Positions 1 to 64,000 of a stretch of DNA of 64,000 nt are shown here, in pieces (within the stretch, counting starts at the first letter, position 1; every line of letters starts with the position of its first letter). The DNA comes from Paraburkholderia aromaticivorans (GTDB lineage: Bacteria; Pseudomonadota; Gammaproteobacteria; Burkholderiales; Burkholderiaceae), in the NCBI RefSeq assembly GCF_002278075.1, contig NZ_CP022989.1, forward strand, positions 1,674,001 to 1,738,000, in the 5' to 3' direction. The notes under the pieces are model-generated. The model saw nothing but the letters and a program-made list of their open reading frames with translations, was not told where the DNA came from and ran no database searches. The position numbers and the translations under genes are program-made.

Positions 1-1709
1 TTCAGAGCGAGAACCAGACGCTCGCGTCGATCACGTTCCAGAACTACTTCCGTATGTACGCGAAGCTGTCCGGCATGACCGGCACGGCGGATACGGAAGC
101 GTACGAATTCAACGAGATCTACGGTCTCGAGACGGTCGTGATTCCGACCAACCGTCCGCCCAAGCGGATCGACAAGCAGGATCAGATCTACAAGACGGCC
201 AAGGAACGCTACGACGCGGTGATCCGCGACATCCGCGATTGCTACGAGCGCGGGCAGCCGGTGCTGGTCGGTACGACGTCGATCGAAAACTCCGAGTTGC
301 TGTCGCATCTGCTGAAGCAGGCCGGTCTGCCGCACGAAGTGCTGAACGCCAAGCAGCACGCGCGTGAAGCCGAGATCGTCGCCGAAGCCGGCCGTCCGAA
401 GCGCATCACGATCGCCACCAACATGGCCGGTCGCGGTACGGACATCGTGCTCGGCGGCAACGCGGAAAAACAGGCGTCGTTCCTCGAGCTGGACGAAACG
501 CTGGCTGAAGATGAGAAGCAACGCCGTATCCAGAAGCTGCACGACGAATGGCAAGCGCTGCACGATCAGGTGAAGGCCGCGGGCGGTCTGCACATTATCG
601 GCACCGAGCGCCACGAGTCGCGCCGGATCGACAACCAGTTGCGCGGCCGTGCCGGCCGTCAGGGCGACCCGGGTTCGTCGCGCTTCTATCTGTCGCTGGA
701 AGATCCGCTGCTGCGCATTTTCGCCGGCGACCGCGTGCGGGCCATCATGGACCGCCTGAAAATGCCGGAAGGCGAAGCGATCGAGGCAGGCATCGTCTCG
801 CGCTCCATCGAATCGGCGCAGCGCAAGGTGGAAGCGCGCAACTTCGACGTTCGCAAGCAATTGCTCGAATACGACGACGTGTCGAACGATCAGCGCAAGG
901 TGATTTACCAGCAGCGCAATGAATTGCTCGAAGCGAACGACATTACCGAGACCATCGGTGCGATGCGCCAGAGCGTGATCGCCGATATCGTCCATCAGTT
1001 CGTGCCGGCAGGCAGCATCGAAGAGCAGTGGGACGTGCCCGAGCTGGAGGAAGTGCTGCGCAACGAATGGCAGCTGGATCTCGCGATCCAGGAAATGATC
1101 AACGAGTCGAACTCGATCAGCGCGGACGAGATTCTCGAAGCGGTTGAAGCCGCTGCGGACGAAGCGTACGAAGCGAAGGTCGAACTGGTCGGCCGCGAGT
1201 CGTTCAGCGCGTTCGAACGCTCGATCATGCTGCAAACGCTGGATCGTAGCTGGCGCGAACATCTGGCCGCGCTCGACCATCTGCGTCAGGGCATCCATCT
1301 GCGCGGCTATGCGCAGAAGAACCCGAAACAGGAATACAAGCGCGAGGCGTTCGAACTGTTCGCCGCGATGCTCGACGCCGTGAAGCTCGAAGTCACCCGC
1401 GTGGTGATGAACGTGCAGATCCAGTCGCCGGAACAGCTGGAACAGGCCGCCGAACAGCTGGAAGAGCAGGGCAGCCACCTCGAAAACGTCGAGTTCCGTC
1501 ACGCCGAATTTGCCGAAGCCGCAGCGGCGGCGCCGGTTGCCGCGGAAGCGGCCACCGCTGCCATGATCGGCGATGCGATGAGCCACGGTTCGTCGCAGCC
1601 GGTTGCAGCGAACCTGAGCGCGGACAACGTGCCGAAGGTCGGCCGTAACGACCCGTGCCCGTGCGGCAGCGGCAAGAAGTACAAGCAGTGCCACGGCAAG
1701 ATCGTGTAA
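1..1709 (+). CDS. secA: Protein translocase subunit SecA (C-terminal part, 5' truncated by window)
   Basis: ATPase motor that pushes preproteins through the SecYEG channel. About 568 codons are in the window. The reading frame is open from base 3 with no start, so the N-terminal part (first nucleotide-binding lobe and most of the preprotein-binding region) lies upstream. Visible are the conserved stretch around [11 protein letters not shown], the second helicase lobe with NMAGRGTDI and RGRAGRQGD near 420-660, the scaffold and wing regions, an alanine-rich linker, and a C-terminal SEC-C zinc motif CPCGSG...CH that normally contacts SecB and phospholipid. The ATG at base 54 is an internal methionine, not the start. 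Identification is essentially certain. Confidence 0.98.
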
Positions 1710-1717
1710 TGCCGAAG

Positions 1718-1741
1718 GCGGCGCGCTGTGAGGCGCGCCGC
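1718..1741 (+). terminator. Stem-loop after secA
   Basis: A perfect 9-bp inverted repeat (GCGGCGCGC / GCGCGCCGC) with a 6-nt loop begins 9 bases after the secA stop. There is no T-tract, so it may act as a 3' RNA-stabilising structure or weak terminator rather than a classic intrinsic terminator. Confidence 0.45.
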
Positions 1742-1860
1742 GTCGTGTTGCGCGGCACCTTGCCTTGATTTCGCGGTGGTCCGGCAACACCCCCGGGCCA
1801 TCAGTTTCCGTTTCCCTCGATGCCGGCGCCTGCCGGCATTTTCTTCGACAGGTCGCGACC

Positions 1861-3102
1861 ATGGCTGTCAATTTCCCCTCGATCGATCCCGCTCAACTCC
1901 ACCCCGTCGCCGGCGTTTCGCTCGGCTGGGCGGAGGCGAATATCCGCAAGCCGAACCGCAAGGACGTGCTCGTCATTTCCGTGGGCGAAGGCGCTACGGT
2001 CGGCGGCGTGTTCACGCAGAACCGTTTTTGCGCGGCGCCCGTCACCGTTTGCCGCGAGAATCTGGACCGCGTGCGCGCAGGCGGCAAGCCGATCCGCGCG
2101 CTGGTGATCAACACTGGCAATGCGAACGCGGGCACGGGCGAACCCGGCCTCGTGGCGGCGCGCGAAACCTGCGCCGAGCTCGCGCGTCTTGCGGATATCA
2201 CGCCGGAGCAGGTGCTGCCGTTTTCGACGGGCGTGATTCTGGAGCCGCTGCCGGTCGATCGTCTGAAGGCGGGTCTGCCGGCTGCGCTGGCCAACCGCAA
2301 GGAAGCGAACTGGTACGACGCCGCACAGGCGATCATGACCACGGACACGCTGCCCAAGGCCACGTCGCGCCAGGTCACGATCGAGGGCCACACGGTCACG
2401 CTGACCGGCATCAGCAAGGGCGCCGGCATGATCAAGCCGAATATGGCGACCATGCTCGGCTTTCTCGCGTTCGACGCCGCCGTTGCGCAGCCGGTGCTCG
2501 ATGCGCTCGTCAAGCACGTAGCGGACCGTTCGTTCAACTGCATCACGATCGACGGCGATACGTCGACCAACGATTCGTTCATCCTGATCGCATCGGGCAA
2601 ATCGAGCCTGCCGGCAATCACGTCCACCGACTCGCCCGCTTATGCAGCGTTGCGCGACGCGGTGACGGAAGTCGCTCAGACCCTCGCGCAACTGATCGTG
2701 CGCGACGGCGAAGGCGCGACCAAATTCATGACCGTGCATGTCGAAGGCGGTTCGAGCGTCGGCGAATGCCGCCAGATCGCCTACGCGATCGGCCACTCAC
2801 CGCTCGTGAAGACGGCCTTCTATGCATCGGACCCGAATCTCGGCCGCATTCTGGCGGCCATCGGCTATGCCGGCGTGGACGATCTCGACGTCGGCAAGAT
2901 CGATCTGTATCTGGACGACGTGCTGGTCGCGACTGCCGGCGGCCGCAATCCGGCCTACCGTGAAGAAGACGGCCAGCGCGTCATGAAGAAGAGCGAGATC
3001 GGCATCCGTGTCGTACTCGGCCGCGGCGATGCGCAAGCCACGATCTGGACTTGCGATCTGTCGCACGACTACGTGAGCATCAACGCCGACTATCGTTCGT
3101 AA
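1861..3102 (+). CDS. argJ: Bifunctional ornithine acetyltransferase / N-acetylglutamate synthase ArgJ
   Basis: Catalyses the first and fifth steps of the cyclic arginine pathway by moving acetyl from N-acetylornithine to glutamate, and can also use acetyl-CoA. The protein is 413 aa, the usual family length, when started at the ATG at 1861 (MAVNFPSI). An in-frame open stretch reaching back to 1765 is not family-like. The autoproteolysis and catalytic site is seen in [13 protein letters not shown], with cleavage expected before Thr197 to give alpha and beta chains. Oxyanion-hole residues are expected in the STG motif near 122-124. It follows secA after about 150 bp and has no other arg gene beside it here. 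Confidence 0.97.
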
Positions 3103-3156
3103 CCAGGTTTCTCATTGGGGTTTTAAGGCGGCCTGCGGGCCGCTCTCCACACAGCC

Positions 3157-4026
3157 ATGGACAAACTCGAACAGTTTCTGACGCGGGCCGAAGCCGTGCT
3201 CGTCCGCCTGGAGGCCATGCTTCCGCCCGCCGCACCGGATATCGACTGGTCGGCGGCGGTCGCCTTCCGCTGGCGCAAGCGCCAGGGGCGCGGCTACCTG
3301 CAGCCGGTGCCGGCCATCTCGGCGATCACGCTCGACGACCTGCAGAACATCGATCGCCAGAAAGGTTTGATCGAGCAGAACACGCGTCAATTCGTGCACA
3401 AGCAGCCGGCCAACAACGTGCTGCTCACCGGCGCGCGCGGCACCGGCAAATCGTCGCTGATCAAGGCGTGCCTGAATGCGTATGCGAAAGACGGCCTGCG
3501 TCTGATCGAAGTGGATAAGGACGATCTGCACGATCTCGGCGACATTGTCGACCTGATCGCGCAGCGGCCGGAGCGCTTCGTGGTGTTTTGCGACGATCTG
3601 TCGTTCGAAGACGGCGAATCGGGCTACAAGGCCCTCAAGGTCGCGCTCGACGGCTCGATCGCCGCCCAGTCGGACAACGTGCTGATTTACGCGACGTCGA
3701 ACCGCCGCCATCTGTTGCCCGAATACATGAGCGACAACGAGACGTACAAACACACGGCCGACGGCGAGATTCACCCGGGTGAACTGGTGGAGGAAAAGAT
3801 CTCGCTGTCCGAGCGTTTCGGGCTGTGGGTCAGCTTCTATCCGTTCAAACAGGACGACTACCTGTCGATCATCGCGCACTGGCTGCGGCATTTCGGCTGC
3901 GACGACGCCGAAGTCGAAGCGGCGCGCGGCGATGCGCTGGTGTGGGCACTGGAGCGTGGCTCGCGTTCGGGGCGCGTGGCGTGGCAGTTCGCGCGCGACT
4001 GGTCCGGCCGCAAGACCTCAGCATGA
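3157..4026 (+). CDS. DUF815-family AAA+ ATPase
   Basis: A 289-aa ATPase of the DUF815 family whose cellular role is not established. Walker A is GARGTGKS at residues 92-99, and a Walker B-like segment FCDDLSF lies at 144-150. A sensor-1-like YATSNRRHL segment follows at about 175-190. The C-terminus carries the helical lid typical of AAA+ proteins. Its stop overlaps the start of the Nudix gene (ATGA at 4023-4026), so the two are translationally coupled. That pairing suggests a joint role, perhaps in nucleotide-pool or protein quality control, but this is inference. Confidence 0.88.
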   Translation: MDKLEQFLTRAEAVLVRLEAMLPPAAPDIDWSAAVAFRWRKRQGRGYLQPVPAISAITLDDLQNIDRQKGLIEQNTRQFVHKQPANNVLLTGARGTGKSSLIKACLNAYAKDGLRLIEVDKDDLHDLGDIVDLIAQRPERFVVFCDDLSFEDGESGYKALKVALDGSIAAQSDNVLIYATSNRRHLLPEYMSDNETYKHTADGEIHPGELVEEKISLSERFGLWVSFYPFKQDDYLSIIAHWLRHFGCDDAEVEAARGDALVWALERGSRSGRVAWQFARDWSGRKTSA

Positions 4027-4460
4027 GCGTTGGCATGAGCGACGACACCCAGAAGAACGCCGCCGGCCGCAAAGTGACGGAAGTCGCCGTCGGCGTGCTG
4101 GTTCAGCCCGACGGGCGCTATCTGTTGGCGCAGCGCCCCGCCGGCAAGCCGTACGAGGGTTACTGGGAGTTTCCGGGCGGCAAGCTGGAAATGGGCGAGT
4201 CGGTCGAGGCCGCGCTTGCCCGCGAGTTGCACGAGGAACTGGGTATCGACGTCGAGGCGAGCCATCTCTGGCATACGCTCGAACACGATTACCCGCATGC
4301 CTATGTGCGACTCTTTTTCTGCAAGGTGACGCGGTGGTCCGGCGAGCCGCACGGCCGCGAAGGCCAGGCGTTTGTCTGGCAGACGCTGCCTGCCGATGTC
4401 GAGCCGCTCTTGCCGGCGACCATCCCCGTGCTGGAGTGGCTCGCGGCCGAGAAGAACTGA
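4023..4460 (+). CDS. mutT: MutT-type Nudix hydrolase (8-oxo-dGTP diphosphatase)
   Basis: A 145-aa Nudix enzyme likely to remove 8-oxo-dGTP from the nucleotide pool and so limit A:T to C:G transversions. The full Nudix box is visible: GGKLEMGES followed by RELHEELGI, providing the metal-binding REXXEE glutamates. The WEFPGGK context and the short compact domain match MutT rather than RppH-like or ADP-ribose enzymes. The start at 4023 is chosen because it overlaps the upstream ATPase stop and gives the family length; the second ATG at 4035 is possible. A longer in-frame stretch back to 3825 runs antisense in content to the family and is discarded. Confidence 0.92.
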   Translation: MSVGMSDDTQKNAAGRKVTEVAVGVLVQPDGRYLLAQRPAGKPYEGYWEFPGGKLEMGESVEAALARELHEELGIDVEASHLWHTLEHDYPHAYVRLFFCKVTRWSGEPHGREGQAFVWQTLPADVEPLLPATIPVLEWLAAEKN

Positions 4461-4545
4461 CAGGGGAAAAAAGAAATGGCGGTGCGCGGTTGGCTGGCGC
4501 TGGGTGGGCAACGCCGATCAGAGTCGCCAATCAGCAATGCCGCGC

Positions 4546-4586
4546 GCGCAGACAGGGGGTGCTGCACCAGCAGCCCCTGTCTGCGC
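4546..4586. terminator. Strong bidirectional hairpin between mutT and yacG
   Basis: Perfect 13-bp arms (GCGCAGACAGGGG / CCCCTGTCTGCGC) enclose a 15-nt segment that can itself pair (GCTG/CAGC). It lies between the convergent mutT (+) and yacG (-) genes and therefore probably ends transcription or protects 3' ends from both sides. No T-run follows on either strand. Confidence 0.55.
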
Positions 4587-4607
4587 GACCCCAACAGCGA
4601 ACCACGC

Positions 4608-4805
4608 TCAATGCGGGGTGTAATCCCCGCCAGGCGTCTCGTCCGACGAGGTTTCCTGCTCGGATCCACCGATCTTGTACTTCTCAGCGGCCCAGGCGCC
4701 GAGATCGATCTGCTTGCAGCGGTCGGAGCAGAAGGGGCGGAAGCGGTTTTCAGGTGTCCAGCGGACTTCCTTTCCGCAAGTGGGGCATTTGACGACAGTA
4801 GGCAT
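4608..4805 (-). CDS. yacG: DNA gyrase inhibitor / zinc-binding protein YacG
   Basis: A 65-aa zinc-ribbon protein. In E. coli YacG binds GyrB and blocks DNA binding by gyrase. The four zinc ligands are visible as Cys7, Cys10, Cys26 and Cys30 (CPTC and FCSDRC). The remainder, with ENRFRPFCS and [13 protein letters not shown], is the family signature. It lies downstream of zapD and coaE on the same strand, the common proteobacterial order coaE-zapD-yacG, with 123 bp separating it from zapD. The Ser/Glu/Asp-rich C-terminal tail is variable in the family. Confidence 0.95.
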
Positions 4806-4928
4806 ACGGTCAGGCAGTCAATCGCAAACAGAACAAGTAACGAATATAGGGGCATTTCTCGCCGCTTTAAAGGCGCGCCCCTTCTGTCCGGGCATTACCG
4901 GGCAAACATAACGGGCTTGCGAGCGTTG

Positions 4929-5729
<801 letters not shown>

Positions 5730-5878
5730 CTAATGCCGTGAGACTACCCTAGCAATCACGCACTTTTTCAGCGCGCATTCGCAACTTTTTTCGCGTGTTT
5801 CGGGCGGTTTTCAACGCGCTTTTGGCATGCGCATCGCCGCGAAGTTCAACCGGGATTTCCCGGAATGACGCGTCGCCC

Positions 5879-6481
5879 TCATGCTGCGGCAAGCGATAGA
5901 TACACGCGATGCTGTGCGTCGACTTGCGCCTTGAGCGCGTCGAGCGGCACGTTGTCGTTGTCGATCACGTCGTCGGCCGCGGCAAGGCGCGCTTCGCGAG
6001 TGGCCTGACGGGCGATGATCGCCAGCACCTGTTCGCGACTGAAATTGTTGCGGCTCATCACGCGTGAAATCTGCGTTTCCACGCTGCAGTCCACCGTCAG
6101 CACGCGATTCACCCGGGTTTTCCAACTGCCGGACTCGACCAGCAACGGCACCACCACGATCACGTAAGGCCCCTGCGCCTCGCGCTGCTCGCGCTCGGTT
6201 TCCGCGCGAATCAACGGATGCGTGATGGCCTCGAGGCGGTTGCGCGCGCTGTCGTCGCTGAATACGAGCGTGCGCATGCGGGCGCGGTCCAGCGAACCGT
6301 CAGGGGCGACGAACGCTTCGCCGAACTCGGTAGCGATCTGCGGCATTGCAACGCCATGCGGGGCGGTGATGCGATGCGCGATCAGGTCCGTGTCGACCAG
6401 CGGCACGCCGTGCGCGGCAAACAGGTCGGCGACAGTCGATTTGCCGCTGCCGATGCCGCCGGTCAATCCGACAACAAACAT
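5879..6481 (-). CDS. coaE: Dephospho-CoA kinase
   Basis: Performs the last step of coenzyme A synthesis, phosphorylating the 3'-hydroxyl of dephospho-CoA with ATP. The protein is 200 aa, normal for the family. The P-loop GGIGSGKS is at residues 8-15, followed by the DTDLIAH segment that binds dephospho-CoA and the [13 protein letters not shown] lid region. It starts 3 bp after the prepilin peptidase stop and is therefore in the pilD operon, an arrangement common in beta- and gammaproteobacteria. Confidence 0.97.
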
Positions 6482-6484
6482 GCT

Positions 6485-7435
6485 TCAGCCTCCCAGAGCC
6501 AGATAAAGCGGTGTGCCGAGAAACAGCGTCAGTGCGCCGCCTGCCGCGAGAAACGGTCCGAAAGGCAATGGCTCTTCGAAGCGCATGCGGCCACGCCACG
6601 TTGCCAGCAAGCCGACCACGGCGCCGGCTACCGCCGCGATCAGCACGATCTGCGGGAGCGCGGCCCAGCCGAGCCACGCGCCGAGCGCCGCGAGCAGTTT
6701 GAAATCGCCGTAGCCCATGCCTTCGACGCCGCGTGCGAGGCGAAACAGCCAATGCACGACCCACAGCACCAAATAGCCGAAGATCGCGCCGAGCACCGCG
6801 TCGTGGAGATTCGCAAACATGCCGTTGAAGTTGACGATGATGCCCGCCCACAGCAACGGCAGCGTCAACGAGTCGGGCAGCAGATGGGTGTCGATGTCGA
6901 TCGCGCTCATGGCGAGCAGCGCAGCGCACAATCCGAAAGCGGCGAGTGCCGTGAGGGTCGGGCCAAACAGCGCAAGCGAGCCGGCCGCGAGCGCCGCGCT
7001 GGCAAGTTCGAGCAGCGGATAGCGCAGGCTCACATGGGCCTTGCACGCGGAACAACGCCCGCGCAACAGCACATAACTCAGCACCGGGAGATTCTCCCAC
7101 GCGCTCAACACATGGCCGCAATGAGGGCAGGCGCTGCGCGGCACCCACAGGTTGTAGCGTTCCGGCAGACCGTCCTGCTCCAGGGGTTTTCCGGCGGCCT
7201 CGCTGAATTCCGCTCGCCATGCGCGATCGAGCATGATGGGCAGCCGATGCACGACCACGTTCAGAAAGCTGCCGATCACGAGGCCGAACACGACGGCGAA
7301 CGTCATCTGCAGCCCCGTGGGCAAGCCGCCGAACGCGAAACCGAGACCGGTTGCGAAGTGATCGATACGGCCGGGCAATAGGCCCGACAGCAGGCTGGAA
7401 GAAGTGTCTGGCACGAGAAGAGTTGTCGCCCGCAT
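6485..7435 (-). CDS. pilD: Prepilin peptidase / N-methyltransferase (type IV leader peptidase)
   Basis: A membrane aspartyl protease that cleaves type IV prepilin and pseudopilin leaders and N-methylates the new N-terminus. The protein is 316 aa with about eight hydrophobic segments. Two zinc-ligand pairs, CPHC at 103-106 and CSAC at 128-131, mark the cytoplasmic methyltransferase domain. Catalytic aspartates are expected at Asp180 (in AIDIDTHLLPD) and Asp244 (GYGDFKL, the GXGD protease signature). The first ~40 residues are longer than usual and the true start may be slightly internal. It is the third gene of the pilB-pilC-pilD set. Confidence 0.95.
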   Translation of the reverse strand: MRATTLLVPDTSSSLLSGLLPGRIDHFATGLGFAFGGLPTGLQMTFAVVFGLVIGSFLNVVVHRLPIMLDRAWRAEFSEAAGKPLEQDGLPERYNLWVPRSACPHCGHVLSAWENLPVLSYVLLRGRCSACKAHVSLRYPLLELASAALAAGSLALFGPTLTALAAFGLCAALLAMSAIDIDTHLLPDSLTLPLLWAGIIVNFNGMFANLHDAVLGAIFGYLVLWVVHWLFRLARGVEGMGYGDFKLLAALGAWLGWAALPQIVLIAAVAGAVVGLLATWRGRMRFEEPLPFGPFLAAGGALTLFLGTPLYLALGG

Positions 7436-7462
7436 GGATAAATAATGGATTCGGCTGCGATC

Positions 7463-8692
7463 CTACACCACGTTGCCAAGTTGAATAATGGGAAGATACA
7501 TCGCGATCACGAGGCCGCCGACCAGCGTGCCCAGCACGATGATGACGAGGGGCTCGCACAGGCTCGACAGCGTGCCGATCTTTTCGTCTACCTGACGATC
7601 GGCGAGCGACGCCACATCGATCAGCATGGTGTCGAGTGCTCCGGACTCCTCGGCAACCGCGATGGGCTGCACGACCTCGGGCGCAAAGCAGTGCGCCTCG
7701 CGCATGGCGGCGGCGAGGCGCTCGCCGCGCCGAAGCCGCGCGGCGATTTCCGCCGTGGCCCGGTCGAAGAAGGCGTTGCCGGTGGCGTGGGTCAGCGAAT
7801 CGAACGCGTCGGCGAGCGGTGTGCCGGCCGATAGCAACGTGCCGAGCGCGCGGCTCCAGCGCGCTGCGCACAACGTGCGCAGCAGCGGACCGGCAACCGG
7901 TATTGTCAGCGATACGCGCGCGAACCGGATGCGGGCCGCTTCGGAACGTCGCAGCAGAAACGTCGCTGCCGAACTGGCCGCGAAGATCATGGCGAATGCC
8001 GGTACGCTCCATTGCGCCACGCCCGACGACAACGCCAGTACGAATTGCGTCGGCGCGGGCAGTCTGGCGCCGAAGCCGTCGAAGATCTGTTTGAAGGTCG
8101 GCACGACCCACACGAGCAAGGCGGCGGTTATCGCCAAGGCCAGCACGAGTATCGCGACGGGATAGGTCAGCGCCGCGCGCACTTTGGCGCGCTGCGCGGC
8201 GGCGCGTTCGCGGTCCTCGGCGATGCGGGCGAGGACTGCCGCGAGCGCGCCGGCCGCCTCGCCGACTTCGACGAGCTGGCAGTACAGCGCATTGAACTGC
8301 GCGGGATGCCGCTGTAACGCCGCCGAGAAACGCAGCCCGCCGGTGATGTCGCGCGCGAGAGCGCCGACGATCCTCGGCATGCCCTGACGGCGTGAAGTTT
8401 GCGCTTGCGCGAGCAGATCCAGCGCGGGCGCGAGCGGCAGGCCGGCGCGCAGCAGGCTGGCGAGCTGCCGGGTGAATAGCGTGATGTCCGCTGCGCGGGC
8501 GCTCGGGCGCGGTGCCGGTCCGTGCGCCGTCAGCTCGGTGACAAAGAGATTGTCGCGTTTAAGCACCGCGCGTGCGGTGGCCGCGTCCGGTGCAATGAGC
8601 GAGCCGCTTTTTTGCGCGCCGTCGGCGTCGACGCCGCGCCATTTGAAACGCATGTCGGCATCTAGCGGCCGGTGAGTCGCGGCGGGGTTCAT
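7463..8692 (-). CDS. pilC: Type IV pilus / type II secretion inner-membrane platform protein (PilC/GspF family)
   Basis: An inner-membrane platform protein that couples the assembly ATPase to pilus or pseudopilus polymerisation. The 409-aa protein has two T2SF domains, each a cytoplasmic helical bundle, separated by hydrophobic segments near residues 170-230 and ending in a third at the C-terminus (IIVLGTLVGGLVIAMYLPI). The N-terminal FKWRGVDADG motif is typical of the family. Its start overlaps the pilB stop by 4 bp, and pilD follows after 27 bp, so the three are co-translated. Confidence 0.94.
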   Translation of the reverse strand: MNPAATHRPLDADMRFKWRGVDADGAQKSGSLIAPDAATARAVLKRDNLFVTELTAHGPAPRPSARAADITLFTRQLASLLRAGLPLAPALDLLAQAQTSRRQGMPRIVGALARDITGGLRFSAALQRHPAQFNALYCQLVEVGEAAGALAAVLARIAEDRERAAAQRAKVRAALTYPVAILVLALAITAALLVWVVPTFKQIFDGFGARLPAPTQFVLALSSGVAQWSVPAFAMIFAASSAATFLLRRSEAARIRFARVSLTIPVAGPLLRTLCAARWSRALGTLLSAGTPLADAFDSLTHATGNAFFDRATAEIAARLRRGERLAAAMREAHCFAPEVVQPIAVAEESGALDTMLIDVASLADRQVDEKIGTLSSLCEPLVIIVLGTLVGGLVIAMYLPIIQLGNVV

Positions 8693-9984
8693 GCGACCTC
8701 GGTGGCGGCGAGCGCTTCAGCGAGACTGGTGGTGCCGTCGCGCACACGGGCCAACGCGGCGTCTCGCAAAGTGGCCACCTGTTCAGTCTGCGCGAGCCGC
8801 GCCAGTTCATGTGTGCCGGCGCTTGCCACGATCAGTTCGCGCATCGCATCGGACACGGGCATCACCTGATGAACGCCGACGCGGCCGCGATACCCGATGC
8901 CGTGGCACGCCGCGCATCCGCGGGCGGCGTAGGGCTGCCAGCCGTCGAGTTGAGACACGGTGAAGCCCGCTGCCCGAAGCGCCGCCGCCGACTGCGGCGC
9001 AGGCACGCGACACGCTGCGCAGAGGCGCCGCACCAGCCGTTGTGCGGTCACCATCCGCAACGCGGCCGCGAGGTTGTATGGTTCCACGCCGATATCGATC
9101 AGGCGTGCGATCGCAGCGGGCGCGTCGTTCGTGTGCAGGGTCGACAGGACGAGGTGGCCGGTTTGCGCGGCTTTCACGGCGACATCGGCGGTCTCTTCGT
9201 CGCGGATTTCGCCGACCATGATGACGTCGGGATCCTGCCGGAGAAAGGCGCGCAATGCCACCGCGAAAGTCAGCCCGGCTTTTTCGCGCACGCTGACCTG
9301 ATTGATACCGGCCAGCTGGATCTCCGCGGGATCCTCCACCGAACACAGATTGCGCGCTTCGCCGTTGAGCAGGTTCAGGAAGCAGTAAAGCGACAGCGTC
9401 TTGCCGCTCCCGGTGGGCCCGGTGACGAGCACGAGGCCGTGCGGCGCTCGAATCGCGGCATCGACCGTGTCGCGTTGGCGCGCATCGAGGCCGAGCGAGT
9501 CGAGTGAAAGATCGGCGGGCAGTGCGTCGAGTCTGCGCAGCACGAGCTTTTCACCGAACAGCGTGGGCAGCGAATTGACGCGATAGTCTTCCACGCGGCC
9601 GGGCGCCGTGGAAATGCGCAGCCGCCCGTCCTGCGGCACGCGCCGCTCCGCGATATCCATGCGAGCGAGCACCTTCACGCGAGTAATGAATGCATCGCGC
9701 AGATGCGCGGGCGGCGGCGGGATCTCGTGCAGCACGCCGTCGATACGCAAGCGCACGCGCCAGCCGTGTTCCGCCGGTTCGATGTGAAGGTCCGACGCGT
9801 TGCGGCGGGTTGCCTCCTGCAACGTCTCGGTCAGCAGACGCACGGCGGGGGCGTCGTCGGAATGGGCGAGACTTGCTGTGCCGGCGTCGCGGGCGAATGC
9901 CTTCGGCTTCGTCCGGACTTCGATCTCGTGAGCGGTTGGGATGGGACGCGGCGATGCCGCCGCGGGTTGAAACGAAGCTTGCAT
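8689..9984 (-). CDS. pilB: Type IV pilus assembly / GspE-family ATPase (short form)
   Basis: A hexameric secretion ATPase that powers pilus or pseudopilus extension. Walker A GPTGSGKT is at residues 189-196 and Walker B DVIMVGEI at 253-260, with the Asp box (SVEDPAE) and His box (TGHLVLSTLHTND) between and after. The C-terminal zinc motif has Cys322, Cys325, Cys357 and Cys360. At 431 aa it is well short of PilB (about 560 aa) and lacks the N-terminal N1/MshEN domain, starting directly at the N2 fold (ASDLHIEP). It is the first gene of this set; no pilin or secretin gene is present here. Confidence 0.92.
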   Translation of the reverse strand: MQASFQPAAASPRPIPTAHEIEVRTKPKAFARDAGTASLAHSDDAPAVRLLTETLQEATRRNASDLHIEPAEHGWRVRLRIDGVLHEIPPPPAHLRDAFITRVKVLARMDIAERRVPQDGRLRISTAPGRVEDYRVNSLPTLFGEKLVLRRLDALPADLSLDSLGLDARQRDTVDAAIRAPHGLVLVTGPTGSGKTLSLYCFLNLLNGEARNLCSVEDPAEIQLAGINQVSVREKAGLTFAVALRAFLRQDPDVIMVGEIRDEETADVAVKAAQTGHLVLSTLHTNDAPAAIARLIDIGVEPYNLAAALRMVTAQRLVRRLCAACRVPAPQSAAALRAAGFTVSQLDGWQPYAARGCAACHGIGYRGRVGVHQVMPVSDAMRELIVASAGTHELARLAQTEQVATLRDAALARVRDGTTSLAEALAATEVA

Positions 9985-10114
9985 GAGGAACCGGTGATGA
10001 GCCGCCTGTAGAACACAACCGCTTCATCTTCCGGTACGTCGCTGGGTGCCGCCATTCAGCCGTTCGGCTAATGGCGCGCCCCGCATGCATGTGCGATGCT
10101 GCGCCGTGTCGCGT

Positions 10115-11413
10115 TTAGCTGCGCAATACCTTGCCGGCTTTCGCGCGCGCCGGCGGTTTGAACAGCTTGACGGTGCGAATTGCCTGATCGTCGCTACGCA
10201 TGACTTCGAGTTTGACTTCGCCGATCTGCACGCACACGTCGCCGTCGGGAATGTCTTCGAGAATTTCGAGGATCAGGCCATTGAGCGTTTTCGGCCCGTC
10301 GGTGGGCAGCGTGAGTTGCAGCCAGCGGTTCAACTCGCGCAGCGGCATGCTGCCCGCCACGATGCATTCGCCTTTCTCGTTCCAGCCGCCGCGCGAGTTG
10401 GCACTACGCGGAATCGACGTGGTGAATTCACCGATCAGTTCTTCGATAATGTCTTCCGGCGTGACGAGGCCTTGCAACTCGCCGTATTCGTTGACGACGA
10501 GCGCCGTGCGGTGACGGCTCTCCTGGAAGTATTGCAGTTGCTGGAACACGGGTGTGCCGCTCGGCACGAAGTACGGCTCGGCCAGCAGTTCGCGCAGCGT
10601 CTCGCGTTCGAGTTCCTGGTTGTGCAGCGCCGCCAGTGTCTTGCGCACGTGCAACACGCCGAGCACCCGGTCGATGTCGCCTTGGTAGACAATCAGCTTG
10701 TTGTGATAGCAGGTTTCCAACTGATGCAGGATCTGTTCGAACGGCGCGTCGAAATCGAGCGCCTCGATGCGGCGGCGCGGGATCATCACGTCGTCGACGG
10801 AAATGTTTTCGAGGTCGAACAGATTCAGCAGAATGCTGCGGTGCTTGGTCGGCATGAAGCTGCCGGACTCGAGCACGATGGTGCGCAGCTCTTCGGTCGA
10901 AAGACGCTGATCGCGCGCGCCTTTCGTATTGATGTGCAGCACGCGCAGGATGCCGTTCGCAAACAGATTGACGAACCAGATGAGCGGCCTGGCGACGCGC
11001 ATCATCGGCGCGATCAGCAGGCTCGCAGGCAGTGCGATCTTTTCCGGGAACGTCGCGCCGACGATCTTCGGCGTGATCTCCGCGAACACGATAATGAGAA
11101 ACGCGACGATACCGGTCGCGATCGACAGCACCACGTTGTTATGCCCGAATGTGTGCAGCGCGATCGAGGTGGTGAGCACCGGAATGACGGTGTTGAAGAG
11201 GTTGTTGCCGATCAGCACCACGCTTAGCAGTTGATCGGTGTGCGCCAGCAGGCCCTGAGTGGTCTTTGCACCAAGCGCGTTCTGGTTGGCAAGATGTTTC
11301 AGGCGGTGGCGGTTGATGGCCATCATCGCCGTTTCTGAACTCGAAAAGAAGCTCGAGCAGATGAGCAACAGAAAGACGGCGCCGATCTGCGCCCATAAGG
11401 GAAGTTGTTCCAC
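10115..11413 (-). CDS. HlyC/CorC family transporter (DUF21 and paired CBS domains)
   Basis: An inner-membrane protein of the CorC/CNNM family, implicated in Mg2+/Co2+ handling. An N-terminal DUF21 domain with four hydrophobic helices is followed by a pair of CBS domains at about residues 210-330 and a C-terminal CorC_HlyC (transporter-associated) domain. The chosen start is the GTG at 11413 (VEQLPLWAQIG), giving 432 aa. The extra 55 codons reaching to 11578 are proline/serine-rich and unlike the family. The Shine-Dalgarno sequence is weak, so the start is moderately sure. The substrate cannot be read from the sequence. Confidence 0.9.
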   Translation of the reverse strand: MEQLPLWAQIGAVFLLLICSSFFSSSETAMMAINRHRLKHLANQNALGAKTTQGLLAHTDQLLSVVLIGNNLFNTVIPVLTTSIALHTFGHNNVVLSIATGIVAFLIIVFAEITPKIVGATFPEKIALPASLLIAPMMRVARPLIWFVNLFANGILRVLHINTKGARDQRLSTEELRTIVLESGSFMPTKHRSILLNLFDLENISVDDVMIPRRRIEALDFDAPFEQILHQLETCYHNKLIVYQGDIDRVLGVLHVRKTLAALHNQELERETLRELLAEPYFVPSGTPVFQQLQYFQESRHRTALVVNEYGELQGLVTPEDIIEELIGEFTTSIPRSANSRGGWNEKGECIVAGSMPLRELNRWLQLTLPTDGPKTLNGLILEILEDIPDGDVCVQIGEVKLEVMRSDDQAIRTVKLFKPPARAKAGKVLRS

Positions 11414-11591
11414 GCGTCGTGAAGGAGTAGGGGAAAGGATGGAGAGAATATAGCAGAGGGGCTTGCGCGAGCCGTCGGGGCTGGCGGCTGAAGACAGGGC
11501 GGGCGGCGGCAACGGCAGCGGCTCGGGGCACGCGGGTGAAACGCAATGACGTGCGAAACGATGGAAGGATATCTGCAAGCCAAAAACAAAA

Positions 11592-11620
11592 AACCGCCGA
11601 GCAAGCTGGGCGGTTTTTTG
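11592..11620 (-). terminator. Intrinsic terminator after tRNA-Pro
   Basis: A 7-bp stem (AACCGCC / GGCGGTT) with a ~10-nt loop is flanked by an A-run on the left and a T-run on the right, so it can work on both strands. It lies just downstream of the minus-strand tRNA-Pro gene. Confidence 0.8.
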
Positions 11621-11644
11621 AGCCTTGAACTAACAAGGCGAATC

Positions 11645-11721
11645 TGGTCGGGGTGAGAGGATTCGAACCTCCGGCCTCTACGTCCCGAACGTAGCGCTCT
11701 ACCAGGCTAAGCTACACCCCG
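11645..11721 (-). tRNA. tRNA-Pro (anticodon CGG)
   Basis: A 77-nt tRNA with a 7-bp acceptor stem (CGGGGTG / CACCCCG), discriminator A and an encoded CCA end. The anticodon stem CTACG/CGTAG holds the loop TTCGGGA, giving anticodon CGG, which reads CCG proline codons. The T-loop GTTCGAATCC is present. It lies between ispB and the CorC-type gene, with a terminator just downstream. Confidence 0.95.
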
Positions 11722-11769
11722 ATTTGTACTGCGGACTCGATTCAGACTAAGCCGGCCTTTCAGTCCCGT

Positions 11770-12762
11770 TCAAGACTGTCTTGCCGTCGAGTAAGAACAT
11801 AATTCTAGCAGGCTATCTTTGAAAATGGAATCGGGAAACGAAGAAATTGCTGCTGCGGCTGCCTGAGCTTCCTGTTTCGCGCATTCGAGCGTGTGATCCA
11901 GCGCGCCGGACCGAGTGATCGCCTCGAAAATGGTGTCGAAACGGTCCGTGCCGCCTTGCTCGATCGCTTCCCGTGCCAGCGCCGATTGCTCCGGCGTGCC
12001 GCGTTCGATCAGATAGATCAGCGGAAGTGTGGGTTTGCCCTCGCGAAGATCGTCGCCGGCGTTCTTGCCCATCGATTCGGCCGTGCCCGTGTAGTCGAGC
12101 CAGTCGTCCATGATCTGGAACGCGGTGCCGATGCGCCGGCCGAACTCCGCCGCTGCCGCTTCGGTTTTTGCGTCCGAGCCGGCCAGCACCGCGCCGAGTT
12201 GGGCTGCGGCTTCGAACAGCTTGGCGGTCTTGTAGCGAATCACCTGCATATAGCGGGCTTCGTCCACGTCGGCGTCGTGCATGTTGAGGAGTTGCAGCAC
12301 TTCACCTTCGGAGATGATGTTGGTCGCCTCCGACAGAATCTCCATCACGCGCATCTTGCCCACGCCGACCATCATCTGGAACGAGCGCGAGTACAGGAAA
12401 TCGCCTACCAGCACGCTCGCGGCATTGCCGAACAGCGCGTTGGCGGTCTGGCGGCCGCGCCGCAGGTCGGATTCGTCGACCACGTCGTCGTGCAGCAGCG
12501 TAGCCGTATGGATGAACTCGACGACCGCCGCCAATTCGTGCCGGTGCCCCGTGGTTTCGCCCAGCGCGCCGGCCACCAGCAACAGCAGCGCGGGCCGCAG
12601 CCGCTTGCCGCCGGCACTGATGATGTACTCGGAAATCTGGTTGATCAGCATCACGTCGGACGCAAGACGGTGCCGTATGACGCGATTGACCTGCTGCATG
12701 TCTTCGGCGATCGGAGCGAGCAGGCTGGCGGCGTTGGAGGAGGGGGTGGCAGTCGACGACAT
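11770..12762 (-). CDS. ispB: Octaprenyl diphosphate synthase (trans-polyprenyl synthase)
   Basis: Makes the C40 isoprenoid side chain of ubiquinone by adding isopentenyl diphosphate to an allylic primer. The protein is 330 aa. Both Asp-rich Mg2+-diphosphate binding motifs are present: DDVVD at 92-96 and DDWLD at 219-223, along with the GGKRLRPAL substrate motif near 51. It is divergent from the rplU-rpmA-obg operon, the conserved arrangement in beta- and gammaproteobacteria. Chain length (octaprenyl) is inferred from the taxon. Confidence 0.95.
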   Translation of the reverse strand: MSSTATPSSNAASLLAPIAEDMQQVNRVIRHRLASDVMLINQISEYIISAGGKRLRPALLLLVAGALGETTGHRHELAAVVEFIHTATLLHDDVVDESDLRRGRQTANALFGNAASVLVGDFLYSRSFQMMVGVGKMRVMEILSEATNIISEGEVLQLLNMHDADVDEARYMQVIRYKTAKLFEAAAQLGAVLAGSDAKTEAAAAEFGRRIGTAFQIMDDWLDYTGTAESMGKNAGDDLREGKPTLPLIYLIERGTPEQSALAREAIEQGGTDRFDTIFEAITRSGALDHTLECAKQEAQAAAAAISSFPDSIFKDSLLELCSYSTARQS

Positions 12763-12918
12763 GATGGCTGAATTGGGTAGTGCCGCGAATTATAAGGCGA
12801 ATCGCGACAGTTCCGGGTCGCTGGCTGCGGCGCGGCGCGCTCCGGGGCTGTGGCAGGGCCGCGCGCCGAGGCGTGCGGCAGGGCGCCGGGTGCTACGCGC
12901 GGCGGCGCTCAATGAGTT

Positions 12919-12947
12919 TTGACCGAGCAGCTAACTCTATGTATAAT
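12919..12947 (+). promoter_or_regulatory. Sigma70 promoter of rplU-rpmA
   Basis: A -35 element TTGACC (12919-12924) is separated by exactly 17 bp from a perfect -10 TATAAT (12942-12947). It is 55 bp upstream of the rplU start, and nothing between blocks the assignment. This is the best consensus promoter seen in the window, as expected for ribosomal protein genes. Confidence 0.85.
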
Positions 12948-13001
12948 CACGGGTTTCCGCGCGCGGTGCGTGGGAAAAATGAACACAGAGTGAGGTTCTC
13001 A

Positions 13002-13313
13002 ATGTACGCGGTCATAAAAACCGGTGGCAAGCAGTATAAAGTTGCCGTCGGCGAAAAACTTAAAGTAGAACAGATACCGGCAGACATTGACGCTGAAATC
13101 ACGCTCGACCAGGTTCTCGCAGTGGGCGAAGGCGAATCGATTAAGTTCGGTACGCCGCTGGTCAGTGGGGCTTCCGTCAAGGCTACCGTCGTGTCGCAAG
13201 GTCGTCACGCAAAAGTGACCATCTTCAAGATGCGTCGCCGGAAGCACTACCAGAAGCATGGCGGCCACCGCCAGAACTATACCGAACTGCGCATCGACGC
13301 GATCAACGCGTAA
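13002..13313 (+). CDS. rplU: 50S ribosomal protein L21
   Basis: A large-subunit ribosomal protein that binds 23S rRNA near L20. The protein is 103 aa, full length, beginning [14 protein letters not shown] and ending in the [21 protein letters not shown] segment typical of L21. The start at 13002 is set by family length, and a GAGGTTCT sequence a few bases upstream is the likely ribosome site. It is the first gene of the rplU-rpmA operon, 25 bp before rpmA. Confidence 0.98.
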
Positions 13314-13338
13314 GCGCACCGGTTAAGGAGCAAATCAA

Positions 13339-13602
13339 ATGGCACACAAAAAGGCAGGCGGATCATCCCGCAACGGCCGCGACTCTGAATCGAAGCGTCT
13401 CGGCGTGAAGGTTTACGGCGGTCAGGCTATCAACGCCGGCGGCATCATCGTTCGTCAACGCGGCACGCGTATGCACCCGGGCGAAAACGTCGGTATGGGC
13501 AAGGATCACACCTTGTTCGCGCTGACGGACGGCCACGTCAATTTCTCGACGAAGGGCGCAGCGAAGAAGCACACGGTCAACGTCGTCCCGGCAGCAGTCT
13601 GA
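13339..13602 (+). CDS. rpmA: 50S ribosomal protein L27
   Basis: An 87-aa ribosomal protein whose N-terminal tail reaches the peptidyl transferase centre. The N-terminus [19 protein letters not shown] is diagnostic and is not preceded by the cleavable extension found in Firmicutes. The start has a clear AAGGAG ribosome site at 13325-13330. It is followed by an intrinsic terminator that separates it from obg. Confidence 0.98.
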
Positions 13603-13636
13603 GCTTACTCAGGCACGGGCTTCAGGACCGGAAAAA

Positions 13637-13668
13637 AGGCCCCGCGAAGTTAGCGGGGCTTTTTTTAT
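13637..13668 (+). terminator. Intrinsic terminator of rplU-rpmA
   Basis: A GC-rich stem (GGCCCCGC / GCGGGGCT) with a short loop is followed by a run of seven T, and preceded by a run of A. It lies 35 bp after the rpmA stop and before obg, so obg likely has its own promoter. Confidence 0.9.
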
Positions 13669-13800
13669 TCCGGCGGTTTTTCGCCGGATGAACTGGGCGT
13701 GAATCCATGCGCTCATACCGCATGCCTATGCCGTTCGGTCGATTGATCAGCTCACGGCGGGCGCGGCAAAATAGCATTATTCAGTAGCAACCCAATCTAG

Positions 13801-14961
<1,161 letters not shown>

Positions 14962-15030
14962 GAAAGCTCGAGCGCCGGCGCCCGAGGGGGGCCGGTCTGG
15001 ATCACGCGTCATCTTGGGAGACTGCGCACA

Positions 15031-16149
15031 ATGCGTTCCGTCATCGCAGATTCACGGCGATTGGTAGTGAAAGTCGGTTCGAGCCTCGTCACGAATGACG
15101 GGCGCGGCCTCGATCATGCTGCAATCGGCCGTTGGGCCGCGCAGATTGCCGCCCTGCGCGCGCAAGGCAAGGAAGTGGTGCTCGTCAGTTCGGGGGCCAT
15201 TGCCGAAGGAATGCAACGGCTCGGTTGGACCAAGCGGCCACGCGAGATCGACGAACTGCAAGCGGCGGCGGCCGTCGGCCAAATGGGGCTCGCGCAGGTT
15301 TATGAAAGCCGTTTTGCCGAGCACTCCATTCAAACTGCGCAGATTCTGCTGACCCACGCCGATCTGGCCGACCGCGAACGCTATCTGAACGCGCGCTCCA
15401 CGCTGCTCACGTTGCTGCGCCTGGGCGTGGTGCCGATCATCAACGAGAACGACACGGTCGTCACCGACGAAATCAAATTCGGCGACAACGACACGTTAGG
15501 CGCGCTCGTCGCGAATCTGATCGAGGGCGACGCACTAGTTATCCTCACCGATCAGCAGGGGCTCTTCACCGCCGACCCGCGCAAGGATCCGTCCGCCACG
15601 CTGGTCCAGCAGGCCGATGCCGGCGCGCCGGAGCTCGAAGCCATGGCGGGTGGCGCGGGTTCGAGCCTCGGGCGCGGCGGTATGCTGACCAAGATCCTCG
15701 CCGCCAAGCGCGCGGCCCACAGCGGCGCCAACACGGTGATCGCGAGCGGGAGAGAGGCGGACGTGCTGTCGCGGCTGGCTTCGGGAGAGGCGATCGGCAC
15801 GCAGTTGATCGCGCGCACGGCACGAATGGCCGCGCGCAAGCAATGGATGGCCGATCATCTGCAGGTGCGTGGCCATGTGGTGATCGACGACGGCGCAGTC
15901 GAAAAGCTCACCGACGGCGGCAAGAGCCTGCTGCCCATCGGTATCGTCGGCGTTCAGGGCGCGTTTGCGCGCGGCGAAGTGATTGCCTGCCTCAATGCCG
16001 CGGGGCGTGAAGTGGCGCGCGGCCTGACGAACTACAGCAGCGCCGAAACCAAGCTGATCCAGCGGCGTCCGAGTGGCGAAATCGAATCGGTGCTCGGCTA
16101 TATGCTGGAACCTGAGTTGATTCACCGCGACAATCTGGTGCTGGTCTGA
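15031..16149 (+). CDS. proB: Glutamate 5-kinase
   Basis: Phosphorylates glutamate in the first step of proline synthesis and is normally feedback-inhibited by proline. The 372-aa protein has an amino-acid kinase domain (residues about 8-260; [36 protein letters not shown]) and a C-terminal PUA domain (about 280-365). The start at 15031 ([18 protein letters not shown]) is set by the family. It lies 69 bp after obg with no proA nearby. Confidence 0.97.
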
Positions 16150-16196
16150 GTCACTGACCGGCGCGGGCGCGCGCACACGAACACGGCAAACAAAAA

Positions 16197-16228
16197 AGCC
16201 GTTCCAGCAGGAAGCTGGAACGGCTTTT
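16197..16228. terminator. Bidirectional intrinsic terminator (proB / CNP1-like gene)
   Basis: An 11-bp stem GCCGTTCCAGC / GCTGGAACGGC is flanked by A6 on the left and T5 on the right. It sits between the convergent proB (+) and CNP1-like gene (-) and can end transcription from both sides. Confidence 0.92.
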
Positions 16229-16281
16229 TCTTGTCTACTACCCAAACGCGCCCGGACTCGAGGCGCGCCCGGCAAAGTATC

Positions 16282-16839
16282 TCAGTGGATCAACGAACTT
16301 GCCGTGCGCTTGTACCGGATGTTCTCCAGAATCGATTTCGCGTTACCCATCGGCATCTTGTTCGCGCACAGATAATCCTGATACAGCGCCGCCTGATAGG
16401 CGTTCAGCGCGCCATTCTCGATGCGCGTGAAATCGTTCGCAACCGTCGTGTCCCAGCCGTCGTGATCTGAATTCAGGCTCGCGTATTGGCGCCACTCATA
16501 CGTGTCGCAGCGAATCCCTTCATAGATCACGTTACGAGCGCCGCTCGGGCTTGCCACGACGACGGTAAAACGAACCACGCCGTCTGTACCGACGGTGAGC
16601 GAATTCCGATCGACCGCGAACTGCAGCGGCGTATTGCCGGAGACTTCGAAAGGCAGCAGATTGGCGTCTTGCGGAAGAGGCGGCAGGGTGTCCACTTTGT
16701 TTTCCACCCAATTGCCCTGCCGATCCAGCAAATAGGTAAACGCGCTGTCGTCTTTATTGGTAGGTTTGCCGGCGCTCGAACAGCCAGCCAGCAGGGCGCC
16801 CGTGGCGACGCACGCCACGACGAGAGCAAGTGCTTTCAA
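16282..16839 (-). CDS. CNP1-like family lipoprotein
   Basis: A 185-aa predicted lipoprotein of the CNP1-like family, function unknown. The start is taken as the TTG at 16839, preceded by GAGGAAA about 6 bp upstream, which gives a classic lipoprotein signal (KALALVVACVATGALLAGC) with the lipobox cysteine near residue 20. No ATG exists nearby, and the long open frame further upstream overlaps rppH. The mature part contains DSAFTYLLDRQGNWVENK and a conserved cysteine pair (one in IRCDTYEW, one in YLCANK) that could form a disulfide. It is probably co-transcribed behind rppH. Confidence 0.8.
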   Translation of the reverse strand: MKALALVVACVATGALLAGCSSAGKPTNKDDSAFTYLLDRQGNWVENKVDTLPPLPQDANLLPFEVSGNTPLQFAVDRNSLTVGTDGVVRFTVVVASPSGARNVIYEGIRCDTYEWRQYASLNSDHDGWDTTVANDFTRIENGALNAYQAALYQDYLCANKMPMGNAKSILENIRYKRTASSLIH

Positions 16840-16916
16840 TATGATTTCCTCGAAACACTGGCGCGGCTCGACGAGCCGCGCCAGGGAGTGGCGGCGTGGA
16901 CAGCCGCACAGAGTTG

Positions 16917-17657
16917 TTAATTGCGCACGCCCGAGCGGAACAACGAGCCGGCCGTTTCGCGCGCCGATTCGTCTTCCGGCTCCGGCGCGGCGCCTACTTC
17001 GGCCGTTGACCCGGAGCCCGGACCGCAATCGGACGCGAACGTTGCGTGAACCGATGTTTCGATGCTGACGGTGGTCACAGAAGTCACCGTCATCACCGTG
17101 GAATCCGGCGGACTCTCCATGGACGACGCTATCCGGGGATAGCGCGGCCCATGGTGCCCGCCAGGTTTTTCCGCACGCGGCGCAGCCCGGCGCATGAAAC
17201 GGGATAGCTCCGTCAGCGCCAACTGATACACATCCCGCTTGAACTCGATCACACAGTCGAGCGGCACCCAGTACTCGTTCCAGCGCCATGCATCGAACTC
17301 AGGGTGGTCGGTGGCGCGCAAGCAGATGTCGCAGTCGCGTCCAACCATCCGGAGCAAAAACCAGATTTGTTTCTGGCCGCGGTAATGACCGCGTACTTCG
17401 CGCTTGATGAACTTGTCAGGCACCTCGTAACGCAACCAGTCGCGCGTGCGACCGATCACCTTGACGTGCTCAGGAAGCAGCCCGGTTTCTTCGTGTAACT
17501 CCCGATACATCGCTTGCACGGGGGTCTCTCCGTACTTGATGCCCCCTTGCGGAAACTGCCAGGAATGTTCACGGAGCCGTTTGCCCCAAAACACCTCGTT
17601 GTGCGCGTTCAAGAGGATGATGCCGACGTTCGGGCGAAAGCCTTCACGATCCAGCAT
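16917..17657 (-). CDS. rppH: RNA pyrophosphohydrolase RppH (NudH)
   Basis: Removes pyrophosphate from 5'-triphosphorylated mRNA and so triggers RNase E decay. The N-terminal ~160 residues hold the Nudix domain, with GGIKYGETP and [11 protein letters not shown], and RppH signatures such as [18 protein letters not shown] and WFLLRM. At 246 aa it is about 70 residues longer than E. coli RppH. The extra C-terminal tail is Thr/Ser/Pro-rich and looks disordered. The start at 17657 is chosen because a TATAAT -10 element lies 33 bp upstream, inside the longer open frame. Confidence 0.94.
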
Positions 17658-17690
17658 ACAACCACCTTCGAATCCTTTAAAATTGCTTTG

Positions 17691-17696
17691 ATTATA
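17691..17696 (-). promoter_or_regulatory. Putative -10 element of rppH
   Basis: TATAAT on the minus strand, 33 bp before the chosen rppH start, with GAAGGTGG as a plausible ribosome site in between. No good -35 was seen at the expected distance, so this is only a partial promoter call. Confidence 0.5.
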
Positions 17697-17960
17697 AACA
17701 GATAACGGACCCGACGCACCGATTCGCACCAGATTGGAACGATTCGCCGCAAAAGGCCCGCGTTTGCGGTAGCCTGTCAGTCTTTCCGTGCCTTATCCCT
17801 TGTGCAAAGGCTTTGCGCGGCGGCTTCGGCGCTGCGGGCGAGCGGCGCCGTGCACGGTGTCGAGCTGACCGCGCTGGCCCGGACCGGATCTGTGTCGATA
17901 TTCCCACCGTTTTCACCTTTCGGGCGGTCCCTCCGGAGCCGCCGCTTTTGGAAAATCTGA

Positions 17961-19697
17961 ATGAAAGCTTCCCGTTTCTTTATCGGTACCCTGAAAGAAG
18001 CTCCCGCCGACGCAGAGATCGTCAGCCACAAGCTCATGGTGCGCGCCGGCATGATCCGGCGCGTCGCCGGCGGTATCTATAACTACCTGCCGGTCGGCCT
18101 GCGCTCGATCCGCAAGGTGGAAGCCATCGTTCGCGAAGAAATGAACCGCGCAGGCGCGATCGAGTTGTTGATGCCGGCGGTGCAGCCGGCCGAGTTGTGG
18201 CAGGAATCGGGCCGCTGGGAAAAATACGGCCCCGAGTTGCTGCGCTTCAAGGATCGCAAGCAGTCCGATTTCGTGATCGGACCGACCCACGAGGAAGTGG
18301 TCACGGACATTGCGCGCAATCAGATCAAGAGCTACCGCCAGTTGCCGGTGAACTTCTACCAGATCCAGACCAAGTTCCGCGACGAGATCCGTCCGCGTTT
18401 CGGCGTGATGCGCGGCCGTGAGTTCATCATGAAAGACGCGTACTCGTTCGACAAGGACATGGATGGCCTGCGCGAGTCGTATCGCAAGATGTACGACGCG
18501 TACGTGCGCATCTTCACGCGCCTCGGTCTGGACTTCCGCGCGGTGGCGGCGGACAACGGTTCGATCGGCGGCAGCGGCTCGCACGAATTTCACGTGATCG
18601 CCGAGACCGGCGAAGACGCGATCGCCTACTGCCCGACCTCCGACTTCGCGGCGAACGTCGAAGCGGCCGAAGCGCTGCCGCTCTACGCGGAACGCGCGGT
18701 GCCCGCCGAAGAGATGAAGAAGACCGCCACGCCGGGCAAGGCGAAGTGCGAAGCGGTGGCCGAGCTCCTGAACATTCCGCTCGAGCGCACCATCAAGTCG
18801 ATCATTCTCGCGACCGAAAACGAAGGCGCCGAGCCGACCATCTGGCTGCTGATGCTGCGCGGCGACCACGATCTGAACGAGATCAAGGCGAGCAAGCTGC
18901 CGGGGCTGGCCGACTTCCGCATGGCGACCGAGGCTGAAATCATCGAAACCTTCGGTACGCCGCCGGGTTACCTCGGTCCGATCGGCACGAAGAAGCCGGT
19001 CAAGGTCGTCGCGGATCGCACGGTCGCGAACATGAGCGACTTCGTGGTCGGCTCGAACGAGGTGGATTACCACACCACCGGCGTGAACTGGGGCCGCGAT
19101 CTGCCGGAACCGGTCGTCGCCGACATTCGCAACGTGAAGAAAGGTGATCCGTCGCCGGACGGCAAGGGCGTGATCGACATCTGCCGCGGTATCGAAGTGG
19201 GCCACGTGTTCCAGCTCGGCACCAAGTATTCGGAAGCGATGAACGCGACCTGCCTCGACGAAACGGGCAAGCCGCGGCCGATGGAAATGGGCTGCTACGG
19301 TATCGGCGTCACGCGTATTCTGGGCGCCGCGATCGAACAGAATTTCGACGACAAGGGCATCATCTGGCCGGAATCGATCGCGCCGTTCGAAGTCGTACTG
19401 TGCCCGATGGGCTATGACCGCAGCGAAGCCGTGCGCGAGGCGGCCGACACGCTGTACGCAACGTTGGTCGAAGCGGGCATCGACGTGATTCTCGACGACC
19501 GCGGCGAGCGCCCCGGCGTGATGTTCGCCGACTGGGAACTGATCGGCGTGCCGCATCGTCTCGTGATCGGCGACCGTGGCCTCAAGGACGGCAAGCTCGA
19601 ATACCAGGGCCGCCGCGACGCCGAGGCGACGCTGCTGCCGATCGAAGACGCCGCGCAAACGGTGATCGGGAAGGTTCGCGCAGCGTTGGCGCGCTAA
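17961..19697 (+). CDS. proS: Prolyl-tRNA synthetase (bacterial type)
   Basis: A class II synthetase that charges tRNA-Pro. The 578-aa length with an inserted editing (INS/YbaK-like) domain at about residues 225-385 marks the bacterial ProRS type. Class II motifs are visible: motif 2 around [19 protein letters not shown] and motif 3 at [11 protein letters not shown]. The anticodon-binding domain fills the C-terminus ([35 protein letters not shown]). The start is the ATG at 17961. The window also holds a tRNA-Pro gene at 11.7 kb, but they are not linked. Confidence 0.98.
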
Positions 19698-19709
19698 GCG
19701 GAGCGGACG

Positions 19710-20309
19710 GTGGAGTACACCTTCCTGTCCGCGACCATCCTGCTGATTCTGATCACCGACCCGCTCGGCAACATTCCGCTCTTCATCAGCTGTCTGCGCG
19801 GCGTGTCGCCGAAACGGCGCACGGTCGTCATTCTCCGTGAGGTGGCGATCGCTTTCGCGATTCTGCTGATCTTCATGGTGGTCGGCGACGGCTTTCTGCG
19901 CGCGATGAGCCTGACCGACCAGTCGTTGCGCATCGGCGGTGGAATCGTGTTGTTCCTCATCGCGCTCCGAATGGTGTTTCCGCACCCGGACGGTCCGTTC
20001 GGCGGCGACACGCGCGGCGGCGAACCGCTGATCGTGCCGCTCGCCATTCCGGCGCTCGCGGGGCCGTCAGCGCTGGCCACCGTGATGCTGCTGACGTCGC
20101 AGGCGCCCGGCAAGATGTTCGAGTGGATCGGCGCGCTGACCGTGACGATGATCGTCTGCGCGATCGTGCTCATGCTGGCCGAGCGCATTCAGGCGTGGCT
20201 CGGCGAGCGCGCCATGATGGCCTTCGAACGCTTGATGGGGCTCGTGCTGGTGGCGATTTCGGTGGAGATGATGCTCGGCGGTATCCGGTCGTTCGTGCAT
20301 CAACTTTGA
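19710..20309 (+). CDS. MarC family integral membrane protein
   Basis: A 199-aa inner-membrane protein of the MarC/UPF0056 family, with about six hydrophobic helices (for example VAIAFAILLIFMVVGDGF and RIGGGIVLFLIALRMVF). Function is unknown; despite the name, a role in multidrug resistance is not supported. The start is the GTG at 19710, 12 bp after the proS stop, so it is likely co-transcribed with proS. The PLAIPALAGPSALATVMLL motif is the family signature. Confidence 0.9.
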   Translation: MEYTFLSATILLILITDPLGNIPLFISCLRGVSPKRRTVVILREVAIAFAILLIFMVVGDGFLRAMSLTDQSLRIGGGIVLFLIALRMVFPHPDGPFGGDTRGGEPLIVPLAIPALAGPSALATVMLLTSQAPGKMFEWIGALTVTMIVCAIVLMLAERIQAWLGERAMMAFERLMGLVLVAISVEMMLGGIRSFVHQL

Positions 20310-20402
20310 AAGGCGCTCGCTGTCGCGCCGGATAATCCGAGTCTCGCAACGCTTAGCGCAACGCAATACGGACAGCGCAGCAAAGCCCCGCGATCTCCCA
20401 TG

Positions 20403-20432
20403 AAAAAAGCGGCCCCATGAGGGCCGCTTTTT
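20403..20432. terminator. Bidirectional intrinsic terminator
   Basis: Stem AAGCGGCCC / GGGCCGCTT with a 5-nt loop, flanked by A6 and T5. It lies between the convergent marC-like gene (+) and the phosphoribosyltransferase gene (-). Confidence 0.9.
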
Positions 20433-20485
20433 CGTCTCATCGACACGCCGCGATACACCAGGCGGCGGCGAGAAAATCAGGTAAC

Positions 20486-21037
20486 TTACGCGCCCTCGGT
20501 CAGCGCGCGAATCGTGGGCAGGTTACGCCAGTAACCCTTCGCATCCATGCCGCAGCCGAACACATAACGGTCAGGCACTTCGAACCCGCAATAATCCGGG
20601 CGCAGCGGCTTGGCCTTCGGAATGATCTTTTCGCACAGCACCGCGCTCAGGAAGCGTTTCGCGCCCATCGCGAGAATGCGGTCGCGGATCGCGGCCATCG
20701 TCTCGCCTTCGTCGAGGATATCGTCGAGCACCAGCACGACGCGATCCTTCACCGACTCCGCCGGCGCCACGCGCCATTGCATCTCATTGCCGCCCTTGGT
20801 GGTGTTGCGGTAGCGGGTGAGATGGATGTAGTCGAACTCGAGCGGGAAATCGAGGTGCGGCAACAGCATGCCGGTGAAGACCGCCGCGCCGCCCATGACC
20901 GACAGCACGAGCGGGAAGTCCTCGCTCATCTCGTCGCGGATGGCGGCCGCCATGCCGCTGATCGACGCGTTGACGTCGTCGGCCGAAACGATTTCTTCGG
21001 AGTGGCTAAAAATGTGGAGAGCTTCTTCGCGGTTCAT
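20486..21037 (-). CDS. Hypoxanthine-guanine phosphoribosyltransferase
   Basis: A purine-salvage type I phosphoribosyltransferase of 183 aa. The PRPP-binding motif VVLVLDDILDEGETM (about 120-134) and the flexible-loop and hood regions VMGGAAVFTGMLLPHLDFPLEFDYI fit an HGPRT-like enzyme. The start at 21037 (MNREEALHIFS) is chosen over the longer frame to 21103, whose extra residues are basic and unlike the family. Exact base preference (hypoxanthine, guanine or xanthine) cannot be told from the sequence. It lies between convergent marC and upstream-facing ffh. Confidence 0.9.
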   Translation of the reverse strand: MNREEALHIFSHSEEIVSADDVNASISGMAAAIRDEMSEDFPLVLSVMGGAAVFTGMLLPHLDFPLEFDYIHLTRYRNTTKGGNEMQWRVAPAESVKDRVVLVLDDILDEGETMAAIRDRILAMGAKRFLSAVLCEKIIPKAKPLRPDYCGFEVPDRYVFGCGMDAKGYWRNLPTIRALTEGA

Positions 21038-21179
21038 GACGTCTGACAGGCGGTAACTGTATACATAGTGTGGGTGGGATCGGCGGCGCGCGATACAGAA
21101 CAAACCCGCACGAATCCGGAGTCAGCCGCGCGTTCCCTGGACCATGCGCGGAACGCGCGCGCCGCCGTCTTGCTAAAGC

Positions 21180-22547
21180 TTAGCGCATGCCGGGCAACAT
21201 GCCCTTCATGCCGCGCATCATCTTTTGCAGATTGCCGCCCTTGAGCTTTTTCATCATGGTGCGCATCTGATCGTACTGATTCAGCATGCGGTTGACTTCC
21301 TGCACCTGCACGCCCGCGCCCGCGGCAATGCGGCGCTTGCGCGTGGCCTTGATCAGGTCGGGCTTCGCGCGTTCCAGCGGCGTCATGGAATTGATGATGC
21401 CTTCCATGCGGCGCATCTGCTTCTCGGCCTGACCCATGTCGGCGCCGGCGGCGGCCTGCTGGAATTGCGCGGGCAGTTTGTCCATCAGCGACGACAGGCC
21501 GCCCATGCCCTTCATTTGCGTCAGTTGCGCACGGAAATCGTTCAGATCGAAGTCACCGCCTTTCTTGACTTTGTCGGCGAGCTTCTGCGCAGCTTGGACG
21601 TCCACGCCGCGTTGTGCTTCTTCGACGAGGGCGAGAATATCGCCCATGCCGAGAATCCGGTTCGCCATGCGATCCGGGTAGAAGACTTCGAGCCCGTCGA
21701 GCTTTTCCGCGACGCCGACGAACTTGATCGGCTTGCCCGTGACGTGGCGCACGGAGAGCGCCGCGCCACCGCGCGAGTCGCCGTCGAGCTTGGTGAGGAC
21801 CACGCCGGTGAGCGGCAGCGCGTCGCTAAAGGCCTTGGCGGTGTTCACCGCGTCCTGTCCGAGCATCGCGTCGACGACGAACAGCGTTTCCGCCGGCTTC
21901 AGCTCGGTGTGCAGCGCGGCGATTTCCTTCATCATCGCTTCGTCGATACCGAGACGGCCGGCCGTGTCGACCAGCAGCACGTCGTGATAGTGGCGCTTGG
22001 CCCAGTCCACGGCGGCGCGCGCGATGTCGACCGGCTTCTGATCCGGCTCGGACGGGAAGAAATCCGCGCCGACCTGTTCGGTCACGGTCTTCAGCTGCGC
22101 GATAGCGGCGGGGCGGTAAACGTCGCACGACACGGTCAGTACTTTTTTCTTGTACTTCTCGCGCAGCAGCTTGGCGAGCTTACCGACGGTGGTCGTCTTG
22201 CCGGCACCTTGCAGGCCCGCCATCAGGATGACGGCCGGCGGCGTGACGGCGAGGTTCAGCTCGACCGCCTTGCCTTCGTAGTCGCCGCCGATGATCGCGG
22301 TCAGCTCGCGCTGCACCACGCCGACCAGCGCCTGGCCCGGCGACAGGCTGCTGATGACTTCCTCGCCGAGCGCCTTTTCCTTCACCTTGGCGATGAACTC
22401 GCGCACGACGGGCAGCGCCACGTCGGCCTCGAGCAGCGCGAGACGCACCTCGCGCAGCATTTCCTGGGTGTTCGCCTCGGTGAGCCGGGCTTCGCCGCGC
22501 AGCGTCTTGACGACGCGCGCCATCCGTTGAGTCAGATTGTCGAGCAT
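21180..22547 (-). CDS. ffh: Signal recognition particle protein Ffh (SRP54)
   Basis: A GTPase that binds 4.5S RNA and signal sequences to target nascent inner-membrane proteins to FtsY. The 455-aa protein has an N-terminal helical bundle (1-90) and a G domain with G1 GLQGAGKTTT at 111-120, DTAGRLGID and TKLDGDSRGG. The methionine-rich M domain follows (about 320-455; MKGMGGLSSLMDKLP, MRTMMKKL, MRGMKGMLPGM). The start at 22547 gives normal length. It is divergent from the CcsA-like gene, a conserved pairing in proteobacteria. Confidence 0.98.
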   Translation of the reverse strand: MLDNLTQRMARVVKTLRGEARLTEANTQEMLREVRLALLEADVALPVVREFIAKVKEKALGEEVISSLSPGQALVGVVQRELTAIIGGDYEGKAVELNLAVTPPAVILMAGLQGAGKTTTVGKLAKLLREKYKKKVLTVSCDVYRPAAIAQLKTVTEQVGADFFPSEPDQKPVDIARAAVDWAKRHYHDVLLVDTAGRLGIDEAMMKEIAALHTELKPAETLFVVDAMLGQDAVNTAKAFSDALPLTGVVLTKLDGDSRGGAALSVRHVTGKPIKFVGVAEKLDGLEVFYPDRMANRILGMGDILALVEEAQRGVDVQAAQKLADKVKKGGDFDLNDFRAQLTQMKGMGGLSSLMDKLPAQFQQAAAGADMGQAEKQMRRMEGIINSMTPLERAKPDLIKATRKRRIAAGAGVQVQEVNRMLNQYDQMRTMMKKLKGGNLQKMMRGMKGMLPGMR

Positions 22548-22628
22548 GGGGAGCGATGAACAGTGCGGCCCGGGCAGCGCGCGAAGCAGAAGACGTCGCG
22601 GAGTAGGGGCCTAGTGTAAACTTCGAAT

Positions 22629-23558
22629 ATGGATATTGTACTGTATGCCCTCACTGCGCTCCTCTATGGCGGTTTAGCCGTGGCCGGCTGGCGCTCGCAC
22701 CGGCAAGCCGCCGTGCGCCCCGTGCTCGAAAGCGTGCCGCCGGTGCCCGCTGCCGCGGCGCGCCTGTCTACGCCGTCGGCCGCGTCGGGCATGAGCGGCT
22801 CGGGTCGCGCGCTGCTGTTCGTGGCACTGCTGGCCCACGGTGTGCTGCTCCATACCACCATCTTTCCGCAAAACGCGATGGTGTTCGGTTTCGCGTTCGC
22901 GCTGTCGGCCATGTTCTGGCTGGGCGCGGGCATCTACTGGATCGAGAGCTTTTTTTTTCCGCTCGACGGCCTGCGCCTGCTGGTATTGCCGCTCGCCTGC
23001 GTTGCCTCGTTGTTGCCGCTCGCGTTCAACGGTGTGCGCGTGCTGCCGTATTCCGCCGCGCCGATGTTCAAGCTGCACTTTCTGATCGCCAACATCGCGT
23101 ACGGTCTGTTCGCGATCGCGGCGCTGCACGCCGTTCTGATGCTGCTGGTCGAGCGGCGTCTGCACGCCATGCGCGGCGGCGTCGCGCAGCGGCATACGGC
23201 CGCGGCGGGCAACGGCTGGCTGTCGAGCTGGCTCGATACGCTGCCGCCGCTCCTCACGCTGGAAAAGTTGCTGTTCCGTCTGATCGGCGCGGGTTTCGTC
23301 CTGCTGACGTTGACGCTGGTGTCGGGCATCCTGTTCAGCGAGCAACTGGTCGACCGTGCGCTGCAGCTCGATCACAAGACCGTGTTCGCGATTCTTTCCT
23401 GGGTGATGTTCGGCGCGCTGCTGACCGCGCGCAAGGTTTCCGGCTGGCGCGGCCGTGCGGCATTGCGCTGGGTGCTGGCGTCGTTCGTCGCGCTGTTGCT
23501 GGCGTACGTCGGCAGCCGTTTTGTTTTCGAGGTGCTGTTGCACCGTGCTGTAGTGTGA
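22629..23558 (+). CDS. Cytochrome c assembly (CcsA/YpjD-like) inner-membrane protein
   Basis: A 309-aa polytopic membrane protein of the CcsA/CcmC-like heme-handling family, near the YpjD subgroup usually found beside ffh. About eight hydrophobic helices are visible. Candidate heme-ligand histidines lie in KLHFLIANIAYG and LDHKTVFAILSW, the two conserved segments. It lacks the tryptophan-rich WWD loop of true CcmC/CcsA, so its exact job (heme transport or structural) is not certain. It starts 82 bp from the divergent ffh. Confidence 0.85.
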   Translation: MDIVLYALTALLYGGLAVAGWRSHRQAAVRPVLESVPPVPAAAARLSTPSAASGMSGSGRALLFVALLAHGVLLHTTIFPQNAMVFGFAFALSAMFWLGAGIYWIESFFFPLDGLRLLVLPLACVASLLPLAFNGVRVLPYSAAPMFKLHFLIANIAYGLFAIAALHAVLMLLVERRLHAMRGGVAQRHTAAAGNGWLSSWLDTLPPLLTLEKLLFRLIGAGFVLLTLTLVSGILFSEQLVDRALQLDHKTVFAILSWVMFGALLTARKVSGWRGRAALRWVLASFVALLLAYVGSRFVFEVLLHRAVV

Positions 23559-23567
23559 GCGTGTCCC

Positions 23568-23894
23568 ATGCGACAAATATTTCTGCTGATCCTGTTGTTC
23601 ATCGTCGGCCAGTGGCTGGTGAAGGCGCTGCGTCGTCATGACGCGCAGGCGTCCCAACGCAGCGGCACTGGCGCAAACGGCGCCGCCGGAGCGAAAGGCC
23701 CGAATGGTCCGAACGGCGGCGCGCGCGCGTCCGCTCCCGCGCCGGCGCAGCTCGCCGAGCCGATGATCCGTTGCGTCGAATGCGGCGTGCACGCGCCCAG
23801 GAGCGATTCCGTCGTGGTGGCGGGGCAGCCGTTCTGCAGCGCCGCGCACGCGCAGCGTCACGGCGCGCGGCCCACGGGCCGCGACGCTCGATGA
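23568..23894 (+). CDS. PP0621-family small protein (membrane anchor and zinc-ribbon-like end)
   Basis: A 108-aa protein of the PP0621 family with unknown function. An N-terminal hydrophobic segment (MRQIFLLILLFIVGQWLVKAL) looks like a membrane anchor. It is followed by an Ala/Gly/Pro/Asn-rich linker and a C-terminal cysteine motif, CVECG...FCSAAH, that could bind a metal as a degraded zinc ribbon. It lies between the CcsA-like gene and ampD, overlapping ampD by 4 bp (ATGA), so translation is coupled. Confidence 0.8.
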   Translation: MRQIFLLILLFIVGQWLVKALRRHDAQASQRSGTGANGAAGAKGPNGPNGGARASAPAPAQLAEPMIRCVECGVHAPRSDSVVVAGQPFCSAAHAQRHGARPTGRDAR

Positions 23895-24487
23895 GCGTCG
23901 AGTTCACCGTCGATACCGACGGTTGGGTCGCCGCCGCACGCAAACTGCCATCGCCGAATTTCGAAGCGCGGCCCGCAGGGGCCGAGCCGACGCTGATCGT
24001 CGTCCACAACATCAGCCTGCCGCCCAACGAGTTCGGCGGCACCGCGATCGCCGAACTGTTCCTCAACACGCTCGACTGCGACGCTCACCCGTACTACGAC
24101 TCGCACCTGCGTGGCGTGCGCGTGTCCGCGCATTTCGTGATTCATCGCGACGGGGCGCTCGAGCAATTCGTGTCGTGCAACGAGCGCGCGTGGCACGCCG
24201 GGCCGTCGAATTTTTTCGGCCGCGAGCGTTGCAATGATTTCTCGATCGGCATCGAACTGGAGGGCAGCGACACCACGCCTTTCGAAGCGGCGCAATACCG
24301 CACGCTCGGCGCTCTCGTGAGCGCGCTCAAGGCGCGCTATCCGGTTACGGCGCTCGCCGGTCACTCGGACATCGCCCCCGGTCGCAAGACCGATCCAGGG
24401 CCGCATTTCGAGTGGCAGCGCCTGCGGCGCGACACCTCGCTCGCCGCTCGGTATTTCCCCTATCTCAAGTTTTCCAAAACCCCGTAA
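23891..24487 (+). CDS. ampD: 1,6-anhydro-N-acetylmuramyl-L-alanine amidase AmpD
   Basis: A cytoplasmic amidase that strips the peptide from anhydro-muropeptides in peptidoglycan recycling; its loss derepresses AmpC beta-lactamases in species that carry ampR-ampC. The 198-aa protein has all three zinc ligands of the family: His39 (VVHNISLPP), His158 (GHSDIAPGRKTDPG) and Asp168. ELEG near 122-125 supplies the conserved catalytic-site glutamate. The start at 23891 overlaps the upstream gene stop. It is intact, so recycling should be normal. Confidence 0.97.
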   Translation: MSVEFTVDTDGWVAAARKLPSPNFEARPAGAEPTLIVVHNISLPPNEFGGTAIAELFLNTLDCDAHPYYDSHLRGVRVSAHFVIHRDGALEQFVSCNERAWHAGPSNFFGRERCNDFSIGIELEGSDTTPFEAAQYRTLGALVSALKARYPVTALAGHSDIAPGRKTDPGPHFEWQRLRRDTSLAARYFPYLKFSKTP

Positions 24488-24627
24488 CGGCCCCCTCGCG
24501 ACCCTTCTCGCGACTTCGCGCGATGCGCGGAGAACAAGGCGCGGCCTTGTTCTCCGGGGAGTCGGCTAGGCGCCGTGTTCGCGTTGCGCTAGCCAAAAGT
24601 CAAGACTTCGAAAGCAAATAAATCGAT

Positions 24628-24655
24628 TTGACCTGTCTCGAAAGTCCACTATACT
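24628..24655 (+). promoter_or_regulatory. Putative nrdA promoter
   Basis: -35 TTGACC (24628-24633) and -10 TATACT (24650-24655), 16 bp apart. The -10 lies inside the first NrdR-like box, as expected for a repressed nrd promoter. The implied leader before nrdA is nearly 400 nt. Confidence 0.6.
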
Positions 24656-24692
24656 TGGTGCCACAAATTCAGTTTTCCACTATATCTTGTGT
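24646..24692 (+). promoter_or_regulatory. Pair of NrdR boxes
   Basis: Box 2 at 24677-24692 matches the published NrdR consensus (ACACWATATATWGTGT) at 14 of 16 positions by eye. Box 1 at 24646-24661 matches at 11 of 16. Their starts are 31 bp apart, close to three helical turns, the usual NrdR tandem spacing. NrdR is the ATP/dATP-sensing repressor of ribonucleotide reductase genes. Its own gene is not in the window. Confidence 0.8.
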
Positions 24693-24697
24693 TGTGC

Positions 24698-24742
24698 TGT
24701 GCATAACCATGTGAATAACTGAGTGCATAACCGAGTGTATAA
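24698..24742 (+). promoter_or_regulatory. Array of four DnaA-box-like 12-bp repeats
   Basis: Four direct repeats with an exact 12-bp period begin at 24698, 24710, 24722 and 24734. Read on the minus strand, the first two are perfect DnaA boxes (TTATGCACA and TTATTCACA; consensus TTATNCACA), and the last two (TTATGCACT and TTATACACT) each differ at one position. They lie directly after the NrdR boxes and upstream of nrdA. DnaA control of nrdAB is known in E. coli; its occurrence here is inference. Confidence 0.7.
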
Positions 24743-24938
24743 GTCAGCGGCGCCCCGCTCCCGAGCATGGCGCCGCAAGCATTCCGGGCAGCGAAAAAAT
24801 TCCTGTGGCGCAGCCGGAGAGACCACCGGCGGCATCCAGAAAAACATTCAGGAAAAGGGCTCAGCCAGTGATCGCGACACACACGACGAAGACCGTTACG
24901 AATTCGAATCAGGCTTCATCGTTGTCGCATCCCGCCAC

Positions 24939-24958
24939 CCGGCTTAGCCGGCCTTTTT
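24939..24958 (+). terminator. Terminator-like stem in the nrdA leader
   Basis: A short stem CCGGC/GCCGG with a 3-nt loop is followed by CTTTTT, about 90 bp before the nrdA start. It is weak (5 bp), but its place inside the leader suggests possible attenuation. Confidence 0.35.
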
Positions 24959-25050
24959 CCTGCACCCCATCGCTTGCGCACGCGGCGGCGCAGCGTTCGT
25001 TTTAATCCGCGGATCTTCCCGCAACATTTCCAGGACCAGGAGCTTTGCAC

Positions 25051-28000
25051 ATGCAAACCACCGACAACGTGACGACCCGGTACGAGGGCTCACCGACTGG
25101 CCAGGCCTTCGGCCAGGCACAAGGCGCACAAGCGCTCGCGCCGCAAGCGACCTTCGCCGACTACAAGGTGATCCGTCGTAATGGCAGCGTCGTGTCGTTC
25201 GAACCGTCGAAAATCGCCATCGCCGTGACGAAGGCATTTCTGGCCGTGAACGGTGGTCAAGGCGCCGCCTCCGCGCGTGTGCGCGAACTGGTCGAGCAGC
25301 TCACGCAGAACGTGGTGCGCGCACTCGTGCGCAGCCGCCCGAACGGCGGCACGTTCCATATCGAAGACATTCAGGATCAGGTCGAGCTCGCGCTGATGCG
25401 CGGCGGCGAGCACAACGTCGCGCGTGCGTACGTGCTGTATCGCGAGAAGCGCAGCCAGGCGCGCGGTCATGACGAGCAGGTTGCCGCCAGCTCGCCGGGC
25501 CTGAACGTCACCGACAACGGCGTGACGCGTCCGTTGGATCTGGCCGCGCTGCGCGGCATCATCGAACTGGCTTGCTCGAATCTGGGCGACGCGGTGAGCG
25601 CCGATCCGATCATCGCGGAAACGGTCAAGAATCTGTACGACGGCGTGCCGATGAGCCAGGTCTACGACTCGGCGATCCTGGCTGCCCGCACGATGATCGA
25701 AAAGGACCCGGCGTACAGCCAGGTCACCGCCCGCATCCTGCTGCACACGATCCGCCGCGAGATCCTCGAAGAGGAAGTCACGCAGACGGAAATGGGCGAG
25801 CGCTACGCCGAGTATTTCCCGCAGTTCATCAAGCGCGGCGTGCAAGCCGAGCTGCTCGACGACAAGCTGCTGCAGTTCGACCTGAAGCGTCTCGGCGCCG
25901 CGCTCGACAACAACCGCGACCTGCAGTTCGGCTACCTCGGTCTGCAAACGCTGTACGACCGTTACTTCCTGCATCACGACGGCGTGCGCATCGAAATGCC
26001 GCAGGCATTCTTTATGCGTGTCGCGATGGGTCTGTCGCTGAACGAGATCGACCGTGAAGCGCGCGCGATCGAGTTTTACAACGTGCTGTCGAGCTTCGAC
26101 TTCATGTCGTCCACGCCCACTTTGTTCAACTCGGGCACCCGCCGCTCGCAACTGTCGTCGTGCTACCTGACGACGGTCGACGACGACCTCGACGGCATCT
26201 ACGAAGCGCTGAAGGAAAACGCGCTGCTCTCGAAGTTCGCCGGCGGCCTGGGCAACGACTGGACGCGCGTGCGTGCGCTCGGTTCGCACATCAAGGGCAC
26301 CAATGGCAAGTCGCAAGGCGTCGTGCCGTTCCTGAAGGTCGTCAACGACACAGCGGTCGCCGTGAACCAGGGCGGCAAGCGCAAGGGCGCGGTGTGCGCG
26401 TACCTGGAAACGTGGCACCTGGACATCGAGGAATTCCTCGAGCTGCGCAAGAACACCGGCGACGACCGCCGCCGTACGCACGACATGAACACGGCGAACT
26501 GGATTCCCGACCTGTTCATGAAGCGCGTGATGGAAGGCGGCGACTGGACGCTGTTCTCGCCGTCCACCTGCCCGGACCTGCACGACAAGTTCGGCGCTGA
26601 GTTCGAAACGGCTTACACGGCTTACGAAGACAAGGTCGCGCGCGGCGAGATCAAGCTGTTCAAGAAGATCCCGGCGGCGCAACTGTGGCGCAAGATGCTG
26701 GGCATGCTGTTCGAAACCGGCCACCCGTGGATCACGTTCAAGGATCCGTGCAATGTGCGCTCGCCGCAACAGCACGTCGGCGTCGTCCACTCGTCGAACC
26801 TGTGCACGGAAATCACGCTGAACACGAGCGACGCTGAAATCGCCGTCTGCAACCTGGGCTCGGTGAACCTCGTCGCGCACCTGAAGGAACAGGCCGACGG
26901 CACGCTCGTGCTCGACCACGACAAGTTGAAGCGCACCGTCAGCGTGGCGATGCGCATGCTCGACAACGTGATCGACATCAACTACTACGCGGTCGCCAAG
27001 GCACGTAACTCGAACCTCAAGCACCGTCCGGTCGGCATGGGCATCATGGGCTTCCAGGACTGCCTGCACCTGCTGCGCACGCCGTACGCGTCGGAAGAAG
27101 CGGTCAAGTTCGCCGATACGTCGATGGAAGCGGTCTGCTACTACGCCTACTACGCGTCGACGGAGCTGGCGCAGGAGCGCGGCCGTTACTCCAGCTACCG
27201 CGGCTCGCTGTGGGATCGCGGCATCCTCCCGCAAGACTCGGTGAAGCTGCTCGCCGAAGCGCGCGGCGGGTACGTGGAAGTCGATTCGAGCGAGTCGATG
27301 GACTGGACCGAACTGCGTTCGCGCATCGCCCAGTACGGCATGCGCAATTCGAACTGCGTCGCGATCGCGCCGACGGCGACGATCTCGAACATCATCGGCG
27401 TGTCGGCCTGTATCGAACCGACCTTCCAGAACCTCTATGTGAAGTCGAATCTGTCGGGCGAATTCACGGTGGTCAACGACTACCTGGTGCGCGACCTGAA
27501 GGCGCGCGGCCTGTGGGACGAAGTGATGGTCGCCGATCTGAAGTACTTCGACGGCACGCTCTCGCGCATCGACCGCATCCCGGCCGACCTGCGCGCGATC
27601 TACGCCACCGCGTTCGAAGTCGATCCGAAGTGGCTGGTCGAAGCGGCCTCGCGTCGTCAGAAGTGGATCGACCAGGCGCAGTCGCTGAACATTTACATGG
27701 GCGGCGCGTCGGGTAAGAAGCTCGACGAGATCTACAAGCTCGCCTGGGTGCGCGGTTTGAAGACCACGTACTACCTCCGCACGATGGCGGCGACCCACGT
27801 CGAGAAGTCGACCGTGGCGCACGGCGCGCTGAACGCGGTGAGCTCGGGTGGCGGCGAAGGTTCGGGCGGTGCCGCGGGTGGCGCAGCGGGTGGTTTCGGT
27901 GCGAACAACGGCGCGGCTGGTGGTGCCGCGGGTGGCTTTCAGGCTGCAGCGGCCGCGCCAGCAGTCGCGGTTGAAGCAGCGCCGGAAGCGGATGGTCCGG

Positions 28001-28056
28001 TGTGCATGATGCGTCCGGGCGACCCTGGCTTCGACGAATGCGAGGCCTGCCAGTAA
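25051..28056 (+). CDS. nrdA: Class Ia ribonucleoside-diphosphate reductase, alpha subunit
   Basis: Reduces ribonucleoside diphosphates to deoxy forms for DNA synthesis; forms the alpha2beta2 complex with NrdB. The 1001-aa protein has an N-terminal ATP-cone (about residues 32-130, IRRNGSVVSFEPSKIAIAV), the activity site where dATP inhibits. The 10-stranded barrel follows, with active-site segments STPTLFNSGT, SSCYL, NLCTEI and CNLGSVNL. The C-terminal tail ends in CEAC, the swing-arm cysteines reduced by thioredoxin. A Gly/Ala-rich stretch of about 60 residues precedes this tail. The start is the ATG at 25051, with AGGAG 8 bp upstream. Confidence 0.97.
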   Translation: MQTTDNVTTRYEGSPTGQAFGQAQGAQALAPQATFADYKVIRRNGSVVSFEPSKIAIAVTKAFLAVNGGQGAASARVRELVEQLTQNVVRALVRSRPNGGTFHIEDIQDQVELALMRGGEHNVARAYVLYREKRSQARGHDEQVAASSPGLNVTDNGVTRPLDLAALRGIIELACSNLGDAVSADPIIAETVKNLYDGVPMSQVYDSAILAARTMIEKDPAYSQVTARILLHTIRREILEEEVTQTEMGERYAEYFPQFIKRGVQAELLDDKLLQFDLKRLGAALDNNRDLQFGYLGLQTLYDRYFLHHDGVRIEMPQAFFMRVAMGLSLNEIDREARAIEFYNVLSSFDFMSSTPTLFNSGTRRSQLSSCYLTTVDDDLDGIYEALKENALLSKFAGGLGNDWTRVRALGSHIKGTNGKSQGVVPFLKVVNDTAVAVNQGGKRKGAVCAYLETWHLDIEEFLELRKNTGDDRRRTHDMNTANWIPDLFMKRVMEGGDWTLFSPSTCPDLHDKFGAEFETAYTAYEDKVARGEIKLFKKIPAAQLWRKMLGMLFETGHPWITFKDPCNVRSPQQHVGVVHSSNLCTEITLNTSDAEIAVCNLGSVNLVAHLKEQADGTLVLDHDKLKRTVSVAMRMLDNVIDINYYAVAKARNSNLKHRPVGMGIMGFQDCLHLLRTPYASEEAVKFADTSMEAVCYYAYYASTELAQERGRYSSYRGSLWDRGILPQDSVKLLAEARGGYVEVDSSESMDWTELRSRIAQYGMRNSNCVAIAPTATISNIIGVSACIEPTFQNLYVKSNLSGEFTVVNDYLVRDLKARGLWDEVMVADLKYFDGTLSRIDRIPADLRAIYATAFEVDPKWLVEAASRRQKWIDQAQSLNIYMGGASGKKLDEIYKLAWVRGLKTTYYLRTMAATHVEKSTVAHGALNAVSSGGGEGSGGAAGGAAGGFGANNGAAGGAAGGFQAAAAAPAVAVEAAPEADGPVCMMRPGDPGFDECEACQ

Positions 28057-28614
28057 GAAGTCGCAAACAGCAGGATCGCTGCTTGCTGACGAGTCATAGG
28101 TAATGACCCGCATGCAGCGAGCAGCGAAGCTGAAGCAAGTGAAGTAGAAGAGAAGTCGATGAGCGGCGCGGCGAGTGAAATAGAAGCGCGCCGCTCGTCG
28201 CGATGCAGCGAAGCGGCGCAGCTCGCTGAAGTCGTGAAGCGGTCAATCAGCAGTCAGCAGTCGGCAGCACCAGACGAAGCGCGCGACACAGTGCGCGCAC
28301 TACACGCTTCGATCGATGGTCGATCGACACGCCGGCCGGATAGCGGCAAGCAGTCGCAAGACGCTACAAGCACGCTCCGCAATATAGATAGATAGAGCAG
28401 CGAAACGATGCTTCGGCTCGTTGCTCTTCGAGTTCGCGAAGCACCTCGAAGACACACGTTCAACACGCTTCACATGAGGTGACACACACACTCTGTTGAA
28501 CAAAGTGTTGTATGAACGTAGCAACGCGAATCGAAAACAGGATTTTTCATCAGCGAACTCTTTTATCGCTCGTGAAAAGATGGTACAAACCGTTCTAAAT
28601 TGATGGTGACATTT
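28057..28614 (+). other. 558-bp spacer between nrdA and nrdB
   Basis: No gene is supported; the small open frames here have no ribosome site and no recognisable product. It contains a perfect 10-bp stem-loop (28161-28196, GAGCGGCGCG/CGCGCCGCTC), a repeated TCGATCGA palindrome near 28306-28325, and a CTTCGAG...CTCGAAG region near 28420-28450. The 5' half is purine-rich with many GAAG and GCAG repeats. Such a long gap is unusual for genes that are normally one operon, so nrdB may have its own promoter or a processed 5' end. Confidence 0.7.
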
Positions 28615-29850
28615 ATGCTCAACTGGGATGACGAGATCACTGCCGTAACTCCCTCGAGCGCTACGCAACAGAATGTGTTGCGCAACGCTGCGGGATCGGC
28701 TGTCGGTTCGCAAGTCGGAACGCGTTCCGCTCCTCATGCTCCCTCGGCTCAAGACGTCTTCGCGAACGACATTGCTGTCGCTCCCGTCGCTCATGTGACC
28801 AACGCCGCGGCCGGAACGGCTGCCGTTTCGGAAGCGCGGGTCAACGTCGCCGACAAGCGCATCATCAACGGCCAGACCGACGTCAATCAGTTGGTGCCGT
28901 TCAAATACAAGTGGGCTTGGGAAAAGTATCTGGCGGGTTGTGCCAACCACTGGATGCCGCAAGAAGTGAACATGTCGCGTGACATCGCCCTCTGGAAAGA
29001 CCCGAACGGTCTGACCGAAGACGAGCGCCGCATCGTCAAGCGCAACCTGGGCTTCTTCGTGACGGCCGATTCCCTTGCCGCCAACAATATCGTGCTGGGC
29101 ACCTACCGCCACATCACGGCGCCCGAATGCCGCCAGTTCCTGCTGCGCCAGGCGTTCGAAGAGGCAATCCACACGCACGCTTACCAGTACATCGTCGAAT
29201 CGCTGGGCCTCGACGAAGGCGAAATCTTCAACGCGTATCACGAGGTCTCCTCGATCCGCGCGAAAGACGAATTCCTGATTCCGTACATCCACGTGCTGAC
29301 CGATCCGGCCTTCAAGACCGGCACGCTCGAGGCAGACCAGACGCTCCTGCGCTCGCTGATCGTGTTCGCCTGTGTGATGGAGGGGCTGTTCTTCTACGTC
29401 GGCTTTACGCAAATCCTGGCGCTGGGTCGCCAGAACAAGATGACCGGCGCGGCGGAACAGTACCAGTACATCCTGCGCGACGAGTCGATGCACTGCAACT
29501 TCGGCATCGACCTGATCAACCAGATCAAACTCGAAAACCCGCAACTCTGGACGGCTGAATTCCGCGCGGAAATCCGCGAGATCTTCCAGCAGGCGGTCGA
29601 ACTCGAATATCGTTACGCAGAAGACACGATGCCGCGCGGGGTGCTCGGCCTCAACGCGTCGATGTTCAAGAGCTACCTGCGCTTCATCTGCAACCGCCGT
29701 TGCCAGCAGATCGGTCTCGATCCGCTGTACCCGAACGAGGAAAACCCGTTCCCGTGGATGAGCGAGATGATCGATTTGAAGAAGGAACGCAACTTCTTCG
29801 AGACGCGAGTGATCGAATATCAGACTGGCGGCGCGTTGACTTGGGAGTGA
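28615..29850 (+). CDS. nrdB: Class Ia ribonucleoside-diphosphate reductase, beta subunit
   Basis: The radical-generating subunit with a diiron-tyrosyl cofactor. The 411-aa protein starts MLNWDDE at 28615 (a further ATG at 28603 is possible; GGTGA at 28605-28609 is a weak ribosome site that favours 28615). Iron-ligand segments are present: [15 protein letters not shown] and RDESMHCNF. The C-terminus ends in a short acidic-hydrophobic tail ([10 protein letters not shown]) that docks on NrdA. The first ~70 residues are Ala/Ser-rich and variable. Confidence 0.97.
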
Positions 29851-30290
29851 TCCGGGTTCGTGCTGCAGATGCATTCATCGATGGGGATGCCGCAGGCTTG
29901 GGCCGCGGCAATTTTAGTTAGGAGCAGAATCGCCTGATGCAAAGCATGCCCGGTGCGCCGCGTGCCTTCGCGGCCCACAACTATGACAGGCACTTTGCGA
30001 ACCCTTCAGTGGGATGGGCAAACTTCCCCCCGGAAAAAGCCGCTGGCGCGATCGCCGGCGGCTCGATCAAGCAATTGCCGGCGTTGAGCATCAACGCCGA
30101 TCAGATCTGGCGCGCGGTGCCTTGTGGCACGGCGCGCCTTACCGCATTCATTAGCGTAAGCGCGCAGCACCTGCGTACGCCGATGAATAGCCCGCTTCGT
30201 AGCGCGCGCCCTGAGAAGCGTCCGCGGGAAGCGGGTTTTGACGAAGGGTGTAGTTTGAACTGACTCTCATCTGAAAACCTGAAGGAGAAA
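29851..30290 (+). other. Structured spacer between nrdB and the histone-like gene
   Basis: Three strong stem-loops lie in a row: 30038-30063 (11-bp arms with one T.G pair), 30081-30097 (GCGTTGA/TCAACGC, 3-nt loop) and 30109-30138 (13-bp arms with one mismatch). No T-tract follows any of them, so they are not simple terminators. An open frame of 108 codons at 29937-30263 covers the same bases but looks like a non-coding product. It may be a structured leader of the downstream gene or a small RNA. Confidence 0.55.
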
Positions 30291-30293
30291 ATG

Positions 30294-30911
30294 ATGGCAA
30301 CTGCAAAAAAAGCCGCCGCTAAGAAACCCGCAGCCAAGAAGGTTGTAGCTAAGAAAGCTGCTCCGGCCAAGAAGGCTGCTCCGGCAAAGAAAGTCGCTGC
30401 CAAGAAAGTGGCAGTGAAGAAGGTCGCAGCGAAGAAGGCAGCACCGGCGAAGAAGGTTGCAGCGAAGAAAGCTGCTCCGGCCAAGAAGGTTGCAGCCAAG
30501 AAAGTCGCAGTGAAGAAGGTTGCGGCGAAGAAGGCAGCACCGGCGAAGAAAGCCGCAGTGAAGAAGGTTGCAGCAAAGAAGGCAGCACCGGCCAAGAAGG
30601 CTGCAGCGAAGAAGGCTGCACCGGCTAAGAAGGCTGCTGCCAAGAAGGCTGCGCCTGCGAAAAAGGCTGCTGCCAAGAAGGCTGCGCCCGCGAAAAAGGC
30701 TGCCGCGAAAAAGGCTGCGCCTGCCAAGAAGGCTGCCGCGAAGAAGGCCGCAGCTCCTGCCAAGAAGGCTGCCCCTGCGAAGAAGGCTGTCGCCAAGAAG
30801 GCGGCTCCTGCTCCCGCGGCGACTTCTGTCTCGAGCGCACCGGCGGCGACGGTGAAGACCGCGCTGAACCCGGCAGCGGCATGGCCGTTCCCGACGGGCA
30901 GCCGTCCGTAA
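30294..30911 (+). CDS. Histone H1-like Lys/Ala/Pro-repeat DNA-binding protein
   Basis: A 205-aa highly basic protein made almost only of Lys, Ala, Pro and Val in AAPAKK and AAAKK repeats (about residues 3-180). It ends with a short non-repeat tail (SSAPAATVKTALNPAAAWPFPTGSRP). This composition matches bacterial H1-like proteins (AlgP/AlgR3, BpH1, HctB type), which bind and compact DNA in the nucleoid. The start at 30294 has AGGAG at 30283-30287; the ATG at 30291 is too close to it. It lies downstream of nrdAB. The repeats make the gene prone to length change by slippage. Confidence 0.88.
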   Translation: MATAKKAAAKKPAAKKVVAKKAAPAKKAAPAKKVAAKKVAVKKVAAKKAAPAKKVAAKKAAPAKKVAAKKVAVKKVAAKKAAPAKKAAVKKVAAKKAAPAKKAAAKKAAPAKKAAAKKAAPAKKAAAKKAAPAKKAAAKKAAPAKKAAAKKAAAPAKKAAPAKKAVAKKAAPAPAATSVSSAPAATVKTALNPAAAWPFPTGSRP

Positions 30912-31010
30912 GTTGGACGAGCGGTAGAAGTACTTCGACACGTCGTACTCCGTGTCGATGATCGAGTAGCGCTTAAGTAGCAGCATGACCGAGCGCTACT
31001 CGGTCAGGGT

Positions 31011-31045
31011 CCCGTTGCCGGGTTTCTGGCGACGGGATTTTTTTT
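31011..31045 (+). terminator. Intrinsic terminator of the histone-like gene
   Basis: Stem CCCGTTGCC / GGCGACGGG with an 8-nt loop, followed by ATTTTTTTT. It lies 100 bp after the stop of the H1-like gene. Confidence 0.85.
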
Positions 31046-31093
31046 GCCCCGGCGCAAGCGGTGGCTGCGGGATGCGCTTCAGAATCCGCAGGC

Positions 31094-31126
31094 GAAAAAA
31101 ACGCATGCACAGGGGAGGGCATGCGT
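31094..31126 (-). terminator. Intrinsic terminator of the SlyB-like gene
   Basis: On the minus strand an 8-bp stem ACGCATGC / GCATGCGT with a 10-nt loop is followed by a run of seven T. It lies about 50 bp downstream of the glycine-zipper lipoprotein stop. Confidence 0.85.
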
Positions 31127-31174
31127 GTGAGGTCGTCGCGGCGGCATAAAGCCTCGCCGCGCGAGAGGGGAAAC

Positions 31175-31651
31175 TTAGTGCGTGACGCGCGTCACGCCTC
31201 CGCTGGAGAGCAGTCGCACGCGCTCGCCCGCGCGGAAGATCTCGCCGGTGGCGCTTTGGGTGATGGCGCGCATGTCGCCGTTGTCGAGTCGCACGGTGAT
31301 TTCGAGACCGTCGTGCACTGCAGCGCCGTTCTCGATCGAGTTGCCGGCGACCGCGCCCGCGAGACCGCCGATGATGCCCGTGACGATCGAGCCGCGCCCG
31401 CCGCCGATTGCGCTGCCGGCAACCGCACCCAGCGCGCCGCCGCCGATCGCGCCCAGACCGCTCGGCTGGCCGTTGTTCGAACTGATCTTCACCGCGCGCA
31501 CGCTGTCGACCGTGCCCATGCGGACCGTTTCTTCCCGCTGTGCTTGCGACGCCGTGTACACGTCCGCGGAACTGCTGTTATACGCACACCCCGACATGGT
31601 CAGCGAACCGACGATCAAGGCGGCCACGACCAGGCGACTCGTTGTTCTCAT
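31175..31651 (-). CDS. Glycine-zipper 2TM lipoprotein (SlyB/Pcp-like)
   Basis: A 158-aa outer-membrane lipoprotein. The signal peptide ends in a lipobox LTMSGC with the lipidated Cys22. A glycine-zipper domain, GAIGGGALGAVAGSAIGGGRG, then GIIGGLAGAVAGN (about residues 66-110), is typical of the SlyB/Rickettsia 17-kDa surface antigen family. The C-terminal beta segment ITVRLDNGDMRAI...FRAGERVRLL completes it. It is the last gene of a long minus-strand run. The role is probably envelope integrity, by family analogy only. Confidence 0.88.
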   Translation of the reverse strand: MRTTSRLVVAALIVGSLTMSGCAYNSSSADVYTASQAQREETVRMGTVDSVRAVKISSNNGQPSGLGAIGGGALGAVAGSAIGGGRGSIVTGIIGGLAGAVAGNSIENGAAVHDGLEITVRLDNGDMRAITQSATGEIFRAGERVRLLSSGGVTRVTH

Positions 31652-31677
31652 TCCCTACACTCCAATAGCTCTCGGCA

Positions 31678-32616
31678 TTACGGCAGGTCGTATCCGAACG
31701 CCTGCTTGAACCGCTCGTTGATCTCCGCCCGGCTGGGCGCGTAGTTTTGTGGGCCCTGGTGTTCGATCTTCAGCGCGCCCATCAGGCTTGCGAGCCGGCC
31801 GGTGGTGGCCCAGCCAAGCTTGTTCTCGATGCCGTACAGCAGGCCGCCGCGGAAAGCGTCGCCGCAGCCTGTCGGGTCGAGCACTTGCTGTGCCTTGACC
31901 GCCGGAATCGCTTCGACGCCGCCCGCGTGATAAATCTGCGCGCCCTGCTCGCCGAGCGTGACGATCAGCGCCTCGACCTTGCCGGTGATTTCTTCGATCG
32001 ACCAACCGGTTTTGTTGCTCACCAGTTTGGCTTCGTAGTCATTGACCGCTACATACGTAGCGAGTTCAATCATGCGCCGCAGCGACGCACCGTCGAAGAG
32101 CGGCAACCCCTGGCCCGGATCGAAGATGAACGGCACGCCCGCGGCTGCCAGATGCTCGGAATGCTGGATCATGCCGTCGTAGCCGTCGGGCGCGACGATA
32201 CCCAGCGTGATGCCCTTCGCCTCATCGGCGCGATTCAGGTGCGACTGCATCATCGCGCCAGGATGGAACGCGGTGATCTGATTGTTTTCCAGATCCGTGG
32301 TGATCATCGCCTGGGCCGAATAGGTGTCCGGCACCACCAGCACGCTTTCCGTCGACAGGCCGAGTTGCTTGAAGCGGTCCATGTAGAGCTGCGCGTCGAC
32401 CGAGCCCAGCGTGCCCATGATGCGCGCGTCGCCGCCCAGCAGATGCAGCGAGTAGGCAATGTTGCCCGCACAGCCGCCGAACTCGCGGCGCATGGTCGGC
32501 ACGAGAAAGCTCACGTTCAGAATGTGGACCTGCTCCGGCAGGATGTGCTCCCGGAAGCGGCCTTCGAAAGTCATGATGTTGTCGTAGGCGAGCGAGCCGC
32601 AAATGAGCGTAGCCAA
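31678..32616 (-). CDS. PfkB family carbohydrate/nucleoside kinase
   Basis: A 312-aa sugar or nucleoside kinase of the ribokinase/PfkB family, annotated as adenosine kinase-like in related genomes. The GGCAGNIAYSLHLLGG substrate-side motif is near residues 45-60. The C-terminal PfkB signature DPTGCGDAFRGGLLYG, with the catalytic Asp in GCGD, is near 245-260. The exact substrate cannot be told from the sequence. It lies between tpx and the SlyB-like gene on the same strand. Confidence 0.88.
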   Translation of the reverse strand: MATLICGSLAYDNIMTFEGRFREHILPEQVHILNVSFLVPTMRREFGGCAGNIAYSLHLLGGDARIMGTLGSVDAQLYMDRFKQLGLSTESVLVVPDTYSAQAMITTDLENNQITAFHPGAMMQSHLNRADEAKGITLGIVAPDGYDGMIQHSEHLAAAGVPFIFDPGQGLPLFDGASLRRMIELATYVAVNDYEAKLVSNKTGWSIEEITGKVEALIVTLGEQGAQIYHAGGVEAIPAVKAQQVLDPTGCGDAFRGGLLYGIENKLGWATTGRLASLMGALKIEHQGPQNYAPSRAEINERFKQAFGYDLP

Positions 32617-32710
32617 GGCGAGCGTCCTGTAAAAACGATAAAGGAAAAGGGAGCGTCGATGCGACAGCGCCGCGCATGAAGCGCGGCGCCGGAGTTCGTA
32701 CGCGAAGGGT

Positions 32711-33211
32711 TTACTTCAGCGCGGCGAGTGCTGCGTCGTAGTTCGGTTCGTTCTTGATTTCGCCGACCAGTTCAGCGTGAACGACCTTGTCGTTCTCGTC
32801 GATCACCACCACGGCGCGAGCCGTCAGGCCGGTCAGCGGGCCGCTCGTCACGTCGACGCCGTAGGCTTGCGCGAACTCATGGCCACGGAACGTGGATGCC
32901 GTGACGACGTTCTCGATGCCTTCGGTCGTGCAGAAGCGCGATGCGGCGAACGGCAGATCGCCCGACACGACGATCACCGACGTGTTGGTCAGCTTGGCGG
33001 CGGCTTCGTTGAACTTGCGGGTCGAGGTGGCGCAGGTCGGCGTGTCGAGGCTCGGGACGATGTTCAGCACTTTGCGCTTGCCGGCGAAATCGGCCAGCGA
33101 CACCGGCTTCAGATCCTTGCCGACCAGCGAGAAAGCGGGAGCGGCCTGGCCGACCGACGGGAACGTGCCGGCTACTTCAATCGGGTTGCCACCCAGCGTG
33201 ACTTGACTCAT
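32711..33211 (-). CDS. tpx: Thiol peroxidase Tpx (2-Cys atypical peroxiredoxin)
   Basis: A thioredoxin-dependent peroxidase that removes hydrogen peroxide and alkyl hydroperoxides. The 166-aa protein has peroxidatic Cys60 in [11 protein letters not shown] and resolving Cys94 in SRFCTTEG, matching the E. coli Tpx pair. The start at 33211 ([10 protein letters not shown]) gives the family N-terminus; the longer open frame to 33328 is discarded. It precedes the PfkB kinase and follows the DUF3426 gene on the same strand. Confidence 0.96.
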
Positions 33212-33284
33212 GTTGTTGTGCTCCGAAAATTCGTCAGTAATGACGGTGGACGTACCCGGTCGGTGCCGGGCACGCATGAATGCG

Positions 33285-34553
33285 TTACGGATAAAAAATC
33301 TGTACGCGGAAATTGGAAGCGACCGCATTGCCCGTGTCGAGATGCACGATCATGGTCTGAGTCGTGTGCGCGGGCAGGCCGGCCGCGATCGGCGTGCCGG
33401 GCGGGACATAGTCTTGCGGCCACAGCACGCGGCGCACCGCGACGTTGTTCTGGTCGTCGAGCAGCGTGAGTTCGATCGCCGGATAGGCGAGCGCAATATT
33501 GAAGCGGTTGCGCAACGGCATCTTCAGTTCGAGCTTGTGCGGGCCGTCGATCTGCCGCAGATCGGACGGTTCGACCTGCAAGCCGTCGATGTCGTGCGGC
33601 GGCGTGACGAGGCAGCCGAGCGTCGCGCAGGCCTTCGCGTAGAGCGTCTGGGAGCGCGGCAAGTACACCATCACCGTTTCGCGCTGCCACCAGGCGAGTT
33701 GCGCGAGCAGCGCGATGATCAACAGCCCCGCCACCACCGAGCCGACGATGACCCAGCCCATGCGCCGCGGCTCGGGCGGGCGCGTTTCGCGCACGACCGG
33801 GAAGGGATCGGTGCCATCGTTGACCGGTTGCACGGAGAAGGGCTCGCCGCTGGCGGCGAGCGGGGCGTTGCTCATGGGCGCCGGGCCGGCGGCAGCGGTC
33901 GGGCTGGCGGCAGCAAAGCCGGCCGCGTCCGCAGCCGCACCTACGCCGCCCGCGCCGAAACGCGGCTCGTTGTCGCGGATGCCATGCAACGTGGCCGATT
34001 CATCCGGCGCCGGCTCTTCCTGCGGAGCGTCAGAAGCGCGCTCGGTCTTGTGCCAGACGCGCGGCGCTTCTTCCACAGGCGGATCGACCTGATAGGCGAA
34101 TGGCTCGAGCGGCGCGTCCGCCAGCATCGGTTCGTGGTCGGGTGGAACGGGCGCGGTGAACGCGCCGGGCGGCAGTTCGGGTTCGGTGGCGTGGCGCGGC
34201 GTGACCGCGACGCCTGCGCCGGTGGACACCGGCGAGAGCGGCACATTGCCGGCGTGGTGGCGCAGACGGTTGTCGATGGCCGCGTCGGGGGCCGGCGCCC
34301 ACGGGTCCCATGCTTCGGCGCTGAAGTCAGGGTCTTTCGGGCGCACGCCCGACAGCGCTTCGATCGCCGCGGCTGCGGCGACCGGTTTGGCGGTGGAGAA
34401 GTCGCCGCCTTCGGTAATGTCGAACAGGCTGCTCGACGCGTCGAACACTTCGTGGCAATGCCCGCAGCGCACGAGCCCGCGGCGTAGCGCGAGCTGTTCC
34501 GTTTGCAGGCGGAAGACGGTTTCGCAGAAGGGGCAACGCGTTGCCAGGAGCAT
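33285..34553 (-). CDS. Zinc-ribbon and DUF3426 domain membrane protein
   Basis: A 422-aa protein with an N-terminal MJ0042-type zinc ribbon (Cys7, Cys10, Cys30, Cys33; RCPFC...RCGHC). A long Pro/Ala-rich disordered middle follows, then one transmembrane helix ([20 protein letters not shown], about 250-270) and a C-terminal DUF3426 domain. Family function is unknown. It sits just downstream of prmA, the common order in betaproteobacteria. The middle region varies in length and has low complexity. Confidence 0.88.
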
Positions 34554-34601
34554 ATTGAGCCGATAAGCCGGAAGGCCGTTGGTTGGACAATACGCCTTAT
34601 T

Positions 34602-35504
34602 CTAATGGCTTTCGCGGCGCGTTCCCGACAGACATACCCAACCTTCGTGTTCGCGCCAGACGCTGATGTCGATCCATCGTGCGTAGACCTGCGCGACTTC
34701 GTCCGCCTGCCGCGCCAGAATGCCCGACAGCGCGATCCGGCCACCCGGCTTGACCTTCGACGAGAGCATCGACGCCATCAGCTTGAGCGGATTGGACAGG
34801 ATATTGGCGACTACGATATCGAACTCGCCGGTGGGGCACGCGTCGGGCAAACCGTACGTGACTTCCGCGCGATTGCGCTCGCTGTTATGACGCGCCGACT
34901 CCACCGCTTGCGGGTCGATGTCGATGCCGTACACCGGATCGGCGCCGCACTTCTTCGCGAGGATCGCGAGGATGCCAGAGCCGCAACCGTAGTCGAGCAC
35001 GGACTGCCCGGGCGTCACCGATTGCTCCAGCCATTCCATGCACAACCGCGTGGTGGGATGGCTGCCGGTGCCGAACGCAAGGCCGGGATCGAGTTCCAGC
35101 ACGAGTGCTTCGGGGTCCGGCGCATCGTGCCACGACGGCACGACCCAGATGCGTTCGCCGATCTTGATCGGATCGAATTGCGACTGCGTAAGCCGAACCC
35201 AATCCTGCTCTTCGACTTCACGCACGGTGAAAGACGGCGCCGCCTCCAGGCCGATTTCATTGGCCGCGGCGGTCAGCAACACCGCCGGGTCGTGCTCCGG
35301 CGCGAGCAGCGCGATCACGCGCGAACGCTGCCACGCCGTGCGATCCGGCGTGAGACCGGGCTCGCCGAACAGCGGCTGTTCGTCGGGCGTATCGGCGTCC
35401 GCATCTTCGACCGATACGGACAGCGCGCCCAACTCGAGCAGCGCGTCGGAGAATTCCTCCGCGTGCTCGCGTGCCAGCTCGGCGATCAGTTCCCGGTAGC
35501 TCAT
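34602..35504 (-). CDS. prmA: Ribosomal protein L11 methyltransferase
   Basis: Methylates lysines and the N-terminus of ribosomal protein L11. The 300-aa protein has an N-terminal substrate-recognition domain and a C-terminal class I SAM-methyltransferase fold. The SAM motif [19 protein letters not shown] and the family [13 protein letters not shown] motif (NPPY-like position) are both visible. It starts 3 bp after the accC stop and is therefore part of the acc operon. Confidence 0.97.
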
Positions 35505-35507
35505 GAG

Positions 35508-36875
<1,368 letters not shown>

Positions 36876-36942
36876 AGCGGGTTTTCGACTCATCAATGGG
36901 CGCCGGGTTGATCACAACGCCGGCTGCCTCAGAGGATCGGTC

Positions 36943-36966
36943 GCGCGCCCTGGATAGCGGGCGCGC
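36943..36966 (-). other. Hairpin between accB and accC
   Basis: A perfect 8-bp stem (GCGCGCCC / GGGCGCGC) with an 8-nt loop lies in the accB-accC spacer. No T-tract follows, so it is more likely an mRNA processing or stabilising element than a terminator. Confidence 0.4.
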
Positions 36967-37004
36967 GGGCGGCATGCGCAGAACAGAGCGCTGGGCGTGC
37001 CGCG

Positions 37005-37475
37005 TCAGCCGACCACGAACAGCGGTTGGCCGTACTCGACCGCCTGGCCGTTTTCGACGAGGATTTCCTTCACCACGCCGGACTTGTCCGACTCGATTTC
37101 GTTGAGCAGCTTCATGGCTTCGATGATGCAGATCGTCTGGCCTTCCTTGACCGTGTCGCCCACCTGGACGAACGGGTCGGCGCCCGGGGACGGTGCGCGG
37201 TAGAAGGTGCCGACCATCGGCGAGGTCACCACGTGGCCTTGCGGCGCGGCGGCGGCCGGCGTGGCCGGCGCAGCCGCGGCAGCGGCCGGCGCTTCGCCGC
37301 CGATAGCCGGCGCCGGTTGCGCGTATTGCGGCGCGTACGAGGCGGACGGTTGCACGTAAACCGGCGGCGCATTCTTGACGATGCGAACCTTGCCTTCGCC
37401 CTCGGTCACTTCGAGTTCGGAAATACCGGACTCCGAGACGAGGTCGATCAGAGTTTTCAGTTTACGTAGATCCAT
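37005..37475 (-). CDS. accB: Acetyl-CoA carboxylase, biotin carboxyl carrier protein
   Basis: Carries the biotin that moves CO2 from AccC to the carboxyltransferase. The 156-aa protein has the biotinylation site EAMKL with Lys122, the biotinyl domain (80-156) containing the SPMVGTFY protruding-thumb region, and an Ala/Pro-rich linker at about 40-78. The N-terminus [18 protein letters not shown] is the family start. It is followed by accC and preceded by aroQ on the same strand. Confidence 0.97.
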
Positions 37476-37543
37476 CAGGAGCCCCTTTCAATGCGAAAAG
37501 TGCCGGCGCATACGCAGCCGGCGCAAATTAGACGTGTTTGGAA

Positions 37544-37999
37544 TCAGCCGCGCGACGAGCCGGCGGCGAGCCGGTCGAGCGCGAATTCGAGCGCGTACAG
37601 ATAGCCCTTCCAGCCGAGGCCGCAAATCACGCCCTCTGCCTGGTCGGAGAAATACGAGTGATGCCGGAACGGTTCGCGACGATGCACGTTCGACAGATGA
37701 ATCTCGACGAACGGGATGCCGACCCCCGCCAGTGCGTCCCGAATGGCCACGCTGGTGTGCGTGTACGCGGCGGGATTGATCAGTATGAAATCGGTCTGTT
37801 CAGTCCGGGCGGATTGGATGCGGTCCACCAGAGCGCCTTCATGATTGCTCTGGAACGACGCCAGTTCGACGCCGGCGTCCGCTGCGCGGTCCGCCAGCGC
37901 CTGATCGATCTGCGGCAAGGTCACGCGACCGTAGACCTCGGGTTCCCGGGTGCCGAGAAGGTTGAGGTTGGGTCCGTGCAGTACCAGCAGTCGCGTCAT
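37544..37999 (-). CDS. aroQ: Type II 3-dehydroquinate dehydratase
   Basis: Dehydrates 3-dehydroquinate in the shikimate pathway. The 151-aa length and sequence [21 protein letters not shown] are the type II signature. The catalytic Tyr23 is visible, and His101 in VEIHLSNVH is the general acid. aroQ-accB-accC is a conserved operon in proteobacteria. The other shikimate gene here, aroE, is 6 kb away. Confidence 0.97.
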
Positions 38000-38194
38000 G
38001 GTCGCTTCTTTTTCCGTGGAATTGGGCGCACTTTAGCGCTGATTAGAGAAACTTGTCTAGTTTCCCGAACATACCGCAGGATGACGGCGGCGATTTGCCG
38101 CCGCACCGGGCGCCCATCTTCTCTCAAATCCGTGCGATTTGCGCGTATTTTTCGCGCGTTCGGAGGCTAATTGAGTGTCAAAAGAATGTGAAAT

Positions 38195-38746
38195 TTAAAG
38201 CGCGTCGAGGGTCTGTTTCAGCGCTTGAGCGTCGATTTGTCCCAATTTTGTCGAACGAATCTCGCCTTTTGCGTCGATTACGACGGTGAAGGGCAGGCCG
38301 CCCGCCGTATTGCCGAAGGCTCGCGCGAGGTCGGCGCCGCCGAAGCCGGTGACATAAACCGGGTAGGCAACTTTCACTTTCTGCAGGAATGCCTGAACGT
38401 TCTTATCCGAATCGACGCCAAGTCCGACGAACTGGATCCCTTTTTTTGCGTAATCGCGCTGAAGCTGCGACAGCGCGGGCATTTCTTCGACGCAAGGCCC
38501 GCACCACGAGGCCCAGAAGTTGACGACGATTGGGCGGCCTTTAAGCGAACTTAGCGTTTGCGGTTTGCCGTCCACCGTAGTGACCGGCGCGCTCCAGAGT
38601 TGGGCGACCGCGTCTTCGCCGGAGGCCGGTGGGGCGGCGCGCGCGAGCTCGGCGCTGCCGCCGTTCAACAAGTGGTTGGCCAGCACGCCGCCGCCCGCCG
38701 CGGCGATAGCGACAAGCGCGGCTGCCAGAATCCGTCTCGTATTCAT
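38195..38746 (-). CDS. TlpA-like membrane-anchored thioredoxin
   Basis: A 183-aa periplasmic thiol-disulfide protein. An N-terminal signal/anchor (MNTRRILAAALVAIAAAGGGVL) is followed by a thioredoxin fold of the TlpA/ResA/AhpC-TSA type with the active site WCGPC, Cys82 and Cys85. The cis-proline segment GGLPFTVVID is present. The start at 38746 is chosen because it places the signal correctly; the longer frame to 38974 overlaps the upstream gene. Likely roles are cytochrome c maturation or general periplasmic reduction; the partner is not known. Confidence 0.9.
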   Translation of the reverse strand: MNTRRILAAALVAIAAAGGGVLANHLLNGGSAELARAAPPASGEDAVAQLWSAPVTTVDGKPQTLSSLKGRPIVVNFWASWCGPCVEEMPALSQLQRDYAKKGIQFVGLGVDSDKNVQAFLQKVKVAYPVYVTGFGGADLARAFGNTAGGLPFTVVIDAKGEIRSTKLGQIDAQALKQTLDAL

Positions 38747-38756
38747 CTTGGTCAGT

Positions 38757-39410
38757 CTAGTTGGTTGAAGGGGCGACGTCGCTGCCGTCGAGCAGCGTCT
38801 GAACGGCTTGCAGATTCGCGCGCGCGGTACGTCCGCGTGTGTCGGCGCGAACTGCGCCGCGCAGGTCGTCCGTTTCGTACAGCGCGACGTGCACGCCCAC
38901 GGGCTCCGCCTCGCGCCCTTCGTTCGTGGGACGCCACAGGAAGCTGAGCGTTTCGACATAGCCGCGGCCGGCAAAATGCCGCGTTTCCGAAACGTCGTAC
39001 TGAATGTTCGCGTTCAGGAAGTAGATCGCGACTTCTTTCGGGGTGTCGCAGAACACCTGAAGGTGAATGTCCGAGTGTTCACCGGCCGTGCCGCCGAGTA
39101 CGGCGCCCGTCAGATAAGGATTGAACGGCGCGAGCCGCTCCATCCAGTCGACTGCGATATGGCGCAGCCGCCGCAACAGGGCGGGCTGGCTGTCTCCCTG
39201 AAACAGCGACTGGTATTCCCGGATTTCTTCTTCAATCTGGTCGTTATCCGGCAGCCATTCGCCGGCAACACGGCTCTCGCCGACCACTTGCCGGGCCGCT
39301 TTGCGCTTCGCCGTGGCGTAGTCCAGACCGTCTTCGGCGATCATGCGCGCAGCCGCGATTGCGATTTCCTCGCGCACGCGCTGCGGATCGAAATGTGATT
39401 TGCGAACCAT
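38757..39410 (-). CDS. Conserved hypothetical protein with nucleotidyltransferase-like segment
   Basis: A 217-aa protein of unknown function. The N-terminal half is helical and charged (MVRKSHFDPQRVREEIAIAAARMIAEDGL). The middle has GGTAGEHSDIHLQVF (about 105-120), which resembles the GSxxxGxxSDIDL pattern of nucleotidyltransferases, but the second Asp is His, so activity is doubtful. The C-terminal part (RGYVETLSFLWRPTNEG) is beta-rich. It is divergent from mpl and lies 10 bp upstream of the TlpA-like gene, so it is likely co-transcribed with that gene. Confidence 0.75.
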   Translation of the reverse strand: MVRKSHFDPQRVREEIAIAAARMIAEDGLDYATAKRKAARQVVGESRVAGEWLPDNDQIEEEIREYQSLFQGDSQPALLRRLRHIAVDWMERLAPFNPYLTGAVLGGTAGEHSDIHLQVFCDTPKEVAIYFLNANIQYDVSETRHFAGRGYVETLSFLWRPTNEGREAEPVGVHVALYETDDLRGAVRADTRGRTARANLQAVQTLLDGSDVAPSTN

Positions 39411-39687
39411 CCCCCGATCATACTAGAGATTGATGACAGCCTTTCCTGGCGGGTCGCACCGCGCGCCCGGCAAGGGCAGTACGGGCAAGCGTTCATAGGG
39501 CGATCCGGAGGCGTCGGTTACAATAGCGACCTTTGCAGACGGTCGTTTCGGCCGCTCTTCTGCGCTCCCCTCCCTCTCAGGAAAATGCCGGCCCGCCCCG
39601 GCTTTTCCCGCCCCCTCGGGGGCCTGGCGCGAAGCGGCAGGTTTGGGGGTCATTCCAGGAAAAACGCCCGCGCGGCACGACAGGCTT

Positions 39688-41082
39688 ATGCACATCCACA
39701 TCCTCGGTATCTGCGGCACGTTCATGGGCGGTCTTGCGGTCCTCGCGCGCGGCGCGGGCCACACCGTGACGGGTTGCGACGCCGGCGTCTATCCGCCCAT
39801 GAGCACGCAGCTCGAGGCGCAGGGCATTCGTCTGATCGAAGGCTACGACGCTGACCAGCTGAACGGCCTGAACGCCGACCTGTTCGTGATCGGCAACGTG
39901 GTCTCGCGCGGCAATCCGCTGATGGAAGCCATTCTCGACCGCGGCCTGCCATACGTGTCAGGTCCGCAATGGCTCGGCGAACACGTGCTGAACGGCAAAT
40001 GGGTGCTGGCGGTGGCCGGCACGCACGGCAAGACGACCACCAGTTCGATGCTGACCTGGCTGCTCGAAGACGCCGGCCTCAATCCGGGCTTCCTGATTGG
40101 CGGCGTGCCGTTGAATTTCGGCGTGTCGGCCCGGCTGACCGATTCGAGCTTCTTCGTGATCGAAGCCGACGAATACGACACGGCCTTCTTCGACAAGCGC
40201 TCGAAGTTCGTCCACTACCGGCCCAAGACCGCCGTTCTGAACAACCTGGAATTCGATCACGCGGACATTTTCCCGGATCTCGCCGCGATCGAAACGCAGT
40301 TCCATCATCTGATCCGCACCGTGCCGGGGATTGGCCGGATCGTCACGAACGGTCGTGAAGGCGCGCTCGAGCGCGTGCTGACGCGCGGTTGCTGGAGCGA
40401 AGTGGAGCGTTTCGGCGTGCAGGGCGGCTGGGAAACCTTGCCGGCGGAAGACGGCGTGCCGGTGGACGAGCGTTTTGCCGTCTATCACAACAGCGAGCGT
40501 GTCGGCGTGGTCGAGTGGCTGGTGCAAGGCGAGCACAACCGCATGAACGCGCTGGCCGCGATCGCCGCCGCGCGCCACGTCGGCGTGCCGCCGGCGCAGG
40601 CCGCCCGGTCGCTGGCGAGCTTTCGCAACGTCAAGCGCCGTATGGAAGTGCGTGGCAGCGTCGACGGCGTGACCGTCTACGACGACTTCGCCCACCATCC
40701 GACCGCCATCGACACGACAGTCGCCGGCCTGCGCGCCCGCGTGGGCCGCGACAACACGCGGATTGTCGCCGTGCTGGAGCCGCGCTCGAACACCATGAAG
40801 CTCGGCGTGATGAAAGCGCAATTGCCCGCCAGCCTCGCCGACGCCGACCTCGTATTCGGCTACGGCGCGCCGACCGGCCGCGACGCGCTCGGCTGGAATC
40901 TCGGCGAGGCGCTCGCGCCGCTCGGCGGCAAGGCGCAAGCTTTCGACAATCTGGACGCGCTGGTCAAAGCGGTCGTCCATGCCGCGCGCCCCGGCGACCA
41001 GATTCTGGTGATGAGCAATGGCGGCTTCGGCGGCGTGCACCAGAAGCTGCTCGACGCTCTTTCCGCGCGAGGCACTTCGTGA
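39688..41082 (+). CDS. mpl: UDP-N-acetylmuramate:tripeptide ligase Mpl
   Basis: Joins the recycled tripeptide L-Ala-gamma-D-Glu-meso-DAP to UDP-MurNAc in peptidoglycan recycling, complementing ampD. The 464-aa Mur-ligase fold has the Rossmann start MHIHILGICGTFMGG, the P-loop GTHGKTTTSSM (about 110-120), the EADEYDTAFFDKRSKF metal-binding segment, and the C-terminal DDFAHHPTAI motif. The start at 39688 is the family start. A -10-like TACAAT lies at 39519-39524. It overlaps the following esterase by 4 bp. Confidence 0.96.
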   Translation: MHIHILGICGTFMGGLAVLARGAGHTVTGCDAGVYPPMSTQLEAQGIRLIEGYDADQLNGLNADLFVIGNVVSRGNPLMEAILDRGLPYVSGPQWLGEHVLNGKWVLAVAGTHGKTTTSSMLTWLLEDAGLNPGFLIGGVPLNFGVSARLTDSSFFVIEADEYDTAFFDKRSKFVHYRPKTAVLNNLEFDHADIFPDLAAIETQFHHLIRTVPGIGRIVTNGREGALERVLTRGCWSEVERFGVQGGWETLPAEDGVPVDERFAVYHNSERVGVVEWLVQGEHNRMNALAAIAAARHVGVPPAQAARSLASFRNVKRRMEVRGSVDGVTVYDDFAHHPTAIDTTVAGLRARVGRDNTRIVAVLEPRSNTMKLGVMKAQLPASLADADLVFGYGAPTGRDALGWNLGEALAPLGGKAQAFDNLDALVKAVVHAARPGDQILVMSNGGFGGVHQKLLDALSARGTS

Positions 41083-41681
41083 TTCTTTATCTGCACGGTT
41101 TCCGCTCGTCGCCCAATTCGTTCAAGGCGCGCGTGCTGGCGGCGCGGCTCGTCGAACTCGGCCGCGGCGACGAATGGTGCTGCCCGATGTTGACGGTGTC
41201 GCCGTTCGAGACGGTGGCGCTGGCCGAATCGCTGGTGGCCGCTGCCAGGCCGAAAAACGTTACGCTGATCGGCAGCTCGCTCGGCGGCTATTTCGCCACC
41301 TGGCTGGCGGAAAAGCACGGCTGGCCGGCGGTGCTGCTGAACCCGGCGGTCGTGCCGCAGCGCGATCTGAGCGCGTATCTCGGTGAACAGCCGTTGTGGC
41401 ACGGGGGCGGCAGCATCGTCGTCGAGCCGCATCATCTGGATGAGTTGCGCGAACTCCGCGTGGCGTCGATCACGCGGCCCGAGCGCTATTATTTGATGGC
41501 CGCCACCGGCGACGAAGTGCTCGACTACCGCGAAATGCTCGCGCACTATCCCGGCGCACGCACTACGCTGATCGAAGGGAGCGACCACGCGATCAGCGAG
41601 TTCCCGGAATACGTCGACGACGTGCTGGCCTTTTGCGACGCGGAAGACGTCGAACCGCCGGCCCCGCGCGAAGCCGCGTAA
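41079..41681 (+). CDS. YqiA/YcfP family alpha/beta-hydrolase (esterase)
   Basis: A 200-aa small esterase of the YqiA/YcfP family. The oxyanion-site motif LHGFRSSP, the nucleophile GSSLGG and the C-terminal GSDHAISEF His motif are all visible. The start is the GTG at 41079, overlapping the mpl stop (GTGA), so it is translationally coupled. The natural substrate is unknown; E. coli YqiA hydrolyses short acyl esters in vitro. Confidence 0.9.
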   Translation: MILYLHGFRSSPNSFKARVLAARLVELGRGDEWCCPMLTVSPFETVALAESLVAAARPKNVTLIGSSLGGYFATWLAEKHGWPAVLLNPAVVPQRDLSAYLGEQPLWHGGGSIVVEPHHLDELRELRVASITRPERYYLMAATGDEVLDYREMLAHYPGARTTLIEGSDHAISEFPEYVDDVLAFCDAEDVEPPAPREAA

Positions 41682-41865
41682 AGGCGGTCAAGCCGGGTGT
41701 TCCGGCCGCGAGGCGATCGCCGCGCATCAGATTCATACCGCCGGCGCGCGCGTATCGCGCCGCGGATCCACTACCACGAACACGTTGCCGTGCCGCGCGC
41801 GCAGTGACCGATTGCTGAACAAGATCGGGCGCGCCGGCAGATGCAAGTCAGAACGAGAGTATTGA

Positions 41866-43980
41866 GTGAACGTTTTCTTCGAGGAATCGGGCAGTTTCAA
41901 GGCAGGCAGCGTGCTGTCACGCCAGGGCGATGCTTTTCAGGTCGAGTTGCCGGGCGGACGCCGCGCCAAGGTGCGCGCGAAAGATGTGCTGATCGAATTC
42001 GACAAGCCGAGTGCGGCCGAGTTGATGCAGGAGGCCGACGCCGCCGCGCAGGAGATCGATCTGGATTTCCTGTGGGAATGCGCGCCCGACGACGAATTCC
42101 CGTTCGCCACGCTCGGCGCCGAGTATTTCGGCGAGCGCTTCGGCTCGATCGAGCGCGCCGCGCTGGTGTTGCGCATGCACGGCTCGCCGGTGTACTTCCG
42201 CCGCAAGGGCCGCGGCATGTATCAGCGCGCGCCGCAAGAACAACTGAAGATGGCGCTTGCCGGACTCGAGCGCAAGCGTCAGCAGGCGCTGGTGCAGGCC
42301 GGCTATGAGGAAGAGCTGAAGGCCGGCCGTTTGCCGGAAGCCTTCACCGGCAGCAAAGCGCTGGCGCTGTTGACCAAGCCCGACAAGAACACGATCGAAT
42401 ACAAGGCGCTCGAAGGCGCGGCCGCGGCGCGCGGCATTTCGCAAGCGCGCCTGATGCTCGAATGCGGCGCCATTCCGTCGGCGCGCGCATTGCACGAGGC
42501 GAAATTCCTCTCGGAGTTTTTCCCGCACGGCACCGGCTTCCCGCCGGTTACCGTCGGCGCGTTGCCCGAAGATCTGCCCGAAGCGAACGTGCAGGCGTTC
42601 TCGATCGACGACATCACTACGACCGAAATCGACGACGCCTTTTCCGTCGAGCATCTGGCCGATGGCCGTGTGCGGATCGGCGTGCACATTGCCGCGCCGG
42701 CGCTCGGCATTCAGCGCGGCGACGAGGTCGATGCGATCGCGCGCACGCGCCTGTCGACCGTGTACATGCCGGGCGACAAGATCACCATGCTGCCCGACAG
42801 CGTCGTCGAAGCGTTCACGCTGGCCGAAGGCGGCTTGCGCCCGGCGCTCTCGCTGTATGTGATCGTCAATCGCGAGACGCAGGAGATCGTCGCGAGCGAA
42901 ACGCGCGCCGAGCGCGTGTTCGTGAAGAACAATCTGCGCCACAACACGCTCGACGAACTGGTGACCGAGGAGGCGCTTGCCGCCGGCACCGGCGACTATC
43001 CGCACAAGGAAGACCTGGCCGTGCTGTGGCCGTTCGCGCAGGCGCTGTTCGAAAAGCGCCAGGCGGCGCGCGCGGGTTATGGTTTGCGTCGCGAGGTGCA
43101 GCGCAATACGGACTTCAACTTCTACGTGGAAGGCGAGCACATCACGATCACGCCGCGCCGGCGTGGTTCGCCGCTCGACACGATCGTCGCCGAACTGGCG
43201 ATTCTCGCCAACTCGTCGTGGGGCGCGTTCCTGCACGACCACGGTGTGCCGGGCATCTATCGCACGCAGCGCGCATTCGGTGCGCCGACCGGTCCCAAGC
43301 GCACGCGTATGCAGACCAATGCCGCGCCGCACGAAGGCCTTGGCGTGACCCAGTACGCGTGGAGCACGTCGCCGCTGCGCCGTTATGTCGACCTGGTGAA
43401 CCAGTGGCAGCTGATCGCCTGCGTGCAGCATGGCGTGACCGCGAAGCTGGCCGCGCCGTTCAAGCCGAAAGACGCCGATCTGTTCGCCGTCGTGCAAGGT
43501 TTCGACGACACGTATACCGCGTACGCCGATCATCAGCGCCGCATGGAGTACTTCTGGTGTTTGCGCTGGCTGAAGCAGGAGAATAAGAAGCAGGTGGTGG
43601 CCTCGGTCGTGAAGGGCGACCTGGTGCGTCTCGAAGAGATTCCGTTGTTGCTGCACGTGCCGGGTCTCGGCGTGCACGCGCGTGGCACGCGCTTGCAGAT
43701 GGAAGTGATGTCGATCGACGAGCTGACCGTCGAAGCGTCTGTGCGTCTCCTGCACGTGCTCGACGCGCCGACCGTGACGAGCGGCAGCGAGGCTGAAGAA
43801 GCGGACGAGGGCGAAGAGGACATCATCGACGCTTCTGATGAGAGCGCCGAAGGTGAAGCCGAGGCTCAGGCCGAAGCCGAACTCGACGGCAACGAGGCGG
43901 CCACGCCGGGCGACGCCGCAAATGGCGATACCGCGAGCGATGCCGCCGCTCACCAACAGATTGCGGAGCCGGGACGATGA
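41866..43980 (+). CDS. RNase II family exoribonuclease (RNB domain)
   Basis: A 704-aa 3'-5' exoribonuclease of the RNB family, shorter at the N-terminus than E. coli RNase II/R and with a variant cold-shock region. The RNB domain (about 240-570) has the catalytic acidic cluster in FSIDDITTTEIDDAFS and the RRYVDLVNQWQL motif. The start is the GTG at 41866. The last ~65 residues are an acidic Ala/Glu/Asp-rich tail (about 640-704), probably disordered. It overlaps aroE by 4 bp, as is common in Burkholderia. Confidence 0.92.
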   Translation: MNVFFEESGSFKAGSVLSRQGDAFQVELPGGRRAKVRAKDVLIEFDKPSAAELMQEADAAAQEIDLDFLWECAPDDEFPFATLGAEYFGERFGSIERAALVLRMHGSPVYFRRKGRGMYQRAPQEQLKMALAGLERKRQQALVQAGYEEELKAGRLPEAFTGSKALALLTKPDKNTIEYKALEGAAAARGISQARLMLECGAIPSARALHEAKFLSEFFPHGTGFPPVTVGALPEDLPEANVQAFSIDDITTTEIDDAFSVEHLADGRVRIGVHIAAPALGIQRGDEVDAIARTRLSTVYMPGDKITMLPDSVVEAFTLAEGGLRPALSLYVIVNRETQEIVASETRAERVFVKNNLRHNTLDELVTEEALAAGTGDYPHKEDLAVLWPFAQALFEKRQAARAGYGLRREVQRNTDFNFYVEGEHITITPRRRGSPLDTIVAELAILANSSWGAFLHDHGVPGIYRTQRAFGAPTGPKRTRMQTNAAPHEGLGVTQYAWSTSPLRRYVDLVNQWQLIACVQHGVTAKLAAPFKPKDADLFAVVQGFDDTYTAYADHQRRMEYFWCLRWLKQENKKQVVASVVKGDLVRLEEIPLLLHVPGLGVHARGTRLQMEVMSIDELTVEASVRLLHVLDAPTVTSGSEAEEADEGEEDIIDASDESAEGEAEAQAEAELDGNEAATPGDAANGDTASDAAAHQQIAEPGR

Positions 43981-44840
43981 GCGCCAACGACTCACTCGAC
44001 CGCTACGCGGTTATCGGCAACCCGGTCGGCCACAGCAAATCGCCGTTCATTCATGGCCGCTTTGCGGCGCAGACCGGCGAGCCGATCGAATATGGCCGCC
44101 TGCTCGCGCCGGTTGACGCGTTCGTGCCGCACGTGCGGGCCTTTATCGACGCAGGCGGGCGCGGCCTGAACGTGACCGTGCCGTTCAAGCTCGAAGCGTA
44201 TGCGTTCGCCAACACGTTGTCGCCGCGCGCGGCGGCCGCGGGTGCGGTCAATACGTTACGCGTCGATGCGACCGGTATTTACGGCGACAACACGGACGGC
44301 TTCGGTCTCGTGCGCGATATCGAGGTGAATCTCGGCGTGTCCCTGAAGGGCGCGCGCATTCTGTTGCTCGGCGCGGGCGGCGCCGCTCGCGGCGTGGTGC
44401 TGCCGATGCTCGAACGCGCGCCGCATACGCTGACCATCGTCAATCGCACGGCGCAGAAGGCTGAAGCGCTGGTCGACCAGTTCGCGCAGGCCGCGCGCGA
44501 CGCCGCATGCCGTCTGAGCGGCGGCAGCGCGCGGGCGATCGAAGCGGGCGCCTATGACGTGATCGTCAACGCGACGGCGGGAAGCCTCGACGCGTCGTTG
44601 CCCGAGTGCGACGACCGCGCGTTCGGTAGCGGCACGCTTGCCTACGACATGATGTACGGCGCGCATCCGACCGTATTCATGGAGCACGCGCGCAAGCTGG
44701 GCGCGAGCGGCGCCGATGGACTCGGCATGCTGGTCGAGCAGGCGGCTGAGTCGTTTTACGTGTGGCGCGGCGTGCGGCCTGATGGCGCGCCGGTGCTGGC
44801 TGAGTTGCGTGCGCTGTTGGCGGCGCCGTCGCACGCGTAA
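43977..44840 (+). CDS. aroE: Shikimate dehydrogenase
   Basis: Reduces 3-dehydroshikimate with NADPH. The 287-aa protein has the substrate motif [10 protein letters not shown] at its N-terminus, the catalytic Lys and Asp in [11 protein letters not shown] and GDNTDGFG, and the NADP-binding glycine-rich loop GAGGAARGV. The start at 43977 overlaps the RNase stop (ATGA). The product connects with the aroQ step encoded at 37.5 kb. Confidence 0.97.
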
Positions 44841-44905
44841 CAGCGCGTCACGCTAATGCCGCGTCTCACCTTGCCGCATTCACCGACACGAGGACTTGGA
44901 GCACG

Positions 44906-45628
44906 ATGACAGCAACGCGGCGCGTGAGCCGGGCAGGTCCGGTGCGATGGATGGTCTATCTGAGCGCGGTGGTGGCGATTGCGTGGCTGACGACGCAGGC
45001 GTTTTATTTCGCGCAGATCGGCGTTTGGAATTACGTCAATCCGCGGAGTACCGCGTTTATGCGGTCGGACGCGTGGCGTTTGTCGCAGGATCGGCCGGAT
45101 CTTTCGGTGCAGCATACGTGGGTGCCGTATGACCAGATTTCGCGCAATCTGAAGCGCGCGATCATCGCTTCCGAGGATGCGAATTTCGTCAATAACAATG
45201 GGTATGAGACGGATGCTATTTTGCAGGCCTGGGAGCGGAATAAGGCCAAGGGCAAGATTGTGCGGGGTGGATCCACTATTACCCAGCAGTTGGCGCGGAA
45301 CCTGTTTTTGTCGCGCGAGAAGAGTTATATCCGCAAGGGGCAGGAGCTCATCATTACGTGGATGCTTGAGACCTTGATGGATAAGGAACGGATCTTTGAG
45401 ATTTATCTCAACTCCGTTGAGTGGGGGAATGGGGTTTATGGGGCTGAGGCGGCGGCTCGTTATTACTATAAAACTTCGGCCAGTAAGTTGACTGCTGCGC
45501 AGTCGGCTCGGTTGGCCGTTATGCTGCCGCAGCCTAAGTATTTTGATGAGCATCGAGGGTCGCCTTATCTTGCGCAGCGGTCGCGGGTTATTGCTCGCAG
45601 GATGGGGGCGGCGGAGTTGCCCGATTAG
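44906..45628 (+). CDS. mtgA: Monofunctional peptidoglycan glycosyltransferase MtgA
   Basis: Polymerises lipid II into glycan strands in the inner membrane. The 240-aa GT51 protein has one N-terminal transmembrane helix ([20 protein letters not shown]), the catalytic Glu90 in IIASEDANF, and the [16 protein letters not shown] and [15 protein letters not shown] motifs. The last third uses codons unlike its neighbours: 63 of the last 70 third positions are G or T, with very few C. The shift begins inside the gene and grows toward the inverted-repeat element downstream. Confidence 0.96.
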
Positions 45629-45650
45629 CTTTTTTTGCCTTTGCGGCGTG

Positions 45651-45980
45651 TTTGTGGTTTTGTTCTTTGGGGGCTTGGCCTTTCCTTGATTTGTTCGTGG
45701 TCTATTGGCGTTGCCCCTGTGCGGGGCGGCACCTACTTTCTTTGCCGTGGCAAAGAAAGTAGGCAAAGAAAGCCGCTTTACACTGCCAACCCATAAGCGG
45801 GTCCCCCGCACAGCCACGATAGTGGTGCATCTGGAATCGGCGTTCTCGCACACTCGGCCTTCGTGACAAGGCCGTCATGCTTCCCGCCTCACGCTACGCG
45901 TTCGCCGGAACGGTCTGCTCAAAAACATTGGTTGCGTTTGTGCGCTGTGGGGGCCGTCGGCTTCGCCTCGGCGAAATGCC
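45651..45980. repeat. Left arm of ~325-bp imperfect inverted repeat
   Basis: Matches, reversed and complemented, the segment 47175-47496 with many small differences. Matched blocks include the outer CCTTTCCTTG part, the GCCCCTGTGCGGGGCGGCACC block, the 30-nt palindrome, the GCGGGTCCCCCGCACAG block, GACAAGGCCGTCAT, CGCCGGAACGGTCTGC and GCCGTCGGCTTCGCCTCGGC. It likely belongs to a dispersed repeat family. Confidence 0.85.
45733..45762. repeat. 30-nt palindrome in left arm
   Basis: CTACTTTCTTTGCC and its exact reverse complement separated by GT; 14-bp arms. The same palindrome with a GC centre occurs at 47389-47418. Confidence 0.9.
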
Positions 45981-46175
45981 GTAGTGCACCTCGTTTTTTT
46001 TGATGCGGCTCCGCACTGATGTTCACCAGAGCGCTCATGGTGGCCGCATGATTCGCGCTTCGGTTAGTGTCGCAGTGTCCTTTAGACGATTAGGGCGCGT
46101 AGGTGGCGGCTTCGTCACGTGGCGCCGCGATGCTTCAAGCTTTTCAGGTGCCTGTCGCAGTGGGGCGTAGCGCCG

Positions 46176-46628
46176 TCAATGTGCCGTGGTAGTTGCTCGC
46201 GCGATCGTTCGGAAGCGGGGCCGTCCGTTCTCCAGCTTTCTCGTGGCGCCAATGCGTTCGCGCTTTTCTGATGCAGTCTGCGTGGCCTTCGAGAGAAGGT
46301 CCGCTGCGTGCCGCGCTGTGATGCGGCTTTGAGCAACGCCCGTCGCGTCGAGCGCGATGACCTGATACAACTCACGGTCGATTTCGACTTCGAGCTGGTA
46401 ATCCTCCCCAGTGTCGATTAACAGTTCCAGCAACTTCCGCTGACTATGTCTCTCGTCTCGTGTCACTGCCGGACTCCTAACTATTGAGGCCGCAAGCTTG
46501 ATCAGTTTGTCCGGTTGGTCTAGTTGCCTTTCAACTAAACCGAAAGCGGATAGGGCGAGCTTTTCGTATTGAAGTGCGTCAACGGGTGGGCGCGACGTGA
46601 TTCGAGAATTCTTGATGGATTTACTCAT
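46176..46628 (-). CDS. Orphan hypothetical protein inside the inverted repeat
   Basis: A 150-aa protein, not recognised. It is charged, mostly helical by composition, with Arg/Lys-rich ends (MSKSIKNSRITSRPP; ENGRPRFRTIARATTTAH) and a central acidic stretch (LIDTGEDYQLEVEIDRELYQ). No catalytic or membrane motif is visible. GGGAG lies about 10 bp before the ATG at 46628. The frame is open further upstream to 46754 (192 aa if translated). It is the only plausible gene between mtgA and the IclR regulator. Confidence 0.6.
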   Translation of the reverse strand: MSKSIKNSRITSRPPVDALQYEKLALSAFGLVERQLDQPDKLIKLAASIVRSPAVTRDERHSQRKLLELLIDTGEDYQLEVEIDRELYQVIALDATGVAQSRITARHAADLLSKATQTASEKRERIGATRKLENGRPRFRTIARATTTAH

Positions 46629-47174
46629 GGCGCGATCTCCCTGAAACTTGACTGGATCGCCCGTCACGCGCGTGGAGGGTGGTGAGCGGGCACAGTGACA
46701 GGTCGACAGACCGGCGTAGAACCAAACCGGCAGACCCATAGGTCTCCATGCCAAGGCCCGCCCATGGAAAGGAGGCGTGCTTAAGCTAACGCGCGCCTGC
46801 GATACAGACGCGCGGGTTCTACTCTACGCATCAGGCTGTCGAACCTGAACCATCGCAATCGCGACGGCAAACCAAGTTTAGACAAGTCGTGTCGACAGTG
46901 ATCACCTACCCAAGCTAAAAGGTGCGCGCCGCCATCATTTCCGAAATTTCCTAGGCACTTCGTCGGAATCGCGGCGACCGCACTAAGTAACTTCCGAGGC
47001 GAATGCATCAAGAAATGGTGTTGTTGGCCATCACGCACATGGCGATCAACTCCGTGGCCGCGATCGCGTCCGCGAAGGCGCGGCCAGGCTTGGCAGGGCG
47101 TAACCGCCCAAAGGGACAGCACGGTGTGTCAGACCGCTGGCGATTGGATCGCCGGCGTTGACATTTCAATGATT

Positions 47175-47496
47175 GGCATCACGCCGAGGCGAAGCCGACG
47201 GCCCCCCGGCGCACAGATAAATCCACTACACGGCAGACCGTTCCGGCGAGCGCGCAGCGCGAGTCGGGAGGTATGACGGCCTTGTCGCTCGCGCCGAATG
47301 TGCGAGAACACCGATTCCAGATGCGCCACTACCGTGACTGTGCGGGGGACCCGCTTATGGGCTGGCGGTTCAAAGCGGCTTTCTTTGCCTACTTTCTTTG
47401 CCGCGGCAAAGAAAGTAGGTGCCGCCCCGCACAGGGGCAACGCTAATAGACCACTAAGAAAGCAAGGAAAGGCCAAAAACCCAAAGCGGCCACAAA
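47175..47496. repeat. Right arm of ~325-bp imperfect inverted repeat
   Basis: Inverted partner of 45651-45980. The two arms surround about 1.2 kb containing the orphan 150-aa gene. Differences are scattered substitutions and a few short indels, so the copies are not recent identical duplicates. Confidence 0.85.
47389..47418. repeat. 30-nt palindrome in right arm
   Basis: CTACTTTCTTTGCC, GC centre, then the exact reverse complement; a fully palindromic 30-mer able to form a hairpin in either strand. Confidence 0.9.
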
Positions 47497-47807
47497 AAAC
47501 CCAACGCATCAAACTTCCCATTATATGGATCAACCACTCACATATTGGAGGTTTCCCAAAACCGCCCTACAATCCGAACCAACACGCAAAGCGCAACAAA
47601 GCAACGGCAAAAAAAGCCCACGCAGCGCCAAAGCGACAGCAAAAAAACCGGAGACAAAGCCAACCATGCCCAAAGCAAAAAGGCAGCATCACAACGCCCA
47701 AAGCATCGCTCAAAGCATCGCCAGAACGACGCGCACGGCGAGCACCCAAGGCTCCCTCTCCGGCCCCGCGCTGTAAGCGCAAGAAAACCACCGAAAAGCG
47801 AATCGCC

Positions 47808-48812
47808 ATGAACAAAGCGATGCCCACTCACGCCGCAACCGCGTCTGAAGCCGCGTCTGAAGCCGCGTCCGAAGCCGACCTGGCGGCATCCGCCGATCCA
47901 GCGCGCAGCGCAACACCGCGCCCGGCGCCTGCCACCAAAGCGCCGCGCGCCGGCGCCGCTATCCAACCGGCCCCGGTCGACGGAATCGCGCTTCCCAGCA
48001 CACTGCTCGACATTACACCGCAGCAAGCGGGCACCCAAACGCTCCTGCGCGGCCTCGCGATCCTGGAAGCGGCGGCAGCCGGCGTGCGCGACCTGCGCAC
48101 CTTCGGCGCCGCGCTGGGCACGACCCGCAGCACGACGCATCGGCTGGTGAGCAGCCTCGTGCAGGCCCGCTATCTGCGCCAGGTGCAAGGCGGCTATCTG
48201 CTCGGCCCGAAGCTGATCGAACTCGGCACCATCGCGCTCGAACAGATGCCGCTCACCGCGGTCGCGCGTCAGCATCTCGAATCGCTCGCGGAGCAAACCC
48301 TCGACACGATCCACCTCGGCGTGCGCGACGGCGACGACGTGCTGTACATCGACAAGATTCCCGGCACGCGCGGTCTCGAAATGCGCTCGCGCGTCGGCCA
48401 CCGCATGCCGCTCGCGTCGACGGGAATCGGCAAGGCCATGATGCTCGACCTCACGCCGGACGTCTGGCAGTCGCTTTTCGACGCCTCCCGCCGCGCGCTC
48501 GCGGGCGTCAGCTTCAAGCCGGATAACCGTCCCGACGCGCAGACCTTCATGCAGCGCATGGCCAACTACGCCGCCGGCGGCTACACCTTCGACCTCGAAG
48601 AAAACGAAGCGTCGATCCGCTGCGTCGCGGCCCCGGTGCGCGATGCATCGGGCGCGGTGGTGGCGGCGCTCTCCGTGGCGAGCACGATTCCGTATATGTC
48701 GCTCGAACGCATGGACGAACTGATTCCGGTCGTGCAGCGCGAAGCGCGCGCGATCTCGGAAGAACTCGGCTGGCGCGCCCCGCAACCGGCAACCCGCAGG
48801 ATCAAGCGATGA
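47808..48812 (+). CDS. IclR family transcriptional regulator
   Basis: A 334-aa regulator likely controlling the sugar genes that follow. The N-terminal winged helix (about 75-140; LRGLAILEAAAAGVRDLRTF, TTRSTTHRLVSSLVQARYL) and the C-terminal IclR effector domain (about 150-325) are clear. An Ala/Pro/Ser-rich extension of about 75 residues with a repeated SEAA unit precedes the DNA-binding domain. The start at 47808 is the first ATG after the A+C-rich spacer; a later ATG at 47820 is possible. Its stop overlaps the dgoK start (ATGA), so it is in the operon it probably regulates. Confidence 0.88.
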   Translation: MNKAMPTHAATASEAASEAASEADLAASADPARSATPRPAPATKAPRAGAAIQPAPVDGIALPSTLLDITPQQAGTQTLLRGLAILEAAAAGVRDLRTFGAALGTTRSTTHRLVSSLVQARYLRQVQGGYLLGPKLIELGTIALEQMPLTAVARQHLESLAEQTLDTIHLGVRDGDDVLYIDKIPGTRGLEMRSRVGHRMPLASTGIGKAMMLDLTPDVWQSLFDASRRALAGVSFKPDNRPDAQTFMQRMANYAAGGYTFDLEENEASIRCVAAPVRDASGAVVAALSVASTIPYMSLERMDELIPVVQREARAISEELGWRAPQPATRRIKR

Positions 48813-49882
48813 AGCAAGCGGGTTCTCCCACCCCGGCAGTCAGCCACGCCGCAAGAGGCCCAGTCGGCGCCGACCACGCGCGCGCCGCGCTGATCGCGCT
48901 CGACTGGGGCACCACGTCGTTGCGCGCGTATCTGTACGACGCGTCCGGCAACGTGCTGGCGACGCGCGCCTCGACGGCGGGCATCATGAATCTGCCGCGC
49001 AACGCCGAGCAGGGCGGCTTCGACGCGGCCTTCGACGACGCTTGCGGCGCCTGGCTGGAACACGCGCCCGGCGTACCGGTGATCGCGGCGGGGATGGTCG
49101 GCAGCGCGCAGGGCTGGCTGGAAGCGCCTTACGTGGATACGCCGGCGAGCGCCGAAGCCCTCGTGGCCGGCATCGTTCGCGTCGAGGCGGCGTGCGGCGT
49201 GACCCTGCATATCGTGCCGGGCGTCCTGCAGCGCGGCGAACTGCCCAATGTGATGCGTGGCGAAGAGACGCAGATTTTCGGCGCGCTCGGCGAGGAAGCG
49301 AGCGCAACCAACGCCGCGAACTCCACCGACAGCGCCAGGCGGGCGCTGATCGGCCTGCCCGGCACCCACGCGAAATGGGCGGTGGTGCAGGCGGGCCGGA
49401 TCGAGCGTTTTCACACCTTCATGACCGGCGAAGTGTTCGCGGCGTTACGCGAGCACACGATCCTCGGCCGTACGATGCTCACGCCGGACCGGCCGGACAC
49501 CGGCGCGTTCCTGCACGGCGTGAACATTGCGCGGGAAAAGGGCCAGGCAGGTGTGCTCGCGACTATATTCAGCGCGCGCACGCTCGGTCTCACCGGACAA
49601 CTTTCGCGCGAACAACAGCCCGACTATCTGTCGGGATTGCTGATCGGGCACGAACTGGCCGGCCTCGACGCCGTGCTCGTCCAGCAGCAAAGCGCGCTCG
49701 CCGGACAGAGCCTGCGGCTGATCGGCAACGAGGCGCTGTGCGAGCGCTATCGCCTCGCGCTGGCGCAATTCGGCTGCGTCCAGGCGGAGTTGGTCAAGCA
49801 CGCCACCGAGCGCGGCCTGTGGCGCGTGGCCTCGCAGGCGGGACTCGTCAAACCGGCCGCTCAAGCGGCACGCGCGGGCTAA
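48809..49882 (+). CDS. dgoK: 2-dehydro-3-deoxygalactonokinase
   Basis: Phosphorylates 2-keto-3-deoxygalactonate (KDGal) at C6 in the De Ley-Doudoroff galactose route. The 357-aa protein starts with the kinase nucleotide motif IALDWGTTSLRAYLYD at about residue 28 and has the family LPGTHAKWAVV and FMTGEVFAAL segments. It belongs to the DgoK family, not FGGY. It is followed by dgoA after 36 bp, and its start overlaps the regulator stop. Confidence 0.94.
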   Translation: MKQAGSPTPAVSHAARGPVGADHARAALIALDWGTTSLRAYLYDASGNVLATRASTAGIMNLPRNAEQGGFDAAFDDACGAWLEHAPGVPVIAAGMVGSAQGWLEAPYVDTPASAEALVAGIVRVEAACGVTLHIVPGVLQRGELPNVMRGEETQIFGALGEEASATNAANSTDSARRALIGLPGTHAKWAVVQAGRIERFHTFMTGEVFAALREHTILGRTMLTPDRPDTGAFLHGVNIAREKGQAGVLATIFSARTLGLTGQLSREQQPDYLSGLLIGHELAGLDAVLVQQQSALAGQSLRLIGNEALCERYRLALAQFGCVQAELVKHATERGLWRVASQAGLVKPAAQAARAG

Positions 49883-49918
49883 CCGGCAGCGCCGCCGCTC
49901 ACGAATCAAGGAACCGAC

Positions 49919-50599
49919 ATGCAACCTCACATCAATCTGCCCGCTCCGTACATGCCGCACGCGGGTTTGATCGCGGCGTTCGAGGCCTGCCCGCTGATCG
50001 CCATCATGCGCGGCGTGACGCCCGCCGATGCCGCCGAGCACGGTCAGGCGCTTTACGAAGCCGGCTTCCGGATCGTCGAAGTGCCGCTGAACTCGCCGCA
50101 ACCGTTCGACAGCATTGCCGCGATCCGCAAGGTGTTGCCGGCCGATGCGATCGTCGGCGCGGGCACGGTGCTGCATCCGAGTTTCGTCAACGACGTGAAG
50201 TCGGCGGGCGGCGAACTGATCGTCATGCCGCATAGCGACCCGGAAGTGGTCAGCGCCGCGAAAGCGCAAGGCATGGCTTGCGCGCCGGGCGTCGCGACGC
50301 CGACGGAAGCGTTCATCGCGCTGAAGAACGGCGCGGACGTGCTGAAGATGTTCCCCGCCGAACAGCTCGGCTGCCAGGTCGTGAAGGCCTGGCGCGCGGT
50401 GATCGCAGCGGAAGTGCCGCTGGTGCCGGTCGGCGGCATCACGCCCGACAACATGGGGCCGTTTCTCAGCGCGGGCGCGAACGGCTTCGGCCTCGGCTCG
50501 GCGCTGTACAAGCCGGGCCAGAGCGCGGCCGTGACCGCCTCGCACGCGAAGGCGTTCATCAACGGTTTGCGCATTGCGCGCGCGGGTGCGAAGAAATGA
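49919..50599 (+). CDS. dgoA: 2-dehydro-3-deoxy-6-phosphogalactonate aldolase
   Basis: Splits KDPGal into pyruvate and D-glyceraldehyde 3-phosphate. The 226-aa KDPG/KDPGal aldolase-family protein has the Schiff-base Lys143 in DVLKMFPAEQLG, a conserved Glu in RIVEVPLNSP, and GAGTVL. The ATG at 49919 has an AAGGA ribosome site. It overlaps the next dehydrogenase by 4 bp. Partner of dgoK in the same pathway. Confidence 0.95.
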   Translation: MQPHINLPAPYMPHAGLIAAFEACPLIAIMRGVTPADAAEHGQALYEAGFRIVEVPLNSPQPFDSIAAIRKVLPADAIVGAGTVLHPSFVNDVKSAGGELIVMPHSDPEVVSAAKAQGMACAPGVATPTEAFIALKNGADVLKMFPAEQLGCQVVKAWRAVIAAEVPLVPVGGITPDNMGPFLSAGANGFGLGSALYKPGQSAAVTASHAKAFINGLRIARAGAKK

Positions 50600-51372
50600 A
50601 GCGGCTCGCCGGCAAAGTCGCCCTCGTCACCGGCGCCGGACGTGGCATCGGCGCGGCGATCGCGCACGCGTTCGCGCGTGAGGGCGCGGCGGTCGTGCTG
50701 GCCGAACTCGACATCGAGACCGCGCAGCAGACAGCGGGTCACATCAAGGCGCAGACCGGCGCGCGCGTGCTCGCGGTGCACACGGACGTGACGCAGGCGG
50801 CCTCCGTTCAGCACGCGGTGAGCGAGGCCGAACGTGCATTCGGCGCGCTCGACGTGCTGGTAAACAATGCCGGCATCAACGTATTCTGCGATCCGCTCAC
50901 CATGACCGACGACGACTGGCGTCGCTGCTTCGCGGTCGATCTCGACGGCGTGTGGAACGGCTGCCGCGCGGTGCTGCCTGGCATGGTCGAACGCGGCGCG
51001 GGGAGCATCGTGAATATCGCGTCGACGCACTCGTTCAAGATCATTCCGGGCTGCTTTCCGTACCCGGTGGCCAAGCACGGCGTGATCGGCCTGACGCGCG
51101 CGCTCGGCATCGAATACGCGCCGCGCAACGTGCGGGTCAACGCAATCGCGCCGGGTTACATCGAAACACAACTGACGCACGATTGGTGGAACGAACAGCC
51201 CGATCCCGCCGCCGCGCAGCAGGCGACGCTGGATCTGCAACCGATGAAGCGTATCGGCCGCCCGGAAGAAGTGGCGATGACGGCGGTGTTTCTCGCTTCG
51301 GACGAAGCGCCGTTCATCAACGCCACCTGCATCACGGTGGATGGCGGGCGTTCGGCGCTGTATCACGACTGA
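50596..51372 (+). CDS. SDR family oxidoreductase (sugar dehydrogenase-like)
   Basis: A 258-aa short-chain dehydrogenase. The NAD(P)-binding motif TGAGRGIG (13-20), NNAGINV, catalytic Ser in NIASTHS and YPVAKHG (YxxxK) are all present. The C-terminal GRPEEVA and DGG motif fit the family. It may oxidise a sugar or a keto-deoxy-sugar acid; the substrate is unknown. It overlaps the dgoA stop (ATGA). Two different SDR genes in one cluster suggest two substrates or two steps. Confidence 0.85.
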   Translation: MKRLAGKVALVTGAGRGIGAAIAHAFAREGAAVVLAELDIETAQQTAGHIKAQTGARVLAVHTDVTQAASVQHAVSEAERAFGALDVLVNNAGINVFCDPLTMTDDDWRRCFAVDLDGVWNGCRAVLPGMVERGAGSIVNIASTHSFKIIPGCFPYPVAKHGVIGLTRALGIEYAPRNVRVNAIAPGYIETQLTHDWWNEQPDPAAAQQATLDLQPMKRIGRPEEVAMTAVFLASDEAPFINATCITVDGGRSALYHD

Positions 51373-51503
51373 TTTTGCAGGGCTCGAATTGCGCAGGGGC
51401 GCAAGGAGTACACCGGACGACGCGCTGGCCGCGTGTGTCATAACCGGTACAAGAAGACGCGGCCGATACCTTCTCGTTATCAATTAGTCAGGAGACACGC
51501 ATC

Positions 51504-52502
51504 ATGAAACGTAGAATTTTCCTCACGCTGGCAGCAGCGGCGGCGGGTGTGCTCTTCAATGCACCGGTCGCGCAGGCCGCTGATCCGGTGAAGATCGGCT
51601 TCCTCGTGAAGCAGCCGGAAGAGCCGTGGTTCCAGGACGAGTGGAAGTTCGCCGAAATCGCCGCCAAGGAGAAGGGCTTTACGCTCGTGAAGATCGGCGC
51701 GCCGTCGGGTGAGAAGGTGATGAGCGCAATCGACAACCTGTCGGCGCAAAAGGCGCAAGGCTTCGTGATCTGCACGCCTGACGTCAAGCTCGGACCGGGC
51801 ATCGTCGCGAAGGCGAAGGCCGACGGCCTGAAGATGATGACGGTGGACGACCGCCTGGTGGATGGCGCGGGCAAGCCGATCGCGTCGGTGCCGCATATGG
51901 GCATCTCGGCATACAACATCGGCAAGCAGGTCGGCGACGGCCTCGCTGCGGAAATCAAGAAGCGCGGCTGGGACATGAAGGACGTGGGCGCGATCGACGT
52001 GACCTACGAACAGCTGCCGACCGCGCATGACCGCACCAGCGGCGCAACCGACGCGCTGATCGCCGCCGGCTTCCCGAAGGCGAACATCATCGCCGCGCCG
52101 CAAGCGAAGACGGACACGGAAAACGCGTTCAACGCCGCCAACATCGCGCTGACGAAGAATCCGCAGTTCAAGCACTGGGTCGCTTACGCGCTGAACGACG
52201 AAGGCGTGCTCGGCGCGGTGCGCGCAGCGGAAGGCCGCGGCTTCAAGGCGGACAACATGATCGGTATCGGCATCGGCGGTTCGGACTCGGCATTGAACGA
52301 GTTCAAGAAGCCGACGCCGACGGGCTTCTTCGGCACGGTCATCATCAGCCCGAAGCGCCACGGCGAAGAAACCTCGACGCTGATGTACGACTGGATCACG
52401 CAAGGCAAGGCACCGCCGGCGCTGACGCTGACGACCGGCATGCTGGCCACGCGTGACAACGTGGCGGATGTGCGTCAGAAGATGGGTCTCGCGGCGAATT
52501 GA
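51504..52502 (+). CDS. araF: L-arabinose-type ABC transporter, periplasmic binding protein AraF
   Basis: The periplasmic sugar-binding protein of an AraFGH-type importer. The 332-aa protein has a signal peptide cleaved after about residue 25 (VAQA/ADPVK). The mature start KIGFLVKQPEEPWFQDEWKFA is close to E. coli AraF, as are GFVICTPD and VDDRLV. Galactose is also bound by AraF in E. coli, so arabinose or galactose is the likely ligand here. An AGGAG ribosome site lies at 51490-51494. Confidence 0.95.
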   Translation: MKRRIFLTLAAAAAGVLFNAPVAQAADPVKIGFLVKQPEEPWFQDEWKFAEIAAKEKGFTLVKIGAPSGEKVMSAIDNLSAQKAQGFVICTPDVKLGPGIVAKAKADGLKMMTVDDRLVDGAGKPIASVPHMGISAYNIGKQVGDGLAAEIKKRGWDMKDVGAIDVTYEQLPTAHDRTSGATDALIAAGFPKANIIAAPQAKTDTENAFNAANIALTKNPQFKHWVAYALNDEGVLGAVRAAEGRGFKADNMIGIGIGGSDSALNEFKKPTPTGFFGTVIISPKRHGEETSTLMYDWITQGKAPPALTLTTGMLATRDNVADVRQKMGLAAN

Positions 52503-52635
52503 GCTGGGTGATTCAGTACGCGGTGCAATGAAGTGAACTGCCGGTGCGTCTTTCTCCAAAGATCGACGTGCCGGTAGTAGCAATAAAAGATCAGCAGTAG
52601 AGACAGACGTTTCACACGAAGCATGAGGAGGCGAA

Positions 52636-54168
52636 GTGTCAGCGACGCTACGTTTTGACAATATCGGCAAGGTCTTTCCAGGCGTGCGCGCGCTCGACGG
52701 TGTGTCCTTCGACGTCAACGTCGGCCAGGTGCACGGCCTGATGGGCGAAAACGGCGCAGGGAAATCGACCCTGCTGAAGATTCTCGGCGGTGAATATCAG
52801 CCCGACTCGGGCCGCGTGATGATCGACGGCAACGAGGTGCGCTTCTCGAGCGCGGCGTCGTCGATCGCGGCGGGGATCGCGGTGATTCACCAGGAACTGC
52901 AATACGTGCCCGATCTGACGGTCGCGGAAAATCTGCTGCTCGGCCAGTTGCCGAACTCGTTGGGCTGGGTCAACAAGCGCGAAGCCAAACGCTTCGTGCG
53001 TGAGCGCCTCGAAGCGATGGGCGTGGCGCTCGATCCGAACGCGAAGTTGCGCAAGCTCTCGATCGCGCAACGCCAGATGGTGGAAATCTGCAAGGCGCTG
53101 CTGCGCAACGCGCGCGTGATCGCACTGGATGAGCCGACCAGTTCGCTGTCGCATCGCGAGACCGAGGTGCTGTTCAAGCTGGTGCGCGACCTACGCGCCG
53201 ACAACCGCGCAATGATCTACATCTCGCACCGCATGGACGAGATCTACGAGTTGTGCGACGCCTGCACGATCTTCCGCGACGGCCGCAAGATCGCGTCGCA
53301 CCCGACGCTCGAAGGCGTGTCGCGCGACACCATCGTCAGCGAGATGGTCGGGCGGGAAATTTCGGACATCTATAACTACTCGGCGCGGCCGCTCGGAGAA
53401 GTGCGCTTCGCGGCGAAAGCGATCGAAGGCCACGCGCTCATGCAACCTGCCAGCTTCGAAGTGCGGCGCGGCGAGATTGTCGGCTTCTTCGGGCTGGTGG
53501 GCGCGGGCCGCAGCGAACTGATGCATCTGGTGTACGGCGCCGATCACAAGAAGGGCGGCGAGTTGATGCTCGACGGCAAGCCGATCAAGGTCCGCAGCGC
53601 GGGCGAAGCGATCCGGCACGGCATCGTGCTGTGTCCGGAGGACCGCAAGGAAGAGGGCATCGTCGCGATGGCGACCGTGTCGGAGAACATCAATATCAGT
53701 TGCCGCCGTCACTATCTGCGCGCGGGGATGTTCCTCGACCGCAAGAAGGAAGCGGAAACCGCGGACCGTTTCATCAAGCTCTTGAAGATCAAGACGCCGA
53801 GCCGCCGCCAGAAGATTCGTTTCCTCTCGGGCGGCAATCAGCAGAAGGCGATCCTGTCGCGCTGGCTGGCGGAGCCGGATCTGAAAGTCGTGATTCTCGA
53901 CGAGCCGACCCGTGGTATCGACGTCGGCGCGAAACATGAAATCTACAACGTGATCTATCAGCTTGCCGAACGCGGCTGCGCGATCGTGATGATTTCGTCG
54001 GAGTTGCCGGAAGTGCTCGGCGTGTCCGACCGGATCGTCGTGATGCGCCAGGGCCGGATTTCCGGCGAACTGGCGCGCAAGGATGCAACGGAACAATCGG
54101 TGTTGAGCCTCGCGCTGCCGCAAAGCTCGACCGCGCTGCCCGAAACTGCTGCCCAACGGGCGGCCTGA
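52636..54168 (+). CDS. araG: L-arabinose-type ABC transporter, ATP-binding protein AraG
   Basis: A 510-aa protein with two ABC domains, as in the sugar CUT2 class. Domain 1 has Walker [10 protein letters not shown] (37-45), a variant signature LSIAQRQM and Walker [12 protein letters not shown]. Domain 2 has the degenerate Walker [10 protein letters not shown], signature LSGGNQQK and Walker [13 protein letters not shown]. The start is the GTG at 52636 with GGAGG upstream. It follows araF after about 130 bp and precedes araH. Confidence 0.95.
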
Positions 54169-54222
54169 ACATCATTCGGACGAAAGTCCGGCAACCCGTG
54201 GGGAACGGGAGGAGTCTTCAAC

Positions 54223-55239
54223 ATGCAAGCCAGAGAAAACCTCGCGCAACAGGCCGCCAAGAGCGCCGCTGATGCGCTGATTCCGCAGTCCAACGACAAG
54301 GCGAAATGGTGGCAGCAGATCACCGAGTACAGCCTGATCGTGATCTTCGTCGTGATGTTCGTCACGATGTCGCTGACCGTCGATCACTTCTTCTCGATCG
54401 AGAACATGCTCGGCCTCGCACTGTCGATTTCGCAGATCGGCATGGTCTCGTGCACGATGATGTTCTGTCTCGCCTCGCGTGATTTCGACCTGTCGGTGGG
54501 GTCGACGGTCGCGTTTGCCGGCGTGCTGTGCGCGATGGTGCTCAACGCCACCGGCAATACCTTCATCGCGATCATCGCCGCGGTGGCGGCGGGCGCCGTG
54601 ATCGGTTTCGTCAACGGCGCGGTGATCGCGTATCTGCGCATCAACGCGCTGATCACCACGCTCGCCACGATGGAAATCGTCCGCGGTCTCGGCTTTATCG
54701 TCTCGCATGGTCAGGCGGTCGGCGTGTCGTCGGATACGTTTATCGCGCTGGGCGGTTTGAGCTTCTTCGGCGTGTCGCTGCCGATCTGGGTCACGCTGCT
54801 GTGCTTCATCGTGTTCGGCGTGATGCTCAACCAGACCGTGTACGGCCGCAATACGCTCGCCATCGGCGGCAATCCTGAAGCGTCGCGTCTGGCCGGTATC
54901 AACGTGGAACGCACGCGCGTCTACATCTTCCTGATTCAGGGCGCGGTCACCGCGCTGGCCGGTGTGATTCTGGCCTCGCGTATCACGTCGGGTCAGCCGA
55001 ATGCCGCGGAAGGCTTCGAGCTGAACGTGATCTCGGCGTGCGTGCTGGGCGGCGTGTCGCTGCTCGGCGGCCGCGCGACGATTTCCGGCGTCGTGATCGG
55101 CGTGCTGATCATGGGCACGGTCGAGAACGTGATGAACCTGATGAACATCGACGCGTTCTATCAGTACCTCGTGCGTGGCGCGATCCTGCTCGCCGCCGTG
55201 CTGCTCGACCAGTTGAAGAACCGCGGCTCGCGGGATTAA
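54223..55239 (+). CDS. araH: L-arabinose-type ABC transporter, permease AraH
   Basis: The 338-aa membrane channel subunit of the AraFGH importer (BPD_transp_2 family). About ten hydrophobic segments are visible, such as YSLIVIFVVMFVTMSLTV and TFIAIIAAVAAGAVIGFVNG, plus the AIGGNPEASRLAGI motif that contacts the ATPase. It forms the transport unit with AraF and AraG. The start at 54223 has GGGAGGAG upstream. Confidence 0.95.
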   Translation: MQARENLAQQAAKSAADALIPQSNDKAKWWQQITEYSLIVIFVVMFVTMSLTVDHFFSIENMLGLALSISQIGMVSCTMMFCLASRDFDLSVGSTVAFAGVLCAMVLNATGNTFIAIIAAVAAGAVIGFVNGAVIAYLRINALITTLATMEIVRGLGFIVSHGQAVGVSSDTFIALGGLSFFGVSLPIWVTLLCFIVFGVMLNQTVYGRNTLAIGGNPEASRLAGINVERTRVYIFLIQGAVTALAGVILASRITSGQPNAAEGFELNVISACVLGGVSLLGGRATISGVVIGVLIMGTVENVMNLMNIDAFYQYLVRGAILLAAVLLDQLKNRGSRD

Positions 55240-55269
55240 TCACTCTCCAGTTCTAAAAGGAATCGAACG

Positions 55270-56070
55270 ATGTCGTCTCCGGCCAATGCAAACGCCCGTC
55301 TCGCGGACAGCACCTTCGCCCGCTATCCGAGTCTTGTCGACCGAACGGTGTTGATCACGGGCGGCGCGACCGGTATCGGCGCATCGTTCGTCGAGCATTT
55401 CGCGGCGCAGGGCGCGCGCGTCGCGTTCTTCGATATCGATGCGAGCGCCGGTGAAGCGCTCGCCGACCAACTCGGCGATTCGAAGCACAAGCCGCTGTTC
55501 CTGCCGTGCGACCTGACCGATGTCGACGCGCTGCAAAAAGCGATCGCCGACGTGAGGGCCGCGCTGGGTCCGATCCAGGTGCTGGTGAACAACGCCGCGA
55601 ACGACAAACGCCACACGATCGGCGAAGTCACGCGCGAGTCGTTCGACGCGGGCATCGCGGTGAATATCCGCCACCAGTTCTTCGCGGCGCAGGCGGTGAT
55701 GGAAGACATGAAGGCGGCCAACAGCGGCTCGATCATCAACCTCGGTTCGATCAGCTGGATGCTGAAGAACGGCGGCTATCCGGTGTACGTGATGTCGAAA
55801 GCGGCGGTGCAGGGTTTGACGCGCGGCCTCGCGCGCGACCTCGGTCACTTCAATATCCGCGTCAATACGCTGGTGCCGGGCTGGGTGATGACGGAGAAGC
55901 AGAAGCGCCTGTGGCTCGACGACGCGGGCCGTCGCTCGATCAAGGAAGGGCAGTGTATCGACGCCGAGCTGGAACCGGCCGACCTCGCCCGCATGGCGCT
56001 CTTCCTCGCCGCCGACGACAGCCGGATGATCACCGCGCAGGACCTCGTCGTCGACGGAGGCTGGGCGTGA
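55270..56070 (+). CDS. SDR sugar 1-dehydrogenase (D-galactose / L-arabinose type)
   Basis: A 266-aa short-chain dehydrogenase likely to oxidise D-galactose and/or L-arabinose at C1 to the lactone. The TGGATGIG cofactor motif (about 32-39), NNAANDKRH, catalytic Ser in NLGSIS and YPVYVMSKAA (YxxxK) are visible. The acidic residue in FFDIDAS favours NAD. The position between araH and a lactonase supports the C1-oxidation role. It overlaps the lactonase start (GTGA). Confidence 0.88.
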   Translation: MSSPANANARLADSTFARYPSLVDRTVLITGGATGIGASFVEHFAAQGARVAFFDIDASAGEALADQLGDSKHKPLFLPCDLTDVDALQKAIADVRAALGPIQVLVNNAANDKRHTIGEVTRESFDAGIAVNIRHQFFAAQAVMEDMKAANSGSIINLGSISWMLKNGGYPVYVMSKAAVQGLTRGLARDLGHFNIRVNTLVPGWVMTEKQKRLWLDDAGRRSIKEGQCIDAELEPADLARMALFLAADDSRMITAQDLVVDGGWA

Positions 56071-56981
56071 GTGCGAACGGATCGGCACGCACAGCCGGCA
56101 TGCACGCCGCCCTGCTGCTCGATACGAAGTGCACGCTCGGCGAAGGCGCGACATGGTGCGCGCAAACCGGCCGTTTTTACTGGGCGGATATCGAAGGCGC
56201 GCGCCTGTGGCGCCATGACCCGAGCGACGGCCGCAGCACGTTCTGGCGCATGCCCGAGCGGCTTGCCACGTTCGCGCTGTGCGCCGACCCCCATTACCTG
56301 TTGCTCGGTCTTGCCACGCATCTCGCGTTTTTCGATCTGGCCACCGGCGAGACGCGGCGCATCGTCGACGTGGAACCCGGTTTGAACACGCGGGTGAACG
56401 ACGGCCGCTGCGATCGTCAGGGCCGCTTCGTGTTCGGGACCAAAGATGAAAGCGCGCCGGTGCGGCCGGTCGGCGGGTTCTACCGGCTCAATCACGATTT
56501 GTCGCTGGAGCGTTTGCCGCTGCCCGCGCCGGCGATCTCGAACAGCATCGCGTTCAGTCCCGACGGCGCGACGATGTACTACTGCGATTCGCCCACGCGC
56601 GAGATCCGCATGTGCGACTATCGCGCGGACGGCGGCGTCGCCAACGATCGCCTCTTCACGCGTCTGACCGACTTCAGCGGCGAACCGGACGGCTCGACCG
56701 TCGACCGCGACGGCGGCCTGTGGAACGCGCAGTGGGGCGGCCGGCGGGTGGTGCGCTACGGCCCGGACGGCGTGGAAACGGAGCGCGTCGACGTGCCGAC
56801 CGCGCAGCCGAGTTGCGTCGCGCTGGGCGGCTCCCAGCTCGGCACGCTGTACATCACGAGCGCGCGCTGCGACCTCGACGCGGCGGCGCTTGCCGACGAT
56901 CCGCGGGCGGGCGGCGTGTTCATCGCCACACCCGGACGGCGCGGTTTGCCGGAACCGGTGTTCCTGGGCGCGCCCGCTTAG
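56067..56981 (+). CDS. SMP-30/gluconolactonase family sugar lactonase
   Basis: Hydrolyses the sugar lactone (galactono- or arabinonolactone) to the aldonate, the step after the dehydrogenase. The 304-aa beta-propeller has the metal-ligand motifs LGEGATW, NTRVNDGRCDRQGRF, SNSIAFSPDG and GEPDGSTVDRDGGLW. The start is the GTG at 56067, overlapping the upstream stop; an ATG at 56100 is possible. Exact lactone preference is unknown. Confidence 0.9.
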   Translation: MSANGSARTAGMHAALLLDTKCTLGEGATWCAQTGRFYWADIEGARLWRHDPSDGRSTFWRMPERLATFALCADPHYLLLGLATHLAFFDLATGETRRIVDVEPGLNTRVNDGRCDRQGRFVFGTKDESAPVRPVGGFYRLNHDLSLERLPLPAPAISNSIAFSPDGATMYYCDSPTREIRMCDYRADGGVANDRLFTRLTDFSGEPDGSTVDRDGGLWNAQWGGRRVVRYGPDGVETERVDVPTAQPSCVALGGSQLGTLYITSARCDLDAAALADDPRAGGVFIATPGRRGLPEPVFLGAPA

Positions 56982-57207
56982 CGCAGAATGACGCTGCTTC
57001 GGTCCGGCGGCAGGGATGCCGCCATGAAGCGATAAAGCGCAGCGAGGCAGTGAATCTGAAAGTGAGTCGCAAGTTGATGTTGCATTTCCAGTGGCAGCAA
57101 ATCGGCAGCATGCAGTTCGGACCCAGAGGCGACCGCTTCAAGAAAATCGCCCAACAGCATCCGTCAGCAATGACGGCAACGTCCCAAGCCTCTCGATGGA
57201 GCCAGAT

Positions 57208-58269
57208 ATGACTGTTGCGAATCTCGTTTCCTCCTCCCCACAGACCTCTCAGAGCCGACGCTCGCGACTCGCCGCGGCGGCCAATCCGGTGCTCCCGGGT
57301 CCGAGCACGTCGGCGGTGGCCGTCGGCGAAACCAGTGGCGGCGATGTCGCGTGCATTACGCTCGCCAATGCGCATTTGCGCCTCGATGTCGCGCCGACGC
57401 TGGGCGGCGGCGTCACCCGTTTCGACTGGCGCAACGACGGCGCGCTCACGCCGATCTTCCGGCGCTGCCGCCATGTCGGGGCCGACACGCAGCCGAACGA
57501 ACTCGCCTGCTATCCGCTGCTGCCGTATTCGAACCGGATCGGCGGCGGCCATTTCAGCGTGGCGGGACGGCGCGTGGACGTGCCGCGCAATCGCGCCGAC
57601 GAACCCTTGCCGATTCACGGCGACGGCTGGCAATCGGCCTGGCAGGTCGCCGGGTCGGACCGTGAAAACGTCCGCCTCACGCTAGATCGCCGCGACGGCA
57701 AGCCGTACGCCTACCGTGCGACGCAAACCTATACGCTGGACGGCCCGACGCTCGTCATCACGCTCGACATCGAAAACGCGGGGCGTGAGGCGCTGCCTTT
57801 CGGGCTCGGCGTGCATCCGTTCTTCGTGCGCGACGCCGACACCGAGTTGTCGGCCGCGGCCGGCGGCCTGTGGCTCTCCGGCGACGACTGGCTGCCGGTG
57901 CGGCATGTGCCGGCGCCGCCTGCATGGCAGTTCGGCGTGGCGTATCCGCTGCCGGAAACCATTGTCAATCACGCTTTCACCGGCTGGAGCGGCCAGGCGG
58001 CGGTGGTGTGGCCGAAGCGCCGCCTGTCGCTGAACATTGCCGCCGACACCGATTACTACGTGCTGTACACGCCGCCCGGCGAAGACTTCTTCTGCTTCGA
58101 ACCCGTGGATCATCCGATCAACGCGATGAACCTGGCCGGCGGTGCCAGCGAAAACGGCATGACCTTGCTGGCGCGGGGCGAGCGCCTGACGCGCACGTTC
58201 CGCTTTACCGTCGAGCGGATGGGTTTGCGCTCGATGCCGGGCGCGCGCGGCTCGCGTCGGAAACAGTAG
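57208..58269 (+). CDS. Aldose 1-epimerase (mutarotase)
   Basis: Interconverts alpha- and beta-anomers of aldoses, making the anomer the dehydrogenase uses. The 353-aa galactose-mutarotase-fold protein has YSNRIGGG (about 107-114), the catalytic His pair region (HGDGWQ and GVHPFF) and the C-terminal CFEPVDHP segment. The start at 57208 has GGAG 6 bp before it. The first ~35 residues are Ser-rich and variable. It closes the sugar cluster. Confidence 0.9.
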
Positions 58270-58310
58270 GGGGGGCGGCGCGGGGCGGCGGGTGTAATTC
58301 GCGCGGCGGC

Positions 58311-58418
58311 CATGCCGTACGGTCCGGTGGCGCCCGCAGTTCGCGGGGCACCATGCCGTACGGTCCGGCGGCGCGGGCAGCTTGCGTGGCAGCCATCCTG
58401 TGCGGTCGGGCGGCGCGC
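58311..58418 (+). repeat. 41-bp imperfect tandem repeat upstream of pyrF
   Basis: About 2.6 copies, at 58311, 58352 and near 58393. Copies 1 and 2 share CATGCCGTACGGTCCGG and similar following bases; copy 3 has a 1-nt insertion and several changes. It lies in the 240-bp spacer before pyrF, which contains no gene. Confidence 0.8.
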
Positions 58419-58511
58419 ATGCGCGCCCGGACGCGTCCCTCGCGCGGAGCGCGGCGCGGGACGGGTAAAATACGCGCCTCTTCCGTTTTCCTGCTCGCCG
58501 CGAGACCCACC

Positions 58512-59327
58512 ATGGCCAATTTCATCCAGACACTCAACGACGCCTGGCAGCGTACTAACTCGCTGCTGTGCGTCGGCCTCGATCCCGAGCCCACTCAATT
58601 CCCGGGCGCGCTCGCGGGCCGTCCTGACGCGATCTTCGACTTCTGCCGCACGATCGTCGATGCGACCGCGCCGTACGCGTCGTCGTTCAAACCGCAGATT
58701 GCCTACTTCGCGGCGCATCGCGCGGAAGACCAGCTCGAGCAGCTGATCGCCCACATTCATGCGAACCATCCGGGTCTGCCGGTCATTCTCGACGCGAAGC
58801 GCGGCGACATCGGCAGCACCGCCGAGCAATATGCGCGCGAGGCGTTCGAGCGCTATCAGGCCGACGCGGTGACCGTGAATCCTTACATGGGTTTCGATTC
58901 GATCCAGCCGTATCTGGAACACGAAGGCAAAGGCGTGATCGTGCTGTGCCGCACGTCGAACGCGGGCGGCTCCGATCTGCAGTTCCTGGAAACGGGCGGC
59001 CGTCCGCTGTATCAGGTCGTCGCGCAACTGGCGGCTGACAAATGGAATGCGAGCGGCCAGCTGGGTCTGGTGGTCGGCGCGACGTTCCCGAAGGAAATCC
59101 AGGTGGTGCGCGGGATTGTGGGCGCCATGCCGCTGCTGATTCCGGGCATCGGCGCGCAAGGTGGCGACGTGCAGGCGACGGTCAATGCCGGCCGCACCGC
59201 GAACGGCACGGGCATGCTGATCAACTCGTCGCGGGCGATCATCTACGCGGGCAAGGGTGACGATTTTGCCGAAGCGGCAGCGAAAGCCGCCATGGAGACG
59301 CGTGACCGGATCAACGCTTTCCGCTAA
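58512..59327 (+). CDS. pyrF: Orotidine 5'-phosphate decarboxylase (type 2)
   Basis: Final step of UMP synthesis. The 271-aa protein belongs to the type 2 group with the active-site motif DAKRGDIG (Lys/Asp pair near residue 95). The N-terminus [12 protein letters not shown] and CVGLDPEP are typical for the group. The start at 58512 is set by family length; the long in-frame open stretch upstream overlaps the epimerase and is not coding. A GCTGTCT/AGACAGC stem lies just after the stop at 59333-59353. Confidence 0.96.
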
Positions 59328-59372
59328 TCGCAGGCTGTCTGTCGCGAAGACAGCTTCATGAGCGGATGAGGT

Positions 59373-59891
59373 TCAAACCGGCCCCAGCCGCTCGATCAAC
59401 GCCGCATGCCGCGGATGCCGCGCTTTGAGCGCGCCGAGATCCGCCAGCTCGAATTCGCTGAATTCAAAGCCTGGTGCCACGGTGCAGCCCACCAGCGCGA
59501 ACGTCGCCGGATCGGCGCACTCCGCCGCGAACCACAAACCGGCCGGCACCACGGCTTGAAACACCGCATCGGCATGGGTCAGCGCGTTGCCGAGCTTGTG
59601 CGTCACCAGCGCGCCGGTCTCGTCGAGCACGTGGACGTTCAACGGTTCGCCGGCATAGAAATGCCAGACTTCGTCGGACTTGATCCGATGCCACGCCGAA
59701 TGCGCGCCGTCGCAAAGCAGGTAATAGATCGCGGTCGATGCAGAGCGCGTTTCCCCGGCGCCGCCGGCGTCTTTGTCGCGGACCACGCGCTCGGCCGACC
59801 GGTACGTCTCGCTAAAAAATCCGCCTTCGGGATGCGGCTTGAGATCGAGACGGCGGATCAGTTCGTCTTTGACTGCGGGCGAATCAGGCAT
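59373..59891 (-). CDS. Cupin DUF985 family protein
   Basis: A 172-aa cupin-fold protein of the DUF985 family (function unknown; some members are sugar-nucleotide epimerase-like). The motif HPEGGFFSETYRS and the WHRIKSDEVWHFYAGEPL cupin core, with possible metal ligands His and Glu, are visible. The start at 59891 (MPDSPAVKDEL) is chosen because the only upstream alternative is a TTG at 59918 that overlaps the next gene. Probably in an operon with pncC. Confidence 0.82.
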   Translation of the reverse strand: MPDSPAVKDELIRRLDLKPHPEGGFFSETYRSAERVVRDKDAGGAGETRSASTAIYYLLCDGAHSAWHRIKSDEVWHFYAGEPLNVHVLDETGALVTHKLGNALTHADAVFQAVVPAGLWFAAECADPATFALVGCTVAPGFEFSEFELADLGALKARHPRHAALIERLGPV

Positions 59892-59914
59892 CGGCTTTCC
59901 GCTCCGAACAGAGG

Positions 59915-60415
59915 TCAATGCTCGCGTTCGTCGAGCAGGGCGAGTACCCCGCGCAAGGCATGCGCGGCGGCCTGCACGCGGATCTTTTCGCGGTCGCCCT
60001 TGAAAATCTTCGTTTCCACCGACGTATGCAGCCGGTTGCTCCAGCCGAACGACACCATGCCGACCGGCTTGGTCTCCGTACCGCCGCCCGGACCGGCGAC
60101 GCCGGTTATCGACAGCGAGACCTGCGCGCGGCTGTTGCGCAGCGCGCCTTCGGCCATGGCGCGCGCCACTTGCTCGCTGACCGCGCCGTGCTTCTCGATC
60201 AGCTCGGCGGGTACGCCGATCATCTCGCTCTTCGCCTGATTCGAATACGTGACGAAGCCGCGCTCGAACCAGCCGCTGCTGCCGGAGATGTCGGTGATCG
60301 CGGTCGCCACCATGCCGCCCGTGCAGGATTCGGCGGTGACGAGCATGAGGCGCTCGTCGCGCAGACGGTTGCTCACGCGAATGGCGAGCTGATGAACGAC
60401 GGAATCGGTAGGCAT
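59915..60415 (-). CDS. pncC: CinA C-terminal domain protein, nicotinamide-nucleotide amidase
   Basis: A 166-aa stand-alone CinA/PncC domain that deamidates NMN to NaMN in NAD recycling. The motif AESCTGGMVATAITDISGSS with the catalytic Ser, YSNQAKSEMIGV and the SITGVAGPGGG motif are all visible. No CinA N-terminal MoaB-like domain is attached. The start at 60415 is the family start. It lies between pgpA and the cupin gene on one strand. Confidence 0.93.
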   Translation of the reverse strand: MPTDSVVHQLAIRVSNRLRDERLMLVTAESCTGGMVATAITDISGSSGWFERGFVTYSNQAKSEMIGVPAELIEKHGAVSEQVARAMAEGALRNSRAQVSLSITGVAGPGGGTETKPVGMVSFGWSNRLHTSVETKIFKGDREKIRVQAAAHALRGVLALLDEREH

Positions 60416-60482
60416 GGCGTCTATCCGGAAAAACGGGGGCCGGCGGTGAACACCCGGCGGCGCGGCGGCCGCCGGGCAGCGG

Positions 60483-61061
60483 TCAAACGGACATGCGCCA
60501 GAGCGCAATCACGAGCAGCGTGAAAAACGCGGCGACCAGGTCATCGAACATGATGCCAAAACCACCTTTCAGACGTCGATCGAAATAACCGATGGGCGGC
60601 GGTTTCACCATGTCGAAGAAGCGGAACACGAGGAATGCCCACAACTGGCCGGTCAGCGTGACCGGCGTGACGATCAGCAACACCAGCCAGAACGCGATGA
60701 TTTCGTCCCACACGACCGGCGACGGATCGTCGATGCCGAGCCGCTTCGCGGTGAATCCGCAAATCGCAATGCCGCCGATGAAGCCGGCGACGATCAGCAG
60801 ACCCCATTCGATCACCGTCAGATAACGGCTCAAGACGGCAAACGAAACCCACGCGAACAGTGTGCCGATCGTGCCCGGCGCGACCGGCGACAAGCCGCTG
60901 CCGAACCCCAGCGACAGAAGGTGCAGCGGATGCGACAGCATGAAGCGCGCGGTGGCGCGCCGTGGCTGGCGGCCCGGCGGGCGCGGATCGGGCGCGCGCG
61001 GACGGGGCGGCTCGCCGCCGACGAGTTTGTCGGCAGCGCCGAGCGGGGGATCAGTCTGCAT
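60483..61061 (-). CDS. pgpA: Phosphatidylglycerophosphatase A
   Basis: Dephosphorylates phosphatidylglycerol phosphate in the inner membrane. The 192-aa protein has the family motifs GFGSGLSPVAPGTIGT, DEIIAFWLVL and FRFFDMVKPPPIGYFDRRLKGGFGIMFDD, with several hydrophobic helices. The first ~40 residues are Pro/Arg-rich and vary between species. Its start overlaps the thiL end by 11 bp, so the two are translationally coupled. Confidence 0.95.
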   Translation of the reverse strand: MQTDPPLGAADKLVGGEPPRPRAPDPRPPGRQPRRATARFMLSHPLHLLSLGFGSGLSPVAPGTIGTLFAWVSFAVLSRYLTVIEWGLLIVAGFIGGIAICGFTAKRLGIDDPSPVVWDEIIAFWLVLLIVTPVTLTGQLWAFLVFRFFDMVKPPPIGYFDRRLKGGFGIMFDDLVAAFFTLLVIALWRMSV

Positions 61062-62049
61062 GAAAGTGATCGAAGCCTTGCAACGTCAATGTGAGGGGCG
61101 CGCCGGCGGCATCGTGCCAGCTGATCGCCGGGTGCTCGGCCGCCGCCTGGAGAGCGCTTATTGTACCGATGCGGGTGACCGGCACCCCCACCTCCCGACC
61201 TGCCGCTTCCACCGACGCGCGCGCCGTGGCCGGCGCGGTGAAGCACAGCTCGTAGTCGTCGCCGCCGGCGAGCGTGCAACGGCGCTGGATCTCGGGCGGC
61301 AGGCGGCGCAGCGCGGCGGAACGCGGCACGGCGTCGACGTCGACGCTGGCGCGCACGTTCGACCGTTCGAGGATGTGTAGCAGATCGCCGGCGAGGCCGT
61401 CCGAGAGATCGAGCGCCGCGCGGGCGATGCCGCGCAGCGCCAAACCCAGCGCGACGCGCGGCTCCGGGCGTTCGAGGGCGCGGCGAAACGTCGCAGTGTC
61501 GCTGGCATTGGCGGACCATTCGCCGCGCTGCACGCCGAGGCCGGCACGCGCGTCGCCGAGCGTGCCGGAAATCCAGATGTCGTCGCCCGGCTGCGCGGCG
61601 TCGCGGCGCAGCGCCGCGTGCGGCGGCACGCTGCCGAAAACCGTGATGCACAGATTCAGCGGGCCGCCCGTCGTATCGCCGCCGACCAGTTCGCAGCCGT
61701 AGCGCTCGGCCAGCGCGAACAGCCCTGCGCTGAACGCGGCGAGCCAGGCTTCATCCGCTTTGGGCAAGGCGAACGCCAGCGTGAACGCCAGTGGTCTCGC
61801 GCCCATGGCGGCGAGGTCCGATAGATTCACCGCGAGCGCTTTGTGACCCAGCGCCTCGGGATCGATGTCGGGGAAGAAGTGGCGGCCTTCGACCAGCATG
61901 TCCGTCGATATCGCCAGCATTTCGCCCGCGGGCGGCGCGAGCAGCGCGCAGTCGTCGCCGATGCCGAGGGTGGCGTCCGCGGCATCGGATGGCCGGGCAG
62001 CGGCGCGGCGGGCAAAGAAGCGGTCGATCAGCGAGAACTCGGAGAGCAT
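61051..62049 (-). CDS. thiL: Thiamine-monophosphate kinase
   Basis: Phosphorylates thiamine monophosphate to the active diphosphate. The 332-aa PurM-like fold has the N-terminal MLSEFSLIDRFF, the metal-binding GDDCALLAPP, STDMLVEGRHF and VNLSDLAAMGARP motifs, and the C-terminal DLSDGLAGDLLHI. It is divergent from the malic enzyme and followed by pgpA, a common thiL-pgpA order in proteobacteria. No thiamine riboswitch was seen in the upstream 250 bp. Confidence 0.96.
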   Translation of the reverse strand: MLSEFSLIDRFFARRAAARPSDAADATLGIGDDCALLAPPAGEMLAISTDMLVEGRHFFPDIDPEALGHKALAVNLSDLAAMGARPLAFTLAFALPKADEAWLAAFSAGLFALAERYGCELVGGDTTGGPLNLCITVFGSVPPHAALRRDAAQPGDDIWISGTLGDARAGLGVQRGEWSANASDTATFRRALERPEPRVALGLALRGIARAALDLSDGLAGDLLHILERSNVRASVDVDAVPRSAALRRLPPEIQRRCTLAGGDDYELCFTAPATARASVEAAGREVGVPVTRIGTISALQAAAEHPAISWHDAAGAPLTLTLQGFDHFHAD

Positions 62050-62301
62050 GGGAGCGATGGGTGAACGGATCAGTGCCGCGAAATTCGGCTAACCGCGCGC
62101 ATTGTACGGGCTAGCCAAAGGGTAAACACGCGATCCGCGGGCAACACCGGTCTGGGTGGCGTGCGGGCGCAAGCAGGTTACGCCGGCCTTTCGCTATGTT
62201 TCTGTCGCGGCAGTTGTACCCGTATTGAAGGAATTGGGCCGGCAATTGGGGCTACAATGCCGTCGAACATCTATTCTAATCTGCCCTTCGAAGCCCGCCT
62301 T

Positions 62302-64000
62302 ATGTCGACTCCCGTCAATAGCAAACTCCGCGAAGCCGCCCTCGATTACCACGAGTTCCCCACCCCCGGGAAGATCGCGATCGCCCCGACCAAGCAGATG
62401 ATCAACCAGCGCGATCTCGCGCTGGCGTACTCGCCGGGCGTGGCGTTCGCGTGCGAGGAAATCGTCGAGAACCCGCTGAATGCCGCGCGTTTCACCGCGC
62501 GCAGCAACCTGGTGGGCGTGGTCACCAACGGCACCGCGGTGCTCGGTCTGGGCAACATCGGGCCGCTCGCCTCGAAGCCGGTCATGGAAGGCAAGGCCGT
62601 GCTGTTCAAGAAGTTCGCCGGCATCGACGTGTTCGATATCGAGCTGAACGAGTCCGACCCGCACAAGCTGGTCGACGTGATCGCGGCGCTGGAACCGACC
62701 TTCGGCGGCATCAACCTCGAAGACATCAAGGCGCCGGACTGCTTCATCGTCGAACGCGAATGCCGCAAGCGCATGAAGATTCCGGTCTTCCACGACGACC
62801 AGCACGGCACCGCGATCGTCGTCGCGGCGGCCATCACCAACGGTCTGAAGGTGGTCGGCAAGGACATCAAGGAAGTCAAGCTGGTCTCCTCGGGCGCGGG
62901 CGCGGCGGCGCTGGCGTGTCTGGACCTGCTGGTCGATATCGGCCTGCCGCTCGAAAACATCACCGTCACCGATCTGGCCGGCGTGGTCTACAAGGGCCGC
63001 GTCGAACTGATGGACCCGGACAAGGAGCGCTTCGCGCGTGAAACCGACGCCCGCACGCTCGCCGAAGCGATCGGCGGCGCGGACGTGTTCCTCGGCCTGT
63101 CGGCCGGCGGCGTGCTCAAGCAGGACATGGTCAGGCAGATGGCGGACAAGCCGCTGATCCTGGCGCTGGCCAACCCGACGCCGGAAATCCTGCCGGAGCT
63201 GGCGCTGGAAGTGCGCCCGGACGCCGTGCTGTGCACGGGCCGCACCGACTACCCGAACCAGGTGAACAACGTGCTGGTGTTCCCGTTCCTGTTCCGCGGC
63301 GCGCTGGATGCGGGCGCGACCACGGTGACGCGGGAAATGGAAATCGCCGCGGTCAACGCGATCGCCGAACTGGCACGCCAGGAGCAGAGCGATATCGTCG
63401 CGACGGCGTACGGCATTCAGGACCTGTCGTTCGGCCCTGAGTATCTGATTCCGAAGCCGTTCGATCCGCGTTTGATCGTCAAGGTCGCGCCGGCCGTGGC
63501 GAAGGCCGCGATGGATTCGGGCGTCGCCGAGCGTCCGATCGAGGACATGGACGCCTACGAACAGCATCTGCAGCAGTTCGTGTATCACAGCGGCACGACC
63601 ATGAAGCCGATTTTCCAGCTGGCGCGCAGCGTCGAGCCGGAGAAGAAGCGCATCGTGTTCGCGGAAGGCGAGGAAGAGCGCGTGTTGCGGGCGATGCAGA
63701 TCATCGTCGACGAAAAGCTGGCCAAGCCGATCCTGATCGGCCGCCCGGCGGTGATCGAGCAGCGCATTGCGCGCTACGGTCTGCGGCTGGTCGCGGGTCA
63801 GGACTACACGGTGGTGAACACCGACCACGACGAGCGTTATCGCGACTTCTGGCAGGAATATCACAAGATGATGTCGCGCAAGGGCATCAGCGCGCAGATG
63901 GCGAAGCTCGAAATGCGCCGCCGCACCACGCTGATCGGCGCGATGCTGGTGGAAAAGGGCGAGGCCGACGGCATGATCTGCGGCACGGTGTCGACCACGC
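62302..64000 (+). CDS. maeB: NADP-dependent malic enzyme with phosphotransacetylase-like C-terminus (3' truncated by window)
   Basis: Decarboxylates malate to pyruvate with NADPH formation. 566 codons are present; the full family length is about 750-770. The N-terminal malic domain has [45 protein letters not shown] and [13 protein letters not shown]; the NAD(P) site [15 protein letters not shown] follows. From about residue 430 a phosphotransacetylase-like domain begins ([16 protein letters not shown]), regulatory in related MaeB proteins. The start at 62302 is the family start. The rest lies beyond the window. Confidence 0.95.

Follow-up and report, generated by a model that had tools for sequence, protein, structure and literature searches.

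A clade-restricted tandem array of DnaA-type boxes beside the predicted NrdR operator of Paraburkholderia nrdA

Double DnaA boxes and the Paraburkholderia nrdA leader

The double DnaA box of Escherichia coli nrdAB has reportedly been described by Tuggle and Fuchs, Augustin et al. and Olliver et al. Arrays of low-affinity DnaA sites in oriC are likewise said to have been described by Rozgaja et al. in 2011. DnaA control of ribonucleotide reductase is detailed in E. coli and only proposed in Bacillus and Caulobacter (PMC8203912). ChIP-seq places E. coli DnaA mostly on paired boxes with 2 or 3 bp between them, and changed spacing disrupts binding (PMC11317965). At E. coli loci that include purH, polA and DARS, double boxes are head-to-tail 9-mers separated by 2-3 bp, often a weaker box followed by TTATCCACA, and the DnaA-bound pair at nrdA reads gTTATCCACAaagTTATGCACTt (PMC11317965). 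The boxes bound by NrdR in E. coli are given as 16-bp elements 15 bp apart (PMC12176259).

The window, by which we mean the whole 64,000-nucleotide stretch of the Paraburkholderia aromaticivorans genome (8.9 Mb, 8 contigs) that was analysed, carries four same-facing DnaA-box-like 9-mers with an exact 12-bp period at 24698-24742 (Table 1). The plus strand reads TGTGCATAA-CCA-TGTGAATAA-CTG-AGTGCATAA-CCG-AGTGTATAA, with CCA, CTG and CCG as spacers, and none of the four boxes matches the E. coli consensus TTATCCACA. The description in the initial annotation, four repeats in one orientation at a fixed 12-bp period, two perfect and two with one mismatch, can be read directly in the sequence. Its placement of the array upstream of nrdA holds for the gene, to which the array lies 5', but not for the promoter: the predicted promoter and both predicted NrdR boxes come before the array.

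The closest described counterpart is the E. coli nrdAB double box, with which the array shares the gene, the 3-bp spacer and the single orientation of its boxes. The weak partner 9-mer of the E. coli pair, TTATGCACT, is box 3 of the array (PMC11317965), and a pair of NrdR boxes lies nearby with equal spacing, the 17 bp between 14-mers here corresponding to the 15 bp between 16-mers reported for E. coli (PMC12176259). In E. coli, by contrast, a single double box precedes the promoter and the NrdR boxes and lies on the coding strand; gTTATCCACAaagTTATGCACTt was located in MG1655, where by eye it precedes the NrdR boxes on the coding strand. The Paraburkholderia array comprises four tandem boxes (two to seven in relatives) that are on the opposite strand and follow both the NrdR boxes and the predicted start. 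On its minus strand the array shows the weak-then-strong order of the purH, polA and DARS boxes, but those are pairs whereas the Paraburkholderia arrays reach seven units. With same-facing sites that range from strong to weak and would suit ordered filling, the array also resembles the low-affinity oriC arrays, although it sits at a gene leader and not at an origin. Unlike known NrdR operator pairs, the one here has an adjacent DnaA-type array added at a fixed distance.

Table 1. Coordinates of the nrdA gene, its predicted control elements and the DnaA-type boxes in the window
Feature	Position	Strand	Description
Predicted sigma-70 promoter of nrdA	24628-24655	+	TTGACC-16-TATACT; start site inferred near 24662
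Predicted NrdR box 1	24647-24660	.	14-mer CACTATACTTGGTG, overlaps the -10; in 128/130 genus leaders
Predicted NrdR box 2	24678-24691	.	14-mer CACTATATCTTGTG; 17 bp after box 1 in 128/128 leaders with both
DnaA-type box 1	24698-24706	-	TTATGCACA (+ strand TGTGCATAA), perfect against TTATNCACA
DnaA-type box 2	24710-24718	-	TTATTCACA (+ strand TGTGAATAA), perfect against TTATNCACA
DnaA-type box 3	24722-24730	-	TTATGCACT (+ strand AGTGCATAA), one mismatch at last base; 9-mer recurs as the second of the two E. coli nrdA boxes
DnaA-type box 4	24734-24742	-	TTATACACT (+ strand AGTGTATAA), one mismatch at last base
GC-rich inverted repeat	24747-24776	+	GCGGCGCC...GGCGCCGC; bounds the array downstream; within the probable 5' UTR; without a T-run
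nrdA	25051-28053	+	Class I ribonucleotide reductase large subunit; Pfam Ribonuc_red_lgC, Ribonuc_red_lgN, ATP-cone

Chance expectation and leader layout

The 12-bp periodicity of the four boxes is far beyond chance. Among chains of boxes with at most one mismatch at periods of 9-25 bp, the array is the longest in the window. When the local 550 bp were shuffled 2000 times with dinucleotides preserved, no shuffle reached three boxes and one reached two; none of 20 whole-window shuffles gave a chain of more than one box. A genome-wide search for three GTGNATAA cores at 12 bp found nothing elsewhere with up to two mismatches and one match with three, the backwards control pattern also giving one match. 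For two cores at 12 bp there were three perfect matches, all within the array, and three one-mismatch matches elsewhere, which do not stand above background because the control pattern matched twice. Within the 8.9 Mb of the genome, perfect core pairs separated by 3 bp thus occur only inside the array, where there are three. As in promoters with a double DnaA box, at least two head-to-tail 9-mers near TTATNCACA are present, their spacer (3 bp) falls in the range of 2 or 3 bp, and box position 5 is free while the rest is conserved, as judged in genomes that were selected by perfect boxes.

The promoter listed in Table 1 is the only promoter-like site in 24480-25080, where shuffled sequences average 0.2. 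Its TATACT belongs to the NrdR box 1 motif, itself found in 128/130 genus leaders, and its -35 varies between clades among the leaders listed. NrdR is the known repressor of nrdA. The two predicted NrdR boxes, offset by 31 bp and lying over the promoter, together with a single-copy NrdR gene in the genome, are what is expected of an NrdR-regulated ribonucleotide reductase operon. The adjacency of the array to NrdR boxes, noted from the window alone, is borne out by the recurrence of the pair in 128 of the 130 leaders and by the presence of the NrdR gene. Flanked by NrdR box 2 and the GC-rich inverted repeat, the array starts 6 bp past the former. With the start placed near 24662, it spans about +36 to +80 and probably lies in the nrdA 5' UTR. 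Elsewhere in the genome, a second, partial NrdA-like match (G000:C4:176546-178828) shares 65% identity over residues 37-794.

A short motif from the left arm of the inverted repeat is present in 125/130 genus leaders, with or without the array. It lies 7-9 bp past NrdR box 2 in 48 of the 59 array-less leaders and 39-91 bp past it in 64 of the 71 leaders with the array; the simple motif used matched at 2 bp in six array leaders and gave no value in five leaders. With this outward shift, the array resembles a module that was inserted at a single site.

Between the inverted repeat and nrdA lies a 45-codon open frame (24868-25005, plus strand) with a GTG start, preceded by a G-rich stretch resembling a ribosome site and ending in a TAA stop 45 bp before nrdA. 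A GTG or ATG start and a similarly placed in-frame stop, delimiting 41-52 codons, occur in 118/130 genus leaders. A conserved frame as a further role of the leader was considered but not taken up: substitutions number 7227, 7509 and 6949 by codon position, with no excess at the third. The frame is possibly a leader peptide. Inside it, at 24939-24961, is a terminator-like hairpin, CCGGCTTAGCCGG followed by CCTTTTTCCT, a possible attenuator whose T-run is shorter in some relatives (for example, L006 and L023). Searching 24400-25200 against Rfam at E values up to 5 gave no match.

Distribution, phasing and degeneracy of the array

The array is rigidly phased, conserved and rare, and it is degenerate in the manner of DnaA boxes. 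NrdA is encoded in 143 of 144 Paraburkholderia genomes, and leaders were covered for 130 of the 143; the 13 left out had the lowest-scoring best matches, two of them being fragments, and five of these 13 genomes gave no match in the near-array family scan described below. At least two perfect GTGNATAA cores at 12 bp are present in 71/130 leaders and at least three in 64. Array length ranges from two to seven units, with seven only in G073, in whose leader (L100) five of the boxes share GTGCATAACTG, an arrangement that looks like recent expansion by whole 12-bp units.

In a tree of leaders from which the array had been removed, all 71 carriers fall in one clade of 75 (SH-aLRT 100), a clade that presupposes a root among the array-less genomes. 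This was a quick tree of 128 of the 130 leaders (G028 and G091 lack a recognisable NrdR box 1); it was built on 733 columns, and support is weak for 29 of its 125 inner branches. The tree needs five changes, of which the well-supported branches alone force three, and the preferred reading of the array's history is a single gain with four losses (G101, G076, G051 and G127). Both G076 and G051 retain sequence resembling decayed repeats.

Among 80 named nrdA loci, scored by two perfect core boxes 11 or 12 bp apart within the 700 bp before the match (less than 700 bp for L032 and L038), the array is found in seven, all Paraburkholderia (L002-L006, L017 and L023). In the same set it was not found in the sampled Burkholderia, Caballeronia, Pandoraea, Ralstonia, Cupriavidus or further relatives, and it is also absent from P. 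lycopersici (L011) and from a record labelled 'Burkholderia sp.' (L007) that is the genus member G101. The comparison across Burkholderia proposed in the initial annotation thus found the array in one Paraburkholderia clade only, and a general Burkholderia feature it is not. Absence from close relatives that keep the nrdA promoter, named in that annotation as a refuting outcome, is seen in the array-less clades and in 4/75 members of the array clade; with 59/130 leaders lacking it in all, nrdA control can do without the array.

Phasing was measured on 159 gaps between successive perfect boxes in the 71 genomes: 138 are 12 bp and 14 are 24 bp, together 152/159, while the remaining seven are 10 bp (four times) and 22, 23 and 33 bp (once each). 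The first box begins 4-6 bp past NrdR box 2 in every one of the 71 genomes, and copy number differs on the far side. Over 238 boxes with at most one core mismatch, position 5, the N of TTATNCACA, is C in 125, A in 65, T in 39 and G in 9; at the seven fixed positions of the core there are 20 mismatches, and all but one of these are T-to-C changes at unit position 7. Within the first two boxes, position 5 varies with 1.4 bits and the fixed core positions with none. Choosing genomes by perfect boxes inflates this core invariance, against which it can be set that 71 of the 75 clade members pass. The consensus T opens the first box in 70/71 genomes, but in 68/71 the last box has A, G or C there, so that stronger sites adjoin the NrdR box and weaker ones lie away from it.

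These patterns bear on whether the array might be a neutral tandem repeat, driven by slippage and without function. Copy number does change mostly in whole 12-bp units, one genome has seven units of which five share GTGCATAACTG, and there are four apparent losses. Slippage alone could change copy number but would not easily yield a free N within a fixed core or a fixed anchor; within the clade the spacers and the N vary while the core is fixed and the distance from the first box to NrdR box 2 is kept, and the array persists in 71/75 members. A neutral origin of this kind is, on these grounds, very improbable.

Candidate binder and regulatory role

DnaA, the binder first predicted from the boxes alone, gains from comparison: the free N, the 3-bp spacing, the 12/24-bp register and the match to the E. 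coli nrdA double box all point to it, and DnaA very probably binds the array. The genome has a clear DnaA gene; a weaker DnaA-like match, a 255-amino-acid frame near C1:571023-571664, could be Hda. Its own dnaA region (7.5 kb) holds one TTATCCACA and one one-mismatch box, too few consensus boxes for calibrating box preference on the organism's own oriC.

The genes yidC and dnaN normally flank oriC. Perfect triple arrays occur in 5/368 other genomes of the class, of which four lie near yidC (two) or dnaN (two) and the fifth, L260, by cinA; in one dnaN case (L259) the array falls within an open frame that separates dnaN from a gyrB-like gene. Outside the genus, such arrays were found in 1/397 genomes of the order draw (G1305; 399 searched) and in 0/396 of the phylum draw (398 searched), the class, order and phylum draws overlapping one another. 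The near-array family scan matched 36/398 genomes, including 23/60 in the genus, 21 of them at nrdA, against a backwards control that matched once in each of three genomes. It also matched G455, G178 and G158, as well as a near array between frames in G058 (L133). Two further near arrays were rejected as coding repeats, one inside a frame resembling RNase III by eye (L121) and one inside a coding frame with repeated VDK-like codons (L140); nine more near-identical matches of genus g10 are assumed to be the same as these. On the second contig of the P. aromaticivorans genome, a separate DnaA-box-like cluster, GTTATCCACAGATTCACTGAATAACCTTGTGGATAAG (L255, ~1460-1525; G000 C2:1979643), is perhaps an origin or switch site.

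The repeats might instead be iterons of another DNA-binding protein, as the initial annotation had allowed, or an RNA-level repeat in the leader transcript. Tandem repeats of two to seven units do resemble iterons, and the array lies in the probable 5' UTR. Yet it is precisely at the N of TTATNCACA that the boxes are free to vary, the perfect triple arrays of other genera in the class adjoin oriC-type genes in four of five cases, and the Rfam search over 24400-25200 was blank. Nor is there a rep gene beside the repeats, as a plasmid-type iteron origin would have, among eight neighbouring frames with four Pfam matches (SRP54, cytochrome c assembly, Amidase_2 and RNR). Another factor is thus disfavoured and the iteron or RNA account improbable.

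With DnaA as the predicted binder, the array could still serve initiation and not nrdA, as a datA- or DARS-like titration or nucleotide-switch site with nrdA a mere neighbour. That the array holds the genome's only perfect core pairs with a 3-bp spacer would suit such a site, but rigid phasing to NrdR box 2 in 71/71 genomes is unexpected for a mere neighbour, and we consider this quite improbable. It is likely that the array regulates nrdA.

The account we favour, somewhat ahead of even in our judgement, is that a lineage-specific, expandable tandem DnaA array beside the NrdR operator in the nrdA leader allows ATP-DnaA to repress the gene. DnaA would bind side by side at the spacing preferred in E. 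coli, anchored at boxes 1-2 and extending over the weak boxes, and ATP-DnaA would probably be the best-filling form. Given its place 6 bp from NrdR box 2 and closely following the probable start, the array when filled would most likely lower nrdA transcription, by blocking promoter escape or elongation and possibly by helping NrdR. DnaA bound in transcribed DNA can be a roadblock (PMC11317965). After initiation, conversion of ATP-DnaA to ADP-DnaA would empty the array and release nrdA as dNTP demand rises, while NrdR would contribute dATP feedback.

The sign of regulation, taken by itself, is an evenly balanced call in favour of repression. A site downstream of the transcription start rarely suits activation. 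DnaA might nonetheless bind the array and activate nrdA, or act in both directions according to its level, which we hold to be unlikely. The precedent is E. coli nrdAB, where high ATP-DnaA represses and low DnaA or ADP-DnaA activates (PMC8203912), and the strong boxes 1-2 could by inference take either nucleotide form. In E. coli, however, the double box precedes the NrdR boxes by eye, a position suited to polymerase contact, whereas the Paraburkholderia array lies past the predicted start.

Returning to repression by ATP-DnaA, the constancy of the 4-6 bp between NrdR box 2 and the first box makes direct contact or exclusion between NrdR and DnaA possible. More tentatively, NrdR and a DnaA filament of tunable length 4-6 bp away may form one composite operator, interacting directly, cooperatively or by exclusion, in which species tune the threshold by whole 12-bp units. 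Were this so, a single leader would integrate the dATP level and the replication-initiation state.

Paired DnaA boxes are already established, as is the control of nrdA by DnaA. Three features appear to be new: the array is expandable and specific to one lineage, it sits downstream and on the opposite strand, and it keeps a fixed position next to NrdR box 2. An open-licence literature search returned no title reporting such an array; a 2005 paper on NrdR by Rodionov and Gelfand may mention DnaA boxes. The genus offers a natural comparison, with 71 leaders that have the array and 59 that lack it among 130, and near relatives with 0, 3, 4 and 7 boxes behind the same promoter. If confirmed, the reading would extend to another lineage the recognition of close box pairs by DnaA described in E. 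coli, with the same weak box in an opposite placement and on the opposite strand. Taken with its distribution, the array suggests that DNA-precursor supply may be tied to the start of DNA replication in one branch of Paraburkholderia.
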